From positions 124,001 to 188,000 of the forward strand of contig JACPYX010000021.1 in NCBI GenBank assembly GCA_016195815.1: 64,000 bases of DNA. The letters are read 5' to 3'. The position numbers and the translations under genes were made by a program. The stretch comes from Chloroflexota bacterium. Its GTDB lineage: Bacteria > Chloroflexota > Anaerolineae > Anaerolineales > Villigracilaceae. The notes under the pieces are model-generated. The model was not told the DNA's origin and did no database searches. It saw nothing but the letters and a program-made list of their open reading frames with translations. This document shows, piece after piece, positions 1 to 64,000 of the stretch (position 1 is the first letter of the stretch; the number at the start of each line of letters is the position of its first letter).

Positions 1-696
1 GCGGATAACGCCGTTGAAGGCGGCGGCCTGCAAAAGGCCGCCGACGAATCTTACAACACCGCGCTCGATGAATTGCGCGCCGCACAGAATGATTACAATG
101 CGCTTCTTAATTCCAAATCCGCGGCCGATGTTGAAAATGCACGCGGACAGGTGATCGTCGCCCAGCAAAGAATTGATGCGGCCAACACGCGCTTGCTTGC
201 CTTGCAGACTGGCGCGCAATCGCCCGCGGTTGTAACAGCCTCCAAAGCTCTTGATCAGGCCAGGACCGCGCTGGCGCAATCTGACTCCAACCTGGCTTTG
301 CTTGATGCACAGCTTTCCAAGCTTGCGATTTCATCGCCCGCCGACGGAACGATTTTGACTCGCAATGTTGAGCCGGGCGAATTCGTCCAGCCGGGCGCTG
401 TCGTTTTGACGCTGGCGAATCTCAACCAATTGACGATCACGGTTTATGTCCCTGAAAATCTTTACGGACAGATTTCATTGGGCCAAAAAGCCCGCGTTAC
501 TGTTGATTCATTCCTCGCTCTCTCGTTCGATGCAACTGTCGTCCATATTTCTGACCAGGGTGAATTCACTCCGCGCAATGTGCAAACAGTGCAGGGCCGC
601 AGCGGCGTGATGTATGCCATCAAGTTGCAGGTGGATGATCCACAAGGAAAACTAAAACCGGGTATGCCCGCCGATGTGAACTTTAGCGGCCAATGA
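1..696 (+). CDS. HlyD-family membrane-fusion (periplasmic adaptor) protein, 5' truncated
   Basis: The frame is open from base 1, so the true start lies before the window. The visible 231 residues hold the end of an alpha-helical hairpin rich in Ala, Gln and Asp, then a lipoyl/barrel-sandwich half (SPADGTILTRNVEPGEFV) and a beta-barrel domain ending in a typical KLKPGMPADV. This is the layout of HlyD/YbhG-type adaptors that link an ABC exporter to the cell envelope. The gene stops 22 bases before an ABC ATPase and is followed by a second one, the YbhG-YbhF arrangement. The exported substrate cannot be read from the sequence. Confidence 0.85.
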   Translation, partial: ADNAVEGGGLQKAADESYNTALDELRAAQNDYNALLNSKSAADVENARGQVIVAQQRIDAANTRLLALQTGAQSPAVVTASKALDQARTALAQSDSNLALLDAQLSKLAISSPADGTILTRNVEPGEFVQPGAVVLTLANLNQLTITVYVPENLYGQISLGQKARVTVDSFLALSFDATVVHISDQGEFTPRNVQTVQGRSGVMYAIKLQVDDPQGKLKPGMPADVNFSGQ

Positions 697-718
697 TCGA
701 TTTGTCAGTGAGGCCTTT

Positions 719-1708
719 GTGAGCGATTACCTGGTTCAAGCAATCGGTTTGCGAAAAAGCTTCGGCGCTGTTCATGCTGTCAACGGCGTTGACTTCAATA
801 TTCCCGCCGGCGAAATTTATGGACTCGTCGGCTCGGACGGCGCGGGCAAAACAACGACCATGCGTTTGCTGGTGGGCGCGCTGTTACCAGATTCAGGCGA
901 AGCCGCCGTTTGTGGATTCGATGTTCGAAAGCAAATCGAACAAGTCCGTTCACAGATCGGCTATCTTTCGCAGCGCTTTTCAATGTACGAAGATTTGACC
1001 GTCCTCGAGAACATCCGCTTCTTTGCCGAAGTGCGCGGACTCTCCTCCAAAGAGTGGCTGCCGCGCTCGCTGGATATTTTGGAATTCGTCGGCCTTGCCA
1101 ACTTCAAAGATCGCCGCGCCGGGCAACTCTCCGGCGGAATGAAGCAAAAACTTGGGCTGGCATCTGCACTGGTCACGCGTCCGCGCGTGTTGCTGTTGGA
1201 TGAACCGACCACCGGCGTGGACCCGGTCACGCGCCAGGATTTCTGGCAGTTGCTGATCAAGCTAGTTTCACCCCCCACCCAACTCCCCCCATCTTCGGGG
1301 AAAATGGGGGGAGAGCAAGAGGGGGGCCGCGTTTCTGTTTTGATCTCCACGCCATACATGGACGAAGCCGCGCGCTGTAATCGAATCGGTTTTATGCGCC
1401 ACGGACAGATCATCGCCGAGGGCGCGCCGTCCGAGTTGCGCGCGATACTCAATGAGCGCATCCTTGAATTGCGCGGCGATCCCATGCCGCTTTTGCGGCG
1501 CGTGGCCAGGCAGGATCAGGATGTCGAAGATGTGCGCGCATTCGGCGACCGGCTGCACTTAAGAGTCGGTGAGAAAAAGGCCGGGGATGTCCTCAGCCGT
1601 TTGCCGTCTGCGATAAGAAGCGAGCAGGGCCGGGTTGATGATCTGCGCGCCGTCCCGCCCGTCCTCGAGGATGTCTTCATTTCTTTAGCGGAGTCGGAAA
1701 ATGATTGA
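719..1708 (+). CDS. ABC transporter ATP-binding protein (YbhF N-half-like)
   Basis: A 329-residue ATPase subunit starting at GTG. Visible motifs are Walker A GSDGAGKTT, signature LSGGMKQKL and Walker B RVLLLDEPTTGVDP. Two oddities stand out. About 20 residues rich in Pro, Gly and Glu (near residues 182-204) are encoded by a palindromic element that interrupts the domain between the D-loop and the H-loop. The H-loop reads STPYMDEA, with Pro where the switch His normally sits (the next gene has STHYMDEA). The gene overlaps the following ATPase by 8 bases, so the two are probably translated together and form an asymmetric pair. No permease gene follows. Confidence 0.9.
   Translation: MSDYLVQAIGLRKSFGAVHAVNGVDFNIPAGEIYGLVGSDGAGKTTTMRLLVGALLPDSGEAAVCGFDVRKQIEQVRSQIGYLSQRFSMYEDLTVLENIRFFAEVRGLSSKEWLPRSLDILEFVGLANFKDRRAGQLSGGMKQKLGLASALVTRPRVLLLDEPTTGVDPVTRQDFWQLLIKLVSPPTQLPPSSGKMGGEQEGGRVSVLISTPYMDEAARCNRIGFMRHGQIIAEGAPSELRAILNERILELRGDPMPLLRRVARQDQDVEDVRAFGDRLHLRVGEKKAGDVLSRLPSAIRSEQGRVDDLRAVPPVLEDVFISLAESEND
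1268..1329 (+). repeat. REP-like palindrome inserted in the ABC ATPase coding frame
   Basis: A C-run/G-run palindrome with a perfect 10-bp inner stem, CTCCCCCCAT (1283-1292) against ATGGGGGGAG (1304-1313), flanked by further C-rich and G-rich arms. It keeps the reading frame open and has no counterpart in the adjacent paralogous ATPase. It resembles in design the palindromes at 23109-23131 and 43364-43400. Confidence 0.7.
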
Positions 1709-2612
1709 GCCTGTGATCAAGGTCGAAAACCTAACCCGCCTCTTCGGAGATTTTGTGGCGGTGGATCACGTCAACTTTGATGTGAAGCCCGGCGAAATCG
1801 TCGGCTATCTCGGCCCGAACGGTTCGGGAAAAACAACGACCATTCGTATGTTGCTCGGCCTGCTCGAACCGAACGAAGGCAAAGCCACGGTGCTCGGTTA
1901 CGACGCGTTTCGCCAGAGCGAAGAAGTGCGCGCGCGCGCCGGATACATGTCGCAAAAATTTGCGTTATACGACGATTTGACGGTTTGGGAAAATTTGGAA
2001 TTTTACGGCGGCGTGTATGGGATTCATGACAAGAGCCGCATCAAAGCGACCCTTGAACTGGTCGGCCTGACCGGGCATGATTCCACGCTGACGCGTTCGA
2101 TGTCCGCCGGTTGGCGTCAACGGCTGGCGCTGGCAATTGCTTTGGTGCACAAACCTAAATTGCTTTTTCTCGACGAACCGACTTCGGGCGTTGACCCGAC
2201 TGCCCGCCGCGCTTTTTGGGATTTGATCTATCAACTGGCTTCCGAAGGCGTGACAATTTTGGTTTCGACTCATTACATGGATGAGGCCGAATATTGCGAA
2301 CGCGTCGGCGTTATGCGCGATGGAAAATTATTGGCGCTCGATACGCCGGGAAATTTGAAAGCCAATTTTATTCCGGGCGATGTGTGGGAGGTTTTCGCCG
2401 AGCCTTTACTGGCCGGCCTGGATGCCCTGCCGATCATTGACGGCGTTCTGCGAGTGGGCCTGGCTGGCGATCACCTGCGGACGATCACGAAACGCGGCAT
2501 TAAGCAGGACGATCTGCAAAACGGTTTGGCGTCACAAGGTGTGAAGGTTAGCAATATCATGCCCGGCGAGCCCACCCTGGAGGATGTTTTTATTTCGTTG
2601 GCGCGAGGATAA
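1701..2612 (+). CDS. ABC transporter ATP-binding protein (YbhF C-half-like)
   Basis: A 303-residue ABC ATPase with all canonical motifs: Walker A GPNGSGKTT, signature region MSAGWRQRLALA, Walker B KLLFLDEPTSGVDP and an intact H-loop STHYMDEA. The C-terminal 80 residues form a regulatory extension ending LEDVFISLA, the same ending as its upstream neighbour, which marks the two as paralogues. It starts inside the end of the preceding gene and is followed at once by a terminator, so the operon ends here. With the upstream adaptor it should power an exporter; the permease subunits are not downstream and may lie before the window. Confidence 0.9.
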   Translation: MIEPVIKVENLTRLFGDFVAVDHVNFDVKPGEIVGYLGPNGSGKTTTIRMLLGLLEPNEGKATVLGYDAFRQSEEVRARAGYMSQKFALYDDLTVWENLEFYGGVYGIHDKSRIKATLELVGLTGHDSTLTRSMSAGWRQRLALAIALVHKPKLLFLDEPTSGVDPTARRAFWDLIYQLASEGVTILVSTHYMDEAEYCERVGVMRDGKLLALDTPGNLKANFIPGDVWEVFAEPLLAGLDALPIIDGVLRVGLAGDHLRTITKRGIKQDDLQNGLASQGVKVSNIMPGEPTLEDVFISLARG

Positions 2613-2647
2613 AAAAATCAGGTCTCGTTGCGAGACTTGATTTTTTT
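2611..2647 (+). terminator. Bidirectional intrinsic terminator
   Basis: A hairpin with arms ATCAGGTCTCG and CGAGACTTGAT around a TTG loop, flanked by A7 on the left and T8 on the right. It serves both the ABC operon from the left and the convergent dinB gene, which ends at 2660. Confidence 0.9.
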
Positions 2648-2659
2648 TATCTTTTGAAA

Positions 2660-3835
2660 TCAGGAAGCTTCGTTATCCAATTTGTGAATCACCTTATCTC
2701 CGTATTTCTCGCGCAAAATATCCACGGCATCCTGTAATTTGCGCGACTTGTCAGACTCGACATCCCACAATCCCAACTGGCGGATGGGCGGCCCGAGTCC
2801 GCTCACGCCGACGCCGATCAAACGCACGGCCTGTCCCGACCTGCGAACGGCTCCCATTAAATTTAGCGCCACCTCGGCGATTTCCTTCTCCTGATCTGTC
2901 GGCTGGGATAAGGTTGTCTGCTTGGTCAGTGTTGTGAAATCAGGCCAGCGGATTTTCAACTTGATCGTCACGCCTGCCAGATGTTCTTTTCTCAACTGGC
3001 GGCCAACTTCTGCGGCCTGTTCGCGCAATGTTTTTTGCAATACCGAATCATCGCGCACATCGCGCGAAAAAGTAATTTCCTGGCTGATGGATTTTGTTTC
3101 GCGCTCGGTTGTGATCGGCCTATCGTCAATACCGCGCGCATGACGCGCCAAGTCGCGTCCATTCTCGCCGAACAAACGGATAAATTCGTTTTCGGGCCAG
3201 CGCGCAATATCGCCGATGGTGTAGATTCCCAATTCAGTTAATCGCGCGGATGTTTTTGGGCCCACTCCCCACAACATATCTGCCGGAAGGGGAGCGAGGA
3301 ATGCCGCTTCTTCGCCAGCCGGGACGATGGTCAGGCCAAAGGGCGGGCCGTTTCCCTTTGCGGCTTTTTTACCGACCTCGGTGGCAATCTTCGCCACGAG
3401 TTTGTTCGATGCGATTCCGATCGAGCTGGGTAAATGTAATTCGTCGCGGATGCCCGCTTGAAGGCCGCGTGCGAGGCGTTCGGGGTTTTTGTCGCGCAGA
3501 TCTGAAATATCCAGAAAGGCCTCGTCAATGGAGATCTGTTCGACGAGTCCCGTCAAGCTATGAAGCCGCGCCATGACTTGTTTGGAAACGTCGCTGTATA
3601 TTTTATGCCGTCCCGAAACGATGATCAGGTTTGGGACGAGTCGCAATGCGCGCGACATTGGCATGGCAGAACGCACTCCATATCGACGCGCCGCGTAGGA
3701 ACATGAAGCAACAACACCGCGTTCTTTGGGTTTGCCGCCAACTGCGAACGGTTTGCCGCGCAGCTCGGGGTTGCGCGTTTCTTCAACAGAACAAAAAAAG
3801 GCATCAAGGTCAAGGTGCAGAATTGTTCGTTTCAT
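2660..3835 (-). CDS. dinB: DNA polymerase IV (Y-family translesion polymerase)
   Basis: A 391-residue Y-family polymerase. The catalytic palm motifs are plain: LDLDAFFCSVE near the N-terminus and SIDEAFLDIS further on, carrying the metal-binding Asp and Glu residues. A helix-hairpin-helix region (GVGPKTSARLTELGI) and a little-finger domain follow. I place the start at the ATG at 3835 (MKRTILHLDLD), where family members begin; an upstream in-frame extension would run through the promoter and operator. It inserts opposite damaged bases during replication. A LexA-type box just upstream indicates SOS control. Confidence 0.95.
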   Translation of the reverse strand: MKRTILHLDLDAFFCSVEETRNPELRGKPFAVGGKPKERGVVASCSYAARRYGVRSAMPMSRALRLVPNLIIVSGRHKIYSDVSKQVMARLHSLTGLVEQISIDEAFLDISDLRDKNPERLARGLQAGIRDELHLPSSIGIASNKLVAKIATEVGKKAAKGNGPPFGLTIVPAGEEAAFLAPLPADMLWGVGPKTSARLTELGIYTIGDIARWPENEFIRLFGENGRDLARHARGIDDRPITTERETKSISQEITFSRDVRDDSVLQKTLREQAAEVGRQLRKEHLAGVTIKLKIRWPDFTTLTKQTTLSQPTDQEKEIAEVALNLMGAVRRSGQAVRLIGVGVSGLGPPIRQLGLWDVESDKSRKLQDAVDILREKYGDKVIHKLDNEAS

Positions 3836-3842
3836 CAAATCC

Positions 3843-3893
3843 ATTATATAGCGCGATTGGGGGATGAAATCACATATTGAACAATCGTTCAAT
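3843..3893 (-). promoter_or_regulatory. dinB promoter with LexA (SOS) box
   Basis: On the minus strand a perfect TATAAT lies at 3848-3843, putting the transcription start about at the ATG at 3835, so the mRNA is probably leaderless. Upstream at 3876-3893 is a perfect 7-bp inverted repeat, ATTGAAC-AATC-GTTCAAT. Its core GAAC-N4-GTTC matches the Gram-positive-type LexA/DinR SOS box. The -35 hexamer is poor. Placement before a translesion polymerase supports the reading. Confidence 0.75.
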
Positions 3894-3996
3894 AAAAGTT
3901 ATACTATAGACGGCGTATAGCCAAGTATAGGAACTTTTTCATTCCATAAAACGTCATGCATAAAGCTTGTTCCTGTATGTTTGGAAGGAGAATGTG

Positions 3997-6495
3997 ATGA
4001 GAACTAAATTTTCTTTAGGCCTGATCTTGATGCTGGCCGCACTTTTGACTTCGTTCATGCCTGTGGCTGCCATCACAACGCAACGCGCCTCAGCAGCTTC
4101 TGTTTGCGACTGGGCGCAGTTCGTCGCCGATGTGACTGTCCCAGATGGCACATCGTTCAGCGCCGGTTCGACATTCAAGAAGACATGGCGCGTGAAGAAC
4201 ATTGGCACTTGCACATGGACGAATTCTTATACCCTTGTGTTCGATGCGGGTGAAAAAATGGGCGGCCCCTCCTCCATCAATTTGCCAAGCACTGTTGCTC
4301 CCGGCCAGACAGTTGATCTTTCGGTTAATTTGATTGCTCCAAGTGCCCCTGGGCATTACATTGGCTATTGGAGATTTAAGAATGCTTCCGGCACTGCTTT
4401 TGGCATTGGCACCACCACCACGAAATCCTTCTGGGTGGATATCAATGTATCAGCCGGATATGGCGTGATCTATGACTTTGCATCCAATCTGTGCCAGGCC
4501 AATTGGCGTAATGACACCGCCAGGCTGCCATGCCCGGGAACTGACGGAAGCGCAGATGGCTTTGCCTTTAAATTGGATAATCCGGTTCTGGAGAACAATA
4601 TACCTGCTTTGGATCCCGGCATTTTAGTATCTCCCCAACAGGAATACAACGGCGTTGTGTACGCTATCTACCCCGCTATGCAAGTGCTGCGGGGCGACAT
4701 TTTCCAGGCCACACTCGGTTGTCAAAATGGCGCGGTCAACTGTAACGTCCGCTATGTTTTGCAATATAAGACCGAGAGCGGCAGCGTTTCCACATTGTGG
4801 GGCTGGAACGAAAAATACGAAGGCCTTTCTTACAATGCGAGTATAAAACTGGATGCGCTTGCCGGACAAAATGTCAGCTTTATTCTTGGAGTTCGCGCTT
4901 CTGGATCCGCCACAGGTGATCGTGCTTTCTGGGTCCGTCCCGTTATCGTGCGTCCTGGGATCGTGGTAACGCCTCCTCCCCCGACCGTAACGGGTACGCC
5001 TCCGACGGCGACTCCCACCTCCACACCGGGTACCAAGACTGCCACGCCTCAACCGGCTTCTTGTGATCGCGCTCAATTCATTTCCGATGTGACCGTCCCG
5101 GACGGCAGTGCATTCAATCCAAATGCCCCCTTTGTCAAGACCTGGCGCATCAAGAACATTGGCAAATGCACATGGACCACATCTTACGCGCTGATGTTCG
5201 ATACCGGCGACAAGATGGGCGGCCCTGATTCGCTGGCCCTGCCCAGCCCTGTTGCCCCCGGCCAAACCGTGGATTTGACAATTAACCTGACTGCGCCCGG
5301 CAGCGCTGGTTCATATCGTGGGTATTGGAAATTCAAAAATGCCAATAACGTTCCATTTGGCATCGGCACAGATGGAACAAAGTCGTGGTGGGTTGATATC
5401 AAAGTCTTCGGCGTAACCGCCACACCTTCCACGCCCATTACCCCTGGGCCTAGCTCAACGCCTATTGCAGGCACAATGTATGATTTTGCGACGAATGCCT
5501 GCTCGGCGGCCTGGTTCTCAGGCGCAGGCAGTCTGCCCTGCCCGGGCACGGACGGCGACGCCAAGGGCTTTGTGTTAAAGATGGCGAATCCCAGACTTGA
5601 GAATGGAACCATTGATACGCGTCCCGGCATATTAACCTTTCCGCAGAATGTTTATAACGGTTACATTCAGGGCATCTATCCACCCTACAAGGTGAAGACG
5701 GGTGATCGCTTCCGCTCCATTGTCAACTGCGAAAATGGTGCAACTTCCTGCTATGTAGTCTTCCGCCTCGATTACCAGATCGGCACTGGCCCAATCACAA
5801 CCTTCTGGGCTTTCGTTGAAAAATATGAAGGCCAGTATTTTCAGACCGATCTTGATTTGAGTTCATTCGTTGGGAAGGATGTAAAGTTCATTCTCACCGT
5901 TCTATCTACCGGATCTGCTGTTGGCGATCGCGCATTGTGGGTTGCGCCCATGATTTACAACGCGTCATCAGTCTCGACGTCTGTGCCTGCCACACCAACC
6001 CTGACATCATCCACCCTGACACCAACCGCGACGTTGACGAATACGAGCAATTGGAATACGTATCAAAATGTCAAATACGGATTCTCGTTCAAGTTTCCGC
6101 CCAATTCCTCGGTCACCAGCCAGTCAGATAATTCGGGGCGCGTTTCTTTCCCGCTTGTCACACAAGGCACAAATCTGAAAGAGAAATATGTAGACATCAG
6201 TGTGGTAGAGGGCGCCGCGACCTGCAAAAGTCCTTCAACCAACCCGACAGTAACTTCGGAGAACGTGACCATTAACAATATTGCCTTCTTGAAAGAGATC
6301 GGACAAGAAGGTGCTGTAGGCAACATATATGACTGGATCGGTTACTCCACTGCCAAGGGTAATGCTTGCATCAGTTTGACCTTCGTATTGCACTCAACGC
6401 AACCGGGTAATTACCCGACCCCGCCGCCAACGTATGATATGACAACCGAGTCGGCTATCTTCTCAACGATCATGTCAACATACGCGAGTCAATAA
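3997..6495 (+). CDS. Secreted protein with two NBR1-like Ig domains and PsbP-like C-terminus
   Basis: An 832-residue exported protein. The ATG at 3997 follows the ribosome site GGAAGGAG and opens a signal peptide ending near Ala-Ser-Ala. Two copies of one module follow. Each has an NBR1-type Ig domain (CDWAQFVADVTVPDGT..., with the WRVKNIGTCTW signature) of about 110 residues and then a beta-rich domain of about 160 residues opening YDFA-N-C. Copies are joined by Pro/Thr linkers. The last 130 residues (YGFSFKFP...) resemble PsbP/YcgI-like lipoprotein domains. In bacteria such Ig domains occur in surface proteins; ligand and role are unknown. The gene is monocistronic, with a strong terminator. 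Confidence 0.8.
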   Translation: MRTKFSLGLILMLAALLTSFMPVAAITTQRASAASVCDWAQFVADVTVPDGTSFSAGSTFKKTWRVKNIGTCTWTNSYTLVFDAGEKMGGPSSINLPSTVAPGQTVDLSVNLIAPSAPGHYIGYWRFKNASGTAFGIGTTTTKSFWVDINVSAGYGVIYDFASNLCQANWRNDTARLPCPGTDGSADGFAFKLDNPVLENNIPALDPGILVSPQQEYNGVVYAIYPAMQVLRGDIFQATLGCQNGAVNCNVRYVLQYKTESGSVSTLWGWNEKYEGLSYNASIKLDALAGQNVSFILGVRASGSATGDRAFWVRPVIVRPGIVVTPPPPTVTGTPPTATPTSTPGTKTATPQPASCDRAQFISDVTVPDGSAFNPNAPFVKTWRIKNIGKCTWTTSYALMFDTGDKMGGPDSLALPSPVAPGQTVDLTINLTAPGSAGSYRGYWKFKNANNVPFGIGTDGTKSWWVDIKVFGVTATPSTPITPGPSSTPIAGTMYDFATNACSAAWFSGAGSLPCPGTDGDAKGFVLKMANPRLENGTIDTRPGILTFPQNVYNGYIQGIYPPYKVKTGDRFRSIVNCENGATSCYVVFRLDYQIGTGPITTFWAFVEKYEGQYFQTDLDLSSFVGKDVKFILTVLSTGSAVGDRALWVAPMIYNASSVSTSVPATPTLTSSTLTPTATLTNTSNWNTYQNVKYGFSFKFPPNSSVTSQSDNSGRVSFPLVTQGTNLKEKYVDISVVEGAATCKSPSTNPTVTSENVTINNIAFLKEIGQEGAVGNIYDWIGYSTAKGNACISLTFVLHSTQPGNYPTPPPTYDMTTESAIFSTIMSTYASQ

Positions 6496-6542
6496 TCAAC
6501 CACAGAAGAGTTGTCTAAAAAGATGGTTAAAGACAATTCAAG

Positions 6543-6590
6543 ACACTAAAAAGAACTGGCAGCCATTAGGCTGCCAGTTCTTTTTAGTGT
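6543..6590 (+). terminator. Bidirectional intrinsic terminator (22-bp perfect stem)
   Basis: Arms 6543-6564 and 6569-6590 are perfectly complementary over 22 bp with the 4-base loop ATTA. The A-tract and T-tract inside the stem let it work for the NBR1-Ig gene from the left and for hypA from the right. Confidence 0.95.
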
Positions 6591-6637
6591 GAGGGTAAAT
6601 CTTCGTATCTTATCTTTTGGATAGCAACTTTTTATGG

Positions 6638-6979
6638 TCACTCTGCGTCGAATGATTCCAAATAGAATTCTTCGCCCGCAATAATCTTTGCCCCGACACT
6701 TTTGCAGTTGGGGCAGATTATTTCCCCATCGGCTGGATAATATTTGGTGAAGCAGGCCATGCACTGTGCCTCAGCCCGAACATGGCGAAAATGCAGTTGC
6801 GCGCCTTCGGCAGGTGTGTCTTTGCTGATATCGTTCCAATAAAACAGAACGGAGTCTTCAGTGTAAGTAGATATTTCCCCGACAACGAGATAAAGATTTG
6901 TGATACGTTTGGCGTTCGCCTCCTGCGCTTTTTGAATTACTTTTTCGAGAATGGCCTGTGTTGCGTAGAGTTCATGCAT
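6638..6979 (-). CDS. hypA: Hydrogenase/urease nickel incorporation protein HypA
   Basis: A 113-residue HypA/HybF protein. The N-terminal MHE carries the nickel-binding His2, and the zinc domain has two CxxC pairs, CMAC and CPNC, about 30 residues apart. HypA works with HypB to deliver Ni2+ to NiFe hydrogenase (or urease) precursors in the cytoplasm. Here it stands alone between a terminator and the RNase P gene; no hydrogenase structural gene or other hyp gene is in the window. The linked NuoEF/formate dehydrogenase cluster lies 11 kb away and needs Mo or W rather than Ni. Confidence 0.9.
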   Translation of the reverse strand: MHELYATQAILEKVIQKAQEANAKRITNLYLVVGEISTYTEDSVLFYWNDISKDTPAEGAQLHFRHVRAEAQCMACFTKYYPADGEIICPNCKSVGAKIIAGEEFYLESFDAE

Positions 6980-7017
6980 GTTTGGTTATCCTGCTCACGG
7001 TTTTGGATTTAATTCTA

Positions 7018-7035
7018 GTCGATCTATAAGCCGCA
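7018..7035 (-). repeat. Vestigial copy of the rnpB 3' end
   Basis: Bases 7018-7035 match 7090-7107 at 17 of 18 positions (core CTATAAGCCGCA), exactly 72 bases apart. The source copy is the conserved 3' part of the RNase P RNA (GCGGCTTATAGA on the minus strand). It looks like a partial duplication downstream of rnpB. Confidence 0.6.
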
Positions 7036-7083
7036 CATTGCCCCCTTGAGGGGTTTTGTACAACAAATAGTTCGTTTATGGTA

Positions 7084-7436
7084 CCTCAGGTCGGTCTATA
7101 AGCCGCATTTTGTCCAACGGATTGCTCCGCATGGGCGATCATCTCTCTATGCAGTCTACCCGAGACTCAATGGAGCGGGCCGCTCCTTGTCTCTGCTTGA
7201 CCTTGCTCCCGGCGAGGGTTGCCTGGCCGCCCGCATTACTGCGAACGCCGGTGGTCTCTTACACCACCTTTTCACTTTGACCGCCAGTGCCCAGGGGCAC
7301 TTACGCGGCTACTGTTTTCTGTGGCCCATCCAGCAGATCACTCCGCTCCGGGCTTTCCCCGGCGCCGTGCCCTGTGGAGTGCGGACTTTCCTCGATCCCG
7401 CTTGCGCGAAACCGCGATCACCCGACCGACCTGAGG
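7084..7436 (-). ncRNA. rnpB: RNase P RNA, bacterial class A
   Basis: On the minus strand the RNA begins and ends with the two strands of helix P1 (CCTCAGGTCGGTC at 7436-7424 and GACCGACCTGAGG at 7096-7084). Between them are the family's conserved blocks in order: GAGGAAAGTCCGCACTCC, ACAGGGCACGGCGCC, GTGAAAAGGTG, GGTAGACTGCA and ACAAAATGCGGCTTATAGA. The length of about 353 nt fits class A. It is the catalytic RNA that matures tRNA 5' ends. Exact ends are set by P1 and may be off by a few bases. Confidence 0.95.
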
Positions 7437-7574
7437 CGCTTTCATCATACACGTTAGCCGAAAGAGCGTCAACCGCTGCAACGACGACATTCTCATAAAT
7501 AGGTAAGTAAGGACAAAAGCGAATTTTTTTAATGTAAAATAGAGTTGCAATCCATTCTATGTTGAGGAATCAAG

Positions 7575-8711
7575 TTGAGCCATTGGCCTGGGAAGTACAT
7601 CATTGGTCTGACCGGCAACATTGCCACCGGCAAAAGCGTCGTGCGGCGGATGTTGGAGCATTTGGGCGCGTACACCATTGACGCGGACTCGCTCTCACAT
7701 CGCGCCATTGCCAAAGGCGCCCCGGGCTATCAGCCTGTCATTGAAAGCTTCGGAAAGTGGATGCTGGATAAAGACGACGAAATTGACCGCATCAAACTAG
7801 GCAATCTCGTCTTTCGCGATATGACCGCTATGGGAAAATTGGAGGACATTGTCCATCCGCTCGTTCGGCAGGCAGTAGACGTACTGGTGAAGCGTGCCGG
7901 CCAGCGGGTGATCGTGCTCGAGGCGATAAAACTGCTCGAAAGCGAACTCCGCAATTCGTGTGATTCCATCTGGGTCACGTACGCGCCGGAAGAAGTCCAG
8001 GTGGAACGTTTGATCCGAAAGCGCAACATGACGCGCGACGAGGCGCAGCAACGCATCAGTGTTCAATCCGCGCAGGCTGAAAAGATCGCGGCGGCCAATA
8101 TTGTGATCCGCAACATTGGCTCGTATGATGATTTATGGAAACAGGTCAACAATGCCTGGAAACAAGTTGTGCCATCCGCAGAACTTACACAGCCGACCAT
8201 TATCAAACAAGGCATGGCGGGTGAGTTCAGCATCAGCCGCGGCAAGCCAAAGAATTCGCCGGCCATCGCCGACTTGATCACGCGATTAAGCAATGGCAAA
8301 CAAAAACTGGCCGCCGACGATGTGATGGCTCAATTCGGCGACAAGGCTTACATGCTCCTGCTCAGCGGGAAAAATATTGTCGGCGTGGCAGGCTGGCAGG
8401 TGGAGAATCTGGTAGCCCGTACAACTGAGTTGTATATGGAAAACAATATTGATACTGCCCGGGCGCTCGAAACATTGATTCCCGAAGTCGAGAGCGCCTC
8501 AACCGACCTGCAATGTGAAGCGTCCTTGATCTTCGCGCCGGCCGTTCTCGCCGCGCACGAAGATGTATGGAAAAAACTAGGATACGAACGCCGCATGCCT
8601 GATACGCTTGGCATTCAGGCCTGGACCGATGCAGCCCTCGAGTCGATGACAAAAGACAGCGTGTTATTCTTCAAGCAAATACGCCAAGACCGCGTCTTAA
8701 GACCCATTTAA
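7575..8711 (+). CDS. coaE: Dephospho-CoA kinase with an extra C-terminal domain
   Basis: The first 200 residues are a dephospho-CoA kinase: P-loop GLTGNIATGKS, the Asp of TIDADSLSH, and the lid RLIRKRNMTRDEAQQRI. It catalyses the last step of coenzyme A synthesis, the ATP-dependent 3'-phosphorylation of dephospho-CoA. The protein has 378 residues, about 170 more than usual. The extension (from about residue 210) has an alpha/beta look, with YMLLLSGKNIVGVAGWQVE reminiscent of GNAT acetyltransferases, but I cannot assign it firmly. The start is TTG at 7575 after GAGGAA. It heads a plus-strand run with cdaA, cdaR and der. Confidence 0.88.
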   Translation: MSHWPGKYIIGLTGNIATGKSVVRRMLEHLGAYTIDADSLSHRAIAKGAPGYQPVIESFGKWMLDKDDEIDRIKLGNLVFRDMTAMGKLEDIVHPLVRQAVDVLVKRAGQRVIVLEAIKLLESELRNSCDSIWVTYAPEEVQVERLIRKRNMTRDEAQQRISVQSAQAEKIAAANIVIRNIGSYDDLWKQVNNAWKQVVPSAELTQPTIIKQGMAGEFSISRGKPKNSPAIADLITRLSNGKQKLAADDVMAQFGDKAYMLLLSGKNIVGVAGWQVENLVARTTELYMENNIDTARALETLIPEVESASTDLQCEASLIFAPAVLAAHEDVWKKLGYERRMPDTLGIQAWTDAALESMTKDSVLFFKQIRQDRVLRPI

Positions 8712-8789
8712 ACAAACAGGTAATTAGGGGAAGTTGAGCGGGACAACACCGCCTTGATCACTAATTACCCGAATAGCTTGTAAAAGCCT

Positions 8790-9659
8790 GTGGCCGAATT
8801 CCTGAATAACCTCCTCTTCATTTTCCAACGTATCAACTGGCTGAGCGCCATTGATATTCTGTTGGTCACATTGATTTTCTTTGGCCTGCTGTACTGGTTG
8901 CGAGATACACAGGCCATGGTCTTGCTGCGCGGCGTTATTCTGATCGTCGTCTCGCTGATTCTCCTGACCAGCCTCGTAGACCTGCCGGCATTCTCCTGGC
9001 TCGTGAGAAACTCGGTCCCTGCGCTCTTGCTCGCCATTCCGGTCATCTTTGCGCCCGAGATCCGCCGCGCGCTTGAACGCATCGGGCGCGCCGGGACATT
9101 TTTGCCAGCCTTTGGAAAAAACACTGACGCCCTCTTCGAGCAGACCATTCACGCCGTTGTTACTGCGGCAGCGCGCCTATCGGCCCGCCAACACGGTGCC
9201 TTGATCGTCATGCAAAGACTCGACAGCCTCGATGAATATATCCAAAGCGGCGTGCGGATGGACGCGGCCATTACACCCGAAATCTTGTTACAAGTCTTCT
9301 ACCCCAACACGCCCCTGCATGATGGCGCGGCGATTCTTTCCGGACCCAATCTGGTCGCGGCGGCCTGCGTCATGCCTCTCTCTTCGAGCGGAATCCTCAA
9401 CCGCTCTCCCGACCGACAAATGGGTCTTCGTCATCGCGCCGCCCTCGGCATCTCGGAACAAAGCGACGCCATCGCGGTGGTTGTATCTGAGGAGACTGGC
9501 GCGATCTCCATCGCCCATGCCGGGCGCATGATCCGCCGCCTGGACCCGGATCGCCTGGAAAATATCCTGATCGCCTTCTTCCGGCCATCCACCAAGCAGA
9601 GAAATAACAACCTGCTCGAACGATTTTTTCCCTATCTATTTTCACGCAAGGACGGGTGA
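8790..9659 (+). CDS. cdaA: Diadenylate cyclase CdaA
   Basis: A 289-residue membrane diadenylate cyclase. Three transmembrane helices occupy roughly residues 10-80, followed by the DAC domain with both signature motifs: DGAAIL (in NTPLHDGAAIL) and RHRAALG. It joins two ATP molecules into cyclic di-AMP, a second messenger controlling potassium and cell-wall homeostasis. The start is GTG at 8790. Its stop is one base before the ATG of the next gene, the regulator CdaR, the usual cdaAR pairing. Confidence 0.95.
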   Translation: MAEFLNNLLFIFQRINWLSAIDILLVTLIFFGLLYWLRDTQAMVLLRGVILIVVSLILLTSLVDLPAFSWLVRNSVPALLLAIPVIFAPEIRRALERIGRAGTFLPAFGKNTDALFEQTIHAVVTAAARLSARQHGALIVMQRLDSLDEYIQSGVRMDAAITPEILLQVFYPNTPLHDGAAILSGPNLVAAACVMPLSSSGILNRSPDRQMGLRHRAALGISEQSDAIAVVVSEETGAISIAHAGRMIRRLDPDRLENILIAFFRPSTKQRNNNLLERFFPYLFSRKDG

Positions 9660-9660
9660 A

Positions 9661-10902
9661 ATGCTAAGCCGTTTCGGTACGAACTTCCGCACCTTTCTAT
9701 GGGCATTGGCGCTTGCGCTGGCTGTCTGGCTGGCCGCCGTTACAGCCGCTGACCCTGACGAAGTTCGACCCTACCCATCCGTCGTGAAAGTCCAGATCGT
9801 GGGCCAGGACCCCGGCCTGATCATTAGCGGCAATACGCCCCAGGAAGTGCAAGTCACTCTTCGCGCTCCTCGCTCTGTCTGGGAACAGTTAACGGCCAAA
9901 CCAGAAAGTGTACGAGCTATTCTGGATCTCTCCGGTTTGAGCGCGGGTCAACATAAACTTGATTTTCAAATTCAAGTGAGCGCGCGGCCTGCGCGTATTG
10001 TCACGGTCAGTCCGGCCGGCGTTACACTGACTCTGGAACCGTTGATCACACGCACTCTTCCCGTTGAGCTGAGCCTCGCTGGCCAGCCTGCCACCGGCTA
10101 CCAGGCTGGTGATACAAGCCTCGAGCCAAAGGAAGTTGTCATCGCCGGGCCACAGTCACTCGTCGAGCGCGTGAAGCGGCTGCGTGTCCTTGTCAATCTG
10201 GACGGCATCCGCGAAACCTTCGACCAGTCTTTGAATATTCAAGCACTCGATCAAAACAACCTGCCGGTTACCGGCCTTACGATTCACCCGGAGACCGCAC
10301 AAGTAAAGGTACCGGTCAGCCAACAAGGCGGATTCCGCGATATGGCGGTGAAGGTGATCGTGCGCGGCCAGGTCGCCAGCGGCTACCGTCTTGATAACAT
10401 TTCTGTTTTCCCGCCCGTTGTTACGGTATACTCATCCGACCCGGCAATAGTGAATGCATTGCCCGGCGTGGTTGAGACCCAGCCTCTCGACCTGCAAGAC
10501 GTGAACGACAATATGACCACCCGCCTGCTACTCAACCTTCCACCCGGCATCTCGGTGGTTGGAGAACAGACTGTTCTGATTCAAGCGGGTGTCTCGCCCA
10601 TCGAAAGCAGTCTCACGCTTTCGGGCGAAAAAGTGGAAGTGATCGGCCTGCCCGCAGGTATGACCGCGCAGATCTCGCCTGCTACTGTAGATGTAATTCT
10701 TTCAGGGCCGCTGCCCCTGCTCGACACTCTCACGCGCCAGGATATCAAGGTAACCATAGATGTGACCGCGTTGGACGCGGGAACGTATCAACTGGCTCCC
10801 AAAGTTGAGGTGCTGATATCCAATGTCAGAGTCGAGTCGCTTCTTCCGGGGACCGTTGAAGTTGTTCTGGTTCTCAGTCCGACTCCCACCCCCAAGCCTT
10901 AA
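9661..10902 (+). CDS. cdaR: CdaR/YbbR-domain regulator of diadenylate cyclase
   Basis: A 413-residue protein with one N-terminal membrane helix (FLWALALALAVWLAAVTA) and an extracytoplasmic part built of about four YbbR repeats of 80-90 residues, each with a TLEP/TVYSSDP-type beta pattern and a recurring hydrophobic-Val-x-G turn. It ends in a short PTPTPKP tail. CdaR binds and modulates CdaA at the membrane. Its stop overlaps a possible ATG of der (TAATG), so the three genes are probably one operon. Confidence 0.9.
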   Translation: MLSRFGTNFRTFLWALALALAVWLAAVTAADPDEVRPYPSVVKVQIVGQDPGLIISGNTPQEVQVTLRAPRSVWEQLTAKPESVRAILDLSGLSAGQHKLDFQIQVSARPARIVTVSPAGVTLTLEPLITRTLPVELSLAGQPATGYQAGDTSLEPKEVVIAGPQSLVERVKRLRVLVNLDGIRETFDQSLNIQALDQNNLPVTGLTIHPETAQVKVPVSQQGGFRDMAVKVIVRGQVASGYRLDNISVFPPVVTVYSSDPAIVNALPGVVETQPLDLQDVNDNMTTRLLLNLPPGISVVGEQTVLIQAGVSPIESSLTLSGEKVEVIGLPAGMTAQISPATVDVILSGPLPLLDTLTRQDIKVTIDVTALDAGTYQLAPKVEVLISNVRVESLLPGTVEVVLVLSPTPTPKP

Positions 10903-10964
10903 TGAATACAAGCCGCGCACAGCAAAGCGCGGATACTGATCGTAAATCAGAAAGCAGAAATTTT

Positions 10965-12332
10965 ATGGCTAAACCTATCGTTGCCCTTGTTGGACGTCCC
11001 AACGTGGGAAAAAGTACGCTCTTCAACCGTCTCGTTGGGGAACGCCTGGCCATCGTTGATGACACGCCCGGCACTACACGCGACCGGCTTTTTGCCGAGT
11101 CCGAATGGAATGGCCGCGCTTTCGGCATCGTAGATACCGGCGGTATTGATCCAACTCATGGCGGCAAGACTCCGCTTTCAATCGGCTCGGCAGATTTCAT
11201 TAAAGAGATCAAAGGCCAGGCCTTCATCGCGGCTGAAGAAGCCGATGCCATTTTATTTGTCACTGACGGAGAAAGTGGCATCACCCCGGCCGATCGTGAA
11301 GTGGCCGAGATTATGCGCCGCTATCAAAAGAAGCAGCCTGACGGAAGTTTCCTGCCTCCCATTTTCGTGGTGGTGAACAAGTGTGAATCCGCTGGCAGGA
11401 GAGCGAATGCGGGCGAATTTTACGAGTTGGGGCTTGGTACTCCCTATGCGGTCTCCGCTGTGCATGGCACCGATGTGGGCGATCTGCTTGACGATTTGGT
11501 TGCCAGTTTTCCGCCGGCAGTTGAAGAGGAAGACGATTCAGTTAAGATCGCGCTGGTTGGCAAACCCAACGCTGGAAAATCGAGCCTGCTAAATAAACTG
11601 GTCGGAAAAGAACGCGCCATCGTCAGCCCGATTGCGGGCACAACGCGCGATGCCGTGGATACAAAAATCGAGTTCGGCGGCCTGCCTGTTACGTTGATAG
11701 ACACAGCAGGCATCCGCCGCCGAGGCAAGATCGAACCCGGCGTGGAACAGTTCAGCGTTATCCGCTCGTTCAAGGCCATCGAACGCGCGGACGTTGCCTT
11801 ATTGCTGATCGATGCGACGACCGGAATTACTTCGCAAGATGCCCACATTGCTGGATTTATCCTGGAAGCCTGGAAATCCTGTGTGGTGCTGGTCAACAAG
11901 TGGGACGCGGTGGAGAAAAATTCATACTCAATGGACGAATACACGCGCAAGATCCGCGCCGATTTGAATTTCATGGACTATGTTCCGCTTTTGTTCATCT
12001 CTGCCAAAACCGGACAGCGCGTGGAGCAGGTCATGCCGATGGCCTTACGAGTTCAGGAAGAACGCCTGGCGCGCCTGGCAACCTCCAAGATCAACAAGGT
12101 GCTGGTCGAAGCGCAGGATGCGCATTCAGCTCCATCCCATGCAGGCCGCCAATTAAAGATTTTCTATGGCACGCAAGTCCGCTCTGATCCGCCGACCTTT
12201 ATGATTTATGTCAACGACCCAAAATTGATGCACTTCTCTTACTTGCGGTTTTTAGAGAATCGTCTTCGCGAGGAGTATGGCTTTTTAGGCACGCCGATAC
12301 GAATTGTTACAAAAGGGAGAAGGGACGAATAA
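10965..12332 (+). CDS. der: Ribosome assembly GTPase Der (EngA)
   Basis: A 455-residue double GTPase. The first G domain has GRPNVGKST, DTPGTT and NKCE (NKxE rather than NKxD); the second has GKPNAGKSS, GTTRD and NKWD. A C-terminal KH-like domain of about 100 residues follows. Der is needed for 50S subunit maturation. I choose the ATG at 10965 (MAKPIVALVGRP) because family proteins begin there. An alternative ATG at 10902 overlaps the cdaR stop and would add 21 non-conserved residues. Confidence 0.95.
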   Translation: MAKPIVALVGRPNVGKSTLFNRLVGERLAIVDDTPGTTRDRLFAESEWNGRAFGIVDTGGIDPTHGGKTPLSIGSADFIKEIKGQAFIAAEEADAILFVTDGESGITPADREVAEIMRRYQKKQPDGSFLPPIFVVVNKCESAGRRANAGEFYELGLGTPYAVSAVHGTDVGDLLDDLVASFPPAVEEEDDSVKIALVGKPNAGKSSLLNKLVGKERAIVSPIAGTTRDAVDTKIEFGGLPVTLIDTAGIRRRGKIEPGVEQFSVIRSFKAIERADVALLLIDATTGITSQDAHIAGFILEAWKSCVVLVNKWDAVEKNSYSMDEYTRKIRADLNFMDYVPLLFISAKTGQRVEQVMPMALRVQEERLARLATSKINKVLVEAQDAHSAPSHAGRQLKIFYGTQVRSDPPTFMIYVNDPKLMHFSYLRFLENRLREEYGFLGTPIRIVTKGRRDE

Positions 12333-12414
12333 CCGTTTCTGCGCCTTTTACTATTTTGAGCTGCCTTTAGTTAACTTTTTAGGCAATCCCATTCAAAGAG
12401 TCATCAGGCTCGGA

Positions 12415-14484
12415 CTATTTGCCGGCGTTTTCAGGGTGGTTATTATTTTCCAGGATTTCCTCAATCTCAAGCTGATGGCGCTCGACGCTTGATGTGACCA
12501 AATCCCAAAGTTCCAGGTATTTACTATATTCTGGGATGGCGCTTCTCAAGTCGCGCATTTTTTCCAGTTTTTTCTCGCCATAATTGCTTAGTTCAAATCG
12601 GCGGTCGAATCGGAACACGAGATGGCTGCCCTTTTCATCTTCTGGTTTATCTTCTCTCTTGAGAAGTTCGATCTTGCGCGCATAGGAGATCAGGCCCATC
12701 TGTTCATATTTGCGAATCTCGCGATAAAACGATGGCGTGATTTCGCTGTCGTCCAGGTGAATATGCCCGCGAATGTGAACATCCTCTTTCTGAAGGTCGT
12801 TGTAAATCAGGCGGGCGATTTTGTAGATACTTTGCCTGGTTGGATTGCCCGGATCCTTTGCCTTGTCCAGTTTTTCCCGGACTTTCTTGATCGCCTCCAT
12901 GACCAATAATAAAAAGTCGGGGGCAAGTATTTCGTTTTCGTCCGCGCTTTCCTTGCAAATGCTTCGATAGCGGCGTATGGCAAGATAAGCGAGAAGTTTT
13001 TTGATCGGCTCTTGATCGAGATGTTCCAGATACTCGTCAATCTGTTCGCTTTGCTCCGGGATCGTCTGGACCTGTTTTTCTATTCGAGCTTTAAACTCCC
13101 GGACGTTTTGTTCGGTCTCAAGAAAATCACCGTTTCCATAGATGACGATTTCAAGATTCTTGATCGATTCCTCCGAAATACCGCGCAGGATTTCATTGCG
13201 CAGCAGGTTGCCTCCGTCTACCTTCATTTCAAAATCCGGGGATTTCACCCGGTTGATGTGGATGAAGAGCTTCTCCTTTTTAGTGGCTTTCCTCAGTCCC
13301 TTTTGGAGCTCCGGGATGTGGTGTTGATGTTCGGAGACGACCTGGATTGCCTCCCGAATGTAGGGATGGGTGTCCCAATAATCGAGGCGTCCGATTTCCT
13401 TGAGGGGATATTCAGTGGTCAGGATTTCCTTGATTTCTTTGTCTTTGCTCTTCTTCAAATAATCTATCAGCCTGGCGTCTTCCCAGGTGGTAAATATCTC
13501 AAATATTTTCTGGGCCCGATTCTCCTCTTTAGGAAGAATGGTATTAAGCAATTCCACCACTTTGGCGGTCGTAAAGACATCCCACATGTTTTGATGAACT
13601 TCAGTGATCAGGAAATATCTCGCCAGAATAACGGTATTGACGAATTTAATGGCGTCAGGCAACAGCGTTAATTCCCAGTTCTTGATAACAATCCGATCTC
13701 GCAGGGAATTGACCTCCAGCCGGTAGGGCAGCCCGCAGTAGTAATTATCGCGCGCAAGATAATCCAATTTATCGGCGTCCACATCCCCGCTCATCACGCC
13801 CTTGAATATCTTGCTCAATCGCCCGTAATCATCGCTTACTTCTCTGGATGTCACTTCCTCTCCGATTGCGAGTTTGGCGATGACATTCTTGATGAAAGCC
13901 TCTTTTTGGTCGTCCTCCATCTTCATCGGACCCTTGTCTGTTGTCTCGATCCAATCTTTGAGCACCCTTTTGACCTCCGGGTCTGTGCAAATGATATAGT
14001 CTGTGAAGTCTTCATGCTGGCTGGGCTTGCCGTAATTCTTTCCGCGCGACTCCATGAATTTTTTGAAATCAACTGGCAGGTCTTCTTTTACATCTCCCCA
14101 TATTTCGGGATAATAGGTGAAAAGGTTTTCCATCGCATGAGAAAAAGGCGGATGCCCGATGTCATGCAAAAGAGCCGCCAGCCGCAGAAGTTGACGCTGC
14201 TTGGCCTCCAGGCGAGGGCCGGGCATCTCTCTGACCGCTTTTAGCAACTGGTCGGTCGCGTGCATCACGCCAACACTGTGTTCGAATCGGCTGTGAACCG
14301 CGCCCGGAAATGCAAGATAGGCAAAACTCAATTGCTTGATGCCGCGTAATCTGGTGAATGCTTCCGTCTGGATGATTCTTTTTTCCACCTCCGTAATTCC
14401 AATATCCCCCCAGATGGGATCACGGATACTCCTTGCCCATTCCAGCCTGGGCAGCCGCGGAAGGTACGATTTTTCTTCTGTCAT
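12415..14484 (-). CDS. HD-domain phosphohydrolase (SAMHD1/dNTPase-like)
   Basis: A 689-residue protein. The N-terminal half is an HD phosphohydrolase of the dGTPase/SAMHD1 type: H64-x-R-x-x-H69 in HSRFEHS, H107-D108 in LLHDIGHPPFSH, and the family block GDVDADKLDYLARDNYYCG. The C-terminal 330 residues are charged and helical; their last 90 (FYREIRKYEQMGLIS...) look like a winged helix. Likely activities are dNTP triphosphohydrolysis or a related nucleotide phosphatase; substrate unknown. The start at 14484 follows a good GGAGG site. A 14-bp palindrome lies just upstream. Confidence 0.8.
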   Translation of the reverse strand: MTEEKSYLPRLPRLEWARSIRDPIWGDIGITEVEKRIIQTEAFTRLRGIKQLSFAYLAFPGAVHSRFEHSVGVMHATDQLLKAVREMPGPRLEAKQRQLLRLAALLHDIGHPPFSHAMENLFTYYPEIWGDVKEDLPVDFKKFMESRGKNYGKPSQHEDFTDYIICTDPEVKRVLKDWIETTDKGPMKMEDDQKEAFIKNVIAKLAIGEEVTSREVSDDYGRLSKIFKGVMSGDVDADKLDYLARDNYYCGLPYRLEVNSLRDRIVIKNWELTLLPDAIKFVNTVILARYFLITEVHQNMWDVFTTAKVVELLNTILPKEENRAQKIFEIFTTWEDARLIDYLKKSKDKEIKEILTTEYPLKEIGRLDYWDTHPYIREAIQVVSEHQHHIPELQKGLRKATKKEKLFIHINRVKSPDFEMKVDGGNLLRNEILRGISEESIKNLEIVIYGNGDFLETEQNVREFKARIEKQVQTIPEQSEQIDEYLEHLDQEPIKKLLAYLAIRRYRSICKESADENEILAPDFLLLVMEAIKKVREKLDKAKDPGNPTRQSIYKIARLIYNDLQKEDVHIRGHIHLDDSEITPSFYREIRKYEQMGLISYARKIELLKREDKPEDEKGSHLVFRFDRRFELSNYGEKKLEKMRDLRSAIPEYSKYLELWDLVTSSVERHQLEIEEILENNNHPENAGK

Positions 14485-14500
14485 TTTGCCTCCATAATCT

Positions 14501-14514
14501 TGCCGCATGCGGCA
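14501..14514. promoter_or_regulatory. Perfect 14-bp palindrome upstream of the HD phosphohydrolase gene
   Basis: TGCCGCATGCGGCA is self-complementary and lies 17 bases upstream of the ATG at 14484, overlapping where a promoter or untranslated leader would be. It could be an operator for a dimeric repressor, but no regulator or second site was found. Confidence 0.3.
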
Positions 14515-14734
14515 TATTGCCCTAATACTAAACATTGTAGGCATTTGACAGGGTCATTTAAAGTGACAAACTACCCGATTTTGTCACAGTCATGGACTTC
14601 ATTTGAGCGCGTTGCAATTGATGGGTGCGGCAAAGCAGAAACTTTACCGGCAAGCCCCATTCTTGTTAAGGTTCTTTTAACTCCAAGCTCAAAGCTGTTC
14701 GCAAAACAAATTTCTAAATTGTTTGTCTCACCTC

Positions 14735-14764
14735 TTGACGGATACGGTTTTACGGGAGTATAGT
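14735..14764 (+). promoter_or_regulatory. Sigma-70-type promoter for the metal-transport leader
   Basis: TTGACG (14735-14740), an 18-base spacer and TATAGT (14759-14764) form a near-consensus promoter. Transcription would start near 14771, giving a leader of about 264 nt before the PRC/MgtE-N gene. Apart from this promoter and the palindrome at 14501, I see nothing between 14485 and 14734. Confidence 0.7.
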
Positions 14765-14818
14765 GCAATCGTTACTATGAATACATTCCCCGTACCAGAA
14801 GGAAAGGAGGTGATCGCT

Positions 14819-14947
14819 TTGGACGCCGATGACCATTTATTGCGCCCAACGTTGTTCCGTTTTAACTTCTCCGATTCGCGACTGTTTCAGATGCGAGCGA
14901 ACTGCGCCCAAACGCGCGGTCGCCTCAATGCTTTCTGCGCGGCTTGA
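14819..14947 (+). CDS. Putative leader peptide ORF, 42 codons
   Basis: A short ORF from TTG 14819 (or in frame from ATG 14777) to TGA 14945. Its ribosome site is a perfect 12-base match to the 16S 3' end at ideal spacing, far stronger than needed for a chance ORF. The peptide begins MDADDH and ends LNAFCAA; no family is recognised. Position between a promoter and a terminator ahead of a metal transporter suggests a regulatory leader peptide, as for mgtL or corL, but that is inference. Confidence 0.4.
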   Translation: MDADDHLLRPTLFRFNFSDSRLFQMRANCAQTRGRLNAFCAA

Positions 14948-14983
14948 TCCAATCAGCCGGCCTGTTGTCACCTGAGCCTGTCG

Positions 14984-15017
14984 CCACCTTCGGAGAAACG
15001 AAGGTGGTTTTTATTTT
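14984..15017 (+). terminator. Intrinsic terminator inside the leader
   Basis: CCACCTTCG and CGAAGGTGG form a perfect 9-bp stem with a GAGAAA loop followed by TTTTTATTTT. It lies 18 bases before the start codon of the next gene, the position of a transcription attenuator. Confidence 0.85.
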
Positions 15018-15034
15018 CTATTAGGAGGTGGTTC

Positions 15035-16300
15035 ATGGCTTTCATCAGCGAATTGACCGGCCGCCCGGTCACAGATTTTGACGGCACCCAGATCGGGGTC
15101 CTGAAAGATCTCGTAGCTCGTTCATCCAAAGATTTTACGCACCCCATCGTGGATGCAATTATTGTGCGCGGCAAACAGGGAGATCGCACCGTCCCATATG
15201 CCGACCTGGCCGCGCTGCTTTCAGCGGCCATCCCGCTCAAGCGTCCGGCATCCACGATCCCCGCTTACGAATTTCGCGAGAACGATATCCGTCTCGTCGA
15301 AGATGTGTTGGATAAACAGATCCTCGATACCGATGGTGCGCGCGTGGTGCGCGTCAATGACATTGAACTGGTGCGCGTCAATGGCGATGTGGTCGTCAGC
15401 AACGTTGACATTGGCATGCTTGGTATTCTGCGCCGGCTCGGACTCGAAAAACTCGGGCATTGGACAGCCAGGCGCTTCAAAACGGACCCGACAGTGGGTG
15501 CCATTTCGTGGGAGTTCGTCGAACCTCTCATCCATGACAAATCCATGCGCTTGAAAGTCCCCGTGGAAAAACTGGCTGAACTGCATCCATCTGACATTGC
15601 CGAGATCATCTCCGATCTCAGCCGCGCCGAACATAGAGAACTGCTCAATAAATTGGATCTGAAGCAATTGGCCGAGACTCTTGAAGAGGTCGAACCTGAT
15701 TTCCAGGCCGACCTGCTGGAACATTTTTCCGATGAGAAAGTGGCTGACGTTCTGGAAGAAATGTCACCGGACGAGGCCGCAGATTTGCTGAACGAGCTTT
15801 CGCCGGAGCGCAGTCAGGGATTGCTCAAACTCATGGAAACGGAAGAAGCAGATGAGGTCCGTGAATTGCTGCGGTACGAGGAAGACACCGCCGGCGGTTT
15901 GATGACAACCGAATACGTCACCGTCCTGCCGGGCATGAATGCCGCGCAGACCATCGAACATCTCCGCAAAGTCGGCGAGGATGCGGAGTTGGTTTATTAC
16001 GTTTACGTAACCGACCCTGAAGATCATTTGGTTGGCGTTTTCTCGCTGAGTGATTTGATCGTGGCGCAGCCTGAAACTCCCATCGCTGAATTTATGCACA
16101 AAAGAATTGTCAGCGTGGAATTGGATACCGAGCAGGATGAGATCGCGCAGATCGTTGCCAAATATAACCTGATCGCTGTTCCGGTCGTGGACGCCGAAAA
16201 TAAAATGCACGGCATCGTCACCGCTGATGACGCGCTGGATAAAATTTTGCCGACGGCCTGGAAGAAACGCCTGCCGCACTTCTTTGGAGCGCACGAATGA
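15035..16300 (+). CDS. PRC-barrel / MgtE N-domain / CBS-pair protein (cytosolic regulator of metal transport)
   Basis: A 421-residue soluble protein. Residues 1-170 hold two PRC-barrel-like segments. Residues 175-275 are an MgtE N-terminal superhelix (LHPSDIAEIISDLS, DLLEHFSDEKVADVLEEM, SPDEAADLLNEL). A CBS pair from about residue 280 to 405 begins GGLMTTEYVTV. This is the Mg2+-sensing cytoplasmic part of an MgtE channel without its membrane domain. The next gene overlaps by 4 bases and encodes an NRAMP-like transporter, so this protein probably gates that transporter by sensing Mg2+ or another divalent ion. The ribosome site is AGGAGGTGG. Confidence 0.85.
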   Translation: MAFISELTGRPVTDFDGTQIGVLKDLVARSSKDFTHPIVDAIIVRGKQGDRTVPYADLAALLSAAIPLKRPASTIPAYEFRENDIRLVEDVLDKQILDTDGARVVRVNDIELVRVNGDVVVSNVDIGMLGILRRLGLEKLGHWTARRFKTDPTVGAISWEFVEPLIHDKSMRLKVPVEKLAELHPSDIAEIISDLSRAEHRELLNKLDLKQLAETLEEVEPDFQADLLEHFSDEKVADVLEEMSPDEAADLLNELSPERSQGLLKLMETEEADEVRELLRYEEDTAGGLMTTEYVTVLPGMNAAQTIEHLRKVGEDAELVYYVYVTDPEDHLVGVFSLSDLIVAQPETPIAEFMHKRIVSVELDTEQDEIAQIVAKYNLIAVPVVDAENKMHGIVTADDALDKILPTAWKKRLPHFFGAHE

Positions 16301-17583
16301 TGGGGAAATTTCTGCGCCTTCGCGACCGTTGGACAGCCAATCGTTGGTTGGGGCGGGTGCTTGTGTTTTTGTCGGTCTTTGGCCCGGCCACCATCACCGC
16401 CATGGCCGATAATGACGCCAGCGGCGTTGCGACCTATTCCATTGCCGGAGCGTTGCTCGGCTATCCCGTTTTATTTTTACTCACAATCATCACAGTGTTG
16501 CTTGGCATAACGCAGGAAATGGGCATGCGTCTGACGCTCGTCACACGCCGCGGCCTGGCCGATTTGATCCGCGAGAAATTCGGCGTCAAAGTTTCGTTGT
16601 TTATTTTCATTGGACTGCTCCTTGCGAATCTTGGCACGATTGTGGTTGACCTCGCGGCGGTTAATACCACCAGCGAGATGCTTGGTATTCCCACGATTCC
16701 GTTTTTGTTGGGGGTGTTGCTTCTGACTTTCGTGTTTATCACCTGGGGCAATTACAAATTGACTCAGAACATTATGTTGGCTGTTTGTTTGTTCTATTTT
16801 GCCTACATATTCTCAGCTGTCAAGGCAAAACCAGATTGGGGCCTGGCCCTGAGTAATCTGATTTTCCCCAACGGCGTAACCTGGACGGGCAAGTATATCG
16901 TCAATTACCTTGTGGTCGGCATGGGCGTGCTGGGAACTACGATTACGCCCTGGGGCCAGTTCTTCATCAGCAGTTTTGCCTTCGACAAGAAGATGGATGA
17001 GAATACGATCAAATATTCCCAATTTGAAACGTATTGGGGCGCGTTTCTGACAAATTTCTTCTCGTTCTTCATGATTGTGGCGACCGCCGCCACATTGTAT
17101 GTTCGCGGCATTCAGTTAAATTCAGGCGACCAGGCCGCCCTGGCAATCAAACCATTTGCGGGCGCGCTTGCCAGTTCTTTGTTTGCATACGGCATCCTGG
17201 CGGCAGGCTTTATGGGCATCGTCATAGTTTCCTTGTCAACGGCTTATGCCTTCTCGGAATTTTTCGGTCTCTCCGGCAGTTTGGATACCGACTTTAGAAA
17301 AAGCAGAACCTTCTATACTTTGTTCCTCGCCCAATTGCTGATCTCGGCTTTGATTCTGTTGATTCCCGGCGCTTCGTTGTTCAACCTGGCTATCGCCTCG
17401 CAGGTATTGAATGCCATGATCCTGCCGCTTGTTTTCTTTTATCTTATTCGGTTGACGAGCAGTAAAAACTTGATGGGTGGGCATGTCAATAACCGTTTTC
17501 AAAAATACTTTACTTCCGCCGCATCGGTGTTTATTGTCATCGCCTCGGCGTTTACGGTAGCTGCGGTGGTTTTCCGCTGGTAG
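16297..17583 (+). CDS. NRAMP-related divalent metal transporter
   Basis: A 428-residue polytopic protein with about 11 membrane helices. Helix 1 contains FGPATITAMADNDASGVATYS, which corresponds to the NRAMP metal-site region, but the canonical DPGN is replaced by DNDASG. The helix-6 region (SLFAYGILAAGFMGI) lacks the usual A-x-x-MPH. NRAMP-related proteins with altered sites are known to carry Mg2+ or Mn2+, so the altered site and the MgtE-N partner together favour Mg2+/Mn2+ uptake; this is inference. It is coupled to the upstream gene through an ATGA overlap and is followed by a terminator. Confidence 0.85.
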   Translation: MMGKFLRLRDRWTANRWLGRVLVFLSVFGPATITAMADNDASGVATYSIAGALLGYPVLFLLTIITVLLGITQEMGMRLTLVTRRGLADLIREKFGVKVSLFIFIGLLLANLGTIVVDLAAVNTTSEMLGIPTIPFLLGVLLLTFVFITWGNYKLTQNIMLAVCLFYFAYIFSAVKAKPDWGLALSNLIFPNGVTWTGKYIVNYLVVGMGVLGTTITPWGQFFISSFAFDKKMDENTIKYSQFETYWGAFLTNFFSFFMIVATAATLYVRGIQLNSGDQAALAIKPFAGALASSLFAYGILAAGFMGIVIVSLSTAYAFSEFFGLSGSLDTDFRKSRTFYTLFLAQLLISALILLIPGASLFNLAIASQVLNAMILPLVFFYLIRLTSSKNLMGGHVNNRFQKYFTSAASVFIVIASAFTVAAVVFRW

Positions 17584-17600
17584 GAAATTTGAAAATATTT

Positions 17601-17647
17601 GGCGCAGGTTCCGCTGTTTTCTCTCAACGGGCCTGCGCTTTATTTTT
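17601..17647 (+). terminator. Probable terminator after the NRAMP gene
   Basis: GCGCAGG (17602-17608) and CCTGCGC (17632-17638) can pair across a 23-base loop, followed by TTTATTTTTA. The loop is long, so efficiency is uncertain. Confidence 0.55.
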
Positions 17648-17713
17648 ACGCTTGCCAGCCGGATGATTTGAGTCTATACTTTATTCAATCTTAGGACCAA
17701 AGGAGTTGCAGGC

Positions 17714-18151
17714 ATGATTAATGTTCGCGATTTGATCCGCAAAAAAGGCGGCCAGATATTCTCGGTCAAGCCTGATTCCGCCGTGCTGGACGCCTTGAAA
17801 CTGATGGCCGAAAAAAATACGGGCGCGATGCTGGTCATGGATGGGAACAAAGTAGTGGGCATCCTGTCTGAACGCGACTGCGTGCGCAAGCTGGAACTGG
17901 ATGGCAGAACTGCCAAGAGCACAAAGGTCAGTGAAATCATGACCGGCAAAGTGTTGTACGTTGAAGTCTCTCAGTCCCTGGATGAATGTATGGCGATCAT
18001 GATTGACAAAAACATTCGCCACCTGCCGGTGTACGAAGAAGGCAAATTGCTCGGGCTCATCTCCGTCCGCGATGTGCTCAAGGAGGTCGTGGACTATCAG
18101 AAATTCATGATTACCCAACTGGAGCATTACATTTCCGGCGCCCGCCAATAA
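17714..18151 (+). CDS. CBS-domain pair protein
   Basis: A 145-residue protein made of two CBS domains, residues about 10-65 ([23 protein letters not shown]) and 75-135 ([33 protein letters not shown]). Such stand-alone Bateman modules bind adenine nucleotides and often regulate partner enzymes or channels; the partner is not evident. It has its own ribosome site AAAGGAG and a TATACT -10 candidate at about 17676, and ends at a strong terminator, so it is a single-gene unit. Confidence 0.9.
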
Positions 18152-18169
18152 CGATCAATCAACTTTGTT

Positions 18170-18206
18170 CCGCCGTCCTGCAAACGAGGACGGCGGTTGT
18201 GTTTTT
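18170..18206 (+). terminator. Intrinsic terminator after the CBS gene
   Basis: CCGCCGTCCT (18170-18179) and AGGACGGCGG (18187-18196) form a perfect 10-bp GC stem followed by TTGTGTTTTTAG. Confidence 0.9.
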
Positions 18207-18255
18207 AGTTTGCACGTCATTTCGTTTAGGTTATACTTTCTCTATTGGAGTCCCC

Positions 18256-20136
18256 ATGTCTGACATAGACCTTGCCCGGCTCAAACCCCTGCTTGAACCT
18301 TACATGTCCCTTGGCCGATCAGGGCTTCTACCCGCCCTGCATACAGCTCAAAAGGTTTACGGCTGGCTTCCGCAGGAAGCCGCCGCCGAAATTGCGAAAT
18401 CTTTGCGCGTGCCGCTTGCAGATGTGCATGGCGTGATCGAATTCTATTCATTGTTTTACAACGAACCGACTGGCAAGCGAGTCATCCGCGTTTGTACCGA
18501 CCAGGCCTGTGCGCTCAAAGGCGCAGATGGACTCCTGAAACGTCTCCGCAAACAGCATGGCGTGAAAGCGGGTCAAACGACCCCGGACGGGACTCTGACC
18601 ATTGAGGCGAGTCCCTGCCTGGGGCTTTGTGAACAGGCTCCCGCAGTGTGGACGGTGGGGGACGGCTCAGAAAGTAATCGTCCGCGTTCCGCAGTCTACG
18701 GTCTGATCCGTTTGTTGACTGCCAATTGCGGGAACGGAACAACATCCCTTGCGAAGTATGGCGAGTATGCCGCGTTGCAGAAAGCGCTGGGGATGAAACG
18801 CGAAGACGTGATCAACGAGATCAAGGCTTCCGGCCTGGTTGGACGCGGCGGCGCGGCTTTTCCGGCCGGAGTCAAATGGGAGGGCGCGGCCAAAGCGGAA
18901 GGCCAGCCCAAATATGTCGTCTGCAATGCCGATGAGTCCGAGCCTGGCACATTCAAGGATCGCATCCTTTTGCTCGATGACCCGCATCGCACGATTGAAG
19001 GCATGTGCATTGCCGCCTACGCCATCGGCGCGACCAAAGGATACATTTATTTGCGCGGCGAGTATCCGTATATTTTGCCTGTGCTTGAAAATGCTTTGAG
19101 TGAAGCGCGCCGCGCGGGCTATTTGAATGAAGATTTCGATATTGAAATCCGCCTCGGCGCGGGCGCTTATATTTGCGGCGAGGAGACTGCGTTGTTTGAG
19201 TCCATCGAAGGCAAGCGCGGCTTCCCGCGCGTCAAGCCGCCTTTCCCGACGACTCATGGTTTGTTTGGCAAGCCGACCGTCATCAATAATGTCGAGACTC
19301 TGTGTAATGTGCCTTTGATTATCAAGGAGGGCGCCGCGACTTATCGTCAGATTGGAACGGAGAAATCCACCGGCCCCAAATTGTTCTGTGTTTCGGGAGA
19401 TGTTGCCAGGCCCGGACTCTATGAGGTGGCTTTTGGGATGAGCCTGCGCGATTTGCTTGGCATGGCCGGCGGAGTTGCGAGCGGGAAACATCTGAAGGCC
19501 GTGCTGTTCGGCGGCGCGGCGGGCGCGTTCGCGACCCCCGACCAGCTTGATGTAAAGCTGACATTTGAAGATTTGCGCGCGGCTGGTTTGCCGCTGGGTT
19601 CAGGCGTGGTGATGGTCTTCGACGAGACGCGTGACATGCGAGATGTGTTGGCTCGTCTTGGCAAATTCTTCGCGCATGAATCGTGCGGCAAATGTTATCC
19701 ATGCCAGATGGGCACGCAGAGACAGAAAGAAATCCTGGATCGGATTGCGGCGGGAAAAATCATCGAGGGTGACCTTGAACGTTTGCAGGATGTGGGCTGG
19801 ACGATGACGGACGCGTCGCTGTGCGGCCTGGGCCAGACGGCGGCGAGTGCGGTGTTATCTGCAATGAAGTTGTGGCCGGAAATGTTTCAAGCTGGAAGGT
19901 TGGAAGGTTTGAAAGTTGCAAAGGCAAAGAAAAACGATAAGGGCGGAAAGAAGATTGGAAAAGCTTCCAAAGCGAAGATGGCAAGGAAGCCAGCGGCGAA
20001 AAAAGCTGTTGTAAAAAAGTCAAAGCCGGCGAACAAGGCAAAACCTGTCGAGAAGAAAGTTTCAAAACCGAAATCAGTAAAGGGCAAGTCGAAGCCGAAG
20101 AAGAATGTTACTCGTAAGCCTGCGAAGAAAGGCTAG
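18256..20136 (+). CDS. nuoEF: NuoE-NuoF fusion, NADH-oxidising diaphorase of a formate dehydrogenase, with lysine-rich tail
   Basis: A 626-residue fusion. Residues 1-160 are a NuoE-type thioredoxin-like [2Fe-2S] domain (cysteines in [10 protein letters not shown] and CLGLC). Residues 165-540 are NuoF, with the NADH/FMN region [15 protein letters not shown], an FMN block [13 protein letters not shown], and the [4Fe-4S] ligands in [14 protein letters not shown]. It passes electrons between NAD(H) and iron-sulfur clusters. The last 74 residues are a histone-H1-like tail with 30 lysines and no equivalent in NuoF. The junction DNA is a repeat of the GGTTGGAAGGTTTGAAAG type. The start at 18256 follows TTGGAG. 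It forms one unit with the next two genes. Confidence 0.92.
19886..19922 (+). repeat. TTTCAA-type repeat at the NuoF-tail junction
   Basis: A run of GGAAGGTTGGAAGGTTTGAAAG-like units in the coding strand, the reverse complement of the CTTTCAACCTTCCAA units at 41671, 44199 and 50052. It lies exactly where NuoF homology stops and the lysine-rich tail begins. Confidence 0.5.
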
Positions 20137-20150
20137 AGTGTTGAGACATT

Positions 20151-20849
20151 ATGACTGAAAACGTAACCCTCACAATTGACGGAAAGCAAGTCTCTGTCGA
20201 GTCAGACACAACTTTATTGAAAGCCGCGCAACAGATCGGCGTGGATATTCCAACGATCTGCTTCCACGAAGCGACCACGTCCAACGCGCTGTGTAGAATC
20301 TGTGTCGTCGAAGTGGAGGGGCAGAGACTGCTCCAGCCTGCCTGCATTGTCAAAGCCGCGCAGGATATGAAGGTCCGGACGCGAAGCGAAAAAGTAGTCC
20401 GCGCCCGCCGCACCGTTTTGGAAATGCTGGCCTCGACGATGGACCTGTCCGACGCGCCTGAAATCCTGACCATGATGGATGAATACGGCGCGAGCGCAGA
20501 GAGATTCCCGGATGCCGAGCGCCGCGAGTCTGAAGTCAAAGACGATAACCCGATGTATGTGCGCGATTATTCGAAGTGCCTGTTGTGCTGGCGCTGTGTG
20601 CAGGTCTGCGCCGAGGATGCGCAATATACATTTGCGATCAACTTTGATGGGCGCGGCTTCGAGACGCAGATCGGCACTTTCTTCGACAGGAGTATTCCCG
20701 AAACTTCGTGTGTGCTGTGCGGACAATGCGTCGCGGTCTGCCCGACGGGCGCGCTGAAGCCGAAGCGCGAGTTTCTGTTGGAACAGGGCATGAGTCCAAA
20801 TGAGATCAGTGTGTTGAATACGGGAAGAAAACGCAGGAAAGAAAAATAA
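20151..20849 (+). CDS. NuoG N-terminal-like/HoxU-like iron-sulfur protein
   Basis: A 232-residue electron-transfer subunit. The N-terminal plant-type [2Fe-2S] domain has C-x11-C-x2-C in [15 protein letters not shown] with a further Cys after about 16 residues. Then come a short linker and two [4Fe-4S] ferredoxin motifs, [11 protein letters not shown] and [15 protein letters not shown]. In complex I and in FdsA-type formate dehydrogenases this segment is fused to the catalytic subunit; here it is a separate protein between the NuoEF fusion and the formate dehydrogenase. It should relay electrons from formate oxidation to the FMN site. It starts 14 bases after the previous stop. Confidence 0.9.
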
Positions 20850-20925
20850 CCGCAAAGAGCGCGAAGGCCGCGAAGAAAAATAAAAAGACTTTGCGTTCCT
20901 GGCGGGCTTCGCGGTTCGTCTTTTT
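20848..20925 (+). repeat. Imperfect inverted repeat of the ACCGCAAAG type between genes
   Basis: AACCGCAAAGAGCGCGAAG at the left and CTTTGCG...CTTCGCGGTT at the right can fold into a long imperfect hairpin occupying most of the spacer between two operon genes. Together with the element at 31601 it belongs to a class of dispersed intergenic hairpins. It may lower or stabilise expression of the downstream gene. Confidence 0.5.
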
Positions 20926-20934
20926 GGAGGTACG

Positions 20935-23094
20935 ATGATTAAGCCTGATCGAATAGTCACCACCACCTGTCCCTATTGCGGCGTGGGTTGCAATTTAGAG
21001 TTACACGTCAAAGATGACTTTATCTTCAAAGTCACTTCGCCGTTTGATTCGCCCGTCAATCACGGCAACTTATGTGTAAAGGGGCGTTTTGGCTATGATT
21101 ATATTTACCATCCCAAGCGCGTGACAACTCCTTTGATTCGAAAAACAAAACAAGAAGCAGGCAGACGCACACAAGCCTTTGACCTTTCCGAGTGGCGCGA
21201 AGTTTCGTGGGATGAGGCCCTCGATTACGCCGCAGACCGGCTCGTGGAAATTTACAAGCGCGGCGGCTCGGACGCGATGGCGGTCTACTGTTGTGCCAAA
21301 GCCACCAACGAAGATAATTATCTTTTGCAAAAGATGTATCGTTCCATCTTCCGCACCAACAACGTGGACCATTGCACGCGCCTGTGCCACGCCGGTTCGG
21401 TGGTTGCACTTCAACAGGCGGTCGGTTCGTCGGCCATGAGCAACACCGCCTCGCAGGTGATTCAAAATGATGTCTTCATCGTCACCGGCTCGAACACGAC
21501 CGAAAATCATCCCATCATTAGCCTGCAGATGAAGGAAGCCGTCCAGAAGCATGGCGCAAAAATGATTGTCGTTGACCCGCGCCGCATCGAGCTGGTGGAT
21601 TTCGCCGATCTGTGGCTGCCGCTCAAGCCCGGCACGAACGTGCCCGTCTTCACGGCCATGGCGTATGTGATCGTCACGGAAAATCTGGTCAATCACGATT
21701 TCATCAACGATCGCACCGAGGGCTACACCGAGTTCCTCGCCTCGCTCGAAGATTTCACGCCGGAGTATGCCGAAAAAATTTCCGGCGTGCCTGCCGAAGA
21801 TATCCGCAAGGCCGCGCGCATGTATGCCACTGCGAAGAACGCCGCCATCTATTGGGGCATGGGCATCTCGCAGCTTTCGCATGGCACAGCCAGCGCGCTG
21901 GCTTTGATTCATCTTGCGTTTCTCACCGGCCACATCGGACGCGATGGCACGGGACTCAATCCGTTGCGCGGACAAAACAACGTGCAGGGCGCCAGCGACA
22001 TGGGCGCCATGCCGTTTCATTATCCCGGCTACATGCGCGTTGACAATGAAGACAACGCTGCGAAATGGGAAAAAACCTGGAACATCGAAGCGGGCGGTTT
22101 GAGTCGCAAACTCGGCCTCACCACGACGGAAATTTTGAGTCACGCGCATGAAGGCGGCGTGCGTGCCCTCTACATCATGGGCGAGAATCCGATGATGTCC
22201 GAGCCGAATTTGAATGAGACGCGCAAGCACATGGAGCAGTTGGAATTTCTCGTCGCGCAGGATATTTTCATCAACGAGTCCGGCGCGTTTGCGGATGTGT
22301 TCCTGCCCGCGACGCCCTTCGCGGAAAAGGATGGGACCTTCAGCAACACAGACCGGCGCGTGCAGCGCGTACGCGCCGCGCAGAAGCCGCGCGGACAATC
22401 GCGCCCCGACTGGCAGATCATCTGCGATCTGGCGCTGCGCCTCGAATCCCGGCTTGGGCGGGTCACCGCCAAATGGGATTATTCCAACCCCGAAGAAATC
22501 CTGCGCGAGATGGCGGGCGTCAATCTCGATTATGCGGGCATCACATATGAACGCATTGACAAAGTCGGCTTGATCTATCCCGTGCCAAATATGAATCATC
22601 CCGGCACGCCGACTCTCTTCAAAGATTCCTTCCCGCGCGGACGCGGCAAATTCCACGTGTTGGATTATGTTCCGGTCATGGAAGAGGCCGACGATGAATT
22701 CCCGTTCATCCTGACGACCGGCCGCGTGCTCGAACACTGGCACGGCGGCACGATGACGCGCAACTCGGCATTGAACGAAGCCTACCCCGAAGCGCGGGTC
22801 CAGATGCATCCCGCCGACGCTGAAATGCACGGCATCCGCGACGGCGACCCGGTCAAAGTCCAGAGCAGACGCGGCGAAGTGGTTCTGCGCGCCACCGTCA
22901 CTGAAAAAACAACGGTCGGCGTGGTCTTCATCCCGTTCCATTTTGCCGAGGCCGCCGCCAATTTATTGACGAACGACGCGCTCGACCCGCAGGCCAAAAT
23001 TCCCGAATTCAAAGCCTGCGCGGTGCAGGTCTTTCCCGCAAGGGAAGATGAGCTGGCGCATCCAGATGTTATGTTATCGCGTGGACGATATTGA
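20935..23094 (+). CDS. fdhA: Formate dehydrogenase catalytic (molybdopterin) subunit, cysteine type
   Basis: A 719-residue molybdopterin oxidoreductase, close in length to E. coli FdhH. The N-terminal [4Fe-4S] ligands are C12, C15, C19 and C47. The active-site segment is TRLCHAGSV with Cys151 and His152, so the metal ligand is Cys, not selenocysteine. MGD-binding blocks ([40 protein letters not shown]) and a C-terminal molydopterin-dinucleotide domain ([11 protein letters not shown]) follow. With the NuoEF fusion and the ferredoxin-like subunit it forms a soluble NAD-linked formate dehydrogenase or CO2 reductase. The direction in vivo cannot be told. Confidence 0.92.
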
Positions 23095-23108
23095 TTCGAC
23101 AACAAGTC

Positions 23109-23131
23109 CCCTCTCCCATTTTGGGAGAGGG
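23109..23131 (+). repeat. REP-like palindrome
   Basis: CCCTCTCCCA and TGGGAGAGGG form a perfect 10-bp stem with loop TTT, followed by CAGAGTGAGGGCG. Elements of the same design lie in frame in the ABC ATPase (1268) and alaS (43364). Confidence 0.7.
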
Positions 23132-23167
23132 CAGAGTGAGGGCGCGGTGCCGCGAAGGCACGCAGGT

Positions 23168-23344
23168 TTAAATCAGAACTCGGAGATTTATAAATCTCCG
23201 AGTTCTTTGTTTCACGCTGTTGATGTTTTGAAAATCAATGAATACATCGTAACCGTGATTGGTCAAGGTCTGATAAATGAACAATGCCCACGCTTTGTTC
23301 GTGCGGCGGTAACTGATGAAAACGGTCTTCTCGATGCGCCCCAT
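23168..23344 (-). pseudogene. Truncated TIR-domain gene (N-terminal remnant)
   Basis: A 58-codon frame on the minus strand with a good ribosome site (GAGGAG). Residues 5-42 read KTVFISYRRTNKAW...LTNHGYDVFIDFQNINS, the start of a bacterial TIR domain: the first beta strand with FISYRR and the second with GYDVF-D. The rest of the domain, including the catalytic Glu region, is missing. Homology stops where a terminator palindrome (23175-23206) begins, and the frame runs on into it for 16 residues. Full-length relatives serve in NAD-cleaving defence or signalling systems. This copy should be inactive; it looks like a decayed accessory gene. Confidence 0.7.
23175..23206. terminator. Perfect 32-base palindrome, bidirectional terminator
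   Basis: AGAACTCGGAGATTTA is followed directly by its reverse complement (23191-23206), then TTTGTTT on the plus strand. It would end the formate dehydrogenase operon. Confidence 0.8.
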
Positions 23345-23387
23345 AAGCGGCTCCTCGTGTTTGTCCTGAAAGCATTATACGGGAAAA

Positions 23388-24038
23388 TTATTCATCTCGG
23401 TTTCCGAATGACCAGCTCAGATCGGTGTGCAAAATTTCAGCCGAATACATTTTGTCTGTGATCGGATTTAAACGCGCCGCCATTTTCTTGGTGATGAGCG
23501 GGATGGATTTTTGGCTGTAGAATTTTTTGTATAACTTCGTTGTGCTGTCTTCGTTCCATGCCCAATCGGTGAGCGGAAACTTTGATACATCGAACGGACG
23601 CGTGTAGCCGCGCAGGGTTTTGCTCTGGTGAGTGGATGCGTAATGCTCGAAGTAGGTCATCACCAGTTCGCGCAGATTCTTGTGAACTGCTTCGCGGAAT
23701 CCGAGATTGATGTAGTTGGATTTTGCCAGCGCGCCCCAGCGGCCGTCGTATTGATAAAGCGCCAGCACGTGATCGTCGTCCGCACCCGGATCCGGCGCGA
23801 GGTCCAGAATGAGCGGTTTGAATCCCAGCCGCCATAAAGCCAGCGCGGCAAATAGTCCGCCGTCGAGACAATGGCTTTGATTGTCGAGCATCACGTTCAG
23901 TGGGGAACGGTCGCGCTCCACGGCTTTGTATGGCATGGCGTCCAGATATTGCTGGATCAGGAACGGGGTTTGCAGGCTTCTGAAAACGTTCAGCAAGTCT
24001 GCGGGCAAATGAGATTCGAATGTAAAGATGATGGACAT
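23388..24038 (-). CDS. Transglutaminase/papain-like fold protein, function unknown
   Basis: A 216-residue cytoplasmic protein. The segment SHCLDGGLFAALALWRLGF followed about 25 residues later by DDDHVLALY looks like the Cys at a helix N-terminus and the His strand of a transglutaminase-like cysteine-protease fold, with YINLG as a possible third region. I recognise no named family. It precedes the truncated TIR gene on the same strand and follows zwf by 23 bases, so it may be co-transcribed with the pgl-gnd-zwf operon. No signal peptide is seen. Confidence 0.6.
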   Translation of the reverse strand: MSIIFTFESHLPADLLNVFRSLQTPFLIQQYLDAMPYKAVERDRSPLNVMLDNQSHCLDGGLFAALALWRLGFKPLILDLAPDPGADDDHVLALYQYDGRWGALAKSNYINLGFREAVHKNLRELVMTYFEHYASTHQSKTLRGYTRPFDVSKFPLTDWAWNEDSTTKLYKKFYSQKSIPLITKKMAARLNPITDKMYSAEILHTDLSWSFGNRDE

Positions 24039-24061
24039 GATCGGCTCACGGACTGGAAATT

Positions 24062-25522
24062 TTAGCCCACGCGCCCGTCCCAGTTCGACCAGGACCGTCC
24101 ATCGCGGCTTAATAATTTGTCCGCTTCGGCTGGTCCCCAGTCGCCGGATTTATATTCGGGCAGTGGTTGTTTCTGTGCATCCCAGGTTTCGATGATCGGA
24201 TCAATCAATGCCCAGGCGGTTTCCACTTCGTCGGCGCGCGTGAAGAGGGACGCGTCCCCCGCCAGGGCGTCCAGTAAGAGGCGTTCATAAGATTCGGGAA
24301 TGGCCGTTTTGCCGAAAGAGTCCGCGTAATGAAATTCCATATCCACCGAGCGCATGTCTGCCGCCGTATCCGGGACTTTGGCTTCAAAGCGCCAGTGAAT
24401 GCCCTCGTCAGGCTGGAGGTAAAGTACCAGCATGTTTGGCGTTATCCTGCCCTGCGCGGTGGGGAAGAGCAGGTGCGGCGGTTCTTTGAACTCGATTGTG
24501 ATCTGTGAAAGTTTTTGAGCCAGCTGTTTGCCGGAACGCAGGTAGAACGGCACACCCTGCCAGCGCCAGTTATCAATTTGCAGACGCAGGGCGGCATAGG
24601 TTGGTGTGGTCGAGTCGGCTTTCACGCCTTCTTCGGCGCGATAACCTTTATATTGCGCCAGCACTGTATTATTGAGAATGTTCTCCTGTTTGACCGGCTG
24701 GATGGAACTCAACACTTTGACCTTTTCGTTACGCAATGCGCTCGCTTCGAACGAAGAGGGCGGCTCCATGGCTACCAGCGAGACCAGTTGCAGCAGGTGG
24801 TTTTGAAGCATATCGCGCACCACGCCAATCGTGTCATAGTAACCGGCGCGGTGTTCCACGCCGACCTGTTCCGCGACGGTGATCTCTACATGGTCAATGT
24901 AATTGCGATTCCACAACGGCTCGAAGATGGTGTTGGCGAAACGCGTCACCAGAATATTCTGCACGGTCTCTTTGCCGAGGTAATGGTCAATCCGATAGAT
25001 TTGATTCTCGGTCAAGGTCTTGTGGATTTGCGCGTTCAAACTTTGCGCGGAAGCGAGATCAATGCCGAAGGGTTTTTCAATGACCACGCGCCGCCAGCCG
25101 CCGTTTTCGCGCAGTTGGCCGCTCAGTCCGAGCAGGTCAATGATGTTCGGGAAGATATCGGGCGGGGTCGCCATGTAGTAGATGCGATTGCCCGTGCCGC
25201 CATCCCATTTGTCCAGGATGCCGCCCAGTTTTTTGAAATCCGCCAGGTCGGTGTAGCGGCCCTGTTGATAGGTCAAATTGGACGCGAAGTTCTTCCATTC
25301 TTCTTCGCTGTATTTGAAGGATGCAAATTGTTTCATCCCGTCTGCGAGGCGGGCGTGGAACTGGTCTTCGCTGAAGGCGGTGTTGCCGCTGCCAACGATG
25401 CGGAACTTTTTCGGCATCCGTCCTTTGCGAAATAAATTGAATAGCGACGGCACAAGTTTGCGCTGGGTCAAATCACCCGAAGCGCCGAAGATCACTATTG
25501 AAGTTGGTAAAGTATTGTTCAT
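24062..25522 (-). CDS. zwf: Glucose-6-phosphate 1-dehydrogenase
   Basis: A 486-residue enzyme with the NADP-binding GASGDLTQRKL at the N-terminus, the substrate/catalytic segment RIDHYLGKETVQN containing the active-site residues, and the FANTIFEPLWNRNYIDHVEIT block. It oxidises glucose 6-phosphate to 6-phosphogluconolactone, the first step of the oxidative pentose-phosphate path. It is the third gene of the operon pgl-gnd-zwf, 39 bases after gnd. The spacer holds a small CCCCTCCGGGAGGGG hairpin. Confidence 0.96.
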   Translation of the reverse strand: MNNTLPTSIVIFGASGDLTQRKLVPSLFNLFRKGRMPKKFRIVGSGNTAFSEDQFHARLADGMKQFASFKYSEEEWKNFASNLTYQQGRYTDLADFKKLGGILDKWDGGTGNRIYYMATPPDIFPNIIDLLGLSGQLRENGGWRRVVIEKPFGIDLASAQSLNAQIHKTLTENQIYRIDHYLGKETVQNILVTRFANTIFEPLWNRNYIDHVEITVAEQVGVEHRAGYYDTIGVVRDMLQNHLLQLVSLVAMEPPSSFEASALRNEKVKVLSSIQPVKQENILNNTVLAQYKGYRAEEGVKADSTTPTYAALRLQIDNWRWQGVPFYLRSGKQLAQKLSQITIEFKEPPHLLFPTAQGRITPNMLVLYLQPDEGIHWRFEAKVPDTAADMRSVDMEFHYADSFGKTAIPESYERLLLDALAGDASLFTRADEVETAWALIDPIIETWDAQKQPLPEYKSGDWGPAEADKLLSRDGRSWSNWDGRVG

Positions 25523-25536
25523 GGTTGCGACCTCTC

Positions 25537-25553
25537 TTATCCCCTCCGGGAGG
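25537..25553. repeat. Short GC hairpin between gnd and zwf
   Basis: CCCCTCC and GGAGGGG pair perfectly with almost no loop. It sits just upstream of zwf and may be a relic of the REP-like palindromes found elsewhere in the window. Confidence 0.4.
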
Positions 25554-25561
25554 GGTTCTTC

Positions 25562-26470
25562 TTAGTCGGCCTTTTTTACCGCGTGTCCGCCAAATTGATT
25601 TCGCATGGCCGCCAGCAAACGCGCCGCGTAATTCTCGCGGTCGCGGCTGACGAAGCGCATTTGCAATGCCAGCGTGATGATCGGCGCGGGCACATCGTGG
25701 TCAATCGCCTCGGCCACGGTCCAACGGCCTTCGCCGGAGTCCGCCACCCACGGCTCGATGTTGGTCAGCGACGGATCTTCTTTCAGCGCGCGCGCGGTCA
25801 GGTCCAACAGCCACGAACGCACCACGCTTCCATAGCGCCAAATCTCTGAAATCTTTGCGAGATCGAGTCCAAACTCTTTCTTGGCTTTCATAATGTTGAA
25901 ACCTTCGGCGAAAGCCTGCATCATGCCGTATTCGATTCCGTTATGAATCATCTTGACGAAGTGTCCCGCGCCGTGCGGACCGACGTGCCCCCAGCCTTGA
26001 TCTTTGCCCGGCGCCAGCGTCTCGAAAATCGGACGCATCTTTTCCACGACTTCAGCCTCGCCTCCGATCATCAGGCTGTAGCCTTCGCTGAGGCCCCACA
26101 CGCCGCCGCTCGTGCCGCTGTCGAGGAAATCAATTCCTTTTGATTCAAGTAGCGCCGCGCGGCGGATCGTATCCTTGTAATTCGAGTTGCCGCCGTCAAT
26201 GACCACATCGCCTTTTGAAAGTAAAGCGGATAATTTTTCGATGGTCTCATCCGTGGCTTGGCCGGATGGTACCATCACCCAAACGGTGCGCGGCGCTTTC
26301 AGCAGTTTGACAACTTCTTCGAGCGAGTGCGCGCCTTGCGCTCCGTTTTCGATCGCGTCTTGAATCGACTCTTCGCTGCGCGCAAAGCCAACCACGCGAT
26401 GTCCGCCGCGCACAAGACGCGTAGCCATGTTCAATCCCATCTTGCCCAAACCGATCATTGCGAGTTCCAT
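25562..26470 (-). CDS. gnd: 6-phosphogluconate dehydrogenase, decarboxylating (short form)
   Basis: A 302-residue enzyme of the short, tetrameric GndA-like class. It has the dinucleotide fold [19 protein letters not shown], the substrate loop [10 protein letters not shown], and the catalytic [12 protein letters not shown] and [12 protein letters not shown] (Lys and His region). It converts 6-phosphogluconate to ribulose 5-phosphate and CO2. The coenzyme residue after strand 2 reads GFARSEES, with Arg suggesting NADP use, though short forms often prefer NAD. It lies between pgl and zwf. Confidence 0.95.
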
Positions 26471-26488
26471 TAAATTTTTCTCCTCGAA

Positions 26489-26522
26489 TATTTTTTATAA
26501 TCTGTGTAATCTGTAGATCATC
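26489..26522. repeat. Dispersed AATCTGTGTAATCTGTAG repeat
   Basis: The pgl-gnd spacer holds TATAATCTGTGTAATCTGTA, tandem AATCTGT units. Such units commonly accompany the ACCACAGAGAACACGGAG-type repeats like the one at 31601. The function is unknown. Confidence 0.4.
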
Positions 26523-27265
26523 TACCAAAGTTTGCCTGCCGCGCTTTGATCCACCATCCAGGTCAATTCTCCGTCCGCCGGGCGGATGCGTTGCGCGGGC
26601 AATTGTTCAGGACGATATTCGCCATACAAGACGTTCGCAAGCATTTCGGACTTGCTTTCACCGCTCACCAGAAAAACGATTTGCCGCGCGGCGTTGAAAA
26701 CGCGCGGCGTGAGAGTCACGCGGTTGGCGGGCCGGCCCTGATATTGCGCGGTGACGGCCAGCGTCGCAGTGGATACATCTACTTCCGAACCGGGAAAGAG
26801 CGAAGCCGTGTGACCGTCATTGCCCATGCCGAGCAAAACCAAATCGAAACGCGGCCAATCCAACGGAGCGGATGCGAATTGCTTGAGGACCAGGGCGTAG
26901 TTGAGGGCGGCGGTCTCCGGCTCGAGGTCTGATTGGACGCGGTGAATGTTCCCCGTTGGAATCGGCGCGTATCCCAGTAAAACATCGTGAGCCTGCCGGT
27001 AATTGTTTTCCAAATCTTCGGGCGGCACACAACGTTCGTCGCCCCAAAATACGTGAACGCGCGGCCAGTCCACTTGCTCGCGGTATGGAGATTGCGCCAG
27101 CAACTTGTACAACTTCAATGGCGTACTGCCGCCGCTGAACGCGGTCAGAAACCGGCCGCGCTCCATAATGGCCCGCGCCGACGATTCGATGAACAGCAAG
27201 GCCGCGGCCGCGCTGAGCGTCTCCAAGTCTGCGAAGATACGAACTTCAGGATTTAAGTTTGTCAA
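26522..27265 (-). CDS. pgl: 6-phosphogluconolactonase
   Basis: A 247-residue lactonase of the NagB/RpiA/Pgl fold. Family blocks are LTAFSGGSTPLKLY, WPRVHVFWGDERCVPPEDLENNYRQ and LVLLGMGNDGHTASLFPGS. It hydrolyses the lactone made by Zwf to 6-phosphogluconate. As first gene of the minus-strand operon pgl-gnd-zwf it completes the three oxidative pentose-phosphate steps, giving NADPH and ribulose 5-phosphate. Confidence 0.95.
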   Translation of the reverse strand: MTNLNPEVRIFADLETLSAAAALLFIESSARAIMERGRFLTAFSGGSTPLKLYKLLAQSPYREQVDWPRVHVFWGDERCVPPEDLENNYRQAHDVLLGYAPIPTGNIHRVQSDLEPETAALNYALVLKQFASAPLDWPRFDLVLLGMGNDGHTASLFPGSEVDVSTATLAVTAQYQGRPANRVTLTPRVFNAARQIVFLVSGESKSEMLANVLYGEYRPEQLPAQRIRPADGELTWMVDQSAAGKLW

Positions 27266-27355
27266 TGTTTTGGATTATACGTCCGTTTGCAGATAAACAA
27301 GCAAAATCTTATCAGGCTGACCAGTCCGATGTAAAATGGTGTGACGCACTCAACC

Positions 27356-28213
27356 ATGCCCATCATTGATCTTAAACGACTCACAACGCATCGCACCCGC
27401 ACCTTTGGCCTGCCGCCCGCCAAACCGCTTTCATCTCCATCCCAGGCCTTGACCTTCGTCAACAAACGCGGCTTCGTTTACTTCTGGCCGATCAAAGGCA
27501 TTGACCTGCCCAATCTGTGGATGGCGGCCGCGGGGAATCGTCCCGTCGCGGATGCGCACGATGATCCGGGTCACGTCACGTGGCGCTGGAAGGACGACGC
27601 GCTCCCGAAACGAATCTGGTATTACGCCAAAATCCTGCGCCGCAAAGCGACCATGATCTCGCTGGATGTGGTTCCATATTTTTACGCGCTGTCTCGAAAT
27701 TACGGTTCGCCCGAAGAAGATCATATCATCGCTTACGAGGAAGGCCGCCTGACTCTGGCGGCAAAGAATATTTATGACGCCTTGTTGAAAGAAGGCGCGC
27801 TGGATTCGATTTCGCTCCGCAAAGCCGCACGCATGACCAGCGCCAAAGAATCCGAATGGAATCGCGCTCTCGAAGATTTGCAAATGGATTTTAAGATACT
27901 GCCGGTCGGCGTTGCGGAAGCGGGCGCGTGGAAATATGCTTTTATTTATCAAATTACCGCGCGGCACTATCCCGATTTGCCGGAGAAAGCGCGCGTGATT
28001 ACCGAGTCTCAGGCGCGGACAAAATTGCTGGAACTGTATTTTGAATCGGTCGGCGCGGCGCAGGCGCGGGATGTCAATAAATTGTTCGGCTGGGGAAATG
28101 ATTTGAGCGCACGCGCCATTACGAAATTAATGGAAAGTGGAAAGTTGAAACTGGCCGAACATCCGAAACAAAAAGGCGAATGGCTGGCGTTATCTTTGCT
28201 GTGTTCCCGGTAA
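27356..28213 (+). CDS. AlkZ/YcaQ-like winged-helix protein (possible DNA glycosylase relative)
   Basis: A 285-residue protein. The middle and C-terminal parts have repeated winged-helix-like segments (TLAAKNIYDALLKEGALDSISLRKAARMTSAKESEWNRALEDLQMDFKILPVG), which match the pattern of the AlkZ/YcaQ family that unhooks interstrand crosslinks. The catalytic QxD/QxQ motif of that family was not identified, so activity is uncertain. I take the ATG at 27356; a GTG at 27341 is possible. A TAAAAT -10 candidate at about 27331 implies a short leader. It diverges from pgl. Confidence 0.55.
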   Translation: MPIIDLKRLTTHRTRTFGLPPAKPLSSPSQALTFVNKRGFVYFWPIKGIDLPNLWMAAAGNRPVADAHDDPGHVTWRWKDDALPKRIWYYAKILRRKATMISLDVVPYFYALSRNYGSPEEDHIIAYEEGRLTLAAKNIYDALLKEGALDSISLRKAARMTSAKESEWNRALEDLQMDFKILPVGVAEAGAWKYAFIYQITARHYPDLPEKARVITESQARTKLLELYFESVGAAQARDVNKLFGWGNDLSARAITKLMESGKLKLAEHPKQKGEWLALSLLCSR

Positions 28214-28329
28214 TGAATTCCAGTCCGCAACGTCTTCGGATTTTCTGCGTAAATCAAGATGGGCTTGGCGAAAACTTGAATTTGTTATAGACTGAATTTG
28301 TAAATCCTAATTAATATGAGGAGAGTGCA

Positions 28330-28878
28330 ATGAACAAAGAGAATCGAACGCAACTGATCCTCGGCATCCTGTTGATCCTGGCAGGCGCATGGTTTGTGGC
28401 CGTGCGGCAGGTCCCGGCCTTGAAAACGTGGGTTGATATCCAATTTGAATGGCCCTTTTACGTTATTGGCGCGGGAGCATTGCTCCTGCTTATCGGCTTG
28501 CTGACGGGCGCGCCGCGCATGGCGATCCCTGCTGCGATTGTGGCCGGCGTGGGCGGGATTTTGTATTACCAGAATCTCAACAACGACTGGGAATCGTGGT
28601 CGTTCTTGTGGACTCTCATTCCCGGCTTTGCGGGCATTGGAAATATTTTAGCCGGCTTGTTCGGCGATGACACGCGGCGCAGTTTGGGACGCGGCATCAA
28701 TTTGTTGGTGATCAGCGCGGTATTGTTCCTGGTCTTTGCCGCTTTTTTCAAACGCCTGAATATCCTCGGTGATTACGGCCCGGCGGCATTGTTGATCTTC
28801 CTCGGCCTGTATGTCATCGGGCGCGGCCTGATGCGTTCGCGCAAATCATCCGGTGGGGGCCCGAATGCGCCGCGCTGA
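28330..28878 (+). CDS. Small integral membrane protein (DUF5668/LiaI-like)
   Basis: A 182-residue membrane protein with about five helices, beginning with the pattern LILGILLILAGAWFVAV typical of LiaI/LiaF-type membrane domains. It has a ribosome site AGGAGAG and overlaps the next gene, which carries a related N-terminus and a LiaF-like C-terminus. The three consecutive genes (to 30340) look like one operon for an envelope-associated module; the role is unknown. Confidence 0.7.
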   Translation: MNKENRTQLILGILLILAGAWFVAVRQVPALKTWVDIQFEWPFYVIGAGALLLLIGLLTGAPRMAIPAAIVAGVGGILYYQNLNNDWESWSFLWTLIPGFAGIGNILAGLFGDDTRRSLGRGINLLVISAVLFLVFAAFFKRLNILGDYGPAALLIFLGLYVIGRGLMRSRKSSGGGPNAPR

Positions 28879-29671
28879 AATTTTTTGGGGAACCCTGCTC
28901 GTCCTGCTCGGTGCCTTGTTCTTTTTGAAGGCCGCCGGATATTTGACGGGCGATGTCTTCGGCTGGTTCTGGCCGTTGTTTATCATTGCCATCGGCGCGT
29001 GGATTTTGATCGGCGGCGCGCTGCGCGTCAACTTTGAGAACGCGGTGAAATTCTCGGTGCCGCTGGATGGCGCGAAAGAGGCCAGCCTGTCCATCAGCCA
29101 CGGCGCGGGGCACATTGATCTGCGCGCCGGCGCAAACGCGGGCGATTTTTTAACCGGCACAGCCGGAACCGGGATGAATCAGTCATCCCGATTAAACGGG
29201 GACAGGCTCGAGGTCCGCATTGAAGCGGGACCGAGCTTCATGCCGTTCATCGGGCCGGAGGGCGGCATCTGGCAATATCGCCTCAACCCGGACCTGCCAA
29301 CGGCGATCAAAATTGAATCGGGCGCCAGCCGCCTCGACATTGATCTCACCGACCTGCGCGTGACTCTGTTTTCATTCAACGGCGGCGCGAGCCGTCTTAA
29401 TCTGACTTTGCCCGCGCGTATGGAGAATGTTCTGGTTGATATAGAAGCCGGCGCGGCCAGCATTGACCTGCAAGTGCCGCAAGGCGTGGCGATGCGTTTC
29501 CGCACGAAGAGCGTCGGCTCGTTGAACATTGACGAGAGCCGCTGGCCGCGCCGCGAAGACGGCATCTACCAATCATCGGATTATGACTCGGCGAAATATC
29601 GCGCCGAGGTCACGATTGACGGCGGCGCGACTTCAATCACCGTTCGCGCCGCTAACACCGGCGGCGCATGA
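28865..29671 (+). CDS. LiaF-like membrane protein with toast-rack beta domain
   Basis: A 268-residue protein. Residues 5-55 form two membrane helices (IFWGTLLVLLGALFFLKAAGYL and FWPLFIIAIGAWILIGG). The remainder is a repetitive beta domain with GAG-HIDLRAG, GASRLDIDLTDL, GASRLNLTLP, GAASIDLQVP and GATSITV repeats, typical of DUF2154/LiaF toast-rack folds. In Bacillus, LiaF restrains an envelope-stress kinase; no two-component system is adjacent here. The start ATG at 28865 lies inside the previous gene, with a 14-base overlap. Confidence 0.8.
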   Translation: MRRAEIFWGTLLVLLGALFFLKAAGYLTGDVFGWFWPLFIIAIGAWILIGGALRVNFENAVKFSVPLDGAKEASLSISHGAGHIDLRAGANAGDFLTGTAGTGMNQSSRLNGDRLEVRIEAGPSFMPFIGPEGGIWQYRLNPDLPTAIKIESGASRLDIDLTDLRVTLFSFNGGASRLNLTLPARMENVLVDIEAGAASIDLQVPQGVAMRFRTKSVGSLNIDESRWPRREDGIYQSSDYDSAKYRAEVTIDGGATSITVRAANTGGA

Positions 29672-29719
29672 TTTGTTTAGCAAATCATGCGAGACGGCAA
29701 GGTGCATTAGGAGGATGAG

Positions 29720-30340
29720 ATGAAACGCTTTGATTTTCGCATCTGGATCGGTGCGGGTTTGATCCTGCTCGGCGTGCTGATGTTGCTGGAACGCTTTGGG
29801 TTATTTCGCGGCGCGGCCGATCTCTTCTGGGGCCTGGTTTTTGTAGCGGGCGGAGCATATTTCTTATATCGTTTTGCAACCAACATGCGTGGCGAGTGGT
29901 GGGCGGCCATTCCCGGTTTCGCGATGCTCGGCATCGGCGCGGACGGTTTGCTTTCGCGCGTTGTGGGGGATTGGAGCGGCTTCTTCTTCCTCGGCCTGCT
30001 GGGTGCGGGATTCTTCGCAGTCTATTTGAGTGACCGCGGGCGTTGGTGGGCGTTGATCCCCGGCGGTGTGCTGGTGACACTTGGATTCGTATCTGTTCTC
30101 ACCGATGTGTACGGTGCGCGCGAAACGGGCGGCTTTTTCTTCCTCGGTCTGGGCATCACCTTTTTGCTGGTGGCAATTCTGGCCTCTTTGCAATGGGCAT
30201 ATATTCCCGGTGTCATCCTGCTCGCGATGGGTGCAGTGCTCGGATCGTCTTATGCTGGCGCGCTTAACTACATCTGGCCTGCGGCCTTGATTCTGGCGGG
30301 GCTGGCGCTGATCTTGCAATTTCTTCGCCCCAAAAAATAG
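29720..30340 (+). CDS. Polytopic membrane protein, function unknown
   Basis: A 206-residue protein with about seven membrane helices and three repeats of the pattern RGRWWALIPGGVL / GEWWAAIPGFAML / WAYIPGVILLAMG, which suggests internal duplication. It has a strong ribosome site AGGAGGATGAG and is the last gene before a perfect terminator. It belongs with the two preceding LiaI/LiaF-like genes by spacing (48 bases) and composition. Confidence 0.65.
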   Translation: MKRFDFRIWIGAGLILLGVLMLLERFGLFRGAADLFWGLVFVAGGAYFLYRFATNMRGEWWAAIPGFAMLGIGADGLLSRVVGDWSGFFFLGLLGAGFFAVYLSDRGRWWALIPGGVLVTLGFVSVLTDVYGARETGGFFFLGLGITFLLVAILASLQWAYIPGVILLAMGAVLGSSYAGALNYIWPAALILAGLALILQFLRPKK

Positions 30341-30351
30341 TGTATTGAATG

Positions 30352-30381
30352 TAAGAGGCCCTGTGCGCACAGGGCCTCTTA
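30352..30381. terminator. Perfect 30-base palindrome, bidirectional terminator
   Basis: TAAGAGGCCCTGTGC followed by its exact reverse complement GCACAGGGCCTCTTA. It ends the plus-strand membrane operon and the convergent cNMP-binding gene, whose stop lies within it. Confidence 0.85.
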
Positions 30382-30834
30382 TGTTTGAATATTGTTTTGC
30401 AATATGTCCCTGACTTGATCTTCGGCATTCTTCCAGCGTGGTGAGACGACTTCGGCCAATTTTTCCATGATGAAACGACCGGTATCAGGATGTGTGACGC
30501 ACAGATGTCTCAAATCGGCTCCGCGAATGCGAATTGATTTCAGCCTGGTTAGGCTGACTGCGCTCGAGGCGTAGGCTTCTCCGCCGACGACGGAAGACCA
30601 GCCGAAAACATCTCCAGCATGAAGACGGGTGAGGGTGATCTTCGGCCCATCGTAAGGTTTGTATTGAATCCCTATGATGCCGCGCACGATCAAGTAAAGA
30701 TAAACAGCAGCATCCCCTCGCTCGAAAATTATCGTCTCAGTGGGCGCGCTGAAAGTTTCGAATAAGGGGTCGAGCAGTTTCAATTGTTCGCTGGTCAGAT
30801 CTTTCAGGAATGGGATTTTCAAGTCGGTATTCAT
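30379..30834 (-). CDS. Cyclic-nucleotide-binding domain protein without DNA-binding domain
   Basis: A 151-residue protein that is almost entirely a CRP-type cNMP-binding beta-roll: ETIIFERGDAAVYLYLIVRGIIGI, then RLHAGDVFGWSSVVGGEAYASSAVS, where the phosphate-binding cassette lies. The chain stops after helix C, so no helix-turn-helix is present. It may sense a nucleotide or act as a partner protein. I place the start at 30834 (MNTDLKIPFL), where the domain begins. It converges on the membrane operon. Confidence 0.8.
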   Translation of the reverse strand: MNTDLKIPFLKDLTSEQLKLLDPLFETFSAPTETIIFERGDAAVYLYLIVRGIIGIQYKPYDGPKITLTRLHAGDVFGWSSVVGGEAYASSAVSLTRLKSIRIRGADLRHLCVTHPDTGRFIMEKLAEVVSPRWKNAEDQVRDILQNNIQT

Positions 30835-31038
30835 GTGCCTGTATGGTAGCCCACAGATAAGGCGGTTTTCTAGTAATGAATTTCCTAAAAGCACCGACGT
30901 TCATCCTTTTTTCGCGCCACGCCGTTTGGTTTACGGCGCGATTAGCTGTTCATGTGAAGTAAGATTGGCGTGGGTTGGCGCAATCAATGAACCGAATCTC
31001 GAAAAAATATATCCCTGATCATTAAGGAGTGGTTGTTT

Positions 31039-31500
31039 ATGGAAGCAAAAGTAAGCTGGCAAAAAGAAATGTCATTCGTGGGTGTGGCAGACAGCGGTTT
31101 TGAAATTAAGCTTGATAGTCACTCCGGGCCGCAAAGTGGCGCCGGGCCGGTGGAATTGGTAGCGATCTCTTTGGCGGGTTGTACGGCAATGGATGTGATC
31201 TCGATCCTAACCAAGAAACAACAGGCTGTAACAAGTTTCGACGTTAAAGTCCATGCAGAGCGCGCCGATGATTATCCCAAGGTGATTACCAGAGCTGTGT
31301 TGGAATATATCGTTGTCGGCCACCACCTGGATGAGGCGGCGCTTATCCGGGCTATCGAACTCTCAATGACGAAATACTGTCCGGTACATGCCATGCTCAG
31401 CAAGGCCTTCGCGATTGATTTGCAATATTCGATCTATGAGGATGATGGTGAAGGAAAACGAAGGCTGGTCAGGCAGGGAGTATATCAACACCCTCAGTGA
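31039..31500 (+). CDS. OsmC/Ohr-family peroxiredoxin-like protein
   Basis: A 153-residue OsmC-family protein with both redox cysteines, in LAGCTAMDVIS and KYCPVHAML, at the usual spacing of about 65 residues. The family reduces organic hydroperoxides; this YhfA-like subgroup has an SGPQSGAGPVELV segment before the first Cys. The ribosome site is AAGGAG with a 10-base spacer to the ATG at 31039. It is monocistronic, flanked by its own terminator. Confidence 0.9.
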   Translation: MEAKVSWQKEMSFVGVADSGFEIKLDSHSGPQSGAGPVELVAISLAGCTAMDVISILTKKQQAVTSFDVKVHAERADDYPKVITRAVLEYIVVGHHLDEAALIRAIELSMTKYCPVHAMLSKAFAIDLQYSIYEDDGEGKRRLVRQGVYQHPQ

Positions 31501-31503
31501 TTT

Positions 31504-31550
31504 GATAAAAATAACAGTGGCGTGCAGTTTTAGCCACTGTTATTTTTATC
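31504..31550 (+). terminator. Intrinsic terminator after the OsmC gene
   Basis: GATAAAAATAACAGTGGC (31504-31521) and GCCACTGTTATTTTTATC (31533-31550) form a perfect 18-bp stem with an 11-base loop. Confidence 0.9.
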
Positions 31551-31600
31551 TTAGCCGGTGTTTTTTTAAAGTCCGAATATTATGTGAGAAAAGAACATTA

Positions 31601-31660
31601 ACCACAGAGAACACGGAGTCCACCAAATATTTTAAAGGTTTTCTCCGTGATCTCTATGGT
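31601..31660. repeat. ACCACAGAGAACACGGAG inverted repeat
   Basis: The arms 31601-31618 and 31643-31660 are complementary at 16 of 18 positions around a 24-base AT-rich loop. This resembles the dispersed ACCACAGAG...CTCTGTGGT intergenic elements known from many environmental bacterial genomes; origin and function are not established. Confidence 0.6.
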
Positions 31661-31685
31661 AAAAAGGCCTTTAAGAAACAGTCTC

Positions 31686-33185
31686 TTATGGATTTGGATC
31701 CGCTATTATACGGCTATAAAGATCCGAACATTCGCAGGCTTGTACAACCTGTCCATTGCGCCTGAGTGTGCCAAGATAAGGCCTGGCGCCTTTTTCGGCA
31801 ATCCAGCCTTGCAGGTTAAAAGCCAGCGGACCGTAAGCGGGAATCCATTCGCCGTTGTATCTGCGGGCAATTTGAATGTGCGTGCCGGTAGACCGTCCTC
31901 CTTCGCAGGATGGATAGCCAAGCGGGTCGCCGGCTTTCACGGCCTGTCCAACTGGAGCGCGCATTTTTGTGGAGATGTGCAGGTAAAAAATGGTCCAGCC
32001 GGTGCGTTCATCGCCATCGCCATCCAAATCGAGGATTAGCACGCCGGTCTCCACGCGGACAACCAGGCCGTCGGCCATGGCGATGCTAAATTCCTGCGGT
32101 TCAGCCTCCGCACAGCCGCTGAATTCGGTGGGTGGCGCAAAATCGAGGGCAGAGAGCGGTTCGCCTTCTCCAAGAGCGGGGTGCGGTGCTCCGGTATAGG
32201 TCCAGACATGACCGGCGCCGAAAGGTAGAAGTAACGGCGGTTGTTGGAGGTTGCCGGGGATGAGAACAGCAGGATTCTGCCATGCATCACCGAAAAGATC
32301 TGTGTAAGTCTGTGCCAATCCGTCTGAACCAACGGCGCGTTCGTACTCCGTGCCGGAGAGGATGCGGGAAAAATAATATTGCACGCCTACCGAGGCGGCA
32401 TTCTGCCACGGGTCTGGCCGGATCAAAGTGCCGTCGGGTAAATCGAAGGAGGTCAGGTTTCCGATCCTCCAGCCATAGTAGCCGTTATTAAGTGTGTTGG
32501 CGGCCCAAAGTAGCTGTAGGTATAAACCTCGTTCGAACGGTCCGGCATTGCCGAGCAAATAAAGCCGCTTTGGTATTTCAGGTTCAGACAGCGCACCGGT
32601 CTGATATTCCAGAATGGCCAGGAGTAAACGCGGGCTAACGCTGAATTTTGTGGCAACATACTCCACGATCTGCGCGCCAGTGCGGTTTTCGCTGCCGGCA
32701 TAGGCTCGATAATTGTTGAGCCAGCCGTTCGGATGCGCGGCGACAAAGGCCGAGGTGTTGAAGCCAACCTGCATTGGGCCATTGACGAAAGCTCCGTCTG
32801 GGATGATCTTGAATGGGCTGGCCCATAAAGCCTGGTAGTAAACGGGAATCTTCATTGGCAGGCCGGGCGGCATGGTGGTTGCATTGGCAGGGATGATCGG
32901 GTTGGCGGCCATGATCTCGGCCACTGTGGTGTTGAAATGCGATGCAAGAGCCGGGATCGTGTCGCCGGATTGCGCGGTGTAATCCACCAGTTCGCCGGGT
33001 TTGTATGGGGGACGAGTTGGCAGAGGCGTGGGTGAAATGGAAACGGAATCCGCTGCAGGGCCCGCGGGAGGCGTGCGTAGTTCGAGTCCGATTGCAAGCT
33101 GGGACGGTTTGAATGGTGAGCAGGCGGACAGCACAACTATCGCTGCCGATAAAAAACTCAATAGTGAAAGGAACTTTTTATTCAT
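31686..33185 (-). CDS. LysM/M23-like lipoprotein, catalytic residues lost
   Basis: A 499-residue lipoprotein (lipobox VLSAC). After a Pro/Thr linker come a LysM domain (YTAQSGDTIPALASHFN) at about residues 68-112, a helical middle domain (SVSPRLLLAILEYQ) and a C-terminal M23 peptidase-like domain. It is the third of three tandem paralogues. The zinc sites are altered: the HGxWD of its sisters reads HPALG (Asp to Gly) and the HVH reads HIQ (His to Gln), so it should not be an active metallopeptidase. It may bind peptidoglycan or regulate a sister. Its start overlaps the upstream paralogue by 8 bases. Confidence 0.85.
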   Translation of the reverse strand: MNKKFLSLLSFLSAAIVVLSACSPFKPSQLAIGLELRTPPAGPAADSVSISPTPLPTRPPYKPGELVDYTAQSGDTIPALASHFNTTVAEIMAANPIIPANATTMPPGLPMKIPVYYQALWASPFKIIPDGAFVNGPMQVGFNTSAFVAAHPNGWLNNYRAYAGSENRTGAQIVEYVATKFSVSPRLLLAILEYQTGALSEPEIPKRLYLLGNAGPFERGLYLQLLWAANTLNNGYYGWRIGNLTSFDLPDGTLIRPDPWQNAASVGVQYYFSRILSGTEYERAVGSDGLAQTYTDLFGDAWQNPAVLIPGNLQQPPLLLPFGAGHVWTYTGAPHPALGEGEPLSALDFAPPTEFSGCAEAEPQEFSIAMADGLVVRVETGVLILDLDGDGDERTGWTIFYLHISTKMRAPVGQAVKAGDPLGYPSCEGGRSTGTHIQIARRYNGEWIPAYGPLAFNLQGWIAEKGARPYLGTLRRNGQVVQACECSDLYSRIIADPNP

Positions 33186-34779
33186 TTGGTGTGCGAACGA
33201 TTAGGGATTTGGAGGAGCCGAAGGGTTCTGCGGGAATGATTGTATCACCCTTGACCAGGCCGCCTTCATACGGCTTCTGTCCGGCGCGGGCAATCCACCC
33301 GCTCAAGTTGAAGGGTATCGGGCCGTCGGCGGTAATCCATTCGCCGTTGTATTTTCGGACCAGATGCACATGTGTGCCGGTGGTTATTCCGCCTTCGCAG
33401 GATGCGTGACCGACGCGCTCATCCGTCTGTACCCATTTGCCGGCCGGGGCGCGATCCTTGGTCCCGATGTGCAGATAGACTAGGTCCCAGCCGGTTTGTT
33501 CGTAGCCGTCGCCATCCAGGTCAATGATGAGTACGCCGGGCGCGGAGCGGACAACCAGGCCGGGCGCAGAAGCTACCAGCCATTTTTCCGATACATCGCA
33601 GCCGCCTTTGCTGGTGGTGGGGGCAAGATCAAGAGCGGCGAGGGGGCCATTTGTATCCCATGCGCCGTGCGGGCCGCCGGTTAGATTCCATTGCCGGTTC
33701 GGTTCGAAGGGCAGGACGAGCGGCGGTTGTTTCAGGTCCGCTGGAAAGATCGAGCCAACCTGTTCGGCGCGCGCCCATGGGTCTCCGAACATTTGAATAT
33801 ACACGGCCGGAAAGCCGCTGTTTGGGTCAATCATTTGCGACCATTGCGATTGACTGCGCAGGCGCGAAAAGAGATACTGAATGGCAACCGTGCCGGCGTT
33901 CAGGCGCGGGTCAAGCCGCAGTTTTATACCGTCGGTAAAAGTCAGTTCGGTTAACTGGCCGGTTCGCCAGCCGTAATATCCGTACGAAAGCTGATCCACC
34001 GCCCAGACCATTTGGCTGAACATGCCTTTGTAGATCTGGTTTTGGTAGCCCATTGGATAGTCGGTACGAAATGAGTCCACCGGCTGACCGCGCACCCAGC
34101 GGCTTTCATAATCGAGAACTGCAAGCAGGAGCCGCGGGTTAATGGAATTCTCGTAGGCGATGCGTTTGATGATGTCATCGCCTGTCGTCCAGCCGGTGGA
34201 GCCAAGATATTCACGATACTTGCTCAAATATCCGCCCGACTGTTTGATGTAAGCCGAGATGTTGAAATCAATTGCGGTGGCTGAAAAAACCAATTCGCTG
34301 TCGGGGATGATTTGGATATTGGGCGTGGTTTTCTCTGTGATGCGATCCGGGATGACAAGCAATGTGCCTGAAGGAATCATGGCCTGTTCGGGCAGCGACG
34401 CATCGCTTTGGATCTCGGACGGGCTCACGTTAAATCGGGCGGCCAGCGCCGGAAGCGTGTCTCCGCTTTGCGAGTAGTAAAGTACGGATGGCGTATCAGA
34501 TTTCGGTGTGAGTGTGGCTTCGAGACCGGGAGTCTTGTTCGACGGCGTTTGCAGTGTGGATGATGTTTGCGCGATTTTGGTCGGTGTCGGTGTGAAGGTG
34601 CTGGTTGGGAGCGGAGGCAGAGTCGCAGTATCGGTGGCCGTTGGGGTGTCCGGGATGAACGGCGCGGGGAAGATGACCTCCGCTGTTGGCGTGGAATACG
34701 TTCCCCATAGCGAAGAGGATTGTCCGCAGGAAGTCAGTATTATGGATGCAATTATGAGGAAGGGAAAGAGTCGTTTCAC
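33178..34779 (-). CDS. LysM/M23 peptidase lipoprotein
   Basis: A 533-residue lipoprotein starting at GTG 34779, with the signal VKRLFPFLIIASIILTSCGQ. It has a Thr/Pro linker, a LysM domain (YYSQSGDTLPALAARFNVSPSEI), a helical domain (NPRLLLAVLDYESRW) and an M23 domain with intact zinc motifs HGAWD and THVHL plus a YNGEW block. It should cleave peptidoglycan cross-bridges or stem peptides outside the membrane. It is the middle of three tandem paralogues and overlaps the next one, so they are co-transcribed. Confidence 0.88.
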   Translation of the reverse strand: MKRLFPFLIIASIILTSCGQSSSLWGTYSTPTAEVIFPAPFIPDTPTATDTATLPPLPTSTFTPTPTKIAQTSSTLQTPSNKTPGLEATLTPKSDTPSVLYYSQSGDTLPALAARFNVSPSEIQSDASLPEQAMIPSGTLLVIPDRITEKTTPNIQIIPDSELVFSATAIDFNISAYIKQSGGYLSKYREYLGSTGWTTGDDIIKRIAYENSINPRLLLAVLDYESRWVRGQPVDSFRTDYPMGYQNQIYKGMFSQMVWAVDQLSYGYYGWRTGQLTELTFTDGIKLRLDPRLNAGTVAIQYLFSRLRSQSQWSQMIDPNSGFPAVYIQMFGDPWARAEQVGSIFPADLKQPPLVLPFEPNRQWNLTGGPHGAWDTNGPLAALDLAPTTSKGGCDVSEKWLVASAPGLVVRSAPGVLIIDLDGDGYEQTGWDLVYLHIGTKDRAPAGKWVQTDERVGHASCEGGITTGTHVHLVRKYNGEWITADGPIPFNLSGWIARAGQKPYEGGLVKGDTIIPAEPFGSSKSLIVRTPNE

Positions 34780-34843
34780 TGGGGATCCGTTGCGGGAATT
34801 ATACCTGTATTGATTAAATGGATCTGTGAAGGAAATGAGTTTG

Positions 34844-36445
34844 TCAGCGGGATATTTGATTGAGGTCACTTATGCCTTCGGTTGCCTCGAGCGTGGACGT
34901 ACCGCGTTTTAGAAAACCATCATATTCCTTGTTCGCGCCGCTGGAAACCCAGCCGCTTAATACAAATGGCAAAGCGCCATCTGCCGCGATCCATTCGCCG
35001 TTATATTTGCGGGCAATATGCACATGTGTTGCATTGGAGACTCCGCCTTCGCAGGATGGATGTCCGATATAGTCACCGGCATAGACGTAGGTTCCAGTTT
35101 GAACGCGGTCTTGTTCGGCGACGTGCATATAAAACACGTCCCAGCCGGTTTGTTCGTAACCGTCGCCGTCCAGGTCTTCGATGACTGCGCCATCTTTGGC
35201 GCGGAGGATAAATCCGTCGGCAACAGCAGTTACCCATTGTGCGCTGACGGCGCATCCCGCGCTGTCTGACGGCGCGAAGTCAAGCGCGGCCCAGGCTGAA
35301 CCGGAATCCCAGCCGCCGTGCGGACCGCCAGTGAAGGCCCATGTTACGCCGCGCTCGAAGGGCAGGTCCATTCGAGGTTGAACCAACCCGGAAGGAATAA
35401 GCGGTTCAACGGCCAGATCGAACGGATTGCCAAACAGGAAAGAATAGGTTTGGAATAAGCCAAACGCGTAGACATCGTTATCCCAGGCGGCGCGGTCATC
35501 AAGCTTCGAAAAAAGGTTTTCAATGCCGGCGGTTCCGGCGTTGATTGTTGGGTCAATTGGCGCGATGCTTCCATCGGTGAGCACCCACGAACCGACGGCA
35601 TTTGCGCGCCAGAGATAATAGCCGCGATTGAGTTCCCTGGCGGCCCAGGTCAATTGAAGATACAGGCCGGCAAGATTCGGCTCTACAAAATTCAGCGGAT
35701 AATCAATGGTCGCGGTATCCACGTCGCTGCGCGTGACCCATTTACTGCGGTGTTCAAGCAGGGCCAGTAACAAACGCGGATTCACCGAATAGTTTTGCGA
35801 AACGAGTGTGACAATTTGCGCGCCCGTCAGGGTCTCCGCGCCAACTTCCTGGGTATACGTTGCCAGATATCCGCCCTGGTTTTGAATGAAGGCGGCGGTA
35901 TCGAATTTTGCGCTGGCCGGGCCGTAGACCAATTCCGAATCGGGGATGATCTTGAATGAGGTGCCGGGCGTGCCTGCCTGGGGCGGGGGAATGATGAGCG
36001 CCTGCCCGACTGCGAGCGTGTTCGCATCGGTGATATTGTTGGCCTGTATTAATGCTTCGATGCTGACGCCAAATTGATTGGCGATTGAGTTGAGTGTATC
36101 GCCCGCTTGTGCATTATATTGGTCTGAATCAAGCCGTGCGGTTGGAAGCGTTCGGAGCGTATCCGGTGTGGGAGTGGCCAAAGGCAAATTGGGATCGCGC
36201 GGAATAAAGGTCAATGAAAGAGGCGCAAAGGTCGGCGTTGGGCCGGGCGTCCGTGTTGGAGATGGCAGGGGCGTTGTATTTGGGCCGGCAGCCGGCAGGG
36301 TTCCGGCGAGCGAAACAAAGGGATCGTAAGTTGGAAAGGGCGTCTTGGAATTTTGCCCCGTTCCCGGTTCACAAGCGGATATGAAAAGCGATAACAGGAC
36401 TATGCTGGCGAGAAGACGCGGTGCGCAGGGTGAATGGCGAAACAT
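34844..36445 (-). CDS. LysM/M23 peptidase lipoprotein
   Basis: A 533-residue lipoprotein (lipobox FISAC). It has the same layout as its two neighbours: Pro/Thr-rich linker, LysM (YNAQAGDTLNSIANQFGVSIEALIQANN), helical domain (VNPRLLLALLEHRSKW) and M23 domain with HGGWD and THVHI intact. A peptidoglycan hydrolase role is likely. It is the first gene of the minus-strand trio. The 220 bases upstream (36446-36668) hold no gene or clear signal that I can identify. Confidence 0.88.
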   Translation of the reverse strand: MFRHSPCAPRLLASIVLLSLFISACEPGTGQNSKTPFPTYDPFVSLAGTLPAAGPNTTPLPSPTRTPGPTPTFAPLSLTFIPRDPNLPLATPTPDTLRTLPTARLDSDQYNAQAGDTLNSIANQFGVSIEALIQANNITDANTLAVGQALIIPPPQAGTPGTSFKIIPDSELVYGPASAKFDTAAFIQNQGGYLATYTQEVGAETLTGAQIVTLVSQNYSVNPRLLLALLEHRSKWVTRSDVDTATIDYPLNFVEPNLAGLYLQLTWAARELNRGYYLWRANAVGSWVLTDGSIAPIDPTINAGTAGIENLFSKLDDRAAWDNDVYAFGLFQTYSFLFGNPFDLAVEPLIPSGLVQPRMDLPFERGVTWAFTGGPHGGWDSGSAWAALDFAPSDSAGCAVSAQWVTAVADGFILRAKDGAVIEDLDGDGYEQTGWDVFYMHVAEQDRVQTGTYVYAGDYIGHPSCEGGVSNATHVHIARKYNGEWIAADGALPFVLSGWVSSGANKEYDGFLKRGTSTLEATEGISDLNQISR

Positions 36446-36668
36446 GCCGATGATTTTACCAATAGTCTGGAGTGTATCGCGTGGCTAATACATGATAAAT
36501 AAAACGCCTTGCCCGGCGAGCTGTTGTGGTGCGCGGCGCGAACAGTGCGGCTAAGGCGGATTGAGGCATCATCTTATAAAGGGCAAAAATGCTGAAGGCG
36601 CTGAATCCCTGAAATAAATTTTACTACCAGCGCTTGAAGCAAAAAGTTTAAAACTCCATCGGCAGACT

Positions 36669-37277
36669 CTACAACCTCCCAAGAATTAATTGCGCACTCC
36701 GGCTGAAATCCAAACCTTCGCCGGAGACATCCATCCGCATTTTTTGGTGGGGCGCAATCGTATCCAGCCATTCTTCCAGAAACTTATTGAACAAGAGCGT
36801 ATCGTCTTCGGACGCGATGTTGATTCTGTTTCGGGCGGCCAATCTCTGGCGGATGGTTTCCTCGGGAGCGTTCAAGGCGATGACAAGGTCGGGAGGCGGG
36901 AGAAATTCGCGGTTCCAGATGTAGAAGCGGCGGCACAGGTCAAACTCTGCATCGTCGAGCCAGCCGCGGGCGTGGAAGAGTCGCGTGAAGCCGTGAAAGT
37001 CCAGATCGAGTCCGCCGTCGGTCAATGCGATGTGCGGCGCGGCGCGCAAAGCTTTTTCCTGTTCGGCGCGGAAGAGCAAATAGTCGAGTTGGTTGGCGAG
37101 GGCGTAGCGTTTGTATTGTTTGCCGGTGCCAGATGTACTTTCGGCAAAAAGAGATTGAAACGGCCTCTCAGCATGTTGTTCGTAAGCGACGGAAAAATCA
37201 CCGGCCTTGCTCAAAGCCCGGACAAGACTGGTCTTGCCGACTCCGCTTGGGCCTACGACCGCGATCAATTTGTTCAT
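36669..37277 (-). CDS. Deoxynucleoside-kinase-like P-loop kinase
   Basis: A 202-residue P-loop protein: VVGPSGVGKTS at residues 7-17, an acidic DGGLDLDFHG segment near residue 87, and a lid-like QRLAARNR near residue 146. Size and order of motifs fit the deoxynucleoside kinase/thymidylate-kinase-like group, which phosphorylate nucleosides with ATP. The substrate is not predictable, and a general AAA-type NTPase annotation is possible. It is the last gene of a run M20 peptidase - EamA permease - kinase, 18 bases after the permease. Confidence 0.65.
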   Translation of the reverse strand: MNKLIAVVGPSGVGKTSLVRALSKAGDFSVAYEQHAERPFQSLFAESTSGTGKQYKRYALANQLDYLLFRAEQEKALRAAPHIALTDGGLDLDFHGFTRLFHARGWLDDAEFDLCRRFYIWNREFLPPPDLVIALNAPEETIRQRLAARNRINIASEDDTLLFNKFLEEWLDTIAPHQKMRMDVSGEGLDFSRSAQLILGRL

Positions 37278-37295
37278 GGAATTTGATTTTTATGC

Positions 37296-38183
37296 TTAGG
37301 CGCGCGGCTCCACGCTGGCTGTTTCAGATTGACTCAGTTCGCTGCGCGTTAAAAGGATGACTGCGATCAAAATCATTCCGCCGCCGATCAGGATGGCGGG
37401 TTTGAGACTTTCACCGAAAAGCCAGGCGGCCAGCGAAACGGTCACGACTGGTTCAAACGTTGAAAGCATGGATGCGTTGGTCGGGCCGATGAGTTTGAGC
37501 CCGGCCAGGAAGGTGACGACCGGAATTACAGTCGCAACGATGACCACGCTTCCAAGCGCGCCCCAGCCGGCTCCCGTTTGTGGAAAGTGCGTTCCGCTGA
37601 CGGCGGTCGCCGCACCGTAGACGAGTCCGGCCGAGGCGAAGATGACGGTTGATGATTGCACCGCCGATACCTGTTTCATCACGCCTGTCCCAACGATGAT
37701 GTAGACTGAATAAATGGCCGCGGCAGAAATGGCGAGAATGACGCCCTGCCATTTTCCTCCTTCCGGGCTGGCTGTCAGCGCCGCACCGAGTGTTGCCAGT
37801 GAAAGCGCGATGATCTTGAGACGCGTAATTTTTTCTTTGAGGAAAATGGCGGAAAGAATTGCAACAAAGGCCGGATACAGATAAAGCAATAGCGCGACCA
37901 GCCCCGCCGACGCAAATTGTATTGCCGTCAAATAGGAGAACGATTGCCCGACGTATCCCAGCGCGCCCATGCCGACCAGTTGCCATAGAGTCCGCCCGCG
38001 CGGCAGTGATTCATGCCGGATGAAAAGCAAACTGCCCATTAGCAAAGCGGAGATTGTGAACCGCAGAAAGAGAATCGTGAAAGTATCCATGCCGTCGGCG
38101 TATGCGTAACGGCTAAAGATGGCGAGCGTGCCAAACGACGCGGCGGAGACGGCAATCAATAAAATGCCAATGAGTCGATTCAT
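37296..38183 (-). CDS. EamA-family (DMT) transporter
   Basis: A 295-residue permease with ten membrane helices in two EamA repeats (AASFGTLAIFSRYAYADG... and GVILAISAAAIYSVYIIVGT...), the second ending with the typical AWLFGESLKPAILIGGGMILIAVIL. DMT permeases export or import small metabolites such as amino acids; the substrate is unknown. Its start overlaps the stop of the M20 peptidase by 4 bases, suggesting a linked function in peptide or amino-acid handling. Confidence 0.9.
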   Translation of the reverse strand: MNRLIGILLIAVSAASFGTLAIFSRYAYADGMDTFTILFLRFTISALLMGSLLFIRHESLPRGRTLWQLVGMGALGYVGQSFSYLTAIQFASAGLVALLLYLYPAFVAILSAIFLKEKITRLKIIALSLATLGAALTASPEGGKWQGVILAISAAAIYSVYIIVGTGVMKQVSAVQSSTVIFASAGLVYGAATAVSGTHFPQTGAGWGALGSVVIVATVIPVVTFLAGLKLIGPTNASMLSTFEPVVTVSLAAWLFGESLKPAILIGGGMILIAVILLTRSELSQSETASVEPRA

Positions 38184-39295
38184 TTAATCAACATACCTGC
38201 AATCAACGCGCTGCGAGGCACGAGGCTCGCAATGTGAATGTGTTCGATGTTCTTCTGGTGCGCGCCAGCTCCAAACGCGCCAAAGCCGTCCAAAGTTGGC
38301 GCGAGGTGCGAAGTGAAATTGCCGTCCGAGCCGCCGCCAACGCGTGACGCCCCAACGTCGAAACCGATCTCATTCGCAATTGTCCTGGCTTTATCGAACA
38401 GTTTGAGCGAACCTTCAGATGGCTCCATGGGCGGACGATTCAATCCGCCGCTGATTTCGTAGCGAGTGCCGTCCAGCGGCTGGATAGCGCGCAGCGCTTT
38501 GTCTGCGCGTTCGGCTTCCTCCAGCGACCAGACGCGCAAGTCCACTTCGAGAGCGGCATGATCCGCGACGACGTTGGATACCGTCCCGCCCTGAATGACG
38601 TTTGGTCCGAGTGTTGTGCCTTTGTCCCAATCCTGCAGTTTGACCAGTTCAGAGATCAGATGCGCCGCGCTGACGATGGCGTTCTGTCCATTCTGCGGTT
38701 CGAGTCCTTGATGCGCGGCCCTGCCGTAAATATTGAATTTATATTCGCCCACACCCTTGCGCGCCACTTTGAGATCGCCGTTCATGAATGGCGGTTCGAG
38801 CACCAATACGGCCTTCGCTCCTTTTGCGATATCTTCAATATAAGGCCGTCCGATCTCCGACCCGCTTTCTTCATCTGGAGTAAGAAGAAAATCAATGTTG
38901 GAGGCCGGTGTTAATCCAAGCGATTTGATGGCGCGCAATGCCCAGATCGCTTGAATAACCCCGCCTTTCATGTCATAAGTTCCGGGGCCGTATGCCAGTC
39001 CGTCTGTTACCCGCCATAAATTCTCCCACGCGCCGACCGGATAAACCGTGTCAATGTGCGCCAGGAAGACAATCCGCTCGTTGCTTTGACCCTGGATGTG
39101 CGCGTGCACAATATCGCCGAGCCGGCTGGAATGGCGGTTGATCTGTCCGAATTCGCCGAGCCAGCTTTGGGTCACATGCTGGAGGCGGTTAATTCCTTCT
39201 ACGTCATTGGATGGGGACTCGATCCGCACCAGTATTTCGAGGTCAGCAAGGATATCTGTCGTGTGGTTCTCAAGATAGGCAAGAATATTTTTCAT
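38180..39295 (-). CDS. M20-family metallopeptidase (CPG2-like)
   Basis: A 371-residue dinuclear zinc peptidase. Metal-site motifs are AHIDTVYP, GPGTYDMKGG and PDEESGS (catalytic Glu and ligand), followed by the dimerisation domain insert (YGRAAHQGLEPQNGQNAI) and the last ligand region FGAFGAGAHQKNIEHI. This matches the glutamate carboxypeptidase/CPG2 and ArgE/DapE group. It cleaves an N-acyl amino acid or dipeptide in the cytoplasm; the exact substrate is open. It is co-transcribed with an EamA permease. Confidence 0.9.
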   Translation of the reverse strand: MKNILAYLENHTTDILADLEILVRIESPSNDVEGINRLQHVTQSWLGEFGQINRHSSRLGDIVHAHIQGQSNERIVFLAHIDTVYPVGAWENLWRVTDGLAYGPGTYDMKGGVIQAIWALRAIKSLGLTPASNIDFLLTPDEESGSEIGRPYIEDIAKGAKAVLVLEPPFMNGDLKVARKGVGEYKFNIYGRAAHQGLEPQNGQNAIVSAAHLISELVKLQDWDKGTTLGPNVIQGGTVSNVVADHAALEVDLRVWSLEEAERADKALRAIQPLDGTRYEISGGLNRPPMEPSEGSLKLFDKARTIANEIGFDVGASRVGGGSDGNFTSHLAPTLDGFGAFGAGAHQKNIEHIHIASLVPRSALIAGMLIK

Positions 39296-39345
39296 GGCGA
39301 CTCGGCAATGTGGTTTTTATGAAGAAGTCTTGCTGTGATGACAGC

Positions 39346-40029
39346 CTAACCGGCTGTAGATGTTCCGTTTGTATCCCACCATTTGGATAAATGGTCGTGC
39401 GGACGCAGGGGGCGGTCGGCATAATGGGAGATATCGTTGAACAGCATCAATCGAGTGCGGACGGGGTCTTTGAAATCCACGATATTCAGGCATGCGGGAG
39501 CCTGGTCAAGCCGGTCGCGATAGCCGCGCATATCAAAGCCAAGCAGACTGCTGAGGATAATCCGCAGGGCGGCCTTGTGCGAGACGACCGCCACATTCTC
39601 GTCTTTATGTTTGACGACAATCTCGCGAATGATGGGCAGGGCGCGCGCCAGCACACTGATGCCAGATTCGCCTCCCTCGGGCGAGAAGGTGAACGGATCG
39701 GATTCCCAGGCTGAATATTCCTCGGCAAAGCCCGCCTCAACTTCCTTGCGGGTTAAGCCTTCCCAACGTCCATGGCTGATCTCGCGCAGGCCATCGCAGG
39801 CAATCGGCGTTAGACCATGCGGCGCGGCGATGATGCTGGCTGTTTCCATTGCGCGATCCAGCGGGCTGGTATATAAAGCGGAGAGTTTGCTGTCTGTCAG
39901 TCGAATTGCCAGATGTTTTACCTGGGAACGGCCCTCTTCGGAAAGATAAATGTTGTCCGCGCCGGAAAAGCGATCTTCTGCTGTAAGCGGCGTCGCGCCG
40001 TGGCGGATCAGATATAGACGGGTTGTCAT
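39346..40029 (-). CDS. Histidine phosphatase (phosphoglycerate-mutase-like)
   Basis: A 227-residue enzyme with the catalytic LIRHGATPLTAEDRFSG near residue 6, LYTSPLDRAMETAS, the acid REISHGRWEG, and VAVVSHKAALRI holding the second catalytic His. This is the histidine phosphatase superfamily pattern, as in CobC and broad-specificity phosphatases. The substrate is unknown. The start ATG at 40029 follows AGGAG; the reading frame continues upstream but without homology. Confidence 0.9.
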   Translation of the reverse strand: MTTRLYLIRHGATPLTAEDRFSGADNIYLSEEGRSQVKHLAIRLTDSKLSALYTSPLDRAMETASIIAAPHGLTPIACDGLREISHGRWEGLTRKEVEAGFAEEYSAWESDPFTFSPEGGESGISVLARALPIIREIVVKHKDENVAVVSHKAALRIILSSLLGFDMRGYRDRLDQAPACLNIVDFKDPVRTRLMLFNDISHYADRPLRPHDHLSKWWDTNGTSTAG

Positions 40030-40120
40030 CTCGATTGCTCCTGTAACTTGAAAAGCATGTCCCAAATTGTAGCGCAAAAAATCCCACAGCCGCCGTCTGT
40101 GGGAAAATGCTGCAAGTCGC

Positions 40121-41569
40121 TCATCGTCTGCGAGAGCCTCGACCATGATTGCGATCCGGGCGGTGTGGCCTTTGTTTTTCAACAGAAGGCGGAGGATCGG
40201 ATGGTTGAGGCAGGGATGTATGCAAAGTCTGCTGGTAGTAATCGTCCAACAGCATTCTAATGATGGCGGATTCATCTTCGTTCTCGGCCAGGTTGTGCGC
40301 GAGCGGAATGAATCGCCGGCTTCGCTCGGTTTCAAGTTTGTCGCGGCCGCGCAAGCGCGCTTCCAGCAGGGCTGTTATGCGTTCGGCCACCACCGCGGCC
40401 ACGTCCGCGTCGGTGGGGATGGGGCGTTCCTGCATGGCGATGCCATATTGTTTTGCGATTCGTTCCAGCGTAAATTTCTCGCCTTTGTGGATCAGCGAGA
40501 TGGCAATGCCCGATGCCCCCGCGCGGCCGGTGCGTCCCGCGCGGTGAATATAGGCCTCGATCTCTTCGGGCGGTTCATACTGAATCACGTGAGATAGGCT
40601 GGGGATGTCGAGGCCGCGCGCCGCCACGTCAGTAGCGACCAAAAACCGCAGGGTCCCGCGCCGGACGCGTTCGAGCACTCGTTCGCGCGCCGACTGTGAA
40701 AGGTCCGCGCTTAATTCGTCCGCATCGTAGCCGAAGCGCTGCAAAACAACCGACACATAATGCACGCGGTCTTTCGTATTGCAAAAAATAATTGCCGAAG
40801 CCGGGTTTTCGATCTCGATCAGCCGCACAAGACTGCGGTCCTTGTCCATGCCATCCACGATGTAAAAGATATGTTCGGTATCGGTTACGTGGATGTGGTC
40901 ACTGCTCAAACTGATGAACTCCGGCTCGCGAATGAACGCGTGCGCGGTGCGCATGACCGAATCAGAAAATGTTGCCGAGAACATGCAGGTGTGAATGGGA
41001 CGCCTGGGAAGATAGCGTTGAACTTCCTGCATGTCCGGGTAAAACCCCATTGAGAGCATCCGGTCGGCCTCGTCGAAGATCAGCATTTTGAGATGTTCGA
41101 GCGTGAACGTCCGTTTGAGCAGATGGTCGAGAACGCGTCCTGGCGTGCCGGCCACAATGTGTGCGCCCTGCTTGAGCGCCTCGATTTGTGAACCGTATCC
41201 GACTCCGCCGTAAACGGCCACCGTTCTCAAGCCGGCATTCCCGATCAGCTTTTCCGCTTCCTGCCAGACCTGACGCGCAAGCTCGCGCGTCGGGACGAGG
41301 ATCAGCGCCTGGCATTCGCTGCGCGTCGGATCGAGCCGTTCAAGCATCGGCAGAAGGAAGGCGCCTGTTTTACCGCTGCCAGTGCGCGCCTGGATCATCA
41401 TATTTCTTTTTGCGAGCAAATATGGAATTGCGCGCGCTTGAACGGGCATCAGCGATGTCCAGTCTGCGCGCGCGGCGGCCTCGCGTAACCGGGTGGGTAA
41501 TTGCTCGAAGGATATATCCGGGAGCGGATTGAGCGTCCCGTCATTTGGAAAAGATTCTGGATTTGTCAT
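40121..41569 (-). CDS. DEAD-box ATP-dependent RNA helicase
   Basis: A 482-residue helicase core: Q motif FEQLP...PVQARAIPYLL, motif I ARTGSGKT, Ia PTRELARQ, Ib GTPGRV, II DEAD, III SAT, V TDVAARGLDIP, and VI HRAGRTGRAG. A basic C-terminal tail (HRPDRNHGRGSRRR) may bind RNA. Such proteins remodel ribosomal RNA precursors or mRNA. It diverges from alaS, with which it shares a 169-base spacer. Confidence 0.93.
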   Translation of the reverse strand: MTNPESFPNDGTLNPLPDISFEQLPTRLREAAARADWTSLMPVQARAIPYLLAKRNMMIQARTGSGKTGAFLLPMLERLDPTRSECQALILVPTRELARQVWQEAEKLIGNAGLRTVAVYGGVGYGSQIEALKQGAHIVAGTPGRVLDHLLKRTFTLEHLKMLIFDEADRMLSMGFYPDMQEVQRYLPRRPIHTCMFSATFSDSVMRTAHAFIREPEFISLSSDHIHVTDTEHIFYIVDGMDKDRSLVRLIEIENPASAIIFCNTKDRVHYVSVVLQRFGYDADELSADLSQSARERVLERVRRGTLRFLVATDVAARGLDIPSLSHVIQYEPPEEIEAYIHRAGRTGRAGASGIAISLIHKGEKFTLERIAKQYGIAMQERPIPTDADVAAVVAERITALLEARLRGRDKLETERSRRFIPLAHNLAENEDESAIIRMLLDDYYQQTLHTSLPQPSDPPPSVEKQRPHRPDRNHGRGSRRR

Positions 41570-41670
41570 GAAGAATTCGATTCTTTATTATTGAAATAGT
41601 TAATTGCCAGTATATCACCGGGACAAAAAGTCCGCCTGCAAAAAACGAAAGATGTGGCATCCAAGAAATT

Positions 41671-41697
41671 GAAACCTTCAACTTTCAACCCTCAACT
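41671..41697. repeat. TTTCAA-type repeat upstream of alaS
   Basis: CCTTCAACTTTCAACCCTCAACT: tandem CTTCAAC/TTTCAAC units just before the alaS promoter. The same unit type appears inside alaS (44199), the anti-sigma gene (50052) and the NuoEF gene (19886). Confidence 0.6.
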
Positions 41698-41705
41698 GTA
41701 GCGAG

Positions 41706-41711
41706 TATAAT
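41706..41711 (+). promoter_or_regulatory. alaS -10 element
   Basis: A perfect TATAAT 27 bases before the alaS ATG. The 17-base-distant -35 region falls in the TTTCAA repeat (TTTCAA as hexamer), so the repeat may supply the -35 element. No T-box is seen. Confidence 0.5.
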
Positions 41712-41738
41712 TCTCCCACCTCAACTTCTGGAGATCGC

Positions 41739-44549
41739 ATGACCAAAAAACTCACCGGCGCGGAAATCCGCCAGACCTACATAGACTTCTTCGTCGAGCA
41801 TGGACATACGGCTGTGCCATCCATGTCGCTCGTGCCCGGCGGGGATTCGACTTTGCTCTTCACCAACTCGGGCATGGTGCAGTTCAAGGACGTGTTCCTC
41901 GGCACCGATAAGCGTCCGTACACACGCGCGGTAGACTCGCAGAAGTGCCTGCGTGTGGCGGGCAAGCACAACGACCTCGACGAAGTCGGCCGCGACGACA
42001 CGCATCACACTTTCTTTGAAATGCTCGGCAACTGGTCGTTCGGCGATTATTATAAAAATGAAGCCATTGCCTGGGCCTGGCAGTTGCTGACCGAAGTCTG
42101 GGGCTTGGATAAGGCGCGTTTATGGGCAACCTGCTTCGAGGGCGAGAAGAACGTTCCATCTGACGAAGAAGCCGCCAATTATTGGCGCGCCCAGCCGGGC
42201 TTTGTCAAAGAGCATGTCTTGTATTTTGGCAGGAAAGATAATTTCTGGGAGATGGCCGAGACCGGGCCGTGCGGGCCGTGTTCCGAAATCCATTATGACC
42301 GCGGCATAAAATACTGCGACAGGCAAAATGTTGAAGGACATGTTTGCAAAGTCAACGGCGATTGCGCGCGCTTCCTCGAGCTGTGGAATCTGGTTTTCAT
42401 GCAATACAACCGCCTCGGCCCCGATAAACTCGAACCGCTTCCCGCCACACATGTGGACACGGGCATGGGCTTCGAGCGCATCGTTTCGGTCTTGCAGGAT
42501 GTTGACTCCAATTACAAGACCGATCTCTTCGCCAGATCGCTCGACGTTCTGCGTTTGCTCACGGGTCACACCGAAAAAGAAATGCTGGCCGACTTCACGC
42601 CGTACCGCGTCATTTGCGATCACACGCGTTCCGCCGCATTCCTGATCGCGGATGGCGTTGTCCCGGGCAACCTGGGGCGCAATTACGTTGCGCGTATGAT
42701 CATCCGCCGCGCGGCGCGCTTCGGCACCAAGATCGGACTTAAAGAACCGTTCCTCGCCAAAGTGGCCGAGACGGTGATTGCGACTTACGGACCCTTTTAT
42801 ACTGAACTGGAAAAAAGCCGCGGCGCGATTTTGGATAATTTGACGCGTGAAGAAATCCGCTTCGCGCGTACCGTTGAAACGGGCACCGCGCAATTGGAGA
42901 ATCTGCTCTCCGATCTCCGCGCCCAAAATAAGACTGTTCTGGATGGCCGCCGCGCCTTCGACCTTTACGCGACGTATGGTTTGCCGTTTGAAATCTCGCG
43001 CGACATCGCGCGCGAACAAGGCCTCGAAGTGGATGAAGCCGGCTTCAATGCCGCCAAGGAAAAACACAGCAAGGCCTCCGGCGGCGGCAAGGCCATGGGC
43101 AAAATGGGCGGCGAAGACGCCGAATTCTTCGCTGGTATCTTGAAGGATTTGCAAAAGAAAGACAAACTCGGCGAACACGGCGTTGAATACGATCCGTATA
43201 CCAGCCAGCGCGTCGAAGGCGAGGTGCTGGCGTTGATCGTCAACGGAGAATCAGTTGAGTCCGCTTCGTTTGGAGATCAGATCGAAATCATTTTACCGAA
43301 GACGGGGTTCTACATCGAGTCAGGCGGGCAGGTGAGTGATGAAGGTTATATCCGTGCCATCTCCCTTCACCCTTCTTCCAAAATTGGGAGAAGGGAAGGG
43401 GATGATGGCGCATGGGAAATCGAAATCACCGCCATCCGCCGCGCGTCCGCGGGCGTCATTGTTCACGTTGGTGAAGTTGTTTCCGGCCATCCGAAAGTCG
43501 GTGATAGAGTTGTGGCTGAAGTGGACATGCCGCGCCGTCACGACATCATGCGTAATCACACAGCCACGCATTTGCTTCACGCCGCTTTGCATCAAGTTTT
43601 GGGCGCACATGCGGTGCAGGCCGGTTCATTGGTCGCGCCCGACCGATTGAGATTCGACTTCAATCATCCCGAAGCCATGACGCCCGAACAGATCGAGCGC
43701 GTCGAGCGTATCGTCAACGATGCGGTTGCGGCGGATATGGGCGTCACGCCCAAATTGAAGTCCCGCGAAGACGCGATTGGCGAAGGTGCAATGGCGTTGT
43801 TTGGCGAGAAATACGGCGAGACTGTTCGCACGATCAGCATCATTCCGGCTGGCGCGGAGCTGGTTGATGAATCAGCCATTGAACATCCCACCGCGTTTGT
43901 TGAGCAACAACCGAAGTTCTCTTACGAACTATGCGGCGGCACGCACCTGGAGCGCACATCGGATGTCGGCGTGTTCATCATCGTCAGTGAAGGCTCGGCC
44001 GCGGCGGGTGTGCGCCGTATCGAAGCAGTAACCGGCCGCGGCGCGTACGAACTGATGACGCGGCGATTCAAAATGTTGAAGCAAACAGCGAGCGTATTGA
44101 AATCGTCTATGGATGAAGTTCCACAAAAAGCGCAAACACTTGAGGATGAATTGAGCGAGGCCCGCAAAGAGATTGCCGCACTGCGCGCGCAACAGGCGCT
44201 TTCAACTTTCAATCTCCAGATTTCAAACGTTCAAACTGTGCAGAATGTGAACGTCCTTGCGGTTGAAATCCCGAACGCGGACGCGGATACTCTCCGCCTT
44301 CTTGCCGACAAGTTTCGCGAGAAATATCCCAAAGGCGGCGCGGCGGTTCTGGTGACGGGATCAATTGTCATCGCGGTATTGACCGAAGACCTCGTCAAAC
44401 GCGGACTCAAAGCGGGCGACCTGATCACTGCAATCGGTGGGCGCGGCGGCGGGCGCCCCAATCTGGCGCAGGGCAGTCCGCCGGAGGCGATGAAAATAGA
44501 CGAAGCGATGAGTAAAGTTGTAAAGGCAGTCGAAGAGAAGCTGAAATAA
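41739..44549 (+). CDS. alaS: Alanine-tRNA ligase with repeat-derived insertions
   Basis: A 936-residue alanyl-tRNA synthetase, some 60 residues longer than usual. The catalytic domain opens EIRQTYIDFFVEHGHTAVPS with LLFTNSGMVQFKD; the editing domain has HTATHLLHAAL and CGGTHLERTSDVG; the C-Ala domain ends IGGRGGGRPNLAQGS. Two short segments look foreign. Residues 542-556 (HPSSKIGRREGDD) come from a palindrome. Residues 821-838 (STFNLQISNVQTVQNVN) come from a TTTCAA repeat in the linker before C-Ala. Both lie in surface loops, which explains tolerance. The gene is single with its own promoter and terminator. Confidence 0.96.
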   Translation: MTKKLTGAEIRQTYIDFFVEHGHTAVPSMSLVPGGDSTLLFTNSGMVQFKDVFLGTDKRPYTRAVDSQKCLRVAGKHNDLDEVGRDDTHHTFFEMLGNWSFGDYYKNEAIAWAWQLLTEVWGLDKARLWATCFEGEKNVPSDEEAANYWRAQPGFVKEHVLYFGRKDNFWEMAETGPCGPCSEIHYDRGIKYCDRQNVEGHVCKVNGDCARFLELWNLVFMQYNRLGPDKLEPLPATHVDTGMGFERIVSVLQDVDSNYKTDLFARSLDVLRLLTGHTEKEMLADFTPYRVICDHTRSAAFLIADGVVPGNLGRNYVARMIIRRAARFGTKIGLKEPFLAKVAETVIATYGPFYTELEKSRGAILDNLTREEIRFARTVETGTAQLENLLSDLRAQNKTVLDGRRAFDLYATYGLPFEISRDIAREQGLEVDEAGFNAAKEKHSKASGGGKAMGKMGGEDAEFFAGILKDLQKKDKLGEHGVEYDPYTSQRVEGEVLALIVNGESVESASFGDQIEIILPKTGFYIESGGQVSDEGYIRAISLHPSSKIGRREGDDGAWEIEITAIRRASAGVIVHVGEVVSGHPKVGDRVVAEVDMPRRHDIMRNHTATHLLHAALHQVLGAHAVQAGSLVAPDRLRFDFNHPEAMTPEQIERVERIVNDAVAADMGVTPKLKSREDAIGEGAMALFGEKYGETVRTISIIPAGAELVDESAIEHPTAFVEQQPKFSYELCGGTHLERTSDVGVFIIVSEGSAAAGVRRIEAVTGRGAYELMTRRFKMLKQTASVLKSSMDEVPQKAQTLEDELSEARKEIAALRAQQALSTFNLQISNVQTVQNVNVLAVEIPNADADTLRLLADKFREKYPKGGAAVLVTGSIVIAVLTEDLVKRGLKAGDLITAIGGRGGGRPNLAQGSPPEAMKIDEAMSKVVKAVEEKLK
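43364..43400 (+). repeat. REP-like palindrome inserted in alaS
   Basis: CCCTTCTTCCA (43370-43380) and TGGGAGAAGGG (43385-43395) pair with one G-T mismatch around loop AAAT, flanked by CCCTTCA and AAGGGG. It is in frame at the editing domain border. Confidence 0.65.
44199..44240 (+). repeat. TTTCAA-type repeat inserted in alaS
   Basis: CTTTCAACTTTCAATCTCC followed by TTTCAAACGTTCAAAC units, kept in frame between the coiled-coil and the C-Ala domain. Confidence 0.6.
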
Positions 44550-44553
44550 CTTG

Positions 44554-44583
44554 AAAGGGCGGACAGATGCCCGCCCTTTTTGT
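44554..44583 (+). terminator. Intrinsic terminator of alaS
   Basis: AAAGGGCGG (44554-44562) and CCGCCCTTT (44571-44579) form a 9-bp stem followed by TTTGTTT. Confidence 0.9.
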
Positions 44584-44709
44584 TTAATTGCTTTTCAAAA
44601 ATCCTCCGGCTGCGTTGAGTCAAATTTAGCGTTTCCTGGGCTAGTACATATTTCCCTCTCCAGCCGAGCGATAAGTGCTGTATGATAGTTAAATGAAAAA
44701 GGAGAAAAC

Positions 44710-45189
44710 ATGTCAACCATTTATAAATATAGCCTGCTGACCGTTTTGATTGCTGCGACTTTAGCCTGCGGCCTGATTACGACGCCAATATCCAACGCAA
44801 AGAACCTGGCCTCAACAGCCCAGGCCATTGCAAGCTCGATGCCTATCGAAACTCTTCAAGCCCTGCCCTCATCCATGCCAGATGTAGGCGGTTATGCCAA
44901 CCCGACCGGTCAGCCGGTCAGTGACTGGAATGGCATTCCGATCATGCCTGCGGCTTCCGTTGGCCAGGAATTTAATCAGAACACCTATAGTTTCAAGGTT
45001 AAAGATACGCTGGAAAATGCCCAAACTTTCTACAACGATAATCTCAAGGCGCTCGGATGGACATCGGCTTTCAGCGCACAAGGCGGCACACAAGGCGGTG
45101 TGATGTTGTTTACCAAAGAATCTTTGGTGCTGTCCATCACTGTTACAGAAACGGACGGCGAATTGCTGGTTCTGCTTATTACTCAATAA
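44710..45189 (+). CDS. Small lipoprotein, function unknown
   Basis: A 159-residue protein with signal peptide LLTVLIAATLAC (lipobox ending Ala-Cys-Gly). The mature part has a helical stretch, then a compact alpha/beta domain (FKVKDTLENAQTFYNDNLKALGW...) of the type seen in small periplasmic stress-like lipoproteins. Ribosome site AAAGGAG, a TATGAT -10 candidate near 44680, and a strong terminator after the stop make it a single-gene unit. Confidence 0.7.
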   Translation: MSTIYKYSLLTVLIAATLACGLITTPISNAKNLASTAQAIASSMPIETLQALPSSMPDVGGYANPTGQPVSDWNGIPIMPAASVGQEFNQNTYSFKVKDTLENAQTFYNDNLKALGWTSAFSAQGGTQGGVMLFTKESLVLSITVTETDGELLVLLITQ

Positions 45190-45205
45190 ATACTGAATGA
45201 CAATC

Positions 45206-45238
45206 CGGAGCGGCTCTTCAGGGCCGCTCCGTTTTTTT
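45206..45238 (+). terminator. Intrinsic terminator after the small lipoprotein
   Basis: CGGAGCGGC and GCCGCTCCG form a perfect 9-bp stem with loop TCTTCAGG followed by T7. Confidence 0.95.
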
Positions 45239-45291
45239 AATGACGAAAAATAAAAACCACTGGCGTATTCATACGGTTATAATTCGGGGGA

Positions 45292-46779
45292 ATGAAAGCC
45301 CAGATCATTACACTTGAATCGCACGACGATTTGATCTCTGTCCGTGACCGCATGTCGTGGGCCAAGTCGCCGCGTATTTTGCTGGTGTGGCCGAAGTACG
45401 AGAAGATCACATTACGGCCTGTGGATTTGCGCGTGCTCCAGCAGCATGCCCGTTATCTCGGCGCGGACCTGGGACTTGTCACGCACCGCGCGGATGTCAA
45501 ACGCGACGCGCAGGGATTCGGCATTCCGGTCTTTGATTCAACCGCTTCTGCCCAGCGCGACCCGTGGCCGGTTCGCCGTCCAACGCGCCGACGCGCCGCT
45601 GACGCCGCGCGCCACAATCTGCACGCCATGAGAGATGAGGCGCAAATCAGGGAGGCGGGCTGGAGATCAAATCTCATCGTGCGGACGGGATTCTTCACGC
45701 TGGGCGTGTTTGCCGTTTTAACGGTGGCCGCTTTGTTTGTCCCGCGCGCCGCGATTAAATTAACTCCAGTCACGCAGCAACAGTCGCTTACGATACCGGT
45801 CTCGGCCAGTGAGTCAATTTCGTCTGTTTCCATCCTGGGTAGTATTCCATCTCGCGCCATCCGCGTGACGGTGACGGGTTCGCAATCTGCGGTTATCACC
45901 ACTGAAGCGGCTGTCGCGCAATTCAAGGCGAAAGGCATCGCCCGTTTCAAGAACCTGACGCAGGCTGATGTTCCGATTCCGGCCGGGACGTTGATTTATA
46001 GCGCCAGCCAGCCGGATATTCGCTTTGCGACTTTGAACAACACACATTTGATGGGCAATGTAAACGCCTTTGTCGAAGTTCCGATCCAGGCTGTGGAAGC
46101 GGGGGTTGCGGGGAATTTGCCCGCCGATTCAATCCAGGTGATTGATGGCAGCCTTAGCCTTTCTGCATCTGTGACCAATCCTGAGCCGACGACCGGCGGC
46201 CTGGATCGTACCGCCATCGCGGCCACGGAAGATGACCGTAAACGCGTTCGAGATACGTTGGTGGGTTTGTTGAATGAACAGGCGCAAAAACAGATCAATG
46301 CTTCGATCGGAGCGAAGGACATTCTGCTGGTCAATACATTGAAAATTGGGCAGGTGTTGGAAGAGACCTATGACCCGCCCGCTGGACAGCCCGGCGAACT
46401 GCTCAAATTGACCATGCGCGTTGAATACTCGGCGCAATATATAACCGGTGAAGATTTGACTCGGCTGGCGGAATCTGCGCTGAACGTTTCTGTGCCGGAT
46501 GGCTTTGTCGCATCGCCTGGCACACTGACTTTTCAGCCGCTGGCCGCGCCTGTGTTCGATAAGTTAGGCGCTTCCCGCTTCGATTTGCAGGTTGGGCAGG
46601 TACTCTCGCGCCGGATTGAACCGGCACAGGTGATCCTGCTGGCGCGCGGCCTGTCGCAAAAAAATGCCGTAAAAGTTTTGCGTTCCGGCCTGCCCCTGTC
46701 TGCGCCGCCGGAGGTGGACTTGAGTCCTTCGTGGTGGCCGTGGCTGCCGTTGATCCCGTTCAGGATAGATGTGAAATAA
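45292..46779 (+). CDS. Membrane-anchored baseplate-J-like protein
   Basis: A 495-residue protein. Residues 1-120 are cytosolic and basic (arginine-rich PVRRPTRRRAADAARH). A single membrane helix (FFTLGVFAVLTVAALFV) lies at about residues 140-156. The outside part has a baseplate J-like domain (FKNLTQADVPIPAGTLIYS... VPIQAVEAGVAGNLPADSI), which in phages and contractile systems forms the baseplate wedge; here there are no other such genes. It probably has an envelope role. A TATAAT at 45278 only 9 bases before the ATG suggests a near-leaderless mRNA. It is followed 3 bases later by ruvX. Confidence 0.7.
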   Translation: MKAQIITLESHDDLISVRDRMSWAKSPRILLVWPKYEKITLRPVDLRVLQQHARYLGADLGLVTHRADVKRDAQGFGIPVFDSTASAQRDPWPVRRPTRRRAADAARHNLHAMRDEAQIREAGWRSNLIVRTGFFTLGVFAVLTVAALFVPRAAIKLTPVTQQQSLTIPVSASESISSVSILGSIPSRAIRVTVTGSQSAVITTEAAVAQFKAKGIARFKNLTQADVPIPAGTLIYSASQPDIRFATLNNTHLMGNVNAFVEVPIQAVEAGVAGNLPADSIQVIDGSLSLSASVTNPEPTTGGLDRTAIAATEDDRKRVRDTLVGLLNEQAQKQINASIGAKDILLVNTLKIGQVLEETYDPPAGQPGELLKLTMRVEYSAQYITGEDLTRLAESALNVSVPDGFVASPGTLTFQPLAAPVFDKLGASRFDLQVGQVLSRRIEPAQVILLARGLSQKNAVKVLRSGLPLSAPPEVDLSPSWWPWLPLIPFRIDVK

Positions 46780-46782
46780 TCA

Positions 46783-47199
46783 ATGCGAATCCTTGCTGTT
46801 GATCACGGTGAAAAAAGGATCGGCCTGGCAATCTCTGATCTCACGGGTTCCATTGCCCGTCCATTGACCGTTATCAAGCACGTCTCGCGCGTCGTGGATG
46901 CCGCACAGGTCGCGAGCATCGCCGCCGAGAGCAACGCCGAACTGATCGTCGTCGGTCAATCATTTGACGAAGAAGGCCATCCCAACCTGGCCGGGCGGCG
47001 CGCGGCACGCTTTGTAGATGAGCTAAAAAACCAAACCAAAATCCGGATTGTGATGTGTGACGAATCGTTTAGCACACAGGACGCGCGCGCGGCGCGCATC
47101 GAACTGGGCGTCTCGCGTAAGAAACGCGCTGGTCATCTGGACGAACTGGCAGCGGTCGTCATTCTGCAATCCTATCTCGACTCGAATCATAATTTGTAA
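46783..47199 (+). CDS. ruvX: Holliday junction resolvase-like RuvX (YqgF)
   Basis: A 138-residue RNase H-fold nuclease with the YqgF motifs ILAVDHGEKRIGLAISD, VVGQSFDEEGHPNLAGRRA, DESFSTQDA and HLDELAAVVILQSYLD, giving the acidic active-site residues. It is implicated in 16S rRNA 5'-end processing and possibly DNA junctions. It shares the last base of its stop with the ATG of mltG, an arrangement found in many bacteria. Confidence 0.93.
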   Translation: MRILAVDHGEKRIGLAISDLTGSIARPLTVIKHVSRVVDAAQVASIAAESNAELIVVGQSFDEEGHPNLAGRRAARFVDELKNQTKIRIVMCDESFSTQDARAARIELGVSRKKRAGHLDELAAVVILQSYLDSNHNL

Positions 47200-48299
47200 T
47201 GCGCCGCTTCCTTCCATTCGTTGTCATTGCCGTCGTTCTGGCTTGCATCATCGGCCTGTTTGCTGTTTCAGCAAGCGCCGCCCAATCGTATGGCCCGCCC
47301 GCATCATCGCTCGGTCCGCTGCAAGTCATCCAATATTCTGCCAAACTTGTTTGGTACGATGGGTTGTTAACCCGTCCTCTCAGTGTTGGCGCGCCTGAAC
47401 GATCTTTCACTGTTCAACAAAATGAATCGGTTGGGTCAATTGTCAACCGGCTTGCAGAGTCCGGGCTGATCGTGGACGCTTCTGCTTTTCGTGATTATCT
47501 TATTTACACCGGCCTGGATACATCCATCCAGGCAGGCGATTACAAACTCAGCCCGGCCATGTCCATCGTGGATATCGCGCGCGCCATGCAAGATGCGACG
47601 CCTGCCGATGTCACTTTTGTGGTCCTGCCCGGCTGGCGGATGGAGGAAATCGCGCTATCCCTGCCGACCTCCGGGCTGGATGCGACACCCGAGGCATTTA
47701 TCGCCGCGGCGCTGTCCACGCCGCGCAGCTTCGACTTTATGGAGGGCGCGGCCACTGCGGAAGGTTTTCTCTATCCTGACGTTTACATCCTGCCGCGCGA
47801 GACGAATGCCCGGCAGCTCGTTGAAACCCTCGTCAGAAATTTTTCCCTGCATTTGACCATTGACCTGCGTGATGGGTTTGCGCGTCAGGGGTTGACCGTT
47901 TACCAGGCGGTGACGCTGGCTTCCATCGTCGCGCGCGAAGCGGTGCGCGAGGATGAAACTCCGACGATTGCATCCGTGTACCTGAATCGTCTCAAGATCA
48001 AAATGAAACTCGATGCCGATCCCACAGTGCAATATGCGCTGGGCTTTAATTCTGTTCAAAAAACATGGTGGACGAATCCATTGAGCCTGGATGATTTGAA
48101 AATTGATTCTCCGTTCAACACTTATCTTTACGAGGGCCTGCCGCCCGCGCCGGTTGGCAACCCGGATTTGAATTCATTGCGCGCGGTGGCTTTCCCTGCC
48201 GACACCACTTATTATTTTTTTCGCGCCAAATGCGACGGCTCCGGGTATCACATTTTTTCCGAAACGCTTGACCAGCAAATCCAAAATGCCTGCCCATAA
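47199..48299 (+). CDS. mltG: Endolytic murein transglycosylase MltG
   Basis: A 366-residue membrane-anchored lytic transglycosylase. An N-terminal helix (FVVIAVVLACIIGLFAV) precedes a LysM-like subdomain (FTVQQNESVGSIVNRLAESG) and the YceG domain with the catalytic Glu in ASIVAREAV and the LDADPTVQYALG block. MltG cuts nascent glycan strands and so sets their length. The usual N-x-Y sequence near the end reads FRAKCDGSGYHIFSET, as in the family. It is the last gene of the J-like/ruvX/mltG run. Confidence 0.93.
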   Translation: MRRFLPFVVIAVVLACIIGLFAVSASAAQSYGPPASSLGPLQVIQYSAKLVWYDGLLTRPLSVGAPERSFTVQQNESVGSIVNRLAESGLIVDASAFRDYLIYTGLDTSIQAGDYKLSPAMSIVDIARAMQDATPADVTFVVLPGWRMEEIALSLPTSGLDATPEAFIAAALSTPRSFDFMEGAATAEGFLYPDVYILPRETNARQLVETLVRNFSLHLTIDLRDGFARQGLTVYQAVTLASIVAREAVREDETPTIASVYLNRLKIKMKLDADPTVQYALGFNSVQKTWWTNPLSLDDLKIDSPFNTYLYEGLPPAPVGNPDLNSLRAVAFPADTTYYFFRAKCDGSGYHIFSETLDQQIQNACP

Positions 48300-48300
48300 A

Positions 48301-48337
48301 AATCGCTCCCGATTATTTCGGGAGCGATTGGATTATT
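48301..48337 (+). terminator. Intrinsic terminator after mltG
   Basis: AATCGCTCCCGA (48301-48312) and TCGGGAGCGATT (48318-48329) form a perfect 12-bp stem with loop TTATT, then GGATTATTTTTAT. It also serves the convergent gene ending at 48339. Confidence 0.9.
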
Positions 48338-48338
48338 T

Positions 48339-48836
48339 TTATTCTGTGACTTTTTCCTTTTTCCTGAATACCGTTTGAATGGCCGCGCCGAGGGCCGTCC
48401 ACAATACCAGCGGCGTAAACACGAACCATCCGAAATAGGGAGTGAGGCAGGCCAAGAGCAGCAATCCTCCGCCGCGTACGTGAGCTGCGACCGGAGATTT
48501 CGTTTCACCCATGCGGCCGCCGAGCATGGAACTGATTGCCACAAGGCCGAATAGAATAAAAGCGACGACTGCCAGTGCGATGAGGGCGATCAGGAAAACG
48601 AAGACACCTGCCACGATCCCGCCCGCGCGGATGGGTAATGCCAGCACCACGCCGACGACTCCCGCGAACAAAAAGTTAACTACTCCCAGCAGGAGTGAGC
48701 GCCCCAGCGATGTTTCCAGCGCGAGGCGCGCTCGTTCCACAGGCGCGGGCAGGACGAGGTTGACGATGGCGAAGATCGAAATCAATCCTGCGCCGCCGAA
48801 CAAAATGATGAAAAGCAGACCGACGATGTTGTTCAT
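48339..48836 (-). CDS. Small polytopic membrane protein, last gene of the sigma-factor operon
   Basis: A 165-residue protein with four or five membrane helices (LLFIILFGGAGLISIFAIVNLVL, LLGVVNFLFAGVVGVVLAL, VFLIALIALAVVAFILFGL, LLACLTPYFGWFVF). It resembles small bactofilin-export-type or DUF-like membrane proteins only in topology; no family is recognised. The start at 48836 follows AAGGAG. It lies 16 bases after the glycoside-hydrolase-like lipoprotein in the ECF sigma operon. Confidence 0.65.
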   Translation of the reverse strand: MNNIVGLLFIILFGGAGLISIFAIVNLVLPAPVERARLALETSLGRSLLLGVVNFLFAGVVGVVLALPIRAGGIVAGVFVFLIALIALAVVAFILFGLVAISSMLGGRMGETKSPVAAHVRGGGLLLLACLTPYFGWFVFTPLVLWTALGAAIQTVFRKKEKVTE

Positions 48837-48852
48837 GTTTTCTCCTTGTTGA

Positions 48853-49965
48853 TTATTTGCCTGTGCGAAATGAATCCCATAACTCCAGCGCGGGCTTGGG
48901 CGTGCCGTCGAAGCTGCGCAGCCCAACAGAGGCGAACATGCCGAGCGTGCCGACATCGCTGCCCTGGCCTTGTTGTTTCATGACTTTTGCATAAGAGTCG
49001 AGGTTGAAGTCGTTGAGCAGAAGATAGACCCAGAACGTGAGCCGCGAACCGATTTGATTGTGAATGGCATTCAGGTACGCGACTTGATCTTCGGGCGCGC
49101 CGTTGAATGGCCCGACCGGTTTGGATGTATATCCGCCCTCGGCAACGGCCAGCGGCTTCGATGTCCGCGTGAGAAGCGGGGCGTAATAGTCAGCGGGAAT
49201 CTCTGCGCCGGATTTGAATACCCCGAATGGATAGGATGAAATGACCCACAAATCCAAATTTGGTTCGAAGGCCTCGACTTCGTCCCAATTGATCGTTCCC
49301 TTTTCGTGTCCCGCTTCGTTTTGTCCGAATAAATTATTCAGGTCTTCCCATTGAAATGTGACGAAGATTTGCGTATCGGGCGCTTCGGTTTTGACCGCCG
49401 CGTAGATTTCGTTGTAGAGGCTGATAAAATTCGGCGCGTCGTCGGGATGCGCGTCCATGTAAGTGTTGATCTCGGAGGCCAGGCCGAGATAGCGCGGGCG
49501 GAACTGGCGCACAACCCATAGCGCGTAATTTTTGTATGAAGCGCGGACTTTGGGGTTCGCAAAACTCGCCTCCCATCCGGCGGGCAGGCCGATGAAATCG
49601 CGGCGGTTGAGTCCGTTGAGCGCGTCGATGACGAAGACGTATTCAAGTTTGTTTTGCCGCGCCAGTGCGACCTGGTTGGTGAGATCGGTGCGCGTCTTCG
49701 ACTCGCCATCCACGCTGTTGACGAAATCTTCCCACGGATCGTTTTGCTGGATCAAAACAAAGTCCGCGTGACCGCCGAGGTCTTTGTAAAGTTTGAAGAC
49801 GCTGTCGAGCGAGACTTCGGGCGGGGATGGAAAGAATCCGTACGCGGTGCGGCCCGAATCGAAGACTGAATTTTGCGGAGTCGGGAACGGCGTGGCCGGG
49901 CCGGATTGTCCGCAGGCCAGCGCGGCCAGCGCAAGAATAAAAATGGCGATAAGAATACGTTTCAT
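48853..49965 (-). CDS. Glycoside-hydrolase-like lipoprotein (clan A TIM barrel)
   Basis: A 370-residue lipoprotein (lipobox LAALACG). The rest looks like a GH-A clan barrel: LGLASEINTYMDA places a Glu after beta 4 as the acid/base, and KPLAVAEGGYTS places a Glu near beta 7 as the nucleophile, with WVISSYPFGVF between. It resembles GH53/GH5-like proteins but the family and substrate are not clear. It sits after the anti-sigma gene (4-base overlap), so the sigma factor probably controls it as part of an envelope response. Confidence 0.7.
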   Translation of the reverse strand: MKRILIAIFILALAALACGQSGPATPFPTPQNSVFDSGRTAYGFFPSPPEVSLDSVFKLYKDLGGHADFVLIQQNDPWEDFVNSVDGESKTRTDLTNQVALARQNKLEYVFVIDALNGLNRRDFIGLPAGWEASFANPKVRASYKNYALWVVRQFRPRYLGLASEINTYMDAHPDDAPNFISLYNEIYAAVKTEAPDTQIFVTFQWEDLNNLFGQNEAGHEKGTINWDEVEAFEPNLDLWVISSYPFGVFKSGAEIPADYYAPLLTRTSKPLAVAEGGYTSKPVGPFNGAPEDQVAYLNAIHNQIGSRLTFWVYLLLNDFNLDSYAKVMKQQGQGSDVGTLGMFASVGLRSFDGTPKPALELWDSFRTGK

Positions 49966-50522
49966 TTTTGGACCTCGCGGCGGTTTCGCAATAAAAATAG
50001 ATTTCCAACCAGCCAAAGCAGGAAAACGCTTATGGCAATAAAGGCGATGTTGAAGGATGAGAGGTTGAAAGTTGAAGGTTGGAATGTTGGGATGGAGAAT
50101 GGATGATGGAGGAAGGTGAATAGGGAATAGGGATCTGGAAATTGGAAATGAAGTATTTCAAGTTGAAAAGTTGGAATTTGAAATTGTGAAAATTTGAAAG
50201 CCGGGACAGGTGGAATGAATCTCGCGACTTGCGTTGAGAGCCAGAACAACATGCCCAGCGCCGCGCCGGCCTGGGCGGCGAAAAACGGCGTCAAGATGCG
50301 GGGCTGTTTTTGCGGGAGGCGCGAAAGAACATTGGCTGAAAGATCATGCGCGAGCCGCGCTTCGGGAAGTTCGGCCAGCGAAGTAAATATGAAACGCAAT
50401 TCGTCGAGACGCGCGGCGCAATCTTCACAAGTTTGCAAATGTGAATCGAATTTGCGCCTTGTCGTTTCGTCGAGCATATCGTCGAGATATTCGTTGAGTT
50501 GAGAGTCAGTCAGATGATCCAT
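49962..50522 (-). CDS. Zinc-finger anti-sigma factor with phenylalanine-rich repeat-derived linker
   Basis: A 186-residue anti-sigma factor. The N-terminal zf-HC2 motif has His28, Cys32 and Cys35 (HLQTCEDC), which binds zinc and the sigma factor. A membrane segment (FFAAQAGAALGMLFWLSTQVA) follows at about residues 80-100, and a second (IAFIAISVFLLWLVGNLFLL) near the end. Between them is about 55 residues of Phe/Ser/Pro repeats (FSQFQIPTFQLEILHFQF...) read from a long TTTCAA-type DNA repeat, unlike any family member. The gene overlaps the sigma factor gene by 17 bases. Confidence 0.88.
   Translation of the reverse strand: MDHLTDSQLNEYLDDMLDETTRRKFDSHLQTCEDCAARLDELRFIFTSLAELPEARLAHDLSANVLSRLPQKQPRILTPFFAAQAGAALGMLFWLSTQVARFIPPVPAFKFSQFQIPTFQLEILHFQFPDPYSLFTFLHHPFSIPTFQPSTFNLSSFNIAFIAISVFLLWLVGNLFLLRNRREVQK
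50052..50200 (-). repeat. Long TTTCAA-type repeat array inside the anti-sigma gene
   Basis: About 150 bases of degenerate GGTTGAAAGTTGAAGGTTGG / TTGGAATTTGAAATTGTG units. The minus strand reads as CTTTCAACCTTCCAAC units and codes for the Phe-rich linker. This is the longest array of the type in the window. Confidence 0.65.
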
Positions 50523-51060
50523 ATAAATCTTTCAATCTTTCGGCGAGAATTTTCCTGGCGCGAAACAAATCGCTTTTCACATCGCTCAACGGGCGCTTCA
50601 ATTCCTTTGCAATTTCTCCGTAACTCAATTCCTGAAAATGTCTCAGTTCGATGACCAGACGATAACGCGGTGGCAGGCGATTCAATTCGCTGCGGATGCG
50701 CTCAGCGCGGGCGCGGTTAACGGTCAGCGCTTCGGGGCCGGGATTTGGATCGGGCGCGGGGGCCGCTTCATCGTCCAGGCTGGAGGCGGGTTTGGCTGCC
50801 TCGAGGCGGTTGAGGCACACGTTGACGGCGATGCGCTTGAGCCACGGGGCGAGCGAGCGATCCACATCAAACTTGTCGAAGAATTGAAAAGCGCGAATGA
50901 AAGTCTCCTGCGCCGCGTCTTCCGCGTCGCGTGCGTTGCCGAGCACATGATAAGCAGCGTTGAACACTGCCTGCTGATAGCGGCGCACGATCTCGCTAAA
51001 AGCATTGTGGTCGCCTTGCGCGGCGCGCGCGGCCAGTTCGCTATCGTCTGCAGGCTGCAT
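50506..51060 (-). CDS. ECF sigma factor (RpoE-like)
   Basis: A 184-residue ECF sigma factor. Region 2 (AFSEIVRRYQQAVFNAAYHVLGNARDAEDAAQETFIRAFQ) and region 4 (LPPRYRLVIELRHFQELSYGEIAKELKRPLSDVKSDLFRARKIL) are joined by a linker rich in Ala and Pro. It directs RNA polymerase to stress-type promoters and should be held by the membrane anti-sigma factor encoded next. The operon also holds a glycoside-hydrolase-like lipoprotein and a membrane protein. Confidence 0.94.
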   Translation of the reverse strand: MQPADDSELAARAAQGDHNAFSEIVRRYQQAVFNAAYHVLGNARDAEDAAQETFIRAFQFFDKFDVDRSLAPWLKRIAVNVCLNRLEAAKPASSLDDEAAPAPDPNPGPEALTVNRARAERIRSELNRLPPRYRLVIELRHFQELSYGEIAKELKRPLSDVKSDLFRARKILAERLKDLYGSSD

Positions 51061-51133
51061 CTCTAAATTGTAGTACAGGGGAAAGGCGGGAAAAGTTGCA
51101 AAGGGCGCAAGTGTTTTTGTGCAGGCCCGATTT

Positions 51134-52189
51134 CTAGAAGATCCTTGTTTCGGATTCGGATGCGCTTATCCGATCTTGATCTTTCGCGGCAAGATATGAA
51201 GCGATGAGTACCATGCTTGTACCCGCGATGAACAGGAACAGCCCTTCCCATCCGGCGGGTTTAAGCATTTCGCGCAAGGCGGCATCCACGATACTGCGGA
51301 TGGTGTTTGCTGCTTCGATTGGTATGTCAATAGGGATGCGGCGCGAGATGACCCGTTCCGCTAAAGCGCGGAAGAGCGGCGCGCCGCCGAAACCAATGAC
51401 CGCGCCCGGCAGGCCGGCCAACAGCAGCGGCCAGCCCCACCAATTCAGCCAGCTTCTAAATGTGCGTACTGCCAGCAGCGTGATGGCGAGCAACAAGGCC
51501 AGCGGAACAAGCGGACTGAGCCGCGCTAGAAATCTCAAAGCGTTGAGAGATTCAATGCGGGATTGTTGAGCGGCATTCGGGCTGACCAGCAATGCCTGGT
51601 CTGGGATGGCGGCCGCTGCGGCCTGCAATTGGGCCTGGAGAAACGGGGCGGCGAGATCGAGTGCCTTCTCCGGCGGGTTGCAGAGTTCCTGTCCGAATGT
51701 AAATATCATCGCGGCCAGTTGTTCGACGGTGCAATCCGGCTGGGATTTGATGATGGACAGGGCGGCGTTTAGGCCGTTGGGGCTCGATAAACTCTGCTTA
51801 AGCGGCACGAACGATATATACGGGGTTTGCGTCTCGCCGTTGAGATAAGCAAAGAACTGGTTAATCGCGTCTTCGGTCATTACCTGAAGTTGTTCGGGCG
51901 GCAGCAGGTTTTCGATCAGCACTTTCCAATCTTCGGGGCTCATTTGTTTGGCAAAAGCAGGCGCGTTGTTGTCCAGGTTTTTGGACAGCACATTTCCCAG
52001 CAGGGCGGGGAATAGTTGATAAAAATTCTCCTTGACCAGCGCGCTCTGATAAGTGGCGGGATTGAAGGCGCGTAATTCAACGTTGAAGACCATAAGCGCG
52101 GCCAGGGCCGTCACGATGAAAAGAATGGCGCAGAGTATGGCCGCAGTTTGTGCGATCATGTTTGGTGCGCTGGCCGATTTATTATCCAT
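51134..52189 (-). CDS. Membrane protein, function unknown
   Basis: A 351-residue protein. One N-terminal helix (AAILCAILFIVTALAALMV) is followed by a large helical extracytoplasmic region (residues 45-210, with MSPEDWKVLIENLLPPEQLQVMTEDAINQFFAYLNGE), then three or four helices near the C-terminus. No enzymatic motif or family is recognised. It lies 20 bases after the amidohydrolase-CYTH gene and is probably the last gene of that minus-strand run. Confidence 0.6.
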   Translation of the reverse strand: MDNKSASAPNMIAQTAAILCAILFIVTALAALMVFNVELRAFNPATYQSALVKENFYQLFPALLGNVLSKNLDNNAPAFAKQMSPEDWKVLIENLLPPEQLQVMTEDAINQFFAYLNGETQTPYISFVPLKQSLSSPNGLNAALSIIKSQPDCTVEQLAAMIFTFGQELCNPPEKALDLAAPFLQAQLQAAAAAIPDQALLVSPNAAQQSRIESLNALRFLARLSPLVPLALLLAITLLAVRTFRSWLNWWGWPLLLAGLPGAVIGFGGAPLFRALAERVISRRIPIDIPIEAANTIRSIVDAALREMLKPAGWEGLFLFIAGTSMVLIASYLAAKDQDRISASESETRIF

Positions 52190-52209
52190 GCGGGTATCCT
52201 TTTCGCCCG

Positions 52210-54186
52210 TTATTTGTTTTTGACCACATCAATATAATCTTCTGTAACCGTTGTGCTGCCGGCAATGCCAAGCATCGCCAGTAATTCGCCCGCCAGCGCG
52301 GCTTTGTGTTCCGCATCGGTGCGGCTCCACGTGCGGCTCTTGATCTCGATATAATGTCCGAGCATGGGTTCGATCATCTCGTCCACGTTGACAAAGAATT
52401 CGGTGTCTTTGAATTTCACCAGCCAGCGTTCACGATCTTTCGTGATCGTGACCTCCGCTTTCGGCCTGAAGTATTCGCGATAGAAGCGCAGGCTTTGCGC
52501 GGCGGGGGCGATGAAGCGGCTGCGTGAAAGCACGACATCGTGCGCCAGTTTGTCTTCACGCTTCTGACCGAGCAATGTCAAACGCGGGCGCGTGGTGGTG
52601 ACACTGCCTTTCTCGTCGAGAAAATCATCTTCGCGGTAACGCAGATGTCCCTGGCTGAAATCGTCGAATGAGAAATATACATCATGCTGTTTATAATGCC
52701 GATAGCGAACGATCTCGATCTCCGGCCGCTTCATGGCCTCGACGATGGGACGGTCGTCCGCTAATTTGACCTTGACCTGCACCTCGAAAGATTCCTCCTC
52801 CGTCGAGCCGCCCAGCGCGATCAGCTTCGACAACACCGATTGCTCGCGCTCGATCAGGAATGCGTCTATCTTCCTGGCAACGTCCGCGGCCTGGGCGAGC
52901 AGCTCCTCTTCATCCAGCGTCTGCAATTGATGGGCGCGCATCAACCATTTGCCGTTGACCATCACGTCAGTGACATCGGTAGACTTGCTTGCGTAAACGA
53001 TCTGGGCGTAAGCGCTGTTGGGGTCACGGAAGAAACGCGGCGAGCTGTGCATTGGATTGGCATTGATCAGGATTAGGTCGGCGCGGCGGCCCGCGGTCAG
53101 CGAACCGGTCAGGTGTCCGATGTGAAGCGCCTGTGCGCCGAGGCGGGTTGCCATCGTCAATGCGGTGGCGGCGGGCAGGGAAGTCGGGTCATTCGTCACG
53201 GCCTTGGCGATGAAGGCTGCCAGGCGCACTTCTTCGAACATGTCGAGGTCGTTGTTGGATGCAGGACCGTCTGTACCGATACCGACATTGAGTCCGGTTT
53301 CGAGCATCTTCACCACGGGCGCAAAGCCTGAAGCGAGTTTGAGGTTCGACGATGGGTTGTGTGAAACGCCCGCGCCCGCATGAAGCAAAGTACGCATTTC
53401 GCCTGTGTCAATGTGGACGCAGTGAGCGGCGATGACTTTTGCCTCGAAGAGTCCCTGCTTCTTCACGTAAGGCACGACCGGCATCCCGTTTTCGCTGCGC
53501 ATGTTTTCCACTTCAAAGGATGTTTCGGCGATGTGGATGTGCAGGGGCACGTCGAACTCTTTGGCAAGTTCGGCGGTGGCGCGCAGGATCTCCGGCGTAC
53601 AAGTGTACGGTGCGTGCGGCGCGATAGCCGGGACGATGAGCGGATGTCCCTTCCAGCGTTGGATGTAGTCGCGCGCGATCTCCATCGAATCTTCGTAAGA
53701 GGCCGCGTCGGCCACGGGGAATTTGAGCACCGATTGTCCGCAGACGGCGCGCATGCCTGCCTCAGCCGTGGCTTTGGCGACATCTTCTTCAAAGAAATAC
53801 ATGTCGTTGAACGTCGTCACGCCCGAACGGATCAATTCGGCGCAGGCGATCTGCGTACCGAGCCGCACGAATTCCGGCGAAACATACTCGCGTTCCACCG
53901 GCCACATATAGCCGCTCAGCCACACGTCGAGGCGCAGGTCGTCGGCCAGGCCGCGTAGCAGGGTCATCGGAACGTGGGTGTGCGCGTTGACCAGGCCGGG
54001 CATGAGCAGGCTGCCGCGGCAGTCAACCGTCTCTTTTCCAGCGTATTCTTTTTTGATCTCGGATTCCGGCCCAATTGCGACGATTGAATCTCCGCTTATG
54101 GCAATGGCGCCGGGGTTGTATTGATTCATTTGCTCGTCCATGCTCAGGATGTGGGCATTGGTGAGAAGGATGTCCGTTGTTTTCAT
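52210..54186 (-). CDS. Amidohydrolase (SAH/MTA deaminase-like) fused to a CYTH-like domain
   Basis: A 658-residue fusion. Residues 1-440 are a metal-dependent deaminase of the SAH/MTA/TRZ type: GLVNAHTHVPMTLLRG, GVTTFNDMYFF, HIHIAETSFEVEN, AHCVHID and GTDGPASNNDLDMFEE are the zinc-site blocks. Residues 460-658 are a second domain beginning FEVQVKVKL, with R-x-R-rich strands (YRHYKQHDVYFSF, LRYRED) and FFVNVDEMIEPMLGHYIEIKS, which fits the CYTH (triphosphate tunnel) pattern. The start at 54186 follows AAGGAG. The combination suggests a nucleotide-salvage enzyme with a triphosphate or polyphosphate role; this is inference. Confidence 0.82.
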   Translation of the reverse strand: MKTTDILLTNAHILSMDEQMNQYNPGAIAISGDSIVAIGPESEIKKEYAGKETVDCRGSLLMPGLVNAHTHVPMTLLRGLADDLRLDVWLSGYMWPVEREYVSPEFVRLGTQIACAELIRSGVTTFNDMYFFEEDVAKATAEAGMRAVCGQSVLKFPVADAASYEDSMEIARDYIQRWKGHPLIVPAIAPHAPYTCTPEILRATAELAKEFDVPLHIHIAETSFEVENMRSENGMPVVPYVKKQGLFEAKVIAAHCVHIDTGEMRTLLHAGAGVSHNPSSNLKLASGFAPVVKMLETGLNVGIGTDGPASNNDLDMFEEVRLAAFIAKAVTNDPTSLPAATALTMATRLGAQALHIGHLTGSLTAGRRADLILINANPMHSSPRFFRDPNSAYAQIVYASKSTDVTDVMVNGKWLMRAHQLQTLDEEELLAQAADVARKIDAFLIEREQSVLSKLIALGGSTEEESFEVQVKVKLADDRPIVEAMKRPEIEIVRYRHYKQHDVYFSFDDFSQGHLRYREDDFLDEKGSVTTTRPRLTLLGQKREDKLAHDVVLSRSRFIAPAAQSLRFYREYFRPKAEVTITKDRERWLVKFKDTEFFVNVDEMIEPMLGHYIEIKSRTWSRTDAEHKAALAGELLAMLGIAGSTTVTEDYIDVVKNK

Positions 54187-54219
54187 AATGTCTCCTTGTA
54201 ACGTAATTGCGAGCAATTG

Positions 54220-55188
54220 TTACTTTATAAAATTCACCAGAACATTCAATGTCTTCAAATTCATTTCGAAATCGGTGTCTTTGTGGTTTGTTAATTCCAT
54301 ATCCACTGCCGCGATGCCCTGCGAGACGGCGTAATCGGCCAGTGTGCCGGTGTAAACACAGCCGGTATTAATGGGCGGGTAGGGATAGGTCGTCACATTT
54401 GCAATGGCCTGTGCCAGCCGCTTGGAATTTTCGTCCCACGGATCACCGCCCGGAAAAATGCCGAGCGCGGCGGAATGATAACTAATCAGCGCTTGGATCT
54501 TGTGCGAAGTGATGAATCTCATCAGGATGCGCGTCTCCGGTTCGGAGGCCGGGCCGCTGCCGCTGGTGGTTGGGCTTGAATCGTAACAGCCGGAACGGCC
54601 CCAGGTCGGGGCCCAGTTGACCGGGAAGTTGCGGTTCAAATCCACGCCGCGCGCATTGACGCGGCCATCTATGTCGTGACTGCGCGCGTCGCCGTCGGGG
54701 TTGAGGTCGCGCAGGATGTAGAGCGTTACGTCGCTGGGAATCGCTTCGGGGTGATCGTTGATATATGTTATTAGCTGGTCGGCCAGCGCGATTGTATTCC
54801 ACTCATAGCCGCCGTTGATGCCCGCCACGATCATCAGTTGTTTTTCGCCCTGCCCGAATGTGTATACTTCGATTGGGCGGCCGGAAGTCGAGAATCCGAT
54901 TACATTCGATTTTTGTCCGTTGACCAGGAAGAAGGGCGTTGCTGTGTACTCAACATATTGCGTCGAACGCGGGTTGGGTGTGATGGTCGGCAGGTAGAAG
55001 GAGGTCGGCGCGGGTGTGATGGTGGGGTAGGGCGTTCCTTGCGGGTTCGTGAAGCCCGCGGCTTGCGCGGGCCGCTCGGTCAAATATAAAACCAGGATGG
55101 TTAGAAGAGCGGCGCAGCCGATGCCGTTCAAACTCCAGGCCAGAATCACCCAGCCAGCGTTTTTTTGTCGACGCGGCGCGCGCATCAA
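54220..55188 (-). CDS. M14-like zinc carboxypeptidase, one ligand altered
   Basis: A 322-residue protein with an N-terminal membrane anchor (LAWSLNGIGCAALLTILVLYL), a Pro/Thr linker and an M14 peptidase domain. Recognisable parts are GVDLNRNFPVNW (Asn-Arg substrate binding), LISYHSAA (zinc His) and VDMELTN (catalytic Glu). The first zinc motif reads AGINGGYEWNT where relatives have His before GG: the codon is AAC (Asn). It may be weakened or inactive. Its start overlaps cinA by 4 bases. Confidence 0.75.
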   Translation of the reverse strand: MMRAPRRQKNAGWVILAWSLNGIGCAALLTILVLYLTERPAQAAGFTNPQGTPYPTITPAPTSFYLPTITPNPRSTQYVEYTATPFFLVNGQKSNVIGFSTSGRPIEVYTFGQGEKQLMIVAGINGGYEWNTIALADQLITYINDHPEAIPSDVTLYILRDLNPDGDARSHDIDGRVNARGVDLNRNFPVNWAPTWGRSGCYDSSPTTSGSGPASEPETRILMRFITSHKIQALISYHSAALGIFPGGDPWDENSKRLAQAIANVTTYPYPPINTGCVYTGTLADYAVSQGIAAVDMELTNHKDTDFEMNLKTLNVLVNFIK

Positions 55189-56312
55189 GCCGCCTCCTGC
55201 GCGGCAGTTCGAAGCCAGTTCAACGCTATGTTCATGGCCCAGCGCGGCAAGCTGCGCGGCGGGCCGCCGTAGGTGATGCGGTGAGTCTTTTCTCCGAGCG
55301 GGGTGATGAGAACCATTTCGGCGGCGTGTTGGTCGGGGTGGACGGAAACACCAAGCACCGCGTCGACGTTGGCCTGGGCGCGGGCGGCGCGCACTGCCTC
55401 CATAAGGGCGTCCGCTTCAAGGTCCGGATGTGAGGCGGTGTGCGGAACGATGCGGGCCAGTCGCCCATCCAGGCCTGATTCGACCGCCGCGAGAGTCCAG
55501 CCGCGTTTGGCAACGGCATTTAATACAACATCTTCGAGTTTGTCTTCATCCACGCCAAAGATGATTCTGCCGAACCGTTCACGAATCTGGTTCTCGACCT
55601 CGGCAATCATCTGATCGGCTTCGGCTTCGCTTTTGGCTTTGGCCGCCACGCGGATATCTACCACGCCGGTATGCGCGGCCAGCCCAACGGTTGGGTTGCT
55701 AAGCATTTCAAGATCGGCGATCTTTTCATCTATCAAGCCTTCGCCGAGTCCGGAGCAGTGAAGCACACGGATTTTGATAACATCGCTCAGGTCAAATCGT
55801 TTTTGTAAATATGGGATGATCGACTCATGCAGGATGTGTTCCATTTCGTTCGGCACGCCGGGCAGGGAGATGACCGCATTGCGTTCGGTCTCGACGATGA
55901 AGGCGGGCGCGGTGCCGACGGGATTCTTAATGCCCAATGCGCCTTTTGGAACCATTGCCTGCCTCTTTTGGTTTTCGGACGGCTTGCGGCCGTAGCGCCC
56001 GATATTTTCCACGACTTGTTCCCAAAGATCATCGCGGAATTCGGTTGCCACTCCGGCGGCTTTGGCAACGGCCTCGCGCGTGGGGTCGTCAACCGTGGGG
56101 CCAAGCCCGCCTGTGGTGATGACGATCTCAGCGCGTTGCATCGATTCGCGTATGGCGGATGCGATGCGTTCCACGTTGTCGCCGATGGTGATGGTGCGGT
56201 ATAAGTCCACGCCCAGGCCGCGCAATGTCCGCGCGATGTAGCGTGTGTTGGTATCCACGATTTCACCGAGCAGGATCTCGGTTCCAATAGTAATGATTTC
56301 TGCTGATGGCAT
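55185..56312 (-). CDS. cinA: CinA: MoaB-like domain plus nicotinamide-nucleotide amidohydrolase domain
   Basis: A 375-residue CinA. The N-terminal MoaB-like domain has IGTEILLGEIVDTNTRYIARTLRGLGVD and TTGGLGPTVDDPTREAVAKA. The C-terminal domain carries the Pnc-type amidohydrolase fold but only about 120 residues with weaker motifs (VAKRGWTLAAVESGLDGRLARIV). CinA deamidates NMN and hydrolyses ADP-ribose. The start at 56312 matches the family N-terminus; upstream reading frame is not conserved. Confidence 0.9.
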   Translation of the reverse strand: MPSAEIITIGTEILLGEIVDTNTRYIARTLRGLGVDLYRTITIGDNVERIASAIRESMQRAEIVITTGGLGPTVDDPTREAVAKAAGVATEFRDDLWEQVVENIGRYGRKPSENQKRQAMVPKGALGIKNPVGTAPAFIVETERNAVISLPGVPNEMEHILHESIIPYLQKRFDLSDVIKIRVLHCSGLGEGLIDEKIADLEMLSNPTVGLAAHTGVVDIRVAAKAKSEAEADQMIAEVENQIRERFGRIIFGVDEDKLEDVVLNAVAKRGWTLAAVESGLDGRLARIVPHTASHPDLEADALMEAVRAARAQANVDAVLGVSVHPDQHAAEMVLITPLGEKTHRITYGGPPRSLPRWAMNIALNWLRTAAQEAA

Positions 56313-56347
56313 GTTGATCTGTTGCTCACTCAGGAACAATGCTGCGC

Positions 56348-57526
56348 TTACGGAAAGATCGGTTTGAATTGATTGCGAACGACCTGAAATATTTCGATGT
56401 CTGGTGCGGCGCAATCGCCGTATGTCGAACATGTTATTTTGCCGCTCAAGCCCTGAATACCTTGCATGTTGTAAAGTGCGTCGCGCAATTTCTGGCGCTG
56501 GATATACAGTTTGTCGCCGACCACGACCGCCGATTGCTGCATGGCATAGAACAGCATGTTGGCCGCGTCGTAGGCTTGAAGGTGATAGGGCGCGTTTGGT
56601 TTTTCACCATATTTGGCCTGGTATTTATCAGTAAACGTTTGAGGTTCCTGGACTGTATTGGGGCCTGATAGATACATTCCTTCTGAATAAGGCTGTGCCT
56701 GTTGAATGAAATCGGCGCTGAGCAGGCCGTCCGAACTGATCAGCGCGGCGTTCGAAAGGCCGGCCTCGGAAATCGCGCGGGTGATCGCCGCCCCCTCCTT
56801 GGTATAGACCGGATAGTAAAGTACGTCCGGCTCGCTCAGTGCGGCAAATTTCAAAGCGGTAAGAACATCCTGCCCATTGCTTAGGTCGATCTGTTCGACG
56901 CACTCGCCGCCCAACGGTTGGAAGCTGTCGCAAGCGGCCTGCTGCAATTGCTTTGGATAGGCTGTGCCGTCATGCAGCGTGACCATGCGCCGCAGCCCCA
57001 GCACATTGAAGGCAAATTCAGCCACGGCTTTTCCCTGCGCCTTGTCATTGTAGATCGAACGGAAAAAACCTGGCTGGCGCAGCGACGGATCAGTAAGCGA
57101 CGGCGCGGTACTCGACGGGGAGATCACCAGAAATCCGGCGTCGCTCAGGATTTTGGCAGAAGACAAGGCGGCGCTGGAACAAGTCGCGCCGATCACGCCG
57201 ATGATGTTCGGATCGGCGGCCAGCCGCGTAGCTGCCTCTTTTCCTCCCTGCTCGGAACACTGCTCATCCTCCTGGATCAGTTCGACACGACGCCCCAGTA
57301 CATTGCCTGCGTCATCCATGGCGATTTGTACGCCGCGCAGAGCGTCAACGCCATATACTTTATTGGGGCCGCTCATGGTCAGCATGGTGGCGATCTTGAG
57401 GCTTTCTCCCGAACCGAGAGTCACGCATCCGAGCGGGTCGGTGCATTTAAAAGCAGTCACTGTGCCACAGGCTGAAATAAGAATACTGGCAAGCGCCAGC
57501 AAAGCAAATAAGGGAAATCGTTTCAT
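56348..57526 (-). CDS. Branched-chain amino-acid-type ABC substrate-binding lipoprotein
   Basis: A 392-residue lipoprotein (lipobox LISACG) of the LivJ/LivK periplasmic-binding type: LKIATMLTMSGPNKVYGVDALRGVQIAMDDAGNVLGRRVELI, GVIGATCSSAALSSAKILSDAGFLVISPSST and LYYPVYTKEGAAITRA. It is a second binding protein besides that at 63121, separated from the transporter by an FAD oxidase gene, so it may widen the specificity of the liv transporter. The ligand is unknown. Confidence 0.9.
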   Translation of the reverse strand: MKRFPLFALLALASILISACGTVTAFKCTDPLGCVTLGSGESLKIATMLTMSGPNKVYGVDALRGVQIAMDDAGNVLGRRVELIQEDEQCSEQGGKEAATRLAADPNIIGVIGATCSSAALSSAKILSDAGFLVISPSSTAPSLTDPSLRQPGFFRSIYNDKAQGKAVAEFAFNVLGLRRMVTLHDGTAYPKQLQQAACDSFQPLGGECVEQIDLSNGQDVLTALKFAALSEPDVLYYPVYTKEGAAITRAISEAGLSNAALISSDGLLSADFIQQAQPYSEGMYLSGPNTVQEPQTFTDKYQAKYGEKPNAPYHLQAYDAANMLFYAMQQSAVVVGDKLYIQRQKLRDALYNMQGIQGLSGKITCSTYGDCAAPDIEIFQVVRNQFKPIFP

Positions 57527-57544
57527 GGTTTTCTCCTCAGGAGA

Positions 57545-58696
57545 TTAAACCACATTGTACTCTTGATTTAATTGTCCTTCGAAGCGTGCAAGATTTAGCA
57601 TCGAAACGTCAACGCTTAAAAACCTGCCGTCCAGAATATATTCTGCCATCAACCTGCCTGAGATCGGACCGTGCATAAACCCGTGACCCGAAAAACCTGT
57701 GACCAGTAAAAAGCCTTCCACGGGCGTACGGCCAAAGATTGGGTGCGAATCGGGTGTCACTTCATACAGCCCGGCCCAATGCGAAGCCCGGCCTGCTTGT
57801 TCAACCAATGGCATTCTAGTGATAGCGGCTTCCAGATTGACAAGCTCAAAATCCTCGTCTACACTTTGGTCGAAGCCGGGCGCTTCGTTCCGGTTGCTCA
57901 TCCCGATCAGAAGCCCTTCGCCTTCGCGATGGAAATAGAGAGATTGCGAAAAGTCAATCACAAAAGGAAAATCGGGCGGGATACTGGGCAGGGGAGTGGT
58001 CGTGAACATTTGTCGGCGGATGGGTTGGACTGGAATATGGACTCCGGCCATTCGTCCAACCTGAGCCGACCAGGGCCCGGCCGCGTTTAGAATCAAACGC
58101 GTCTCAATCGAACCGTGAGCGGTCTCCACGCCCGTGACTTTATCCCCGCTGACTCGTATCCCAATCACTTCCATGTTGTTGAATGATTTCACTCCCATGC
58201 GCGTCGCCGCACTGATATATCCCATTACCACGCTGTTCGGGTCAGCCAATCCATCCTCCCGGTTGAACGTGCCCGCCAGCGCGTCTTTGAAATTCATCAG
58301 CGGTAATCGTTTGCGGATATCATCGCCGTTTAGCCATTCGGTTTTAACGCCGAGCCGGTTTTGAAGTTTGAGGTTTTCTTGAAATTCGTTGATATCTTTC
58401 TCGCCGGTAAAAACGAAAAGATAACCGCATTTGCGATAGTTCACATCCTGGCCGATCTCGTCCTTGAAGCGTTCGAGCATGGGCAGGCTGGCCAGTGAAA
58501 GCCGAATGTTGATCTCGGTGCCGAACTGGTAGCGCACTCCACCCGCGCAGCGTCCGGTCGAACCCTGTCCGAAGTACTCACCGCGCTCGAGCAATACAAT
58601 ATTTTTCATGCCGCGCGCTGCAAGATAGTAGGCTGTGCTGGCTCCCATCACGCCGCCGCCAATGATGACAATCTCTGCTTTAGTAGGAATTTCCAT
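57545..58696 (-). CDS. FAD-dependent amine/amino-acid oxidase (DAO family, SoxB-like)
   Basis: A 383-residue flavoprotein. It has the dinucleotide-binding IIGGGVMGASTAYYLAARG, the FAD segment LERGEYFGQGSTGRCAGGVRYQFG, and the DAO C-terminal signature PDSHPIFGRTPVEGFLLVTGFSGHGFMHGP. Sarcosine oxidase beta and glycine oxidase are the nearest patterns. The oxidised substrate is unknown. It sits between livF and the second binding protein, so it may act on the amine or amino acid imported by this transporter. The start is 58696. Confidence 0.88.
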   Translation of the reverse strand: MEIPTKAEIVIIGGGVMGASTAYYLAARGMKNIVLLERGEYFGQGSTGRCAGGVRYQFGTEINIRLSLASLPMLERFKDEIGQDVNYRKCGYLFVFTGEKDINEFQENLKLQNRLGVKTEWLNGDDIRKRLPLMNFKDALAGTFNREDGLADPNSVVMGYISAATRMGVKSFNNMEVIGIRVSGDKVTGVETAHGSIETRLILNAAGPWSAQVGRMAGVHIPVQPIRRQMFTTTPLPSIPPDFPFVIDFSQSLYFHREGEGLLIGMSNRNEAPGFDQSVDEDFELVNLEAAITRMPLVEQAGRASHWAGLYEVTPDSHPIFGRTPVEGFLLVTGFSGHGFMHGPISGRLMAEYILDGRFLSVDVSMLNLARFEGQLNQEYNVV

Positions 58697-58713
58697 CTGG
58701 CGCCTTTTGTAAA

Positions 58714-58750
58714 GAGACCCGTTTTCACGCCTCGGCGGAAAACGGGTCTC
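58714..58750 (-). terminator. Hairpin between livF and the FAD oxidase gene
   Basis: GAGACCCGTTTTC (58714-58726) and GAAAACGGGTCTC (58738-58750) pair perfectly over 13 bp around an 11-base loop. On the minus strand it is followed by TTTACAAAAG, so the T-run is weak. It may be a partial terminator or a stability element for the livF transcript. Confidence 0.55.
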
Positions 58751-58775
58751 GGTATTGAAAGGTTGTTTCTCTGGT

Positions 58776-59483
58776 TTACTCGATGCCCAGATACGACTTG
58801 CGCACCATCTCGTTTTCTTTGAGTTTGGCGGCAGCGTCACTGAGTATGATCTCGCCAGTTTGCAGTACATATCCACGATTGGCAATCGAGAGTGCCATCA
58901 ACGCGTTCTGCTCCACCAACAGGATGGTCATGCCTTCCTTGTTGATGTTCTGAATGATTTCGAAGATCAATTCCACCAGCAGAGGGGAAAGCCCCATCGA
59001 AGGTTCGTCCAACAGAAGGATGCGCGGGCGGGCCATCAGCGCGCGTCCCATGGCAAGCATTTGCTGTTCGCCGCCTGAAAGCGTGCCGCCTTTTTGTGTG
59101 ATGCGTTCCTTAAGGCGGGGAAAGAGCGAAAAGACGCGCGCCAGATCATCGTCAAATCCGGTCTTGTTTTTTCTTGCGTATGCGCCCATTTCAAGATTTT
59201 CAAGCACGGTCATGCGTGGGAAAATCAACCGGCCTTCGGGGCTTTGAGCAACGCCACGCCCGGCAATTTCGTGTGGCGGTAATTTTTCGAGCGCCACGCC
59301 TTCCAGCAGGATCGTTCCGCTGCGAGGGCGGTTGATACCTTGAATGGTGCGCAGGGTGGTGCTTTTGCCGGCGCCGTTCGAGCCGATCAGCGTCACGATT
59401 TCACCCTGGTTTACAGTCAGGGAGACACCCTTCAAGGCATGGATGTTTCCGTAGTAAGTATGAACATCTTTGAGTTCAAGCAT
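58776..59483 (-). CDS. livF: Branched-chain amino-acid ABC transporter ATPase LivF
   Basis: A 235-residue ATPase with Walker A GSNGAGKST, the LivF-type EGRLIFPRMTV and LSGGEQQMLAMGRALM signature, Walker B RILLLDEPSMGLSP and VEQNA as H-loop region (LivF proteins have Gln here). I place the start at 59483 (MLELKDV). It is the second ATPase of the liv operon, just after livG. Confidence 0.95.
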   Translation of the reverse strand: MLELKDVHTYYGNIHALKGVSLTVNQGEIVTLIGSNGAGKSTTLRTIQGINRPRSGTILLEGVALEKLPPHEIAGRGVAQSPEGRLIFPRMTVLENLEMGAYARKNKTGFDDDLARVFSLFPRLKERITQKGGTLSGGEQQMLAMGRALMARPRILLLDEPSMGLSPLLVELIFEIIQNINKEGMTILLVEQNALMALSIANRGYVLQTGEIILSDAAAKLKENEMVRKSYLGIE

Positions 59484-59499
59484 AATGTGATCCTGGCCT

Positions 59500-60276
59500 T
59501 TACTTGGTGACGGTGCCTTTGCCGAGGTAGGCCTCGACGACCCGTTGATCTTTTTGGACATCAGCCGGCAGGCCTTCAGCAATCTTTTCGCCGTAATCCA
59601 AAACGGAGACGCGGTCTGAAATGCCCATCACCACGCGCATATGATGTTCGATGAGCAGAATGGTCAAGCCTAAGTCGCTGCGCAAGCGCTGGATGAAACT
59701 GGTCAAGTCGAGTGTCTCGTTCGGGTTCATGCCGGCGGTAGGCTCATCGAGGAGAAGAAGCTTGGGGTCAGTAGCCAGCGCACGGGCGATCTCGAGGCGG
59801 CGCTGGAGACCATAAGATAGATTCTTGGCGGTTACTTCAGCATCTGTACGGCGCAGTCCGACGAACTCCAGCATATCGAGGGCTTTGGCATGTGCATTTG
59901 CTTCCTCTTTCATGGTAGCCGCGCTGTGTGTGATCTGGCCTATCAAAGTCGAATGCAAACGAACATGTTGTCCAACCAGTACGTTTTCCATCGCGCTCAT
60001 GTTGGAAAACAGGCGGATGTTTTGGAAAGTACGGGCAATTCCAAGAGCGGTGATCTGGAACGGTTTAAGTTTGGTAATGTCATGTCCATCGAAGTTCATT
60101 TCACCGCTGGAGATCGGGTAAATACCCGTGATCGAATTAAAGAATGTGGTCTTTCCGGCCCCATTGGGTCCGATCAAACCGGCGATCATCCCTTTTTCGA
60201 GGGTGAAATCAACATTGTTCACAGCGACAAGTCCGCCGAACATCTTGGTAACTTTACGAGCTTCAAAGAGATTCAC
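59500..60276 (-). CDS. livG: Branched-chain amino-acid ABC transporter ATPase LivG
   Basis: A 258-residue ATPase with Walker A GPNGAGKTT, the LivG-specific insertion after ARTFQNIRLFSNMSAMENVLVGQH, signature LSYGLQRRLEIARAL, Walker B LLLLDEPTAGMNP and H-loop IEHHM. It pairs with LivF to energise LivH/LivM. It begins 10 bases after livM ends. Confidence 0.95.
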   Translation of the reverse strand: MNLFEARKVTKMFGGLVAVNNVDFTLEKGMIAGLIGPNGAGKTTFFNSITGIYPISSGEMNFDGHDITKLKPFQITALGIARTFQNIRLFSNMSAMENVLVGQHVRLHSTLIGQITHSAATMKEEANAHAKALDMLEFVGLRRTDAEVTAKNLSYGLQRRLEIARALATDPKLLLLDEPTAGMNPNETLDLTSFIQRLRSDLGLTILLIEHHMRVVMGISDRVSVLDYGEKIAEGLPADVQKDQRVVEAYLGKGTVTK

Positions 60277-60286
60277 GGCAGGTCTC

Positions 60287-61903
60287 CTAGCGTTTTTTTG
60301 CGGCGGCTTTTGTTTTTCCAGCGACGGTCATTGCGTTTGGTTTGGCCGTCTCTTCCGGAATCACAGGGCCAGCCATTTCTTCTGCGGCGTGCAATTCCAT
60401 ACGGCGCTGGGCGCTGGGGATCAAGCCCTCAGGACGTACGGCCATCATAATGACCAGGGTTAAGCCAAAGAGCAGGAAGCGATATAAGATCGGGTTGGCG
60501 TTGTCTTTGACGGCCGCTTGCAGAACGGGATTGCCCGCCAACGACGGAAGAATCGTATTTGTCAGAAGCGATGCGAGAAAATCCTTGAGCGCCGGGAGGA
60601 AGAGACGATCAGCCGTCATGATGACAAGGCCGCCCACGATCACGCCGTTAATATTGCCAAGGCCTCCCAGGATCACGATAACCAGGATGATGATTGATGC
60701 GCTGAAATCGAACACACTGGGGAAAATGCCGCGGATGTAGGCGGCATAGAAAGCACCGGCAAAACCTGAGAAGGTTGCGCCCATGGCGAAGGCTGCTAAT
60801 TTGGTGCGGACCGGATCAATGCCCATTTGAGATGCAGCCAGTTCGTCTTCACGGATAGCCATCCAGGCGCGTCCCAGGCGGCTTTCGCGCAGGCGGCGGA
60901 TGATGAAGATGGATAGCAGGATAATCACGATGATTAGGAAATACCACGGGATTGGATTGTCCGATTGGAATTCGCCGATGAAGGGCAGGGAGGGGCGTCC
61001 GATCGGGCTGATGCCTTTTTCGCCCGCTGTCAAGTCCTGGCGTTCAAAGAACGTAATACAAGCTAGTGTGGATTTGGCGCCGAACAAATTCGTTATCCCA
61101 GGCAGAATCCAGCAAGTGAAAGGTTCTTTGATGGTTACTTCGGTCAGATTTCTGAATATGACCGGGATCATTTCACCAAAGCCAAGCGTAACGATGGCGA
61201 GATAATCGCCGCGCAGTGGCAGGGTGGGCGCGCCAAGAATTAGTCCCCATAATGCGGCAATACCTGCCGCAATCCAGATGACAAGCCAGAAATTCATATA
61301 AATGCCGTGCTGTGGGGAAGACAAAATTCCGGTGGTATATGCGCCGATTGCGAAGAATGCCGCATAACCAAGATCTAATAACCCAGCATACCCTACCACG
61401 ATATTGAGTCCCAGGCCCAGGATCACGAAAATCAACGCAAAGATTACCTGCGCAGACCAACGTAAGCCAGTAGCCTTATCAATGAAGGGGAAGGTGATAA
61501 TTACAATTGCTAGTAAAACGAGCTTGGCGATTCCTTCCTGGCGCTCGGACAGGCCATGAATTGCACAGGTAATTATAGTGAGCAGTAAAACAACGAGGAA
61601 GCCAATTGTATTGGCGATGATCACCTGATTATCAAAGAGGCGGGCCTTGCCAAGTGCGGGCAAAATAAAAATGTTTTGAACCAGGCTTAGCCCGACAAGA
61701 ATTACCGCCGCCACGAGCGCAGGCATAAAGCTAGCGCGCGCAATTTGCAACGGGTTTCTCCGTTCGAAGCGGCTTCCAAGACTAAGGCCAAGTCCCAGCC
61801 CAAGCATGCCGCCGAGGACTGCGACTGACCATCCGCCGAAGAGGAAGGTCAAAAATCCGCCAATAAGGCCGAAGGTGATTCCTGATTTTATATTTTTATC
61901 CAT
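60287..61903 (-). CDS. livM: Branched-chain amino-acid ABC permease LivM with long N-terminal extension
   Basis: A 538-residue permease, about 110 longer than E. coli LivM. The first 150 residues add four membrane helices (FGLIGGFLTFLFGGWSVAVLGGMLGLGLGLSLG...). The core has the LivM block LGLNIVVGYAGLLDLGYAAFFAIGAYTTGIL and the EAA-like loop LRESRLGRAWMAIREDELAASQMGID. It ends with a basic tail (MTVAGKTKAAAKKR). It transports with LivH. Confidence 0.93.
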   Translation of the reverse strand: MDKNIKSGITFGLIGGFLTFLFGGWSVAVLGGMLGLGLGLSLGSRFERRNPLQIARASFMPALVAAVILVGLSLVQNIFILPALGKARLFDNQVIIANTIGFLVVLLLTIITCAIHGLSERQEGIAKLVLLAIVIITFPFIDKATGLRWSAQVIFALIFVILGLGLNIVVGYAGLLDLGYAAFFAIGAYTTGILSSPQHGIYMNFWLVIWIAAGIAALWGLILGAPTLPLRGDYLAIVTLGFGEMIPVIFRNLTEVTIKEPFTCWILPGITNLFGAKSTLACITFFERQDLTAGEKGISPIGRPSLPFIGEFQSDNPIPWYFLIIVIILLSIFIIRRLRESRLGRAWMAIREDELAASQMGIDPVRTKLAAFAMGATFSGFAGAFYAAYIRGIFPSVFDFSASIIILVIVILGGLGNINGVIVGGLVIMTADRLFLPALKDFLASLLTNTILPSLAGNPVLQAAVKDNANPILYRFLLFGLTLVIMMAVRPEGLIPSAQRRMELHAAEEMAGPVIPEETAKPNAMTVAGKTKAAAKKR

Positions 61904-61914
61904 TTCGATACCTC

Positions 61915-63042
61915 TTAGGCCTTTTGTCCAACTTGTTCACCGAGCAAGCCGGTGGGGCGGAAGAGAAGAATCAGCACGAGGGTGGCAAAGACCCAGGCAT
62001 TCGTCCAGCGCGCGTTGAGATACCCATCGCTGAAAGAGGCCAGCAGACCGATCAAGAAGCCGCCCAGCATGGCGCCGGTGATGTTGCCGATGCCGCCCAG
62101 CACAGCAGCCGTAAAGGCTTGCAAACCAGCGCGGAAGCCCATGAACCACCAGGCGGTGTTATTGTACAAACCAGCCATAAGACCGGCCGCTCCAGCCAGT
62201 CCGCCGCCGATGAGGAATGTTGCGGTAATAACCAGGTCAATGTCAATGCCCAGCATTTTGGCGGCATCCCGGTTTTGGGCGGTGGCGCGCATGGCTTTGC
62301 CCAATTGGGTTCGTTGAACGAATAAATAGAGGCCCGTCATCAAGGCGACTGCTAGAACAATGACCAGAATATCTTTGACTGTGAGGCGCAGCGGCAAGCC
62401 CGAAGCTACCAGAAGGTTGACATCCCCGCCGTTAAATCCGGTAGCCTTAAATAGTGCGCTAAGCATATCTGGAAAAACTTTTTGTGAGGCGCCGCCAGTA
62501 GTGCCGAAGGAAGGTACCAGCCAGGCTTGCGCGGCCCACATCAGGCCGATGTTTTCAATAATGAAGGACATGCCAATGGCAGAGATTAACGGTGCCAGGC
62601 GTGGGGCGTTGCGCAGGCGGCGATAGGCAAGCCGCTCAATGGTCGCGTTAAGCGATGCGCATACCACAATCGCGATGATCAGGGCAAAGGCAAGTCCCAG
62701 AACAATCTGAACCGGGTTGGTGCTGTTCAATGTTCCGGTTAGTGAAAGAACGGTGAGTGATGTAAAAACGCCGATCATGTAAACGTCGCCGTGAGCGAAG
62801 TTGATCAGCTCGATGATGCCATATACCATGGTGTATCCGAGCGCGATGATTGCAATGATCGCACCATTGGAAATTCCAATGATCAAGAACTGGATCAGTT
62901 GTAGCGGGTTGGCTTTAATACTTGCGGCTATTGTGGGAACATCGAGCCCGGCGATTGGCCCGATCAGGAATACGATATATAGAACTAGCACCAGGACGCC
63001 GAGGCTTCTCAGGTTGAAATTCTTCTTCTTGGTGGTTTCCAT
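61915..63042 (-). CDS. livH: Branched-chain amino-acid ABC permease LivH
   Basis: A 375-residue permease with the family core QFLIIGISNGAIIAIIALGYTMVYGIIELINFAHGDVYMIG, several helices, and the cytoplasmic coupling loop RTQLGKAMRATAQNRDAAKMLGID. It also ends with GGIGNITGAMLGGFLIGLLASFSDGYL. The start follows AGAGGAG at 63042. It lies after a transcription-attenuating hairpin separating it from the binding protein gene. Confidence 0.95.
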   Translation of the reverse strand: METTKKKNFNLRSLGVLVLVLYIVFLIGPIAGLDVPTIAASIKANPLQLIQFLIIGISNGAIIAIIALGYTMVYGIIELINFAHGDVYMIGVFTSLTVLSLTGTLNSTNPVQIVLGLAFALIIAIVVCASLNATIERLAYRRLRNAPRLAPLISAIGMSFIIENIGLMWAAQAWLVPSFGTTGGASQKVFPDMLSALFKATGFNGGDVNLLVASGLPLRLTVKDILVIVLAVALMTGLYLFVQRTQLGKAMRATAQNRDAAKMLGIDIDLVITATFLIGGGLAGAAGLMAGLYNNTAWWFMGFRAGLQAFTAAVLGGIGNITGAMLGGFLIGLLASFSDGYLNARWTNAWVFATLVLILLFRPTGLLGEQVGQKA

Positions 63043-63070
63043 GGTTCTCCTCTTTTACTCTGGCCCTTAT

Positions 63071-63105
63071 AAAAAAGGGTGGGGGCGGCATAAAACGCCG
63101 CCCCC
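63071..63105 (-). terminator. Terminator/attenuator between binding protein gene and livH
   Basis: GGGGGCGGC and GCCGCCCCC form a perfect 9-bp stem with loop ATAAAAC (read on plus), followed on the minus strand by ACCCTTTTTTAT. It allows more binding protein than permease to be made from one promoter. Confidence 0.85.
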
Positions 63106-63120
63106 GGAAGTTCGAGAGAC

Positions 63121-64000
63121 TTATTTGAAGGTGCCGACGGAGACGTACTTGCCGCCCTTGACCTGATAGAAGGTCATGTCGGTCAAACTGGTGTCGCCGT
63201 TCGCATCGAACGACCACGTGCCGAGAGCGCCGTCGAAGTTCTTGATGGCGAAGACGGCAGCGCGAACGGATTCGCGGTTGGTCGGGTCGCCGCCAGCGGT
63301 GCAGACGTCTTCAATCGCCTTGAGGGCAACGTTCATGGTCTCGTAACCATACACAGCGTAAGGTTCGGTCAGAGGGCCATACTTGGCTTCGTAGTCCTTG
63401 ACGAATTGCTTGCCGGATGCAGGCAATTCGGAGAGCGGAACGCCAGCGACGGAAGCATAAGCGCCTTCGGCGATATCCGCACCAGCGCCGTCAATAAAGG
63501 CCTGGGTCTGAATGCCGTCTGGGCCAACGTATTTGACCTTGTTGTTATCGCCCATGATCGAGACCTTATCCTTCAACAGTTGGGATGCGTTGTTGTCAAC
63601 GACCATACCAACGTAGATGGCATCGGGCGGGCCGCCAGCATTGCTGGTCGAGATCTTGGTCATCAAAGCCTTGTAGTCAGCGGCCTTCGGGTCAATGCCT
63701 TCCTGGCCGAGAACGGTCAGGCCAATTTCCTTGGCGGTGGCGTTGAACACGTCGGCAACGCCTTTACCGTACAGTTCCTGATCGTCGAGGATATAGACGG
63801 TTTTGGCGCCGAGAGATTTCACGAAGTTCGCGGCAACTTTACCCTGAATATCGTCAGCAGCAACAACGCGGGCGTAGTTGCGGACTTTGGTGGGATAGTA
63901 GGAATCGGTGACGCCGGGCAGATCTTTGTCAGCCTTGGTCAGGCCGGGGTTGGTGTTGGCCGGAGAGATCATGACCAACGGTCCCGCGCCGTTCAAGATC
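63121..64000 (-). CDS. livK: Branched-chain amino-acid-type substrate-binding protein, 5' truncated
   Basis: The frame is open to the window edge, so its N-terminus is missing. The visible 292 residues contain PLVMISPANTNPGLT, KVAANFVKSLGAKTVYILDDQELYGKGVADVFNATAKEIG and the C-terminal YAVYGYETMNVALKAIEDV, typical of LivJ/LivK-type periplasmic binding proteins of the type I fold. It is the main binding protein of the liv operon (livH-livM-livG-livF follow). Confidence 0.95.
   Translation of the reverse strand, partial: ILNGAGPLVMISPANTNPGLTKADKDLPGVTDSYYPTKVRNYARVVAADDIQGKVAANFVKSLGAKTVYILDDQELYGKGVADVFNATAKEIGLTVLGQEGIDPKAADYKALMTKISTSNAGGPPDAIYVGMVVDNNASQLLKDKVSIMGDNNKVKYVGPDGIQTQAFIDGAGADIAEGAYASVAGVPLSELPASGKQFVKDYEAKYGPLTEPYAVYGYETMNVALKAIEDVCTAGGDPTNRESVRAAVFAIKNFDGALGTWSFDANGDTSLTDMTFYQVKGGKYVSVGTFK

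Follow-up and report, generated by a model that had tools for sequence, protein, structure and literature searches.

A candidate Mg2+-responsive, translation-coupled attenuator with an acidic leader peptide ahead of magnesium-transport genes in Chloroflexota

What controls the mgtE_N-NRAMP gene pair of a Villigracilaceae member of the Chloroflexota, and to which metal does that control respond? The pair lies in the 64-kb window studied here (the whole stretch of DNA that was analysed, 64,000 nt). A sequence-only reading of this DNA had proposed that these metal-transport genes are preceded by an attenuator of no known riboswitch family, made of a promoter, a Shine-Dalgarno (SD) sequence, a 42-codon ORF, an intrinsic terminator and a ribosome-binding site (RBS). 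Our scans, the sequence itself and the conservation of the leader in relatives agree with that layout, which is as follows.

12415-14544, minus strand: divergent HD-domain gene, upstream of the leader
14735-14764, plus strand: sigma70-like promoter (TTGACG, 18-nt spacer, TATAGT), from a consensus scan
14803-14815, plus strand: extended SD of the leader ORF, AAAGGAGGTGATC, from the sequence and the core alignment
14819-14947, plus strand: leader ORF (uORF), from TTG at 14819 to TGA at 14947, 42 codons, with (M)DADD at its start
14822-14833, plus strand: acidic codons 2-5, Asp-Ala-Asp-Asp, the proposed Mg2+-sensitive step, a role suggested by MgtL and MgtQ
14866-14883, plus strand: predicted antiterminator 5' half, CTTCTCCGATTCGCGACT, within the leader ORF, from the cognate pairing test and the sliding scan
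14980-14997, plus strand: predicted antiterminator 3' half, which is the terminator 5' arm and loop, GTCGCCACCTTCGGAGAA, from the pairing tests
14983-15018, plus strand: predicted intrinsic terminator, stem-loop 14983-15008 and T-rich tail 15009-15018
15023-15031, plus strand: RBS of the first gene, AGGAGGTGG, with the ATG at 15035
15035-16300, plus strand: first gene, an MgtE_N and CBS protein without the MgtE channel domain (Pfam)
16297-17583, plus strand: second gene, a transporter of the NRAMP family, Mg2+ (NRMT) type (Pfam)

In the scan, TTTTATTTTC stands directly 3' of the terminator hairpin 14983-15008. Promoter-type matches in the surrounding 6-kb region number 9 versus 5.0 expected (sd 1.9), and terminator-type matches 9 versus 7.6 expected; since such matches taken alone are near chance, it is conservation in relatives that places the window leader above it. 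The extended SD columns are among the best conserved of the core alignment, and the pattern AGGAGG-N5-9-DTG-GAN-NNN-GAN has a single occurrence in the whole 3.16-Mb genome, which is the window leader. The whole leader folds somewhat better than its shuffles (z -2.2; 4 of 200 equal it). A covariance-model hit to a known riboswitch would have identified the element; neither the scan of the window nor that of 14500-15200 matched the leader to any Rfam model, whether at gathering score or at E <= 5, and this holds for the M-box (RF00380), for yybP-ykoY and for all other families, as the sequence-only reading had claimed for the first two. The sole match in the window is an ordinary RNase P RNA of bacterial class A at 7083-7433 on the minus strand (214 bits).

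The match of the first protein to the NCBIfam mgtE model is limited to the cytosolic part and falls below the cut-off. The closest solved relative of the second is the Mg2+ transporter EleNRMT (7qia, E 1e-58; the next is at 4.5e-22), and its DASG and TTIT fit DxxG-TxxA/T, given as the binding motif of NRMTs in PMC8806188, which places the window NRAMP in this group. A gene for a two-CBS protein (Pfam) lies 3' of the NRAMP gene. Operons of an MgtE_N-like gene with nrmT, some of them under an M-box, are described by Shin et al. (PMC4072509).

Relatives were collected by a protein search with the first-gene product in 150 genomes of the family, so that loci were chosen independently of the leader. 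Among the best 30 matches (L001 and L003-L031), four (L020, L027, L030 and L031) have too little upstream sequence, and all 26 usable mgtE_N loci have a short ORF of this type, led by an SD, ahead of the gene. Searching DNA with the leader itself brought in copies before mgtE (L035, L038 and L041 by NCBIfam, L050 by eye), before a corA-like gene (L037; 106.8 bits, under the NCBIfam cut-off of 200.75), before an mgtA-like gene that is a Mg-ATPase fragment at a contig end (L045) and before a further mgtE_N copy (L048). A class-wide search with the sequence model R1 matched 43 of 396 genomes at E <= 0.01; from the 30 loci inspected, L131 (before an mgtA-like ORF, by eye), L133, L136 and L151 (start ATA, before an mgtE_N-like ORF) were counted as new leaders, and the weak matches look like chance. 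A pattern scan of GTDB genomes gave 74 matches, of which 23 were read as leaders, 20 in Chloroflexota, two in Clostridia and one in Coriobacteriia. Of 33 leader loci, 8 have a promoter of the window type 82-87 nt 5' of the uORF; the rule applied passes over L004 and L005, which look the same by eye.

Several of these loci are unusual. The start-codon position is TCG in L041 and ATA in L151; both keep the Asp-Ala-Asp codons, and despite the non-start triplets L041 keeps its terminator and L151 its M-box. ABC permease genes (MacB/FtsX-like or NitT/TauT-like, by eye) lie behind the same leader at L125, L136 and L133, with an M-box at L125 and L133 and none at L136; an mgtE match follows L133 at a distance of about 3 kb in that genome, and these three are possible Mg2+-linked ABC systems. 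At L137 and L148, SD-led short acidic ORFs (MDEDGT... and MDDDNDD...) stand before thrS-like and asnS-like genes, with T-box-like sequence (by eye) 5' of each; an Rfam scan of L148 gave no match.

Alignment in relatives, which had been proposed as a check of the 42-codon peptide, shows its first codons and the terminator to be conserved and the rest of the peptide not: the uORFs are 28-54 aa long, conservation is confined to about the first five residues and the remainder varies. The hallmark is a start of the form [M/V/L]-D-A-D. Counting 35 leaders (the 33 aligned ones, L131 and L133), codon 2 is Asp in 32 and Ser or Asn in three, codon 3 is Ala in 32 and codon 4 is Asp in 34; the start codons are GTG (20), ATG (10), TTG (4) and the single TCG of L041. 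Acidic residues occupy codon 2 as well as codon 4 in 31 of the 35; among SD-preceded ORFs of the Chloroflexota loci this is so for 1 of 67 long ones and 4 of 80 short ones. Past codon 8 the acidic content is 6.2%. Codon 3 Ala uses all four of its codons (GCT 12, GCC 8, GCG 7, GCA 5). This silent variation at conserved codons argues for selection on amino acids 2-4, and thus, as far as comparison of the sequences can tell, the peptide start is under codon-level selection. The conserved SD and start, together with the synonymous variation at codons 2-4, point to a short, probably translated reading frame that lies upstream of the gene and has an SD of its own, as expected of an attenuator.

Between the uORF stop and the gene, the scan finds a terminator in 32 of 33 leaders, three hairpins having later been corrected by hand; under a stricter rule (dG <= -12, 5 T of 8) it is present in 30 of 33, versus 5 of 198 dinucleotide shuffles. 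The scan had chosen wrong, larger hairpins in L009, L017 and L029, and the terminators of these and of L016 were set by hand for the pairing and folding tests; L016 was left out of the shuffle test on antiterminator pairing. A segment of the leader's own ORF is complementary to the terminator 5' arm and loop, and the pairing sequences vary by lineage: the window's group has TTCTCCGAA with TTCGGAGAA, other lineages have GCGAAAG with CTTTCGC or CTGGCGAA with TTCGCCA. This pairing is modestly better than in dinucleotide-shuffled leaders (mean z -1.1 over 32 leaders; 9 of 200 for the window). Such shuffling is a weak test for an antiterminator and a non-cognate control was therefore used, with the leaders grouped by eye into eight clusters. 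The mean pairing energy is -18.48 kcal/mol with the cognate ORF versus -12.15 kcal/mol with ORFs of other clusters, the cognate beats the non-cognate mean in 35 of 35 leaders, and with eight representatives none of 5000 random assignments and none of 5000 derangements reaches the observed cognate value. In the window, the pairing of 14866-14883 with 14980-14997 reaches -19.4 kcal/mol, which 0 of 23 non-cognate uORFs equal. In a sliding 30-nt scan the cognate advantage peaks at +34 to +64 in eight of eight clusters (-5.8 to -8.3) and is about zero on average over the SD and the distal ORF end, where single clusters vary; one cluster has a second cognate site at +82 to +124.

Two alternative folds had been suggested for this leader, with the downstream RBS as the other partner of the terminator arm. 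The second fold is supported, and its partner has changed: pairing with the RBS is possible in the window (CCACCT with AGGTGG) and is not conserved, since the RBS of L006 and L007 is AAAGGAGTACC or AAAGGAGTACCT, without AGGTGG. On the pairing tests, the predicted alternative partner is the uORF itself (14866-14883), not the RBS. Pairing of the arm with the leader's own SD was also rejected, as the sliding scan gives no cognate signal there. A covariation check had been suggested too, and in the 12 closest leaders, an underpowered set, it is not significant (two-sided changes in two pairs; 109 of 500 shuffles score as high).

How would a ribosome on the uORF shift the balance between the two structures? 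In our folding calculations, with the ribosome edge at +26 the antiterminator exceeds P 0.5 ahead of synthesis of the terminator 3' arm in 31 of 35 leaders, and with the uORF covered to +75 the terminator exceeds P 0.5 in 35 of 35. The antiterminator is hardly formed at L013, L017, L022 and L025. The predicted structures are thus mutually exclusive and the antiterminator overlaps the ORF, as in attenuators; the weak spot is the equilibrium, where the antiterminator is favoured in just 19 of 35 leaders (17 when judged by energy) and neither structure prevails in the window (P 0.58 antiterminator, 0.48 terminator).

Mg2+ or Mn2+ had been named as the signal, and our results speak for the former. 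An M-box (RF00380, 91-147 bits) lies 5' of the leader in 22 of the 36 Chloroflexota leader loci scanned, with duplicate records counted once, the window being one of the 14 without and L029 and L048 lying outside the scan; it is present in 18 of the 25 scanned among the 26 protein-selected loci. The downstream genes are mostly known Mg2+ importers, the exceptions being the ABC permeases of L125, L133 and L136. Because of the M-box tandems, the occurrence of the leader before mgtE, corA-like and mgtA-like genes and the Mg2+ (NRMT) type of the NRAMP, Mg2+ is most likely the signal, and Mn2+ was set aside as the less likely signal on the same three grounds. According to Shin et al. (PMC4072509), one NrmT without an M-box seems to carry Mn2+. 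The same source states that M-boxes lower expression as Mg2+ rises, so a leader stacked behind one should share this polarity.

The closest known counterpart is mgtL of E. coli and Salmonella. In E. coli MgtL, the early Glu2 and Asp4 lead to ribosome drop-off at low Mg2+, which turns mgtA on (PMC11282234, PMC11552253). Like the leader described here, mgtL is a short ORF before a Mg2+ transporter gene with acidic codons 2 and 4, and its logic, in which full translation represses and early stopping induces according to these two sources, is the one that we propose. The acidic first codons are shared (31 of 35 at codons 2 and 4); the interleaved prolines of the EPDP motif are not, codon 3 being Ala and no proline being conserved in Chloroflexota, and an intrinsic terminator stands in place of the Rho-dependent one, besides which Rho may still play a part. 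The antiterminator within the ORF, the gene families and the phyla also differ. In Salmonella MgtQ, Asp2 and Glu5 cut uORF translation and raise mgtB expression at low Mg2+ (PMC8092293); Asp2 is shared with our leader, whereas mgtQ acts on mgtB translation through the RBS and the fold of our leader points to transcription termination.

We propose that the leader is a Mg2+-responsive, translation-coupled transcription attenuator that is released by ribosome drop-off or pausing at the acidic start, a reading to which we give a probability of roughly 0.65. Three elements of it are inferred: termination of transcription at the leader, Mg2+ as the signal, and the acidic start as the step that responds to Mg2+. 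Transcription would start near 14771, as judged from the promoter, and the strong extended SD would load ribosomes onto the 42-codon ORF. With ample Mg2+, ribosomes would pass D-A-D-D and cover 14866-14883, the antiterminator would not form, and the terminator 14983-15018 would stop transcription (OFF). At low Mg2+, ribosomes carrying the acidic nascent chain would drop off or pause at about codons 2-6, the freed antiterminator half would pair with the terminator 5' arm and loop, and RNA polymerase would enter the Mg2+-uptake operon (ON). The antiterminator begins at about what we take to be the front edge of a ribosome on codons 4-6, given the footprint length that we assume. This position, and acidic residues at the codons where MgtL has them, make antitermination masked by translation the most likely mechanism. 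Sensing is probably done by the translating ribosome and its acidic nascent chain; a folded RNA aptamer is the less likely sensor.

A sensor made of RNA would dispense with the nascent chain: leader, antiterminator and terminator would respond to Mg2+ through their own folding, and the ORF would merely set the ribosome load. There is precedent for this in E. coli mgtA, where Mg2+-dependent RNA folding alone was reported to modulate Rho termination (PMC11552253), and the fold of the window leader is strong (z -2.2). We nevertheless consider this unlikely, given the selection on codons 2-4 with silent changes, the lack of a conserved aptamer-like fold in the Rfam search and the drift of the pairing partners between lineages.

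Somewhat less probable still is that the switch works as proposed with another Mg2+-controlled step, namely pausing in place of drop-off, or a -1 slip into early stops. A stop in the -1 frame lies inside codons 3-6 in 31 of 35 leaders, versus 16.1 expected from synonymous resampling, and AGT accounts for 26 of the 33 Ser codons at positions 2-7, versus 172 of the 1691 in the long ORFs at these loci and 13 of the 113 elsewhere in the uORFs. However, the preference for AGT alone could create the stops, four leaders (L016, L017, L041 and L050) have none, and no slippery heptamer was seen by eye.

The same anatomy would also serve a tRNA-charging attenuator, in which a shortage of Asp-tRNA stalls ribosomes at the two or three early Asp codons that most Chloroflexota leaders have, exposing the same antiterminator. 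Amino-acid leader-peptide attenuators, such as that of the ilvB uORF, do share the uORF, the antiterminator and the intrinsic terminator with our leader (PMC11109978), but respond to charged tRNA through runs of cognate codons, while here the acidic codons are at the very start and the genes are Mg2+ transporters. An Asp attenuator would have a run of its codons before an Asp-related gene; we find transporter genes, M-boxes in tandem, and Glu for Asp at codon 2 in some Clostridia (LEGNEGS, MEGNPGD, MESGNSG, MEAGSNG), an exchange that argues for charge rather than for one tRNA, and we regard this explanation as improbable. That the small peptide works as a product, for instance on the transporter, beside a separate constitutive attenuator is hardly credible, even though the authors of PMC12810186 propose a peptide role for the conserved uORF controlled by an M-box in M. 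tuberculosis, because here about the first five residues are conserved, the rest and the length vary, and the middle serves as antiterminator.

The reading that we favour, attenuation released by ribosome drop-off or pausing at the acidic start, is built from parts and a logic of known kinds; what appears to be new is how they are wired, which genes they precede and how widely they occur among taxa. The M-box also lies before Mg2+ transporter genes, including mgtE_N-nrmT operons (PMC4072509), but it is an RNA aptamer, absent from the window, and our leader has no aptamer match. In M. tuberculosis, rv1805A is likewise a conserved small ORF behind an M-box at Mg2+-linked genes; it has a conserved Pro7 and Rho dependence, and the passages of PMC12810186 drawn on here mention no acidic start, whereas our leader has an acidic start and an intrinsic terminator. 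Tandem attenuators with different signals are described for Salmonella mgtCBR (PMC3641672), and the 'mgtE motif' of PMC11109978 is presented there as a riboswitch candidate of Thioalkalivibrio. Magnesium is not mentioned in PMC8632094 or PMC2965389, and among the matches listed in a search of open-licence papers there were no acidic leader peptides before Mg2+ transporters outside enterobacteria. If the proposal is true, it explains the control of mgtE_N-NRMT, mgtE, corA-like and mgtA genes that have no M-box, and it stacks two Mg2+ sensors of different chemistry on one transcript where they do. The leader would then help to recognise Mg2+-specific transporters, as a second marker beside the M-box, which served this purpose for NrmT (PMC4072509), and the Chloroflexota switch, with its ORF start, antiterminator and terminator, would be simple enough for tests by point mutation.

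Is this confined to Chloroflexota? The GTDB pattern scan returned Clostridia leaders before mgtE (L055 and L115) and a Coriobacteriaceae leader before a Mg-ATPase gene (L088). The chances seem to us about even that Mg2+ sensing by the ribosome through an acidic nascent N-terminus is a general bacterial device rather than an enterobacterial oddity, in the following joint form: leaders of the type M-D-x-D or M-D-x-x-(D/G)-(S/G)-S would stand, in Chloroflexota, Bacillota and Coriobacteriia alike, before operons of the mgtE, mgtA, corA-like and NRMT kinds; those of Chloroflexota and Bacillota would be wired to intrinsic terminators, with the antiterminator just past a ribosome on codons 4-6; and those of Chloroflexota would often follow an M-box, so that one mRNA has two independent Mg2+ gauges. 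The AGT codons and the early stops in the -1 frame may take part in the sensing itself. If so, the ribosome's own need for Mg2+ serves as a gauge in at least three phyla.

In Coriobacteriia, mgtA is preceded at 24 of 30 loci by an ORF that has an SD and carries Asp or Glu somewhere in codons 2-5, and at 7 of 30 the acidic residue is at codon 2, as read by eye with no matched control. In a Bacillota sample of 149 genomes (the best 29 new loci, 28 usable), codon 2 is Asp or Glu in the best-SD ORF of 11 of 28 loci and in a lower-ranked ORF of two more (L234 and L243). The starts MDPDSC, MDPDLC and MDADPG resemble the EPDP of MgtL, some of these leaders thus having MDPD, with a proline between acidic residues; MDYVV is unconvincing.

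From 100 genomes of the Clostridia family, 30 loci (the seed among them, 29 usable) were read by eye with no matched control: a leader was read in 22 of the 29, codon 2 is Asp or Glu in 21 of these 22, and the starts include MDASGSN, MDAGGSG, LDSSDGR, LDNGDSS and LEGNEGS. Many of these leaders have one early acidic residue, which is weak for destabilisation. M-boxes were found in 2 of 20 Clostridia loci. A terminator was not found in 9 of the 22 leaders, and those of L170, L172 and L185 were set by hand. In the 13 leaders with a terminator, the cognate pairing averages -14.72 versus -12.43, which is better than chance (11 of 5000 derangements reach the cognate value), and the signal is weaker than in Chloroflexota; the best pairing site begins at +46 to +50 in 9 of the 13. 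At L055, L115, L168, L169, L171 and L174 the mgtE RBS lies inside the terminator 3' arm, 6-8 nt before the start codon, and therefore in these leaders the hairpin could also block translation.
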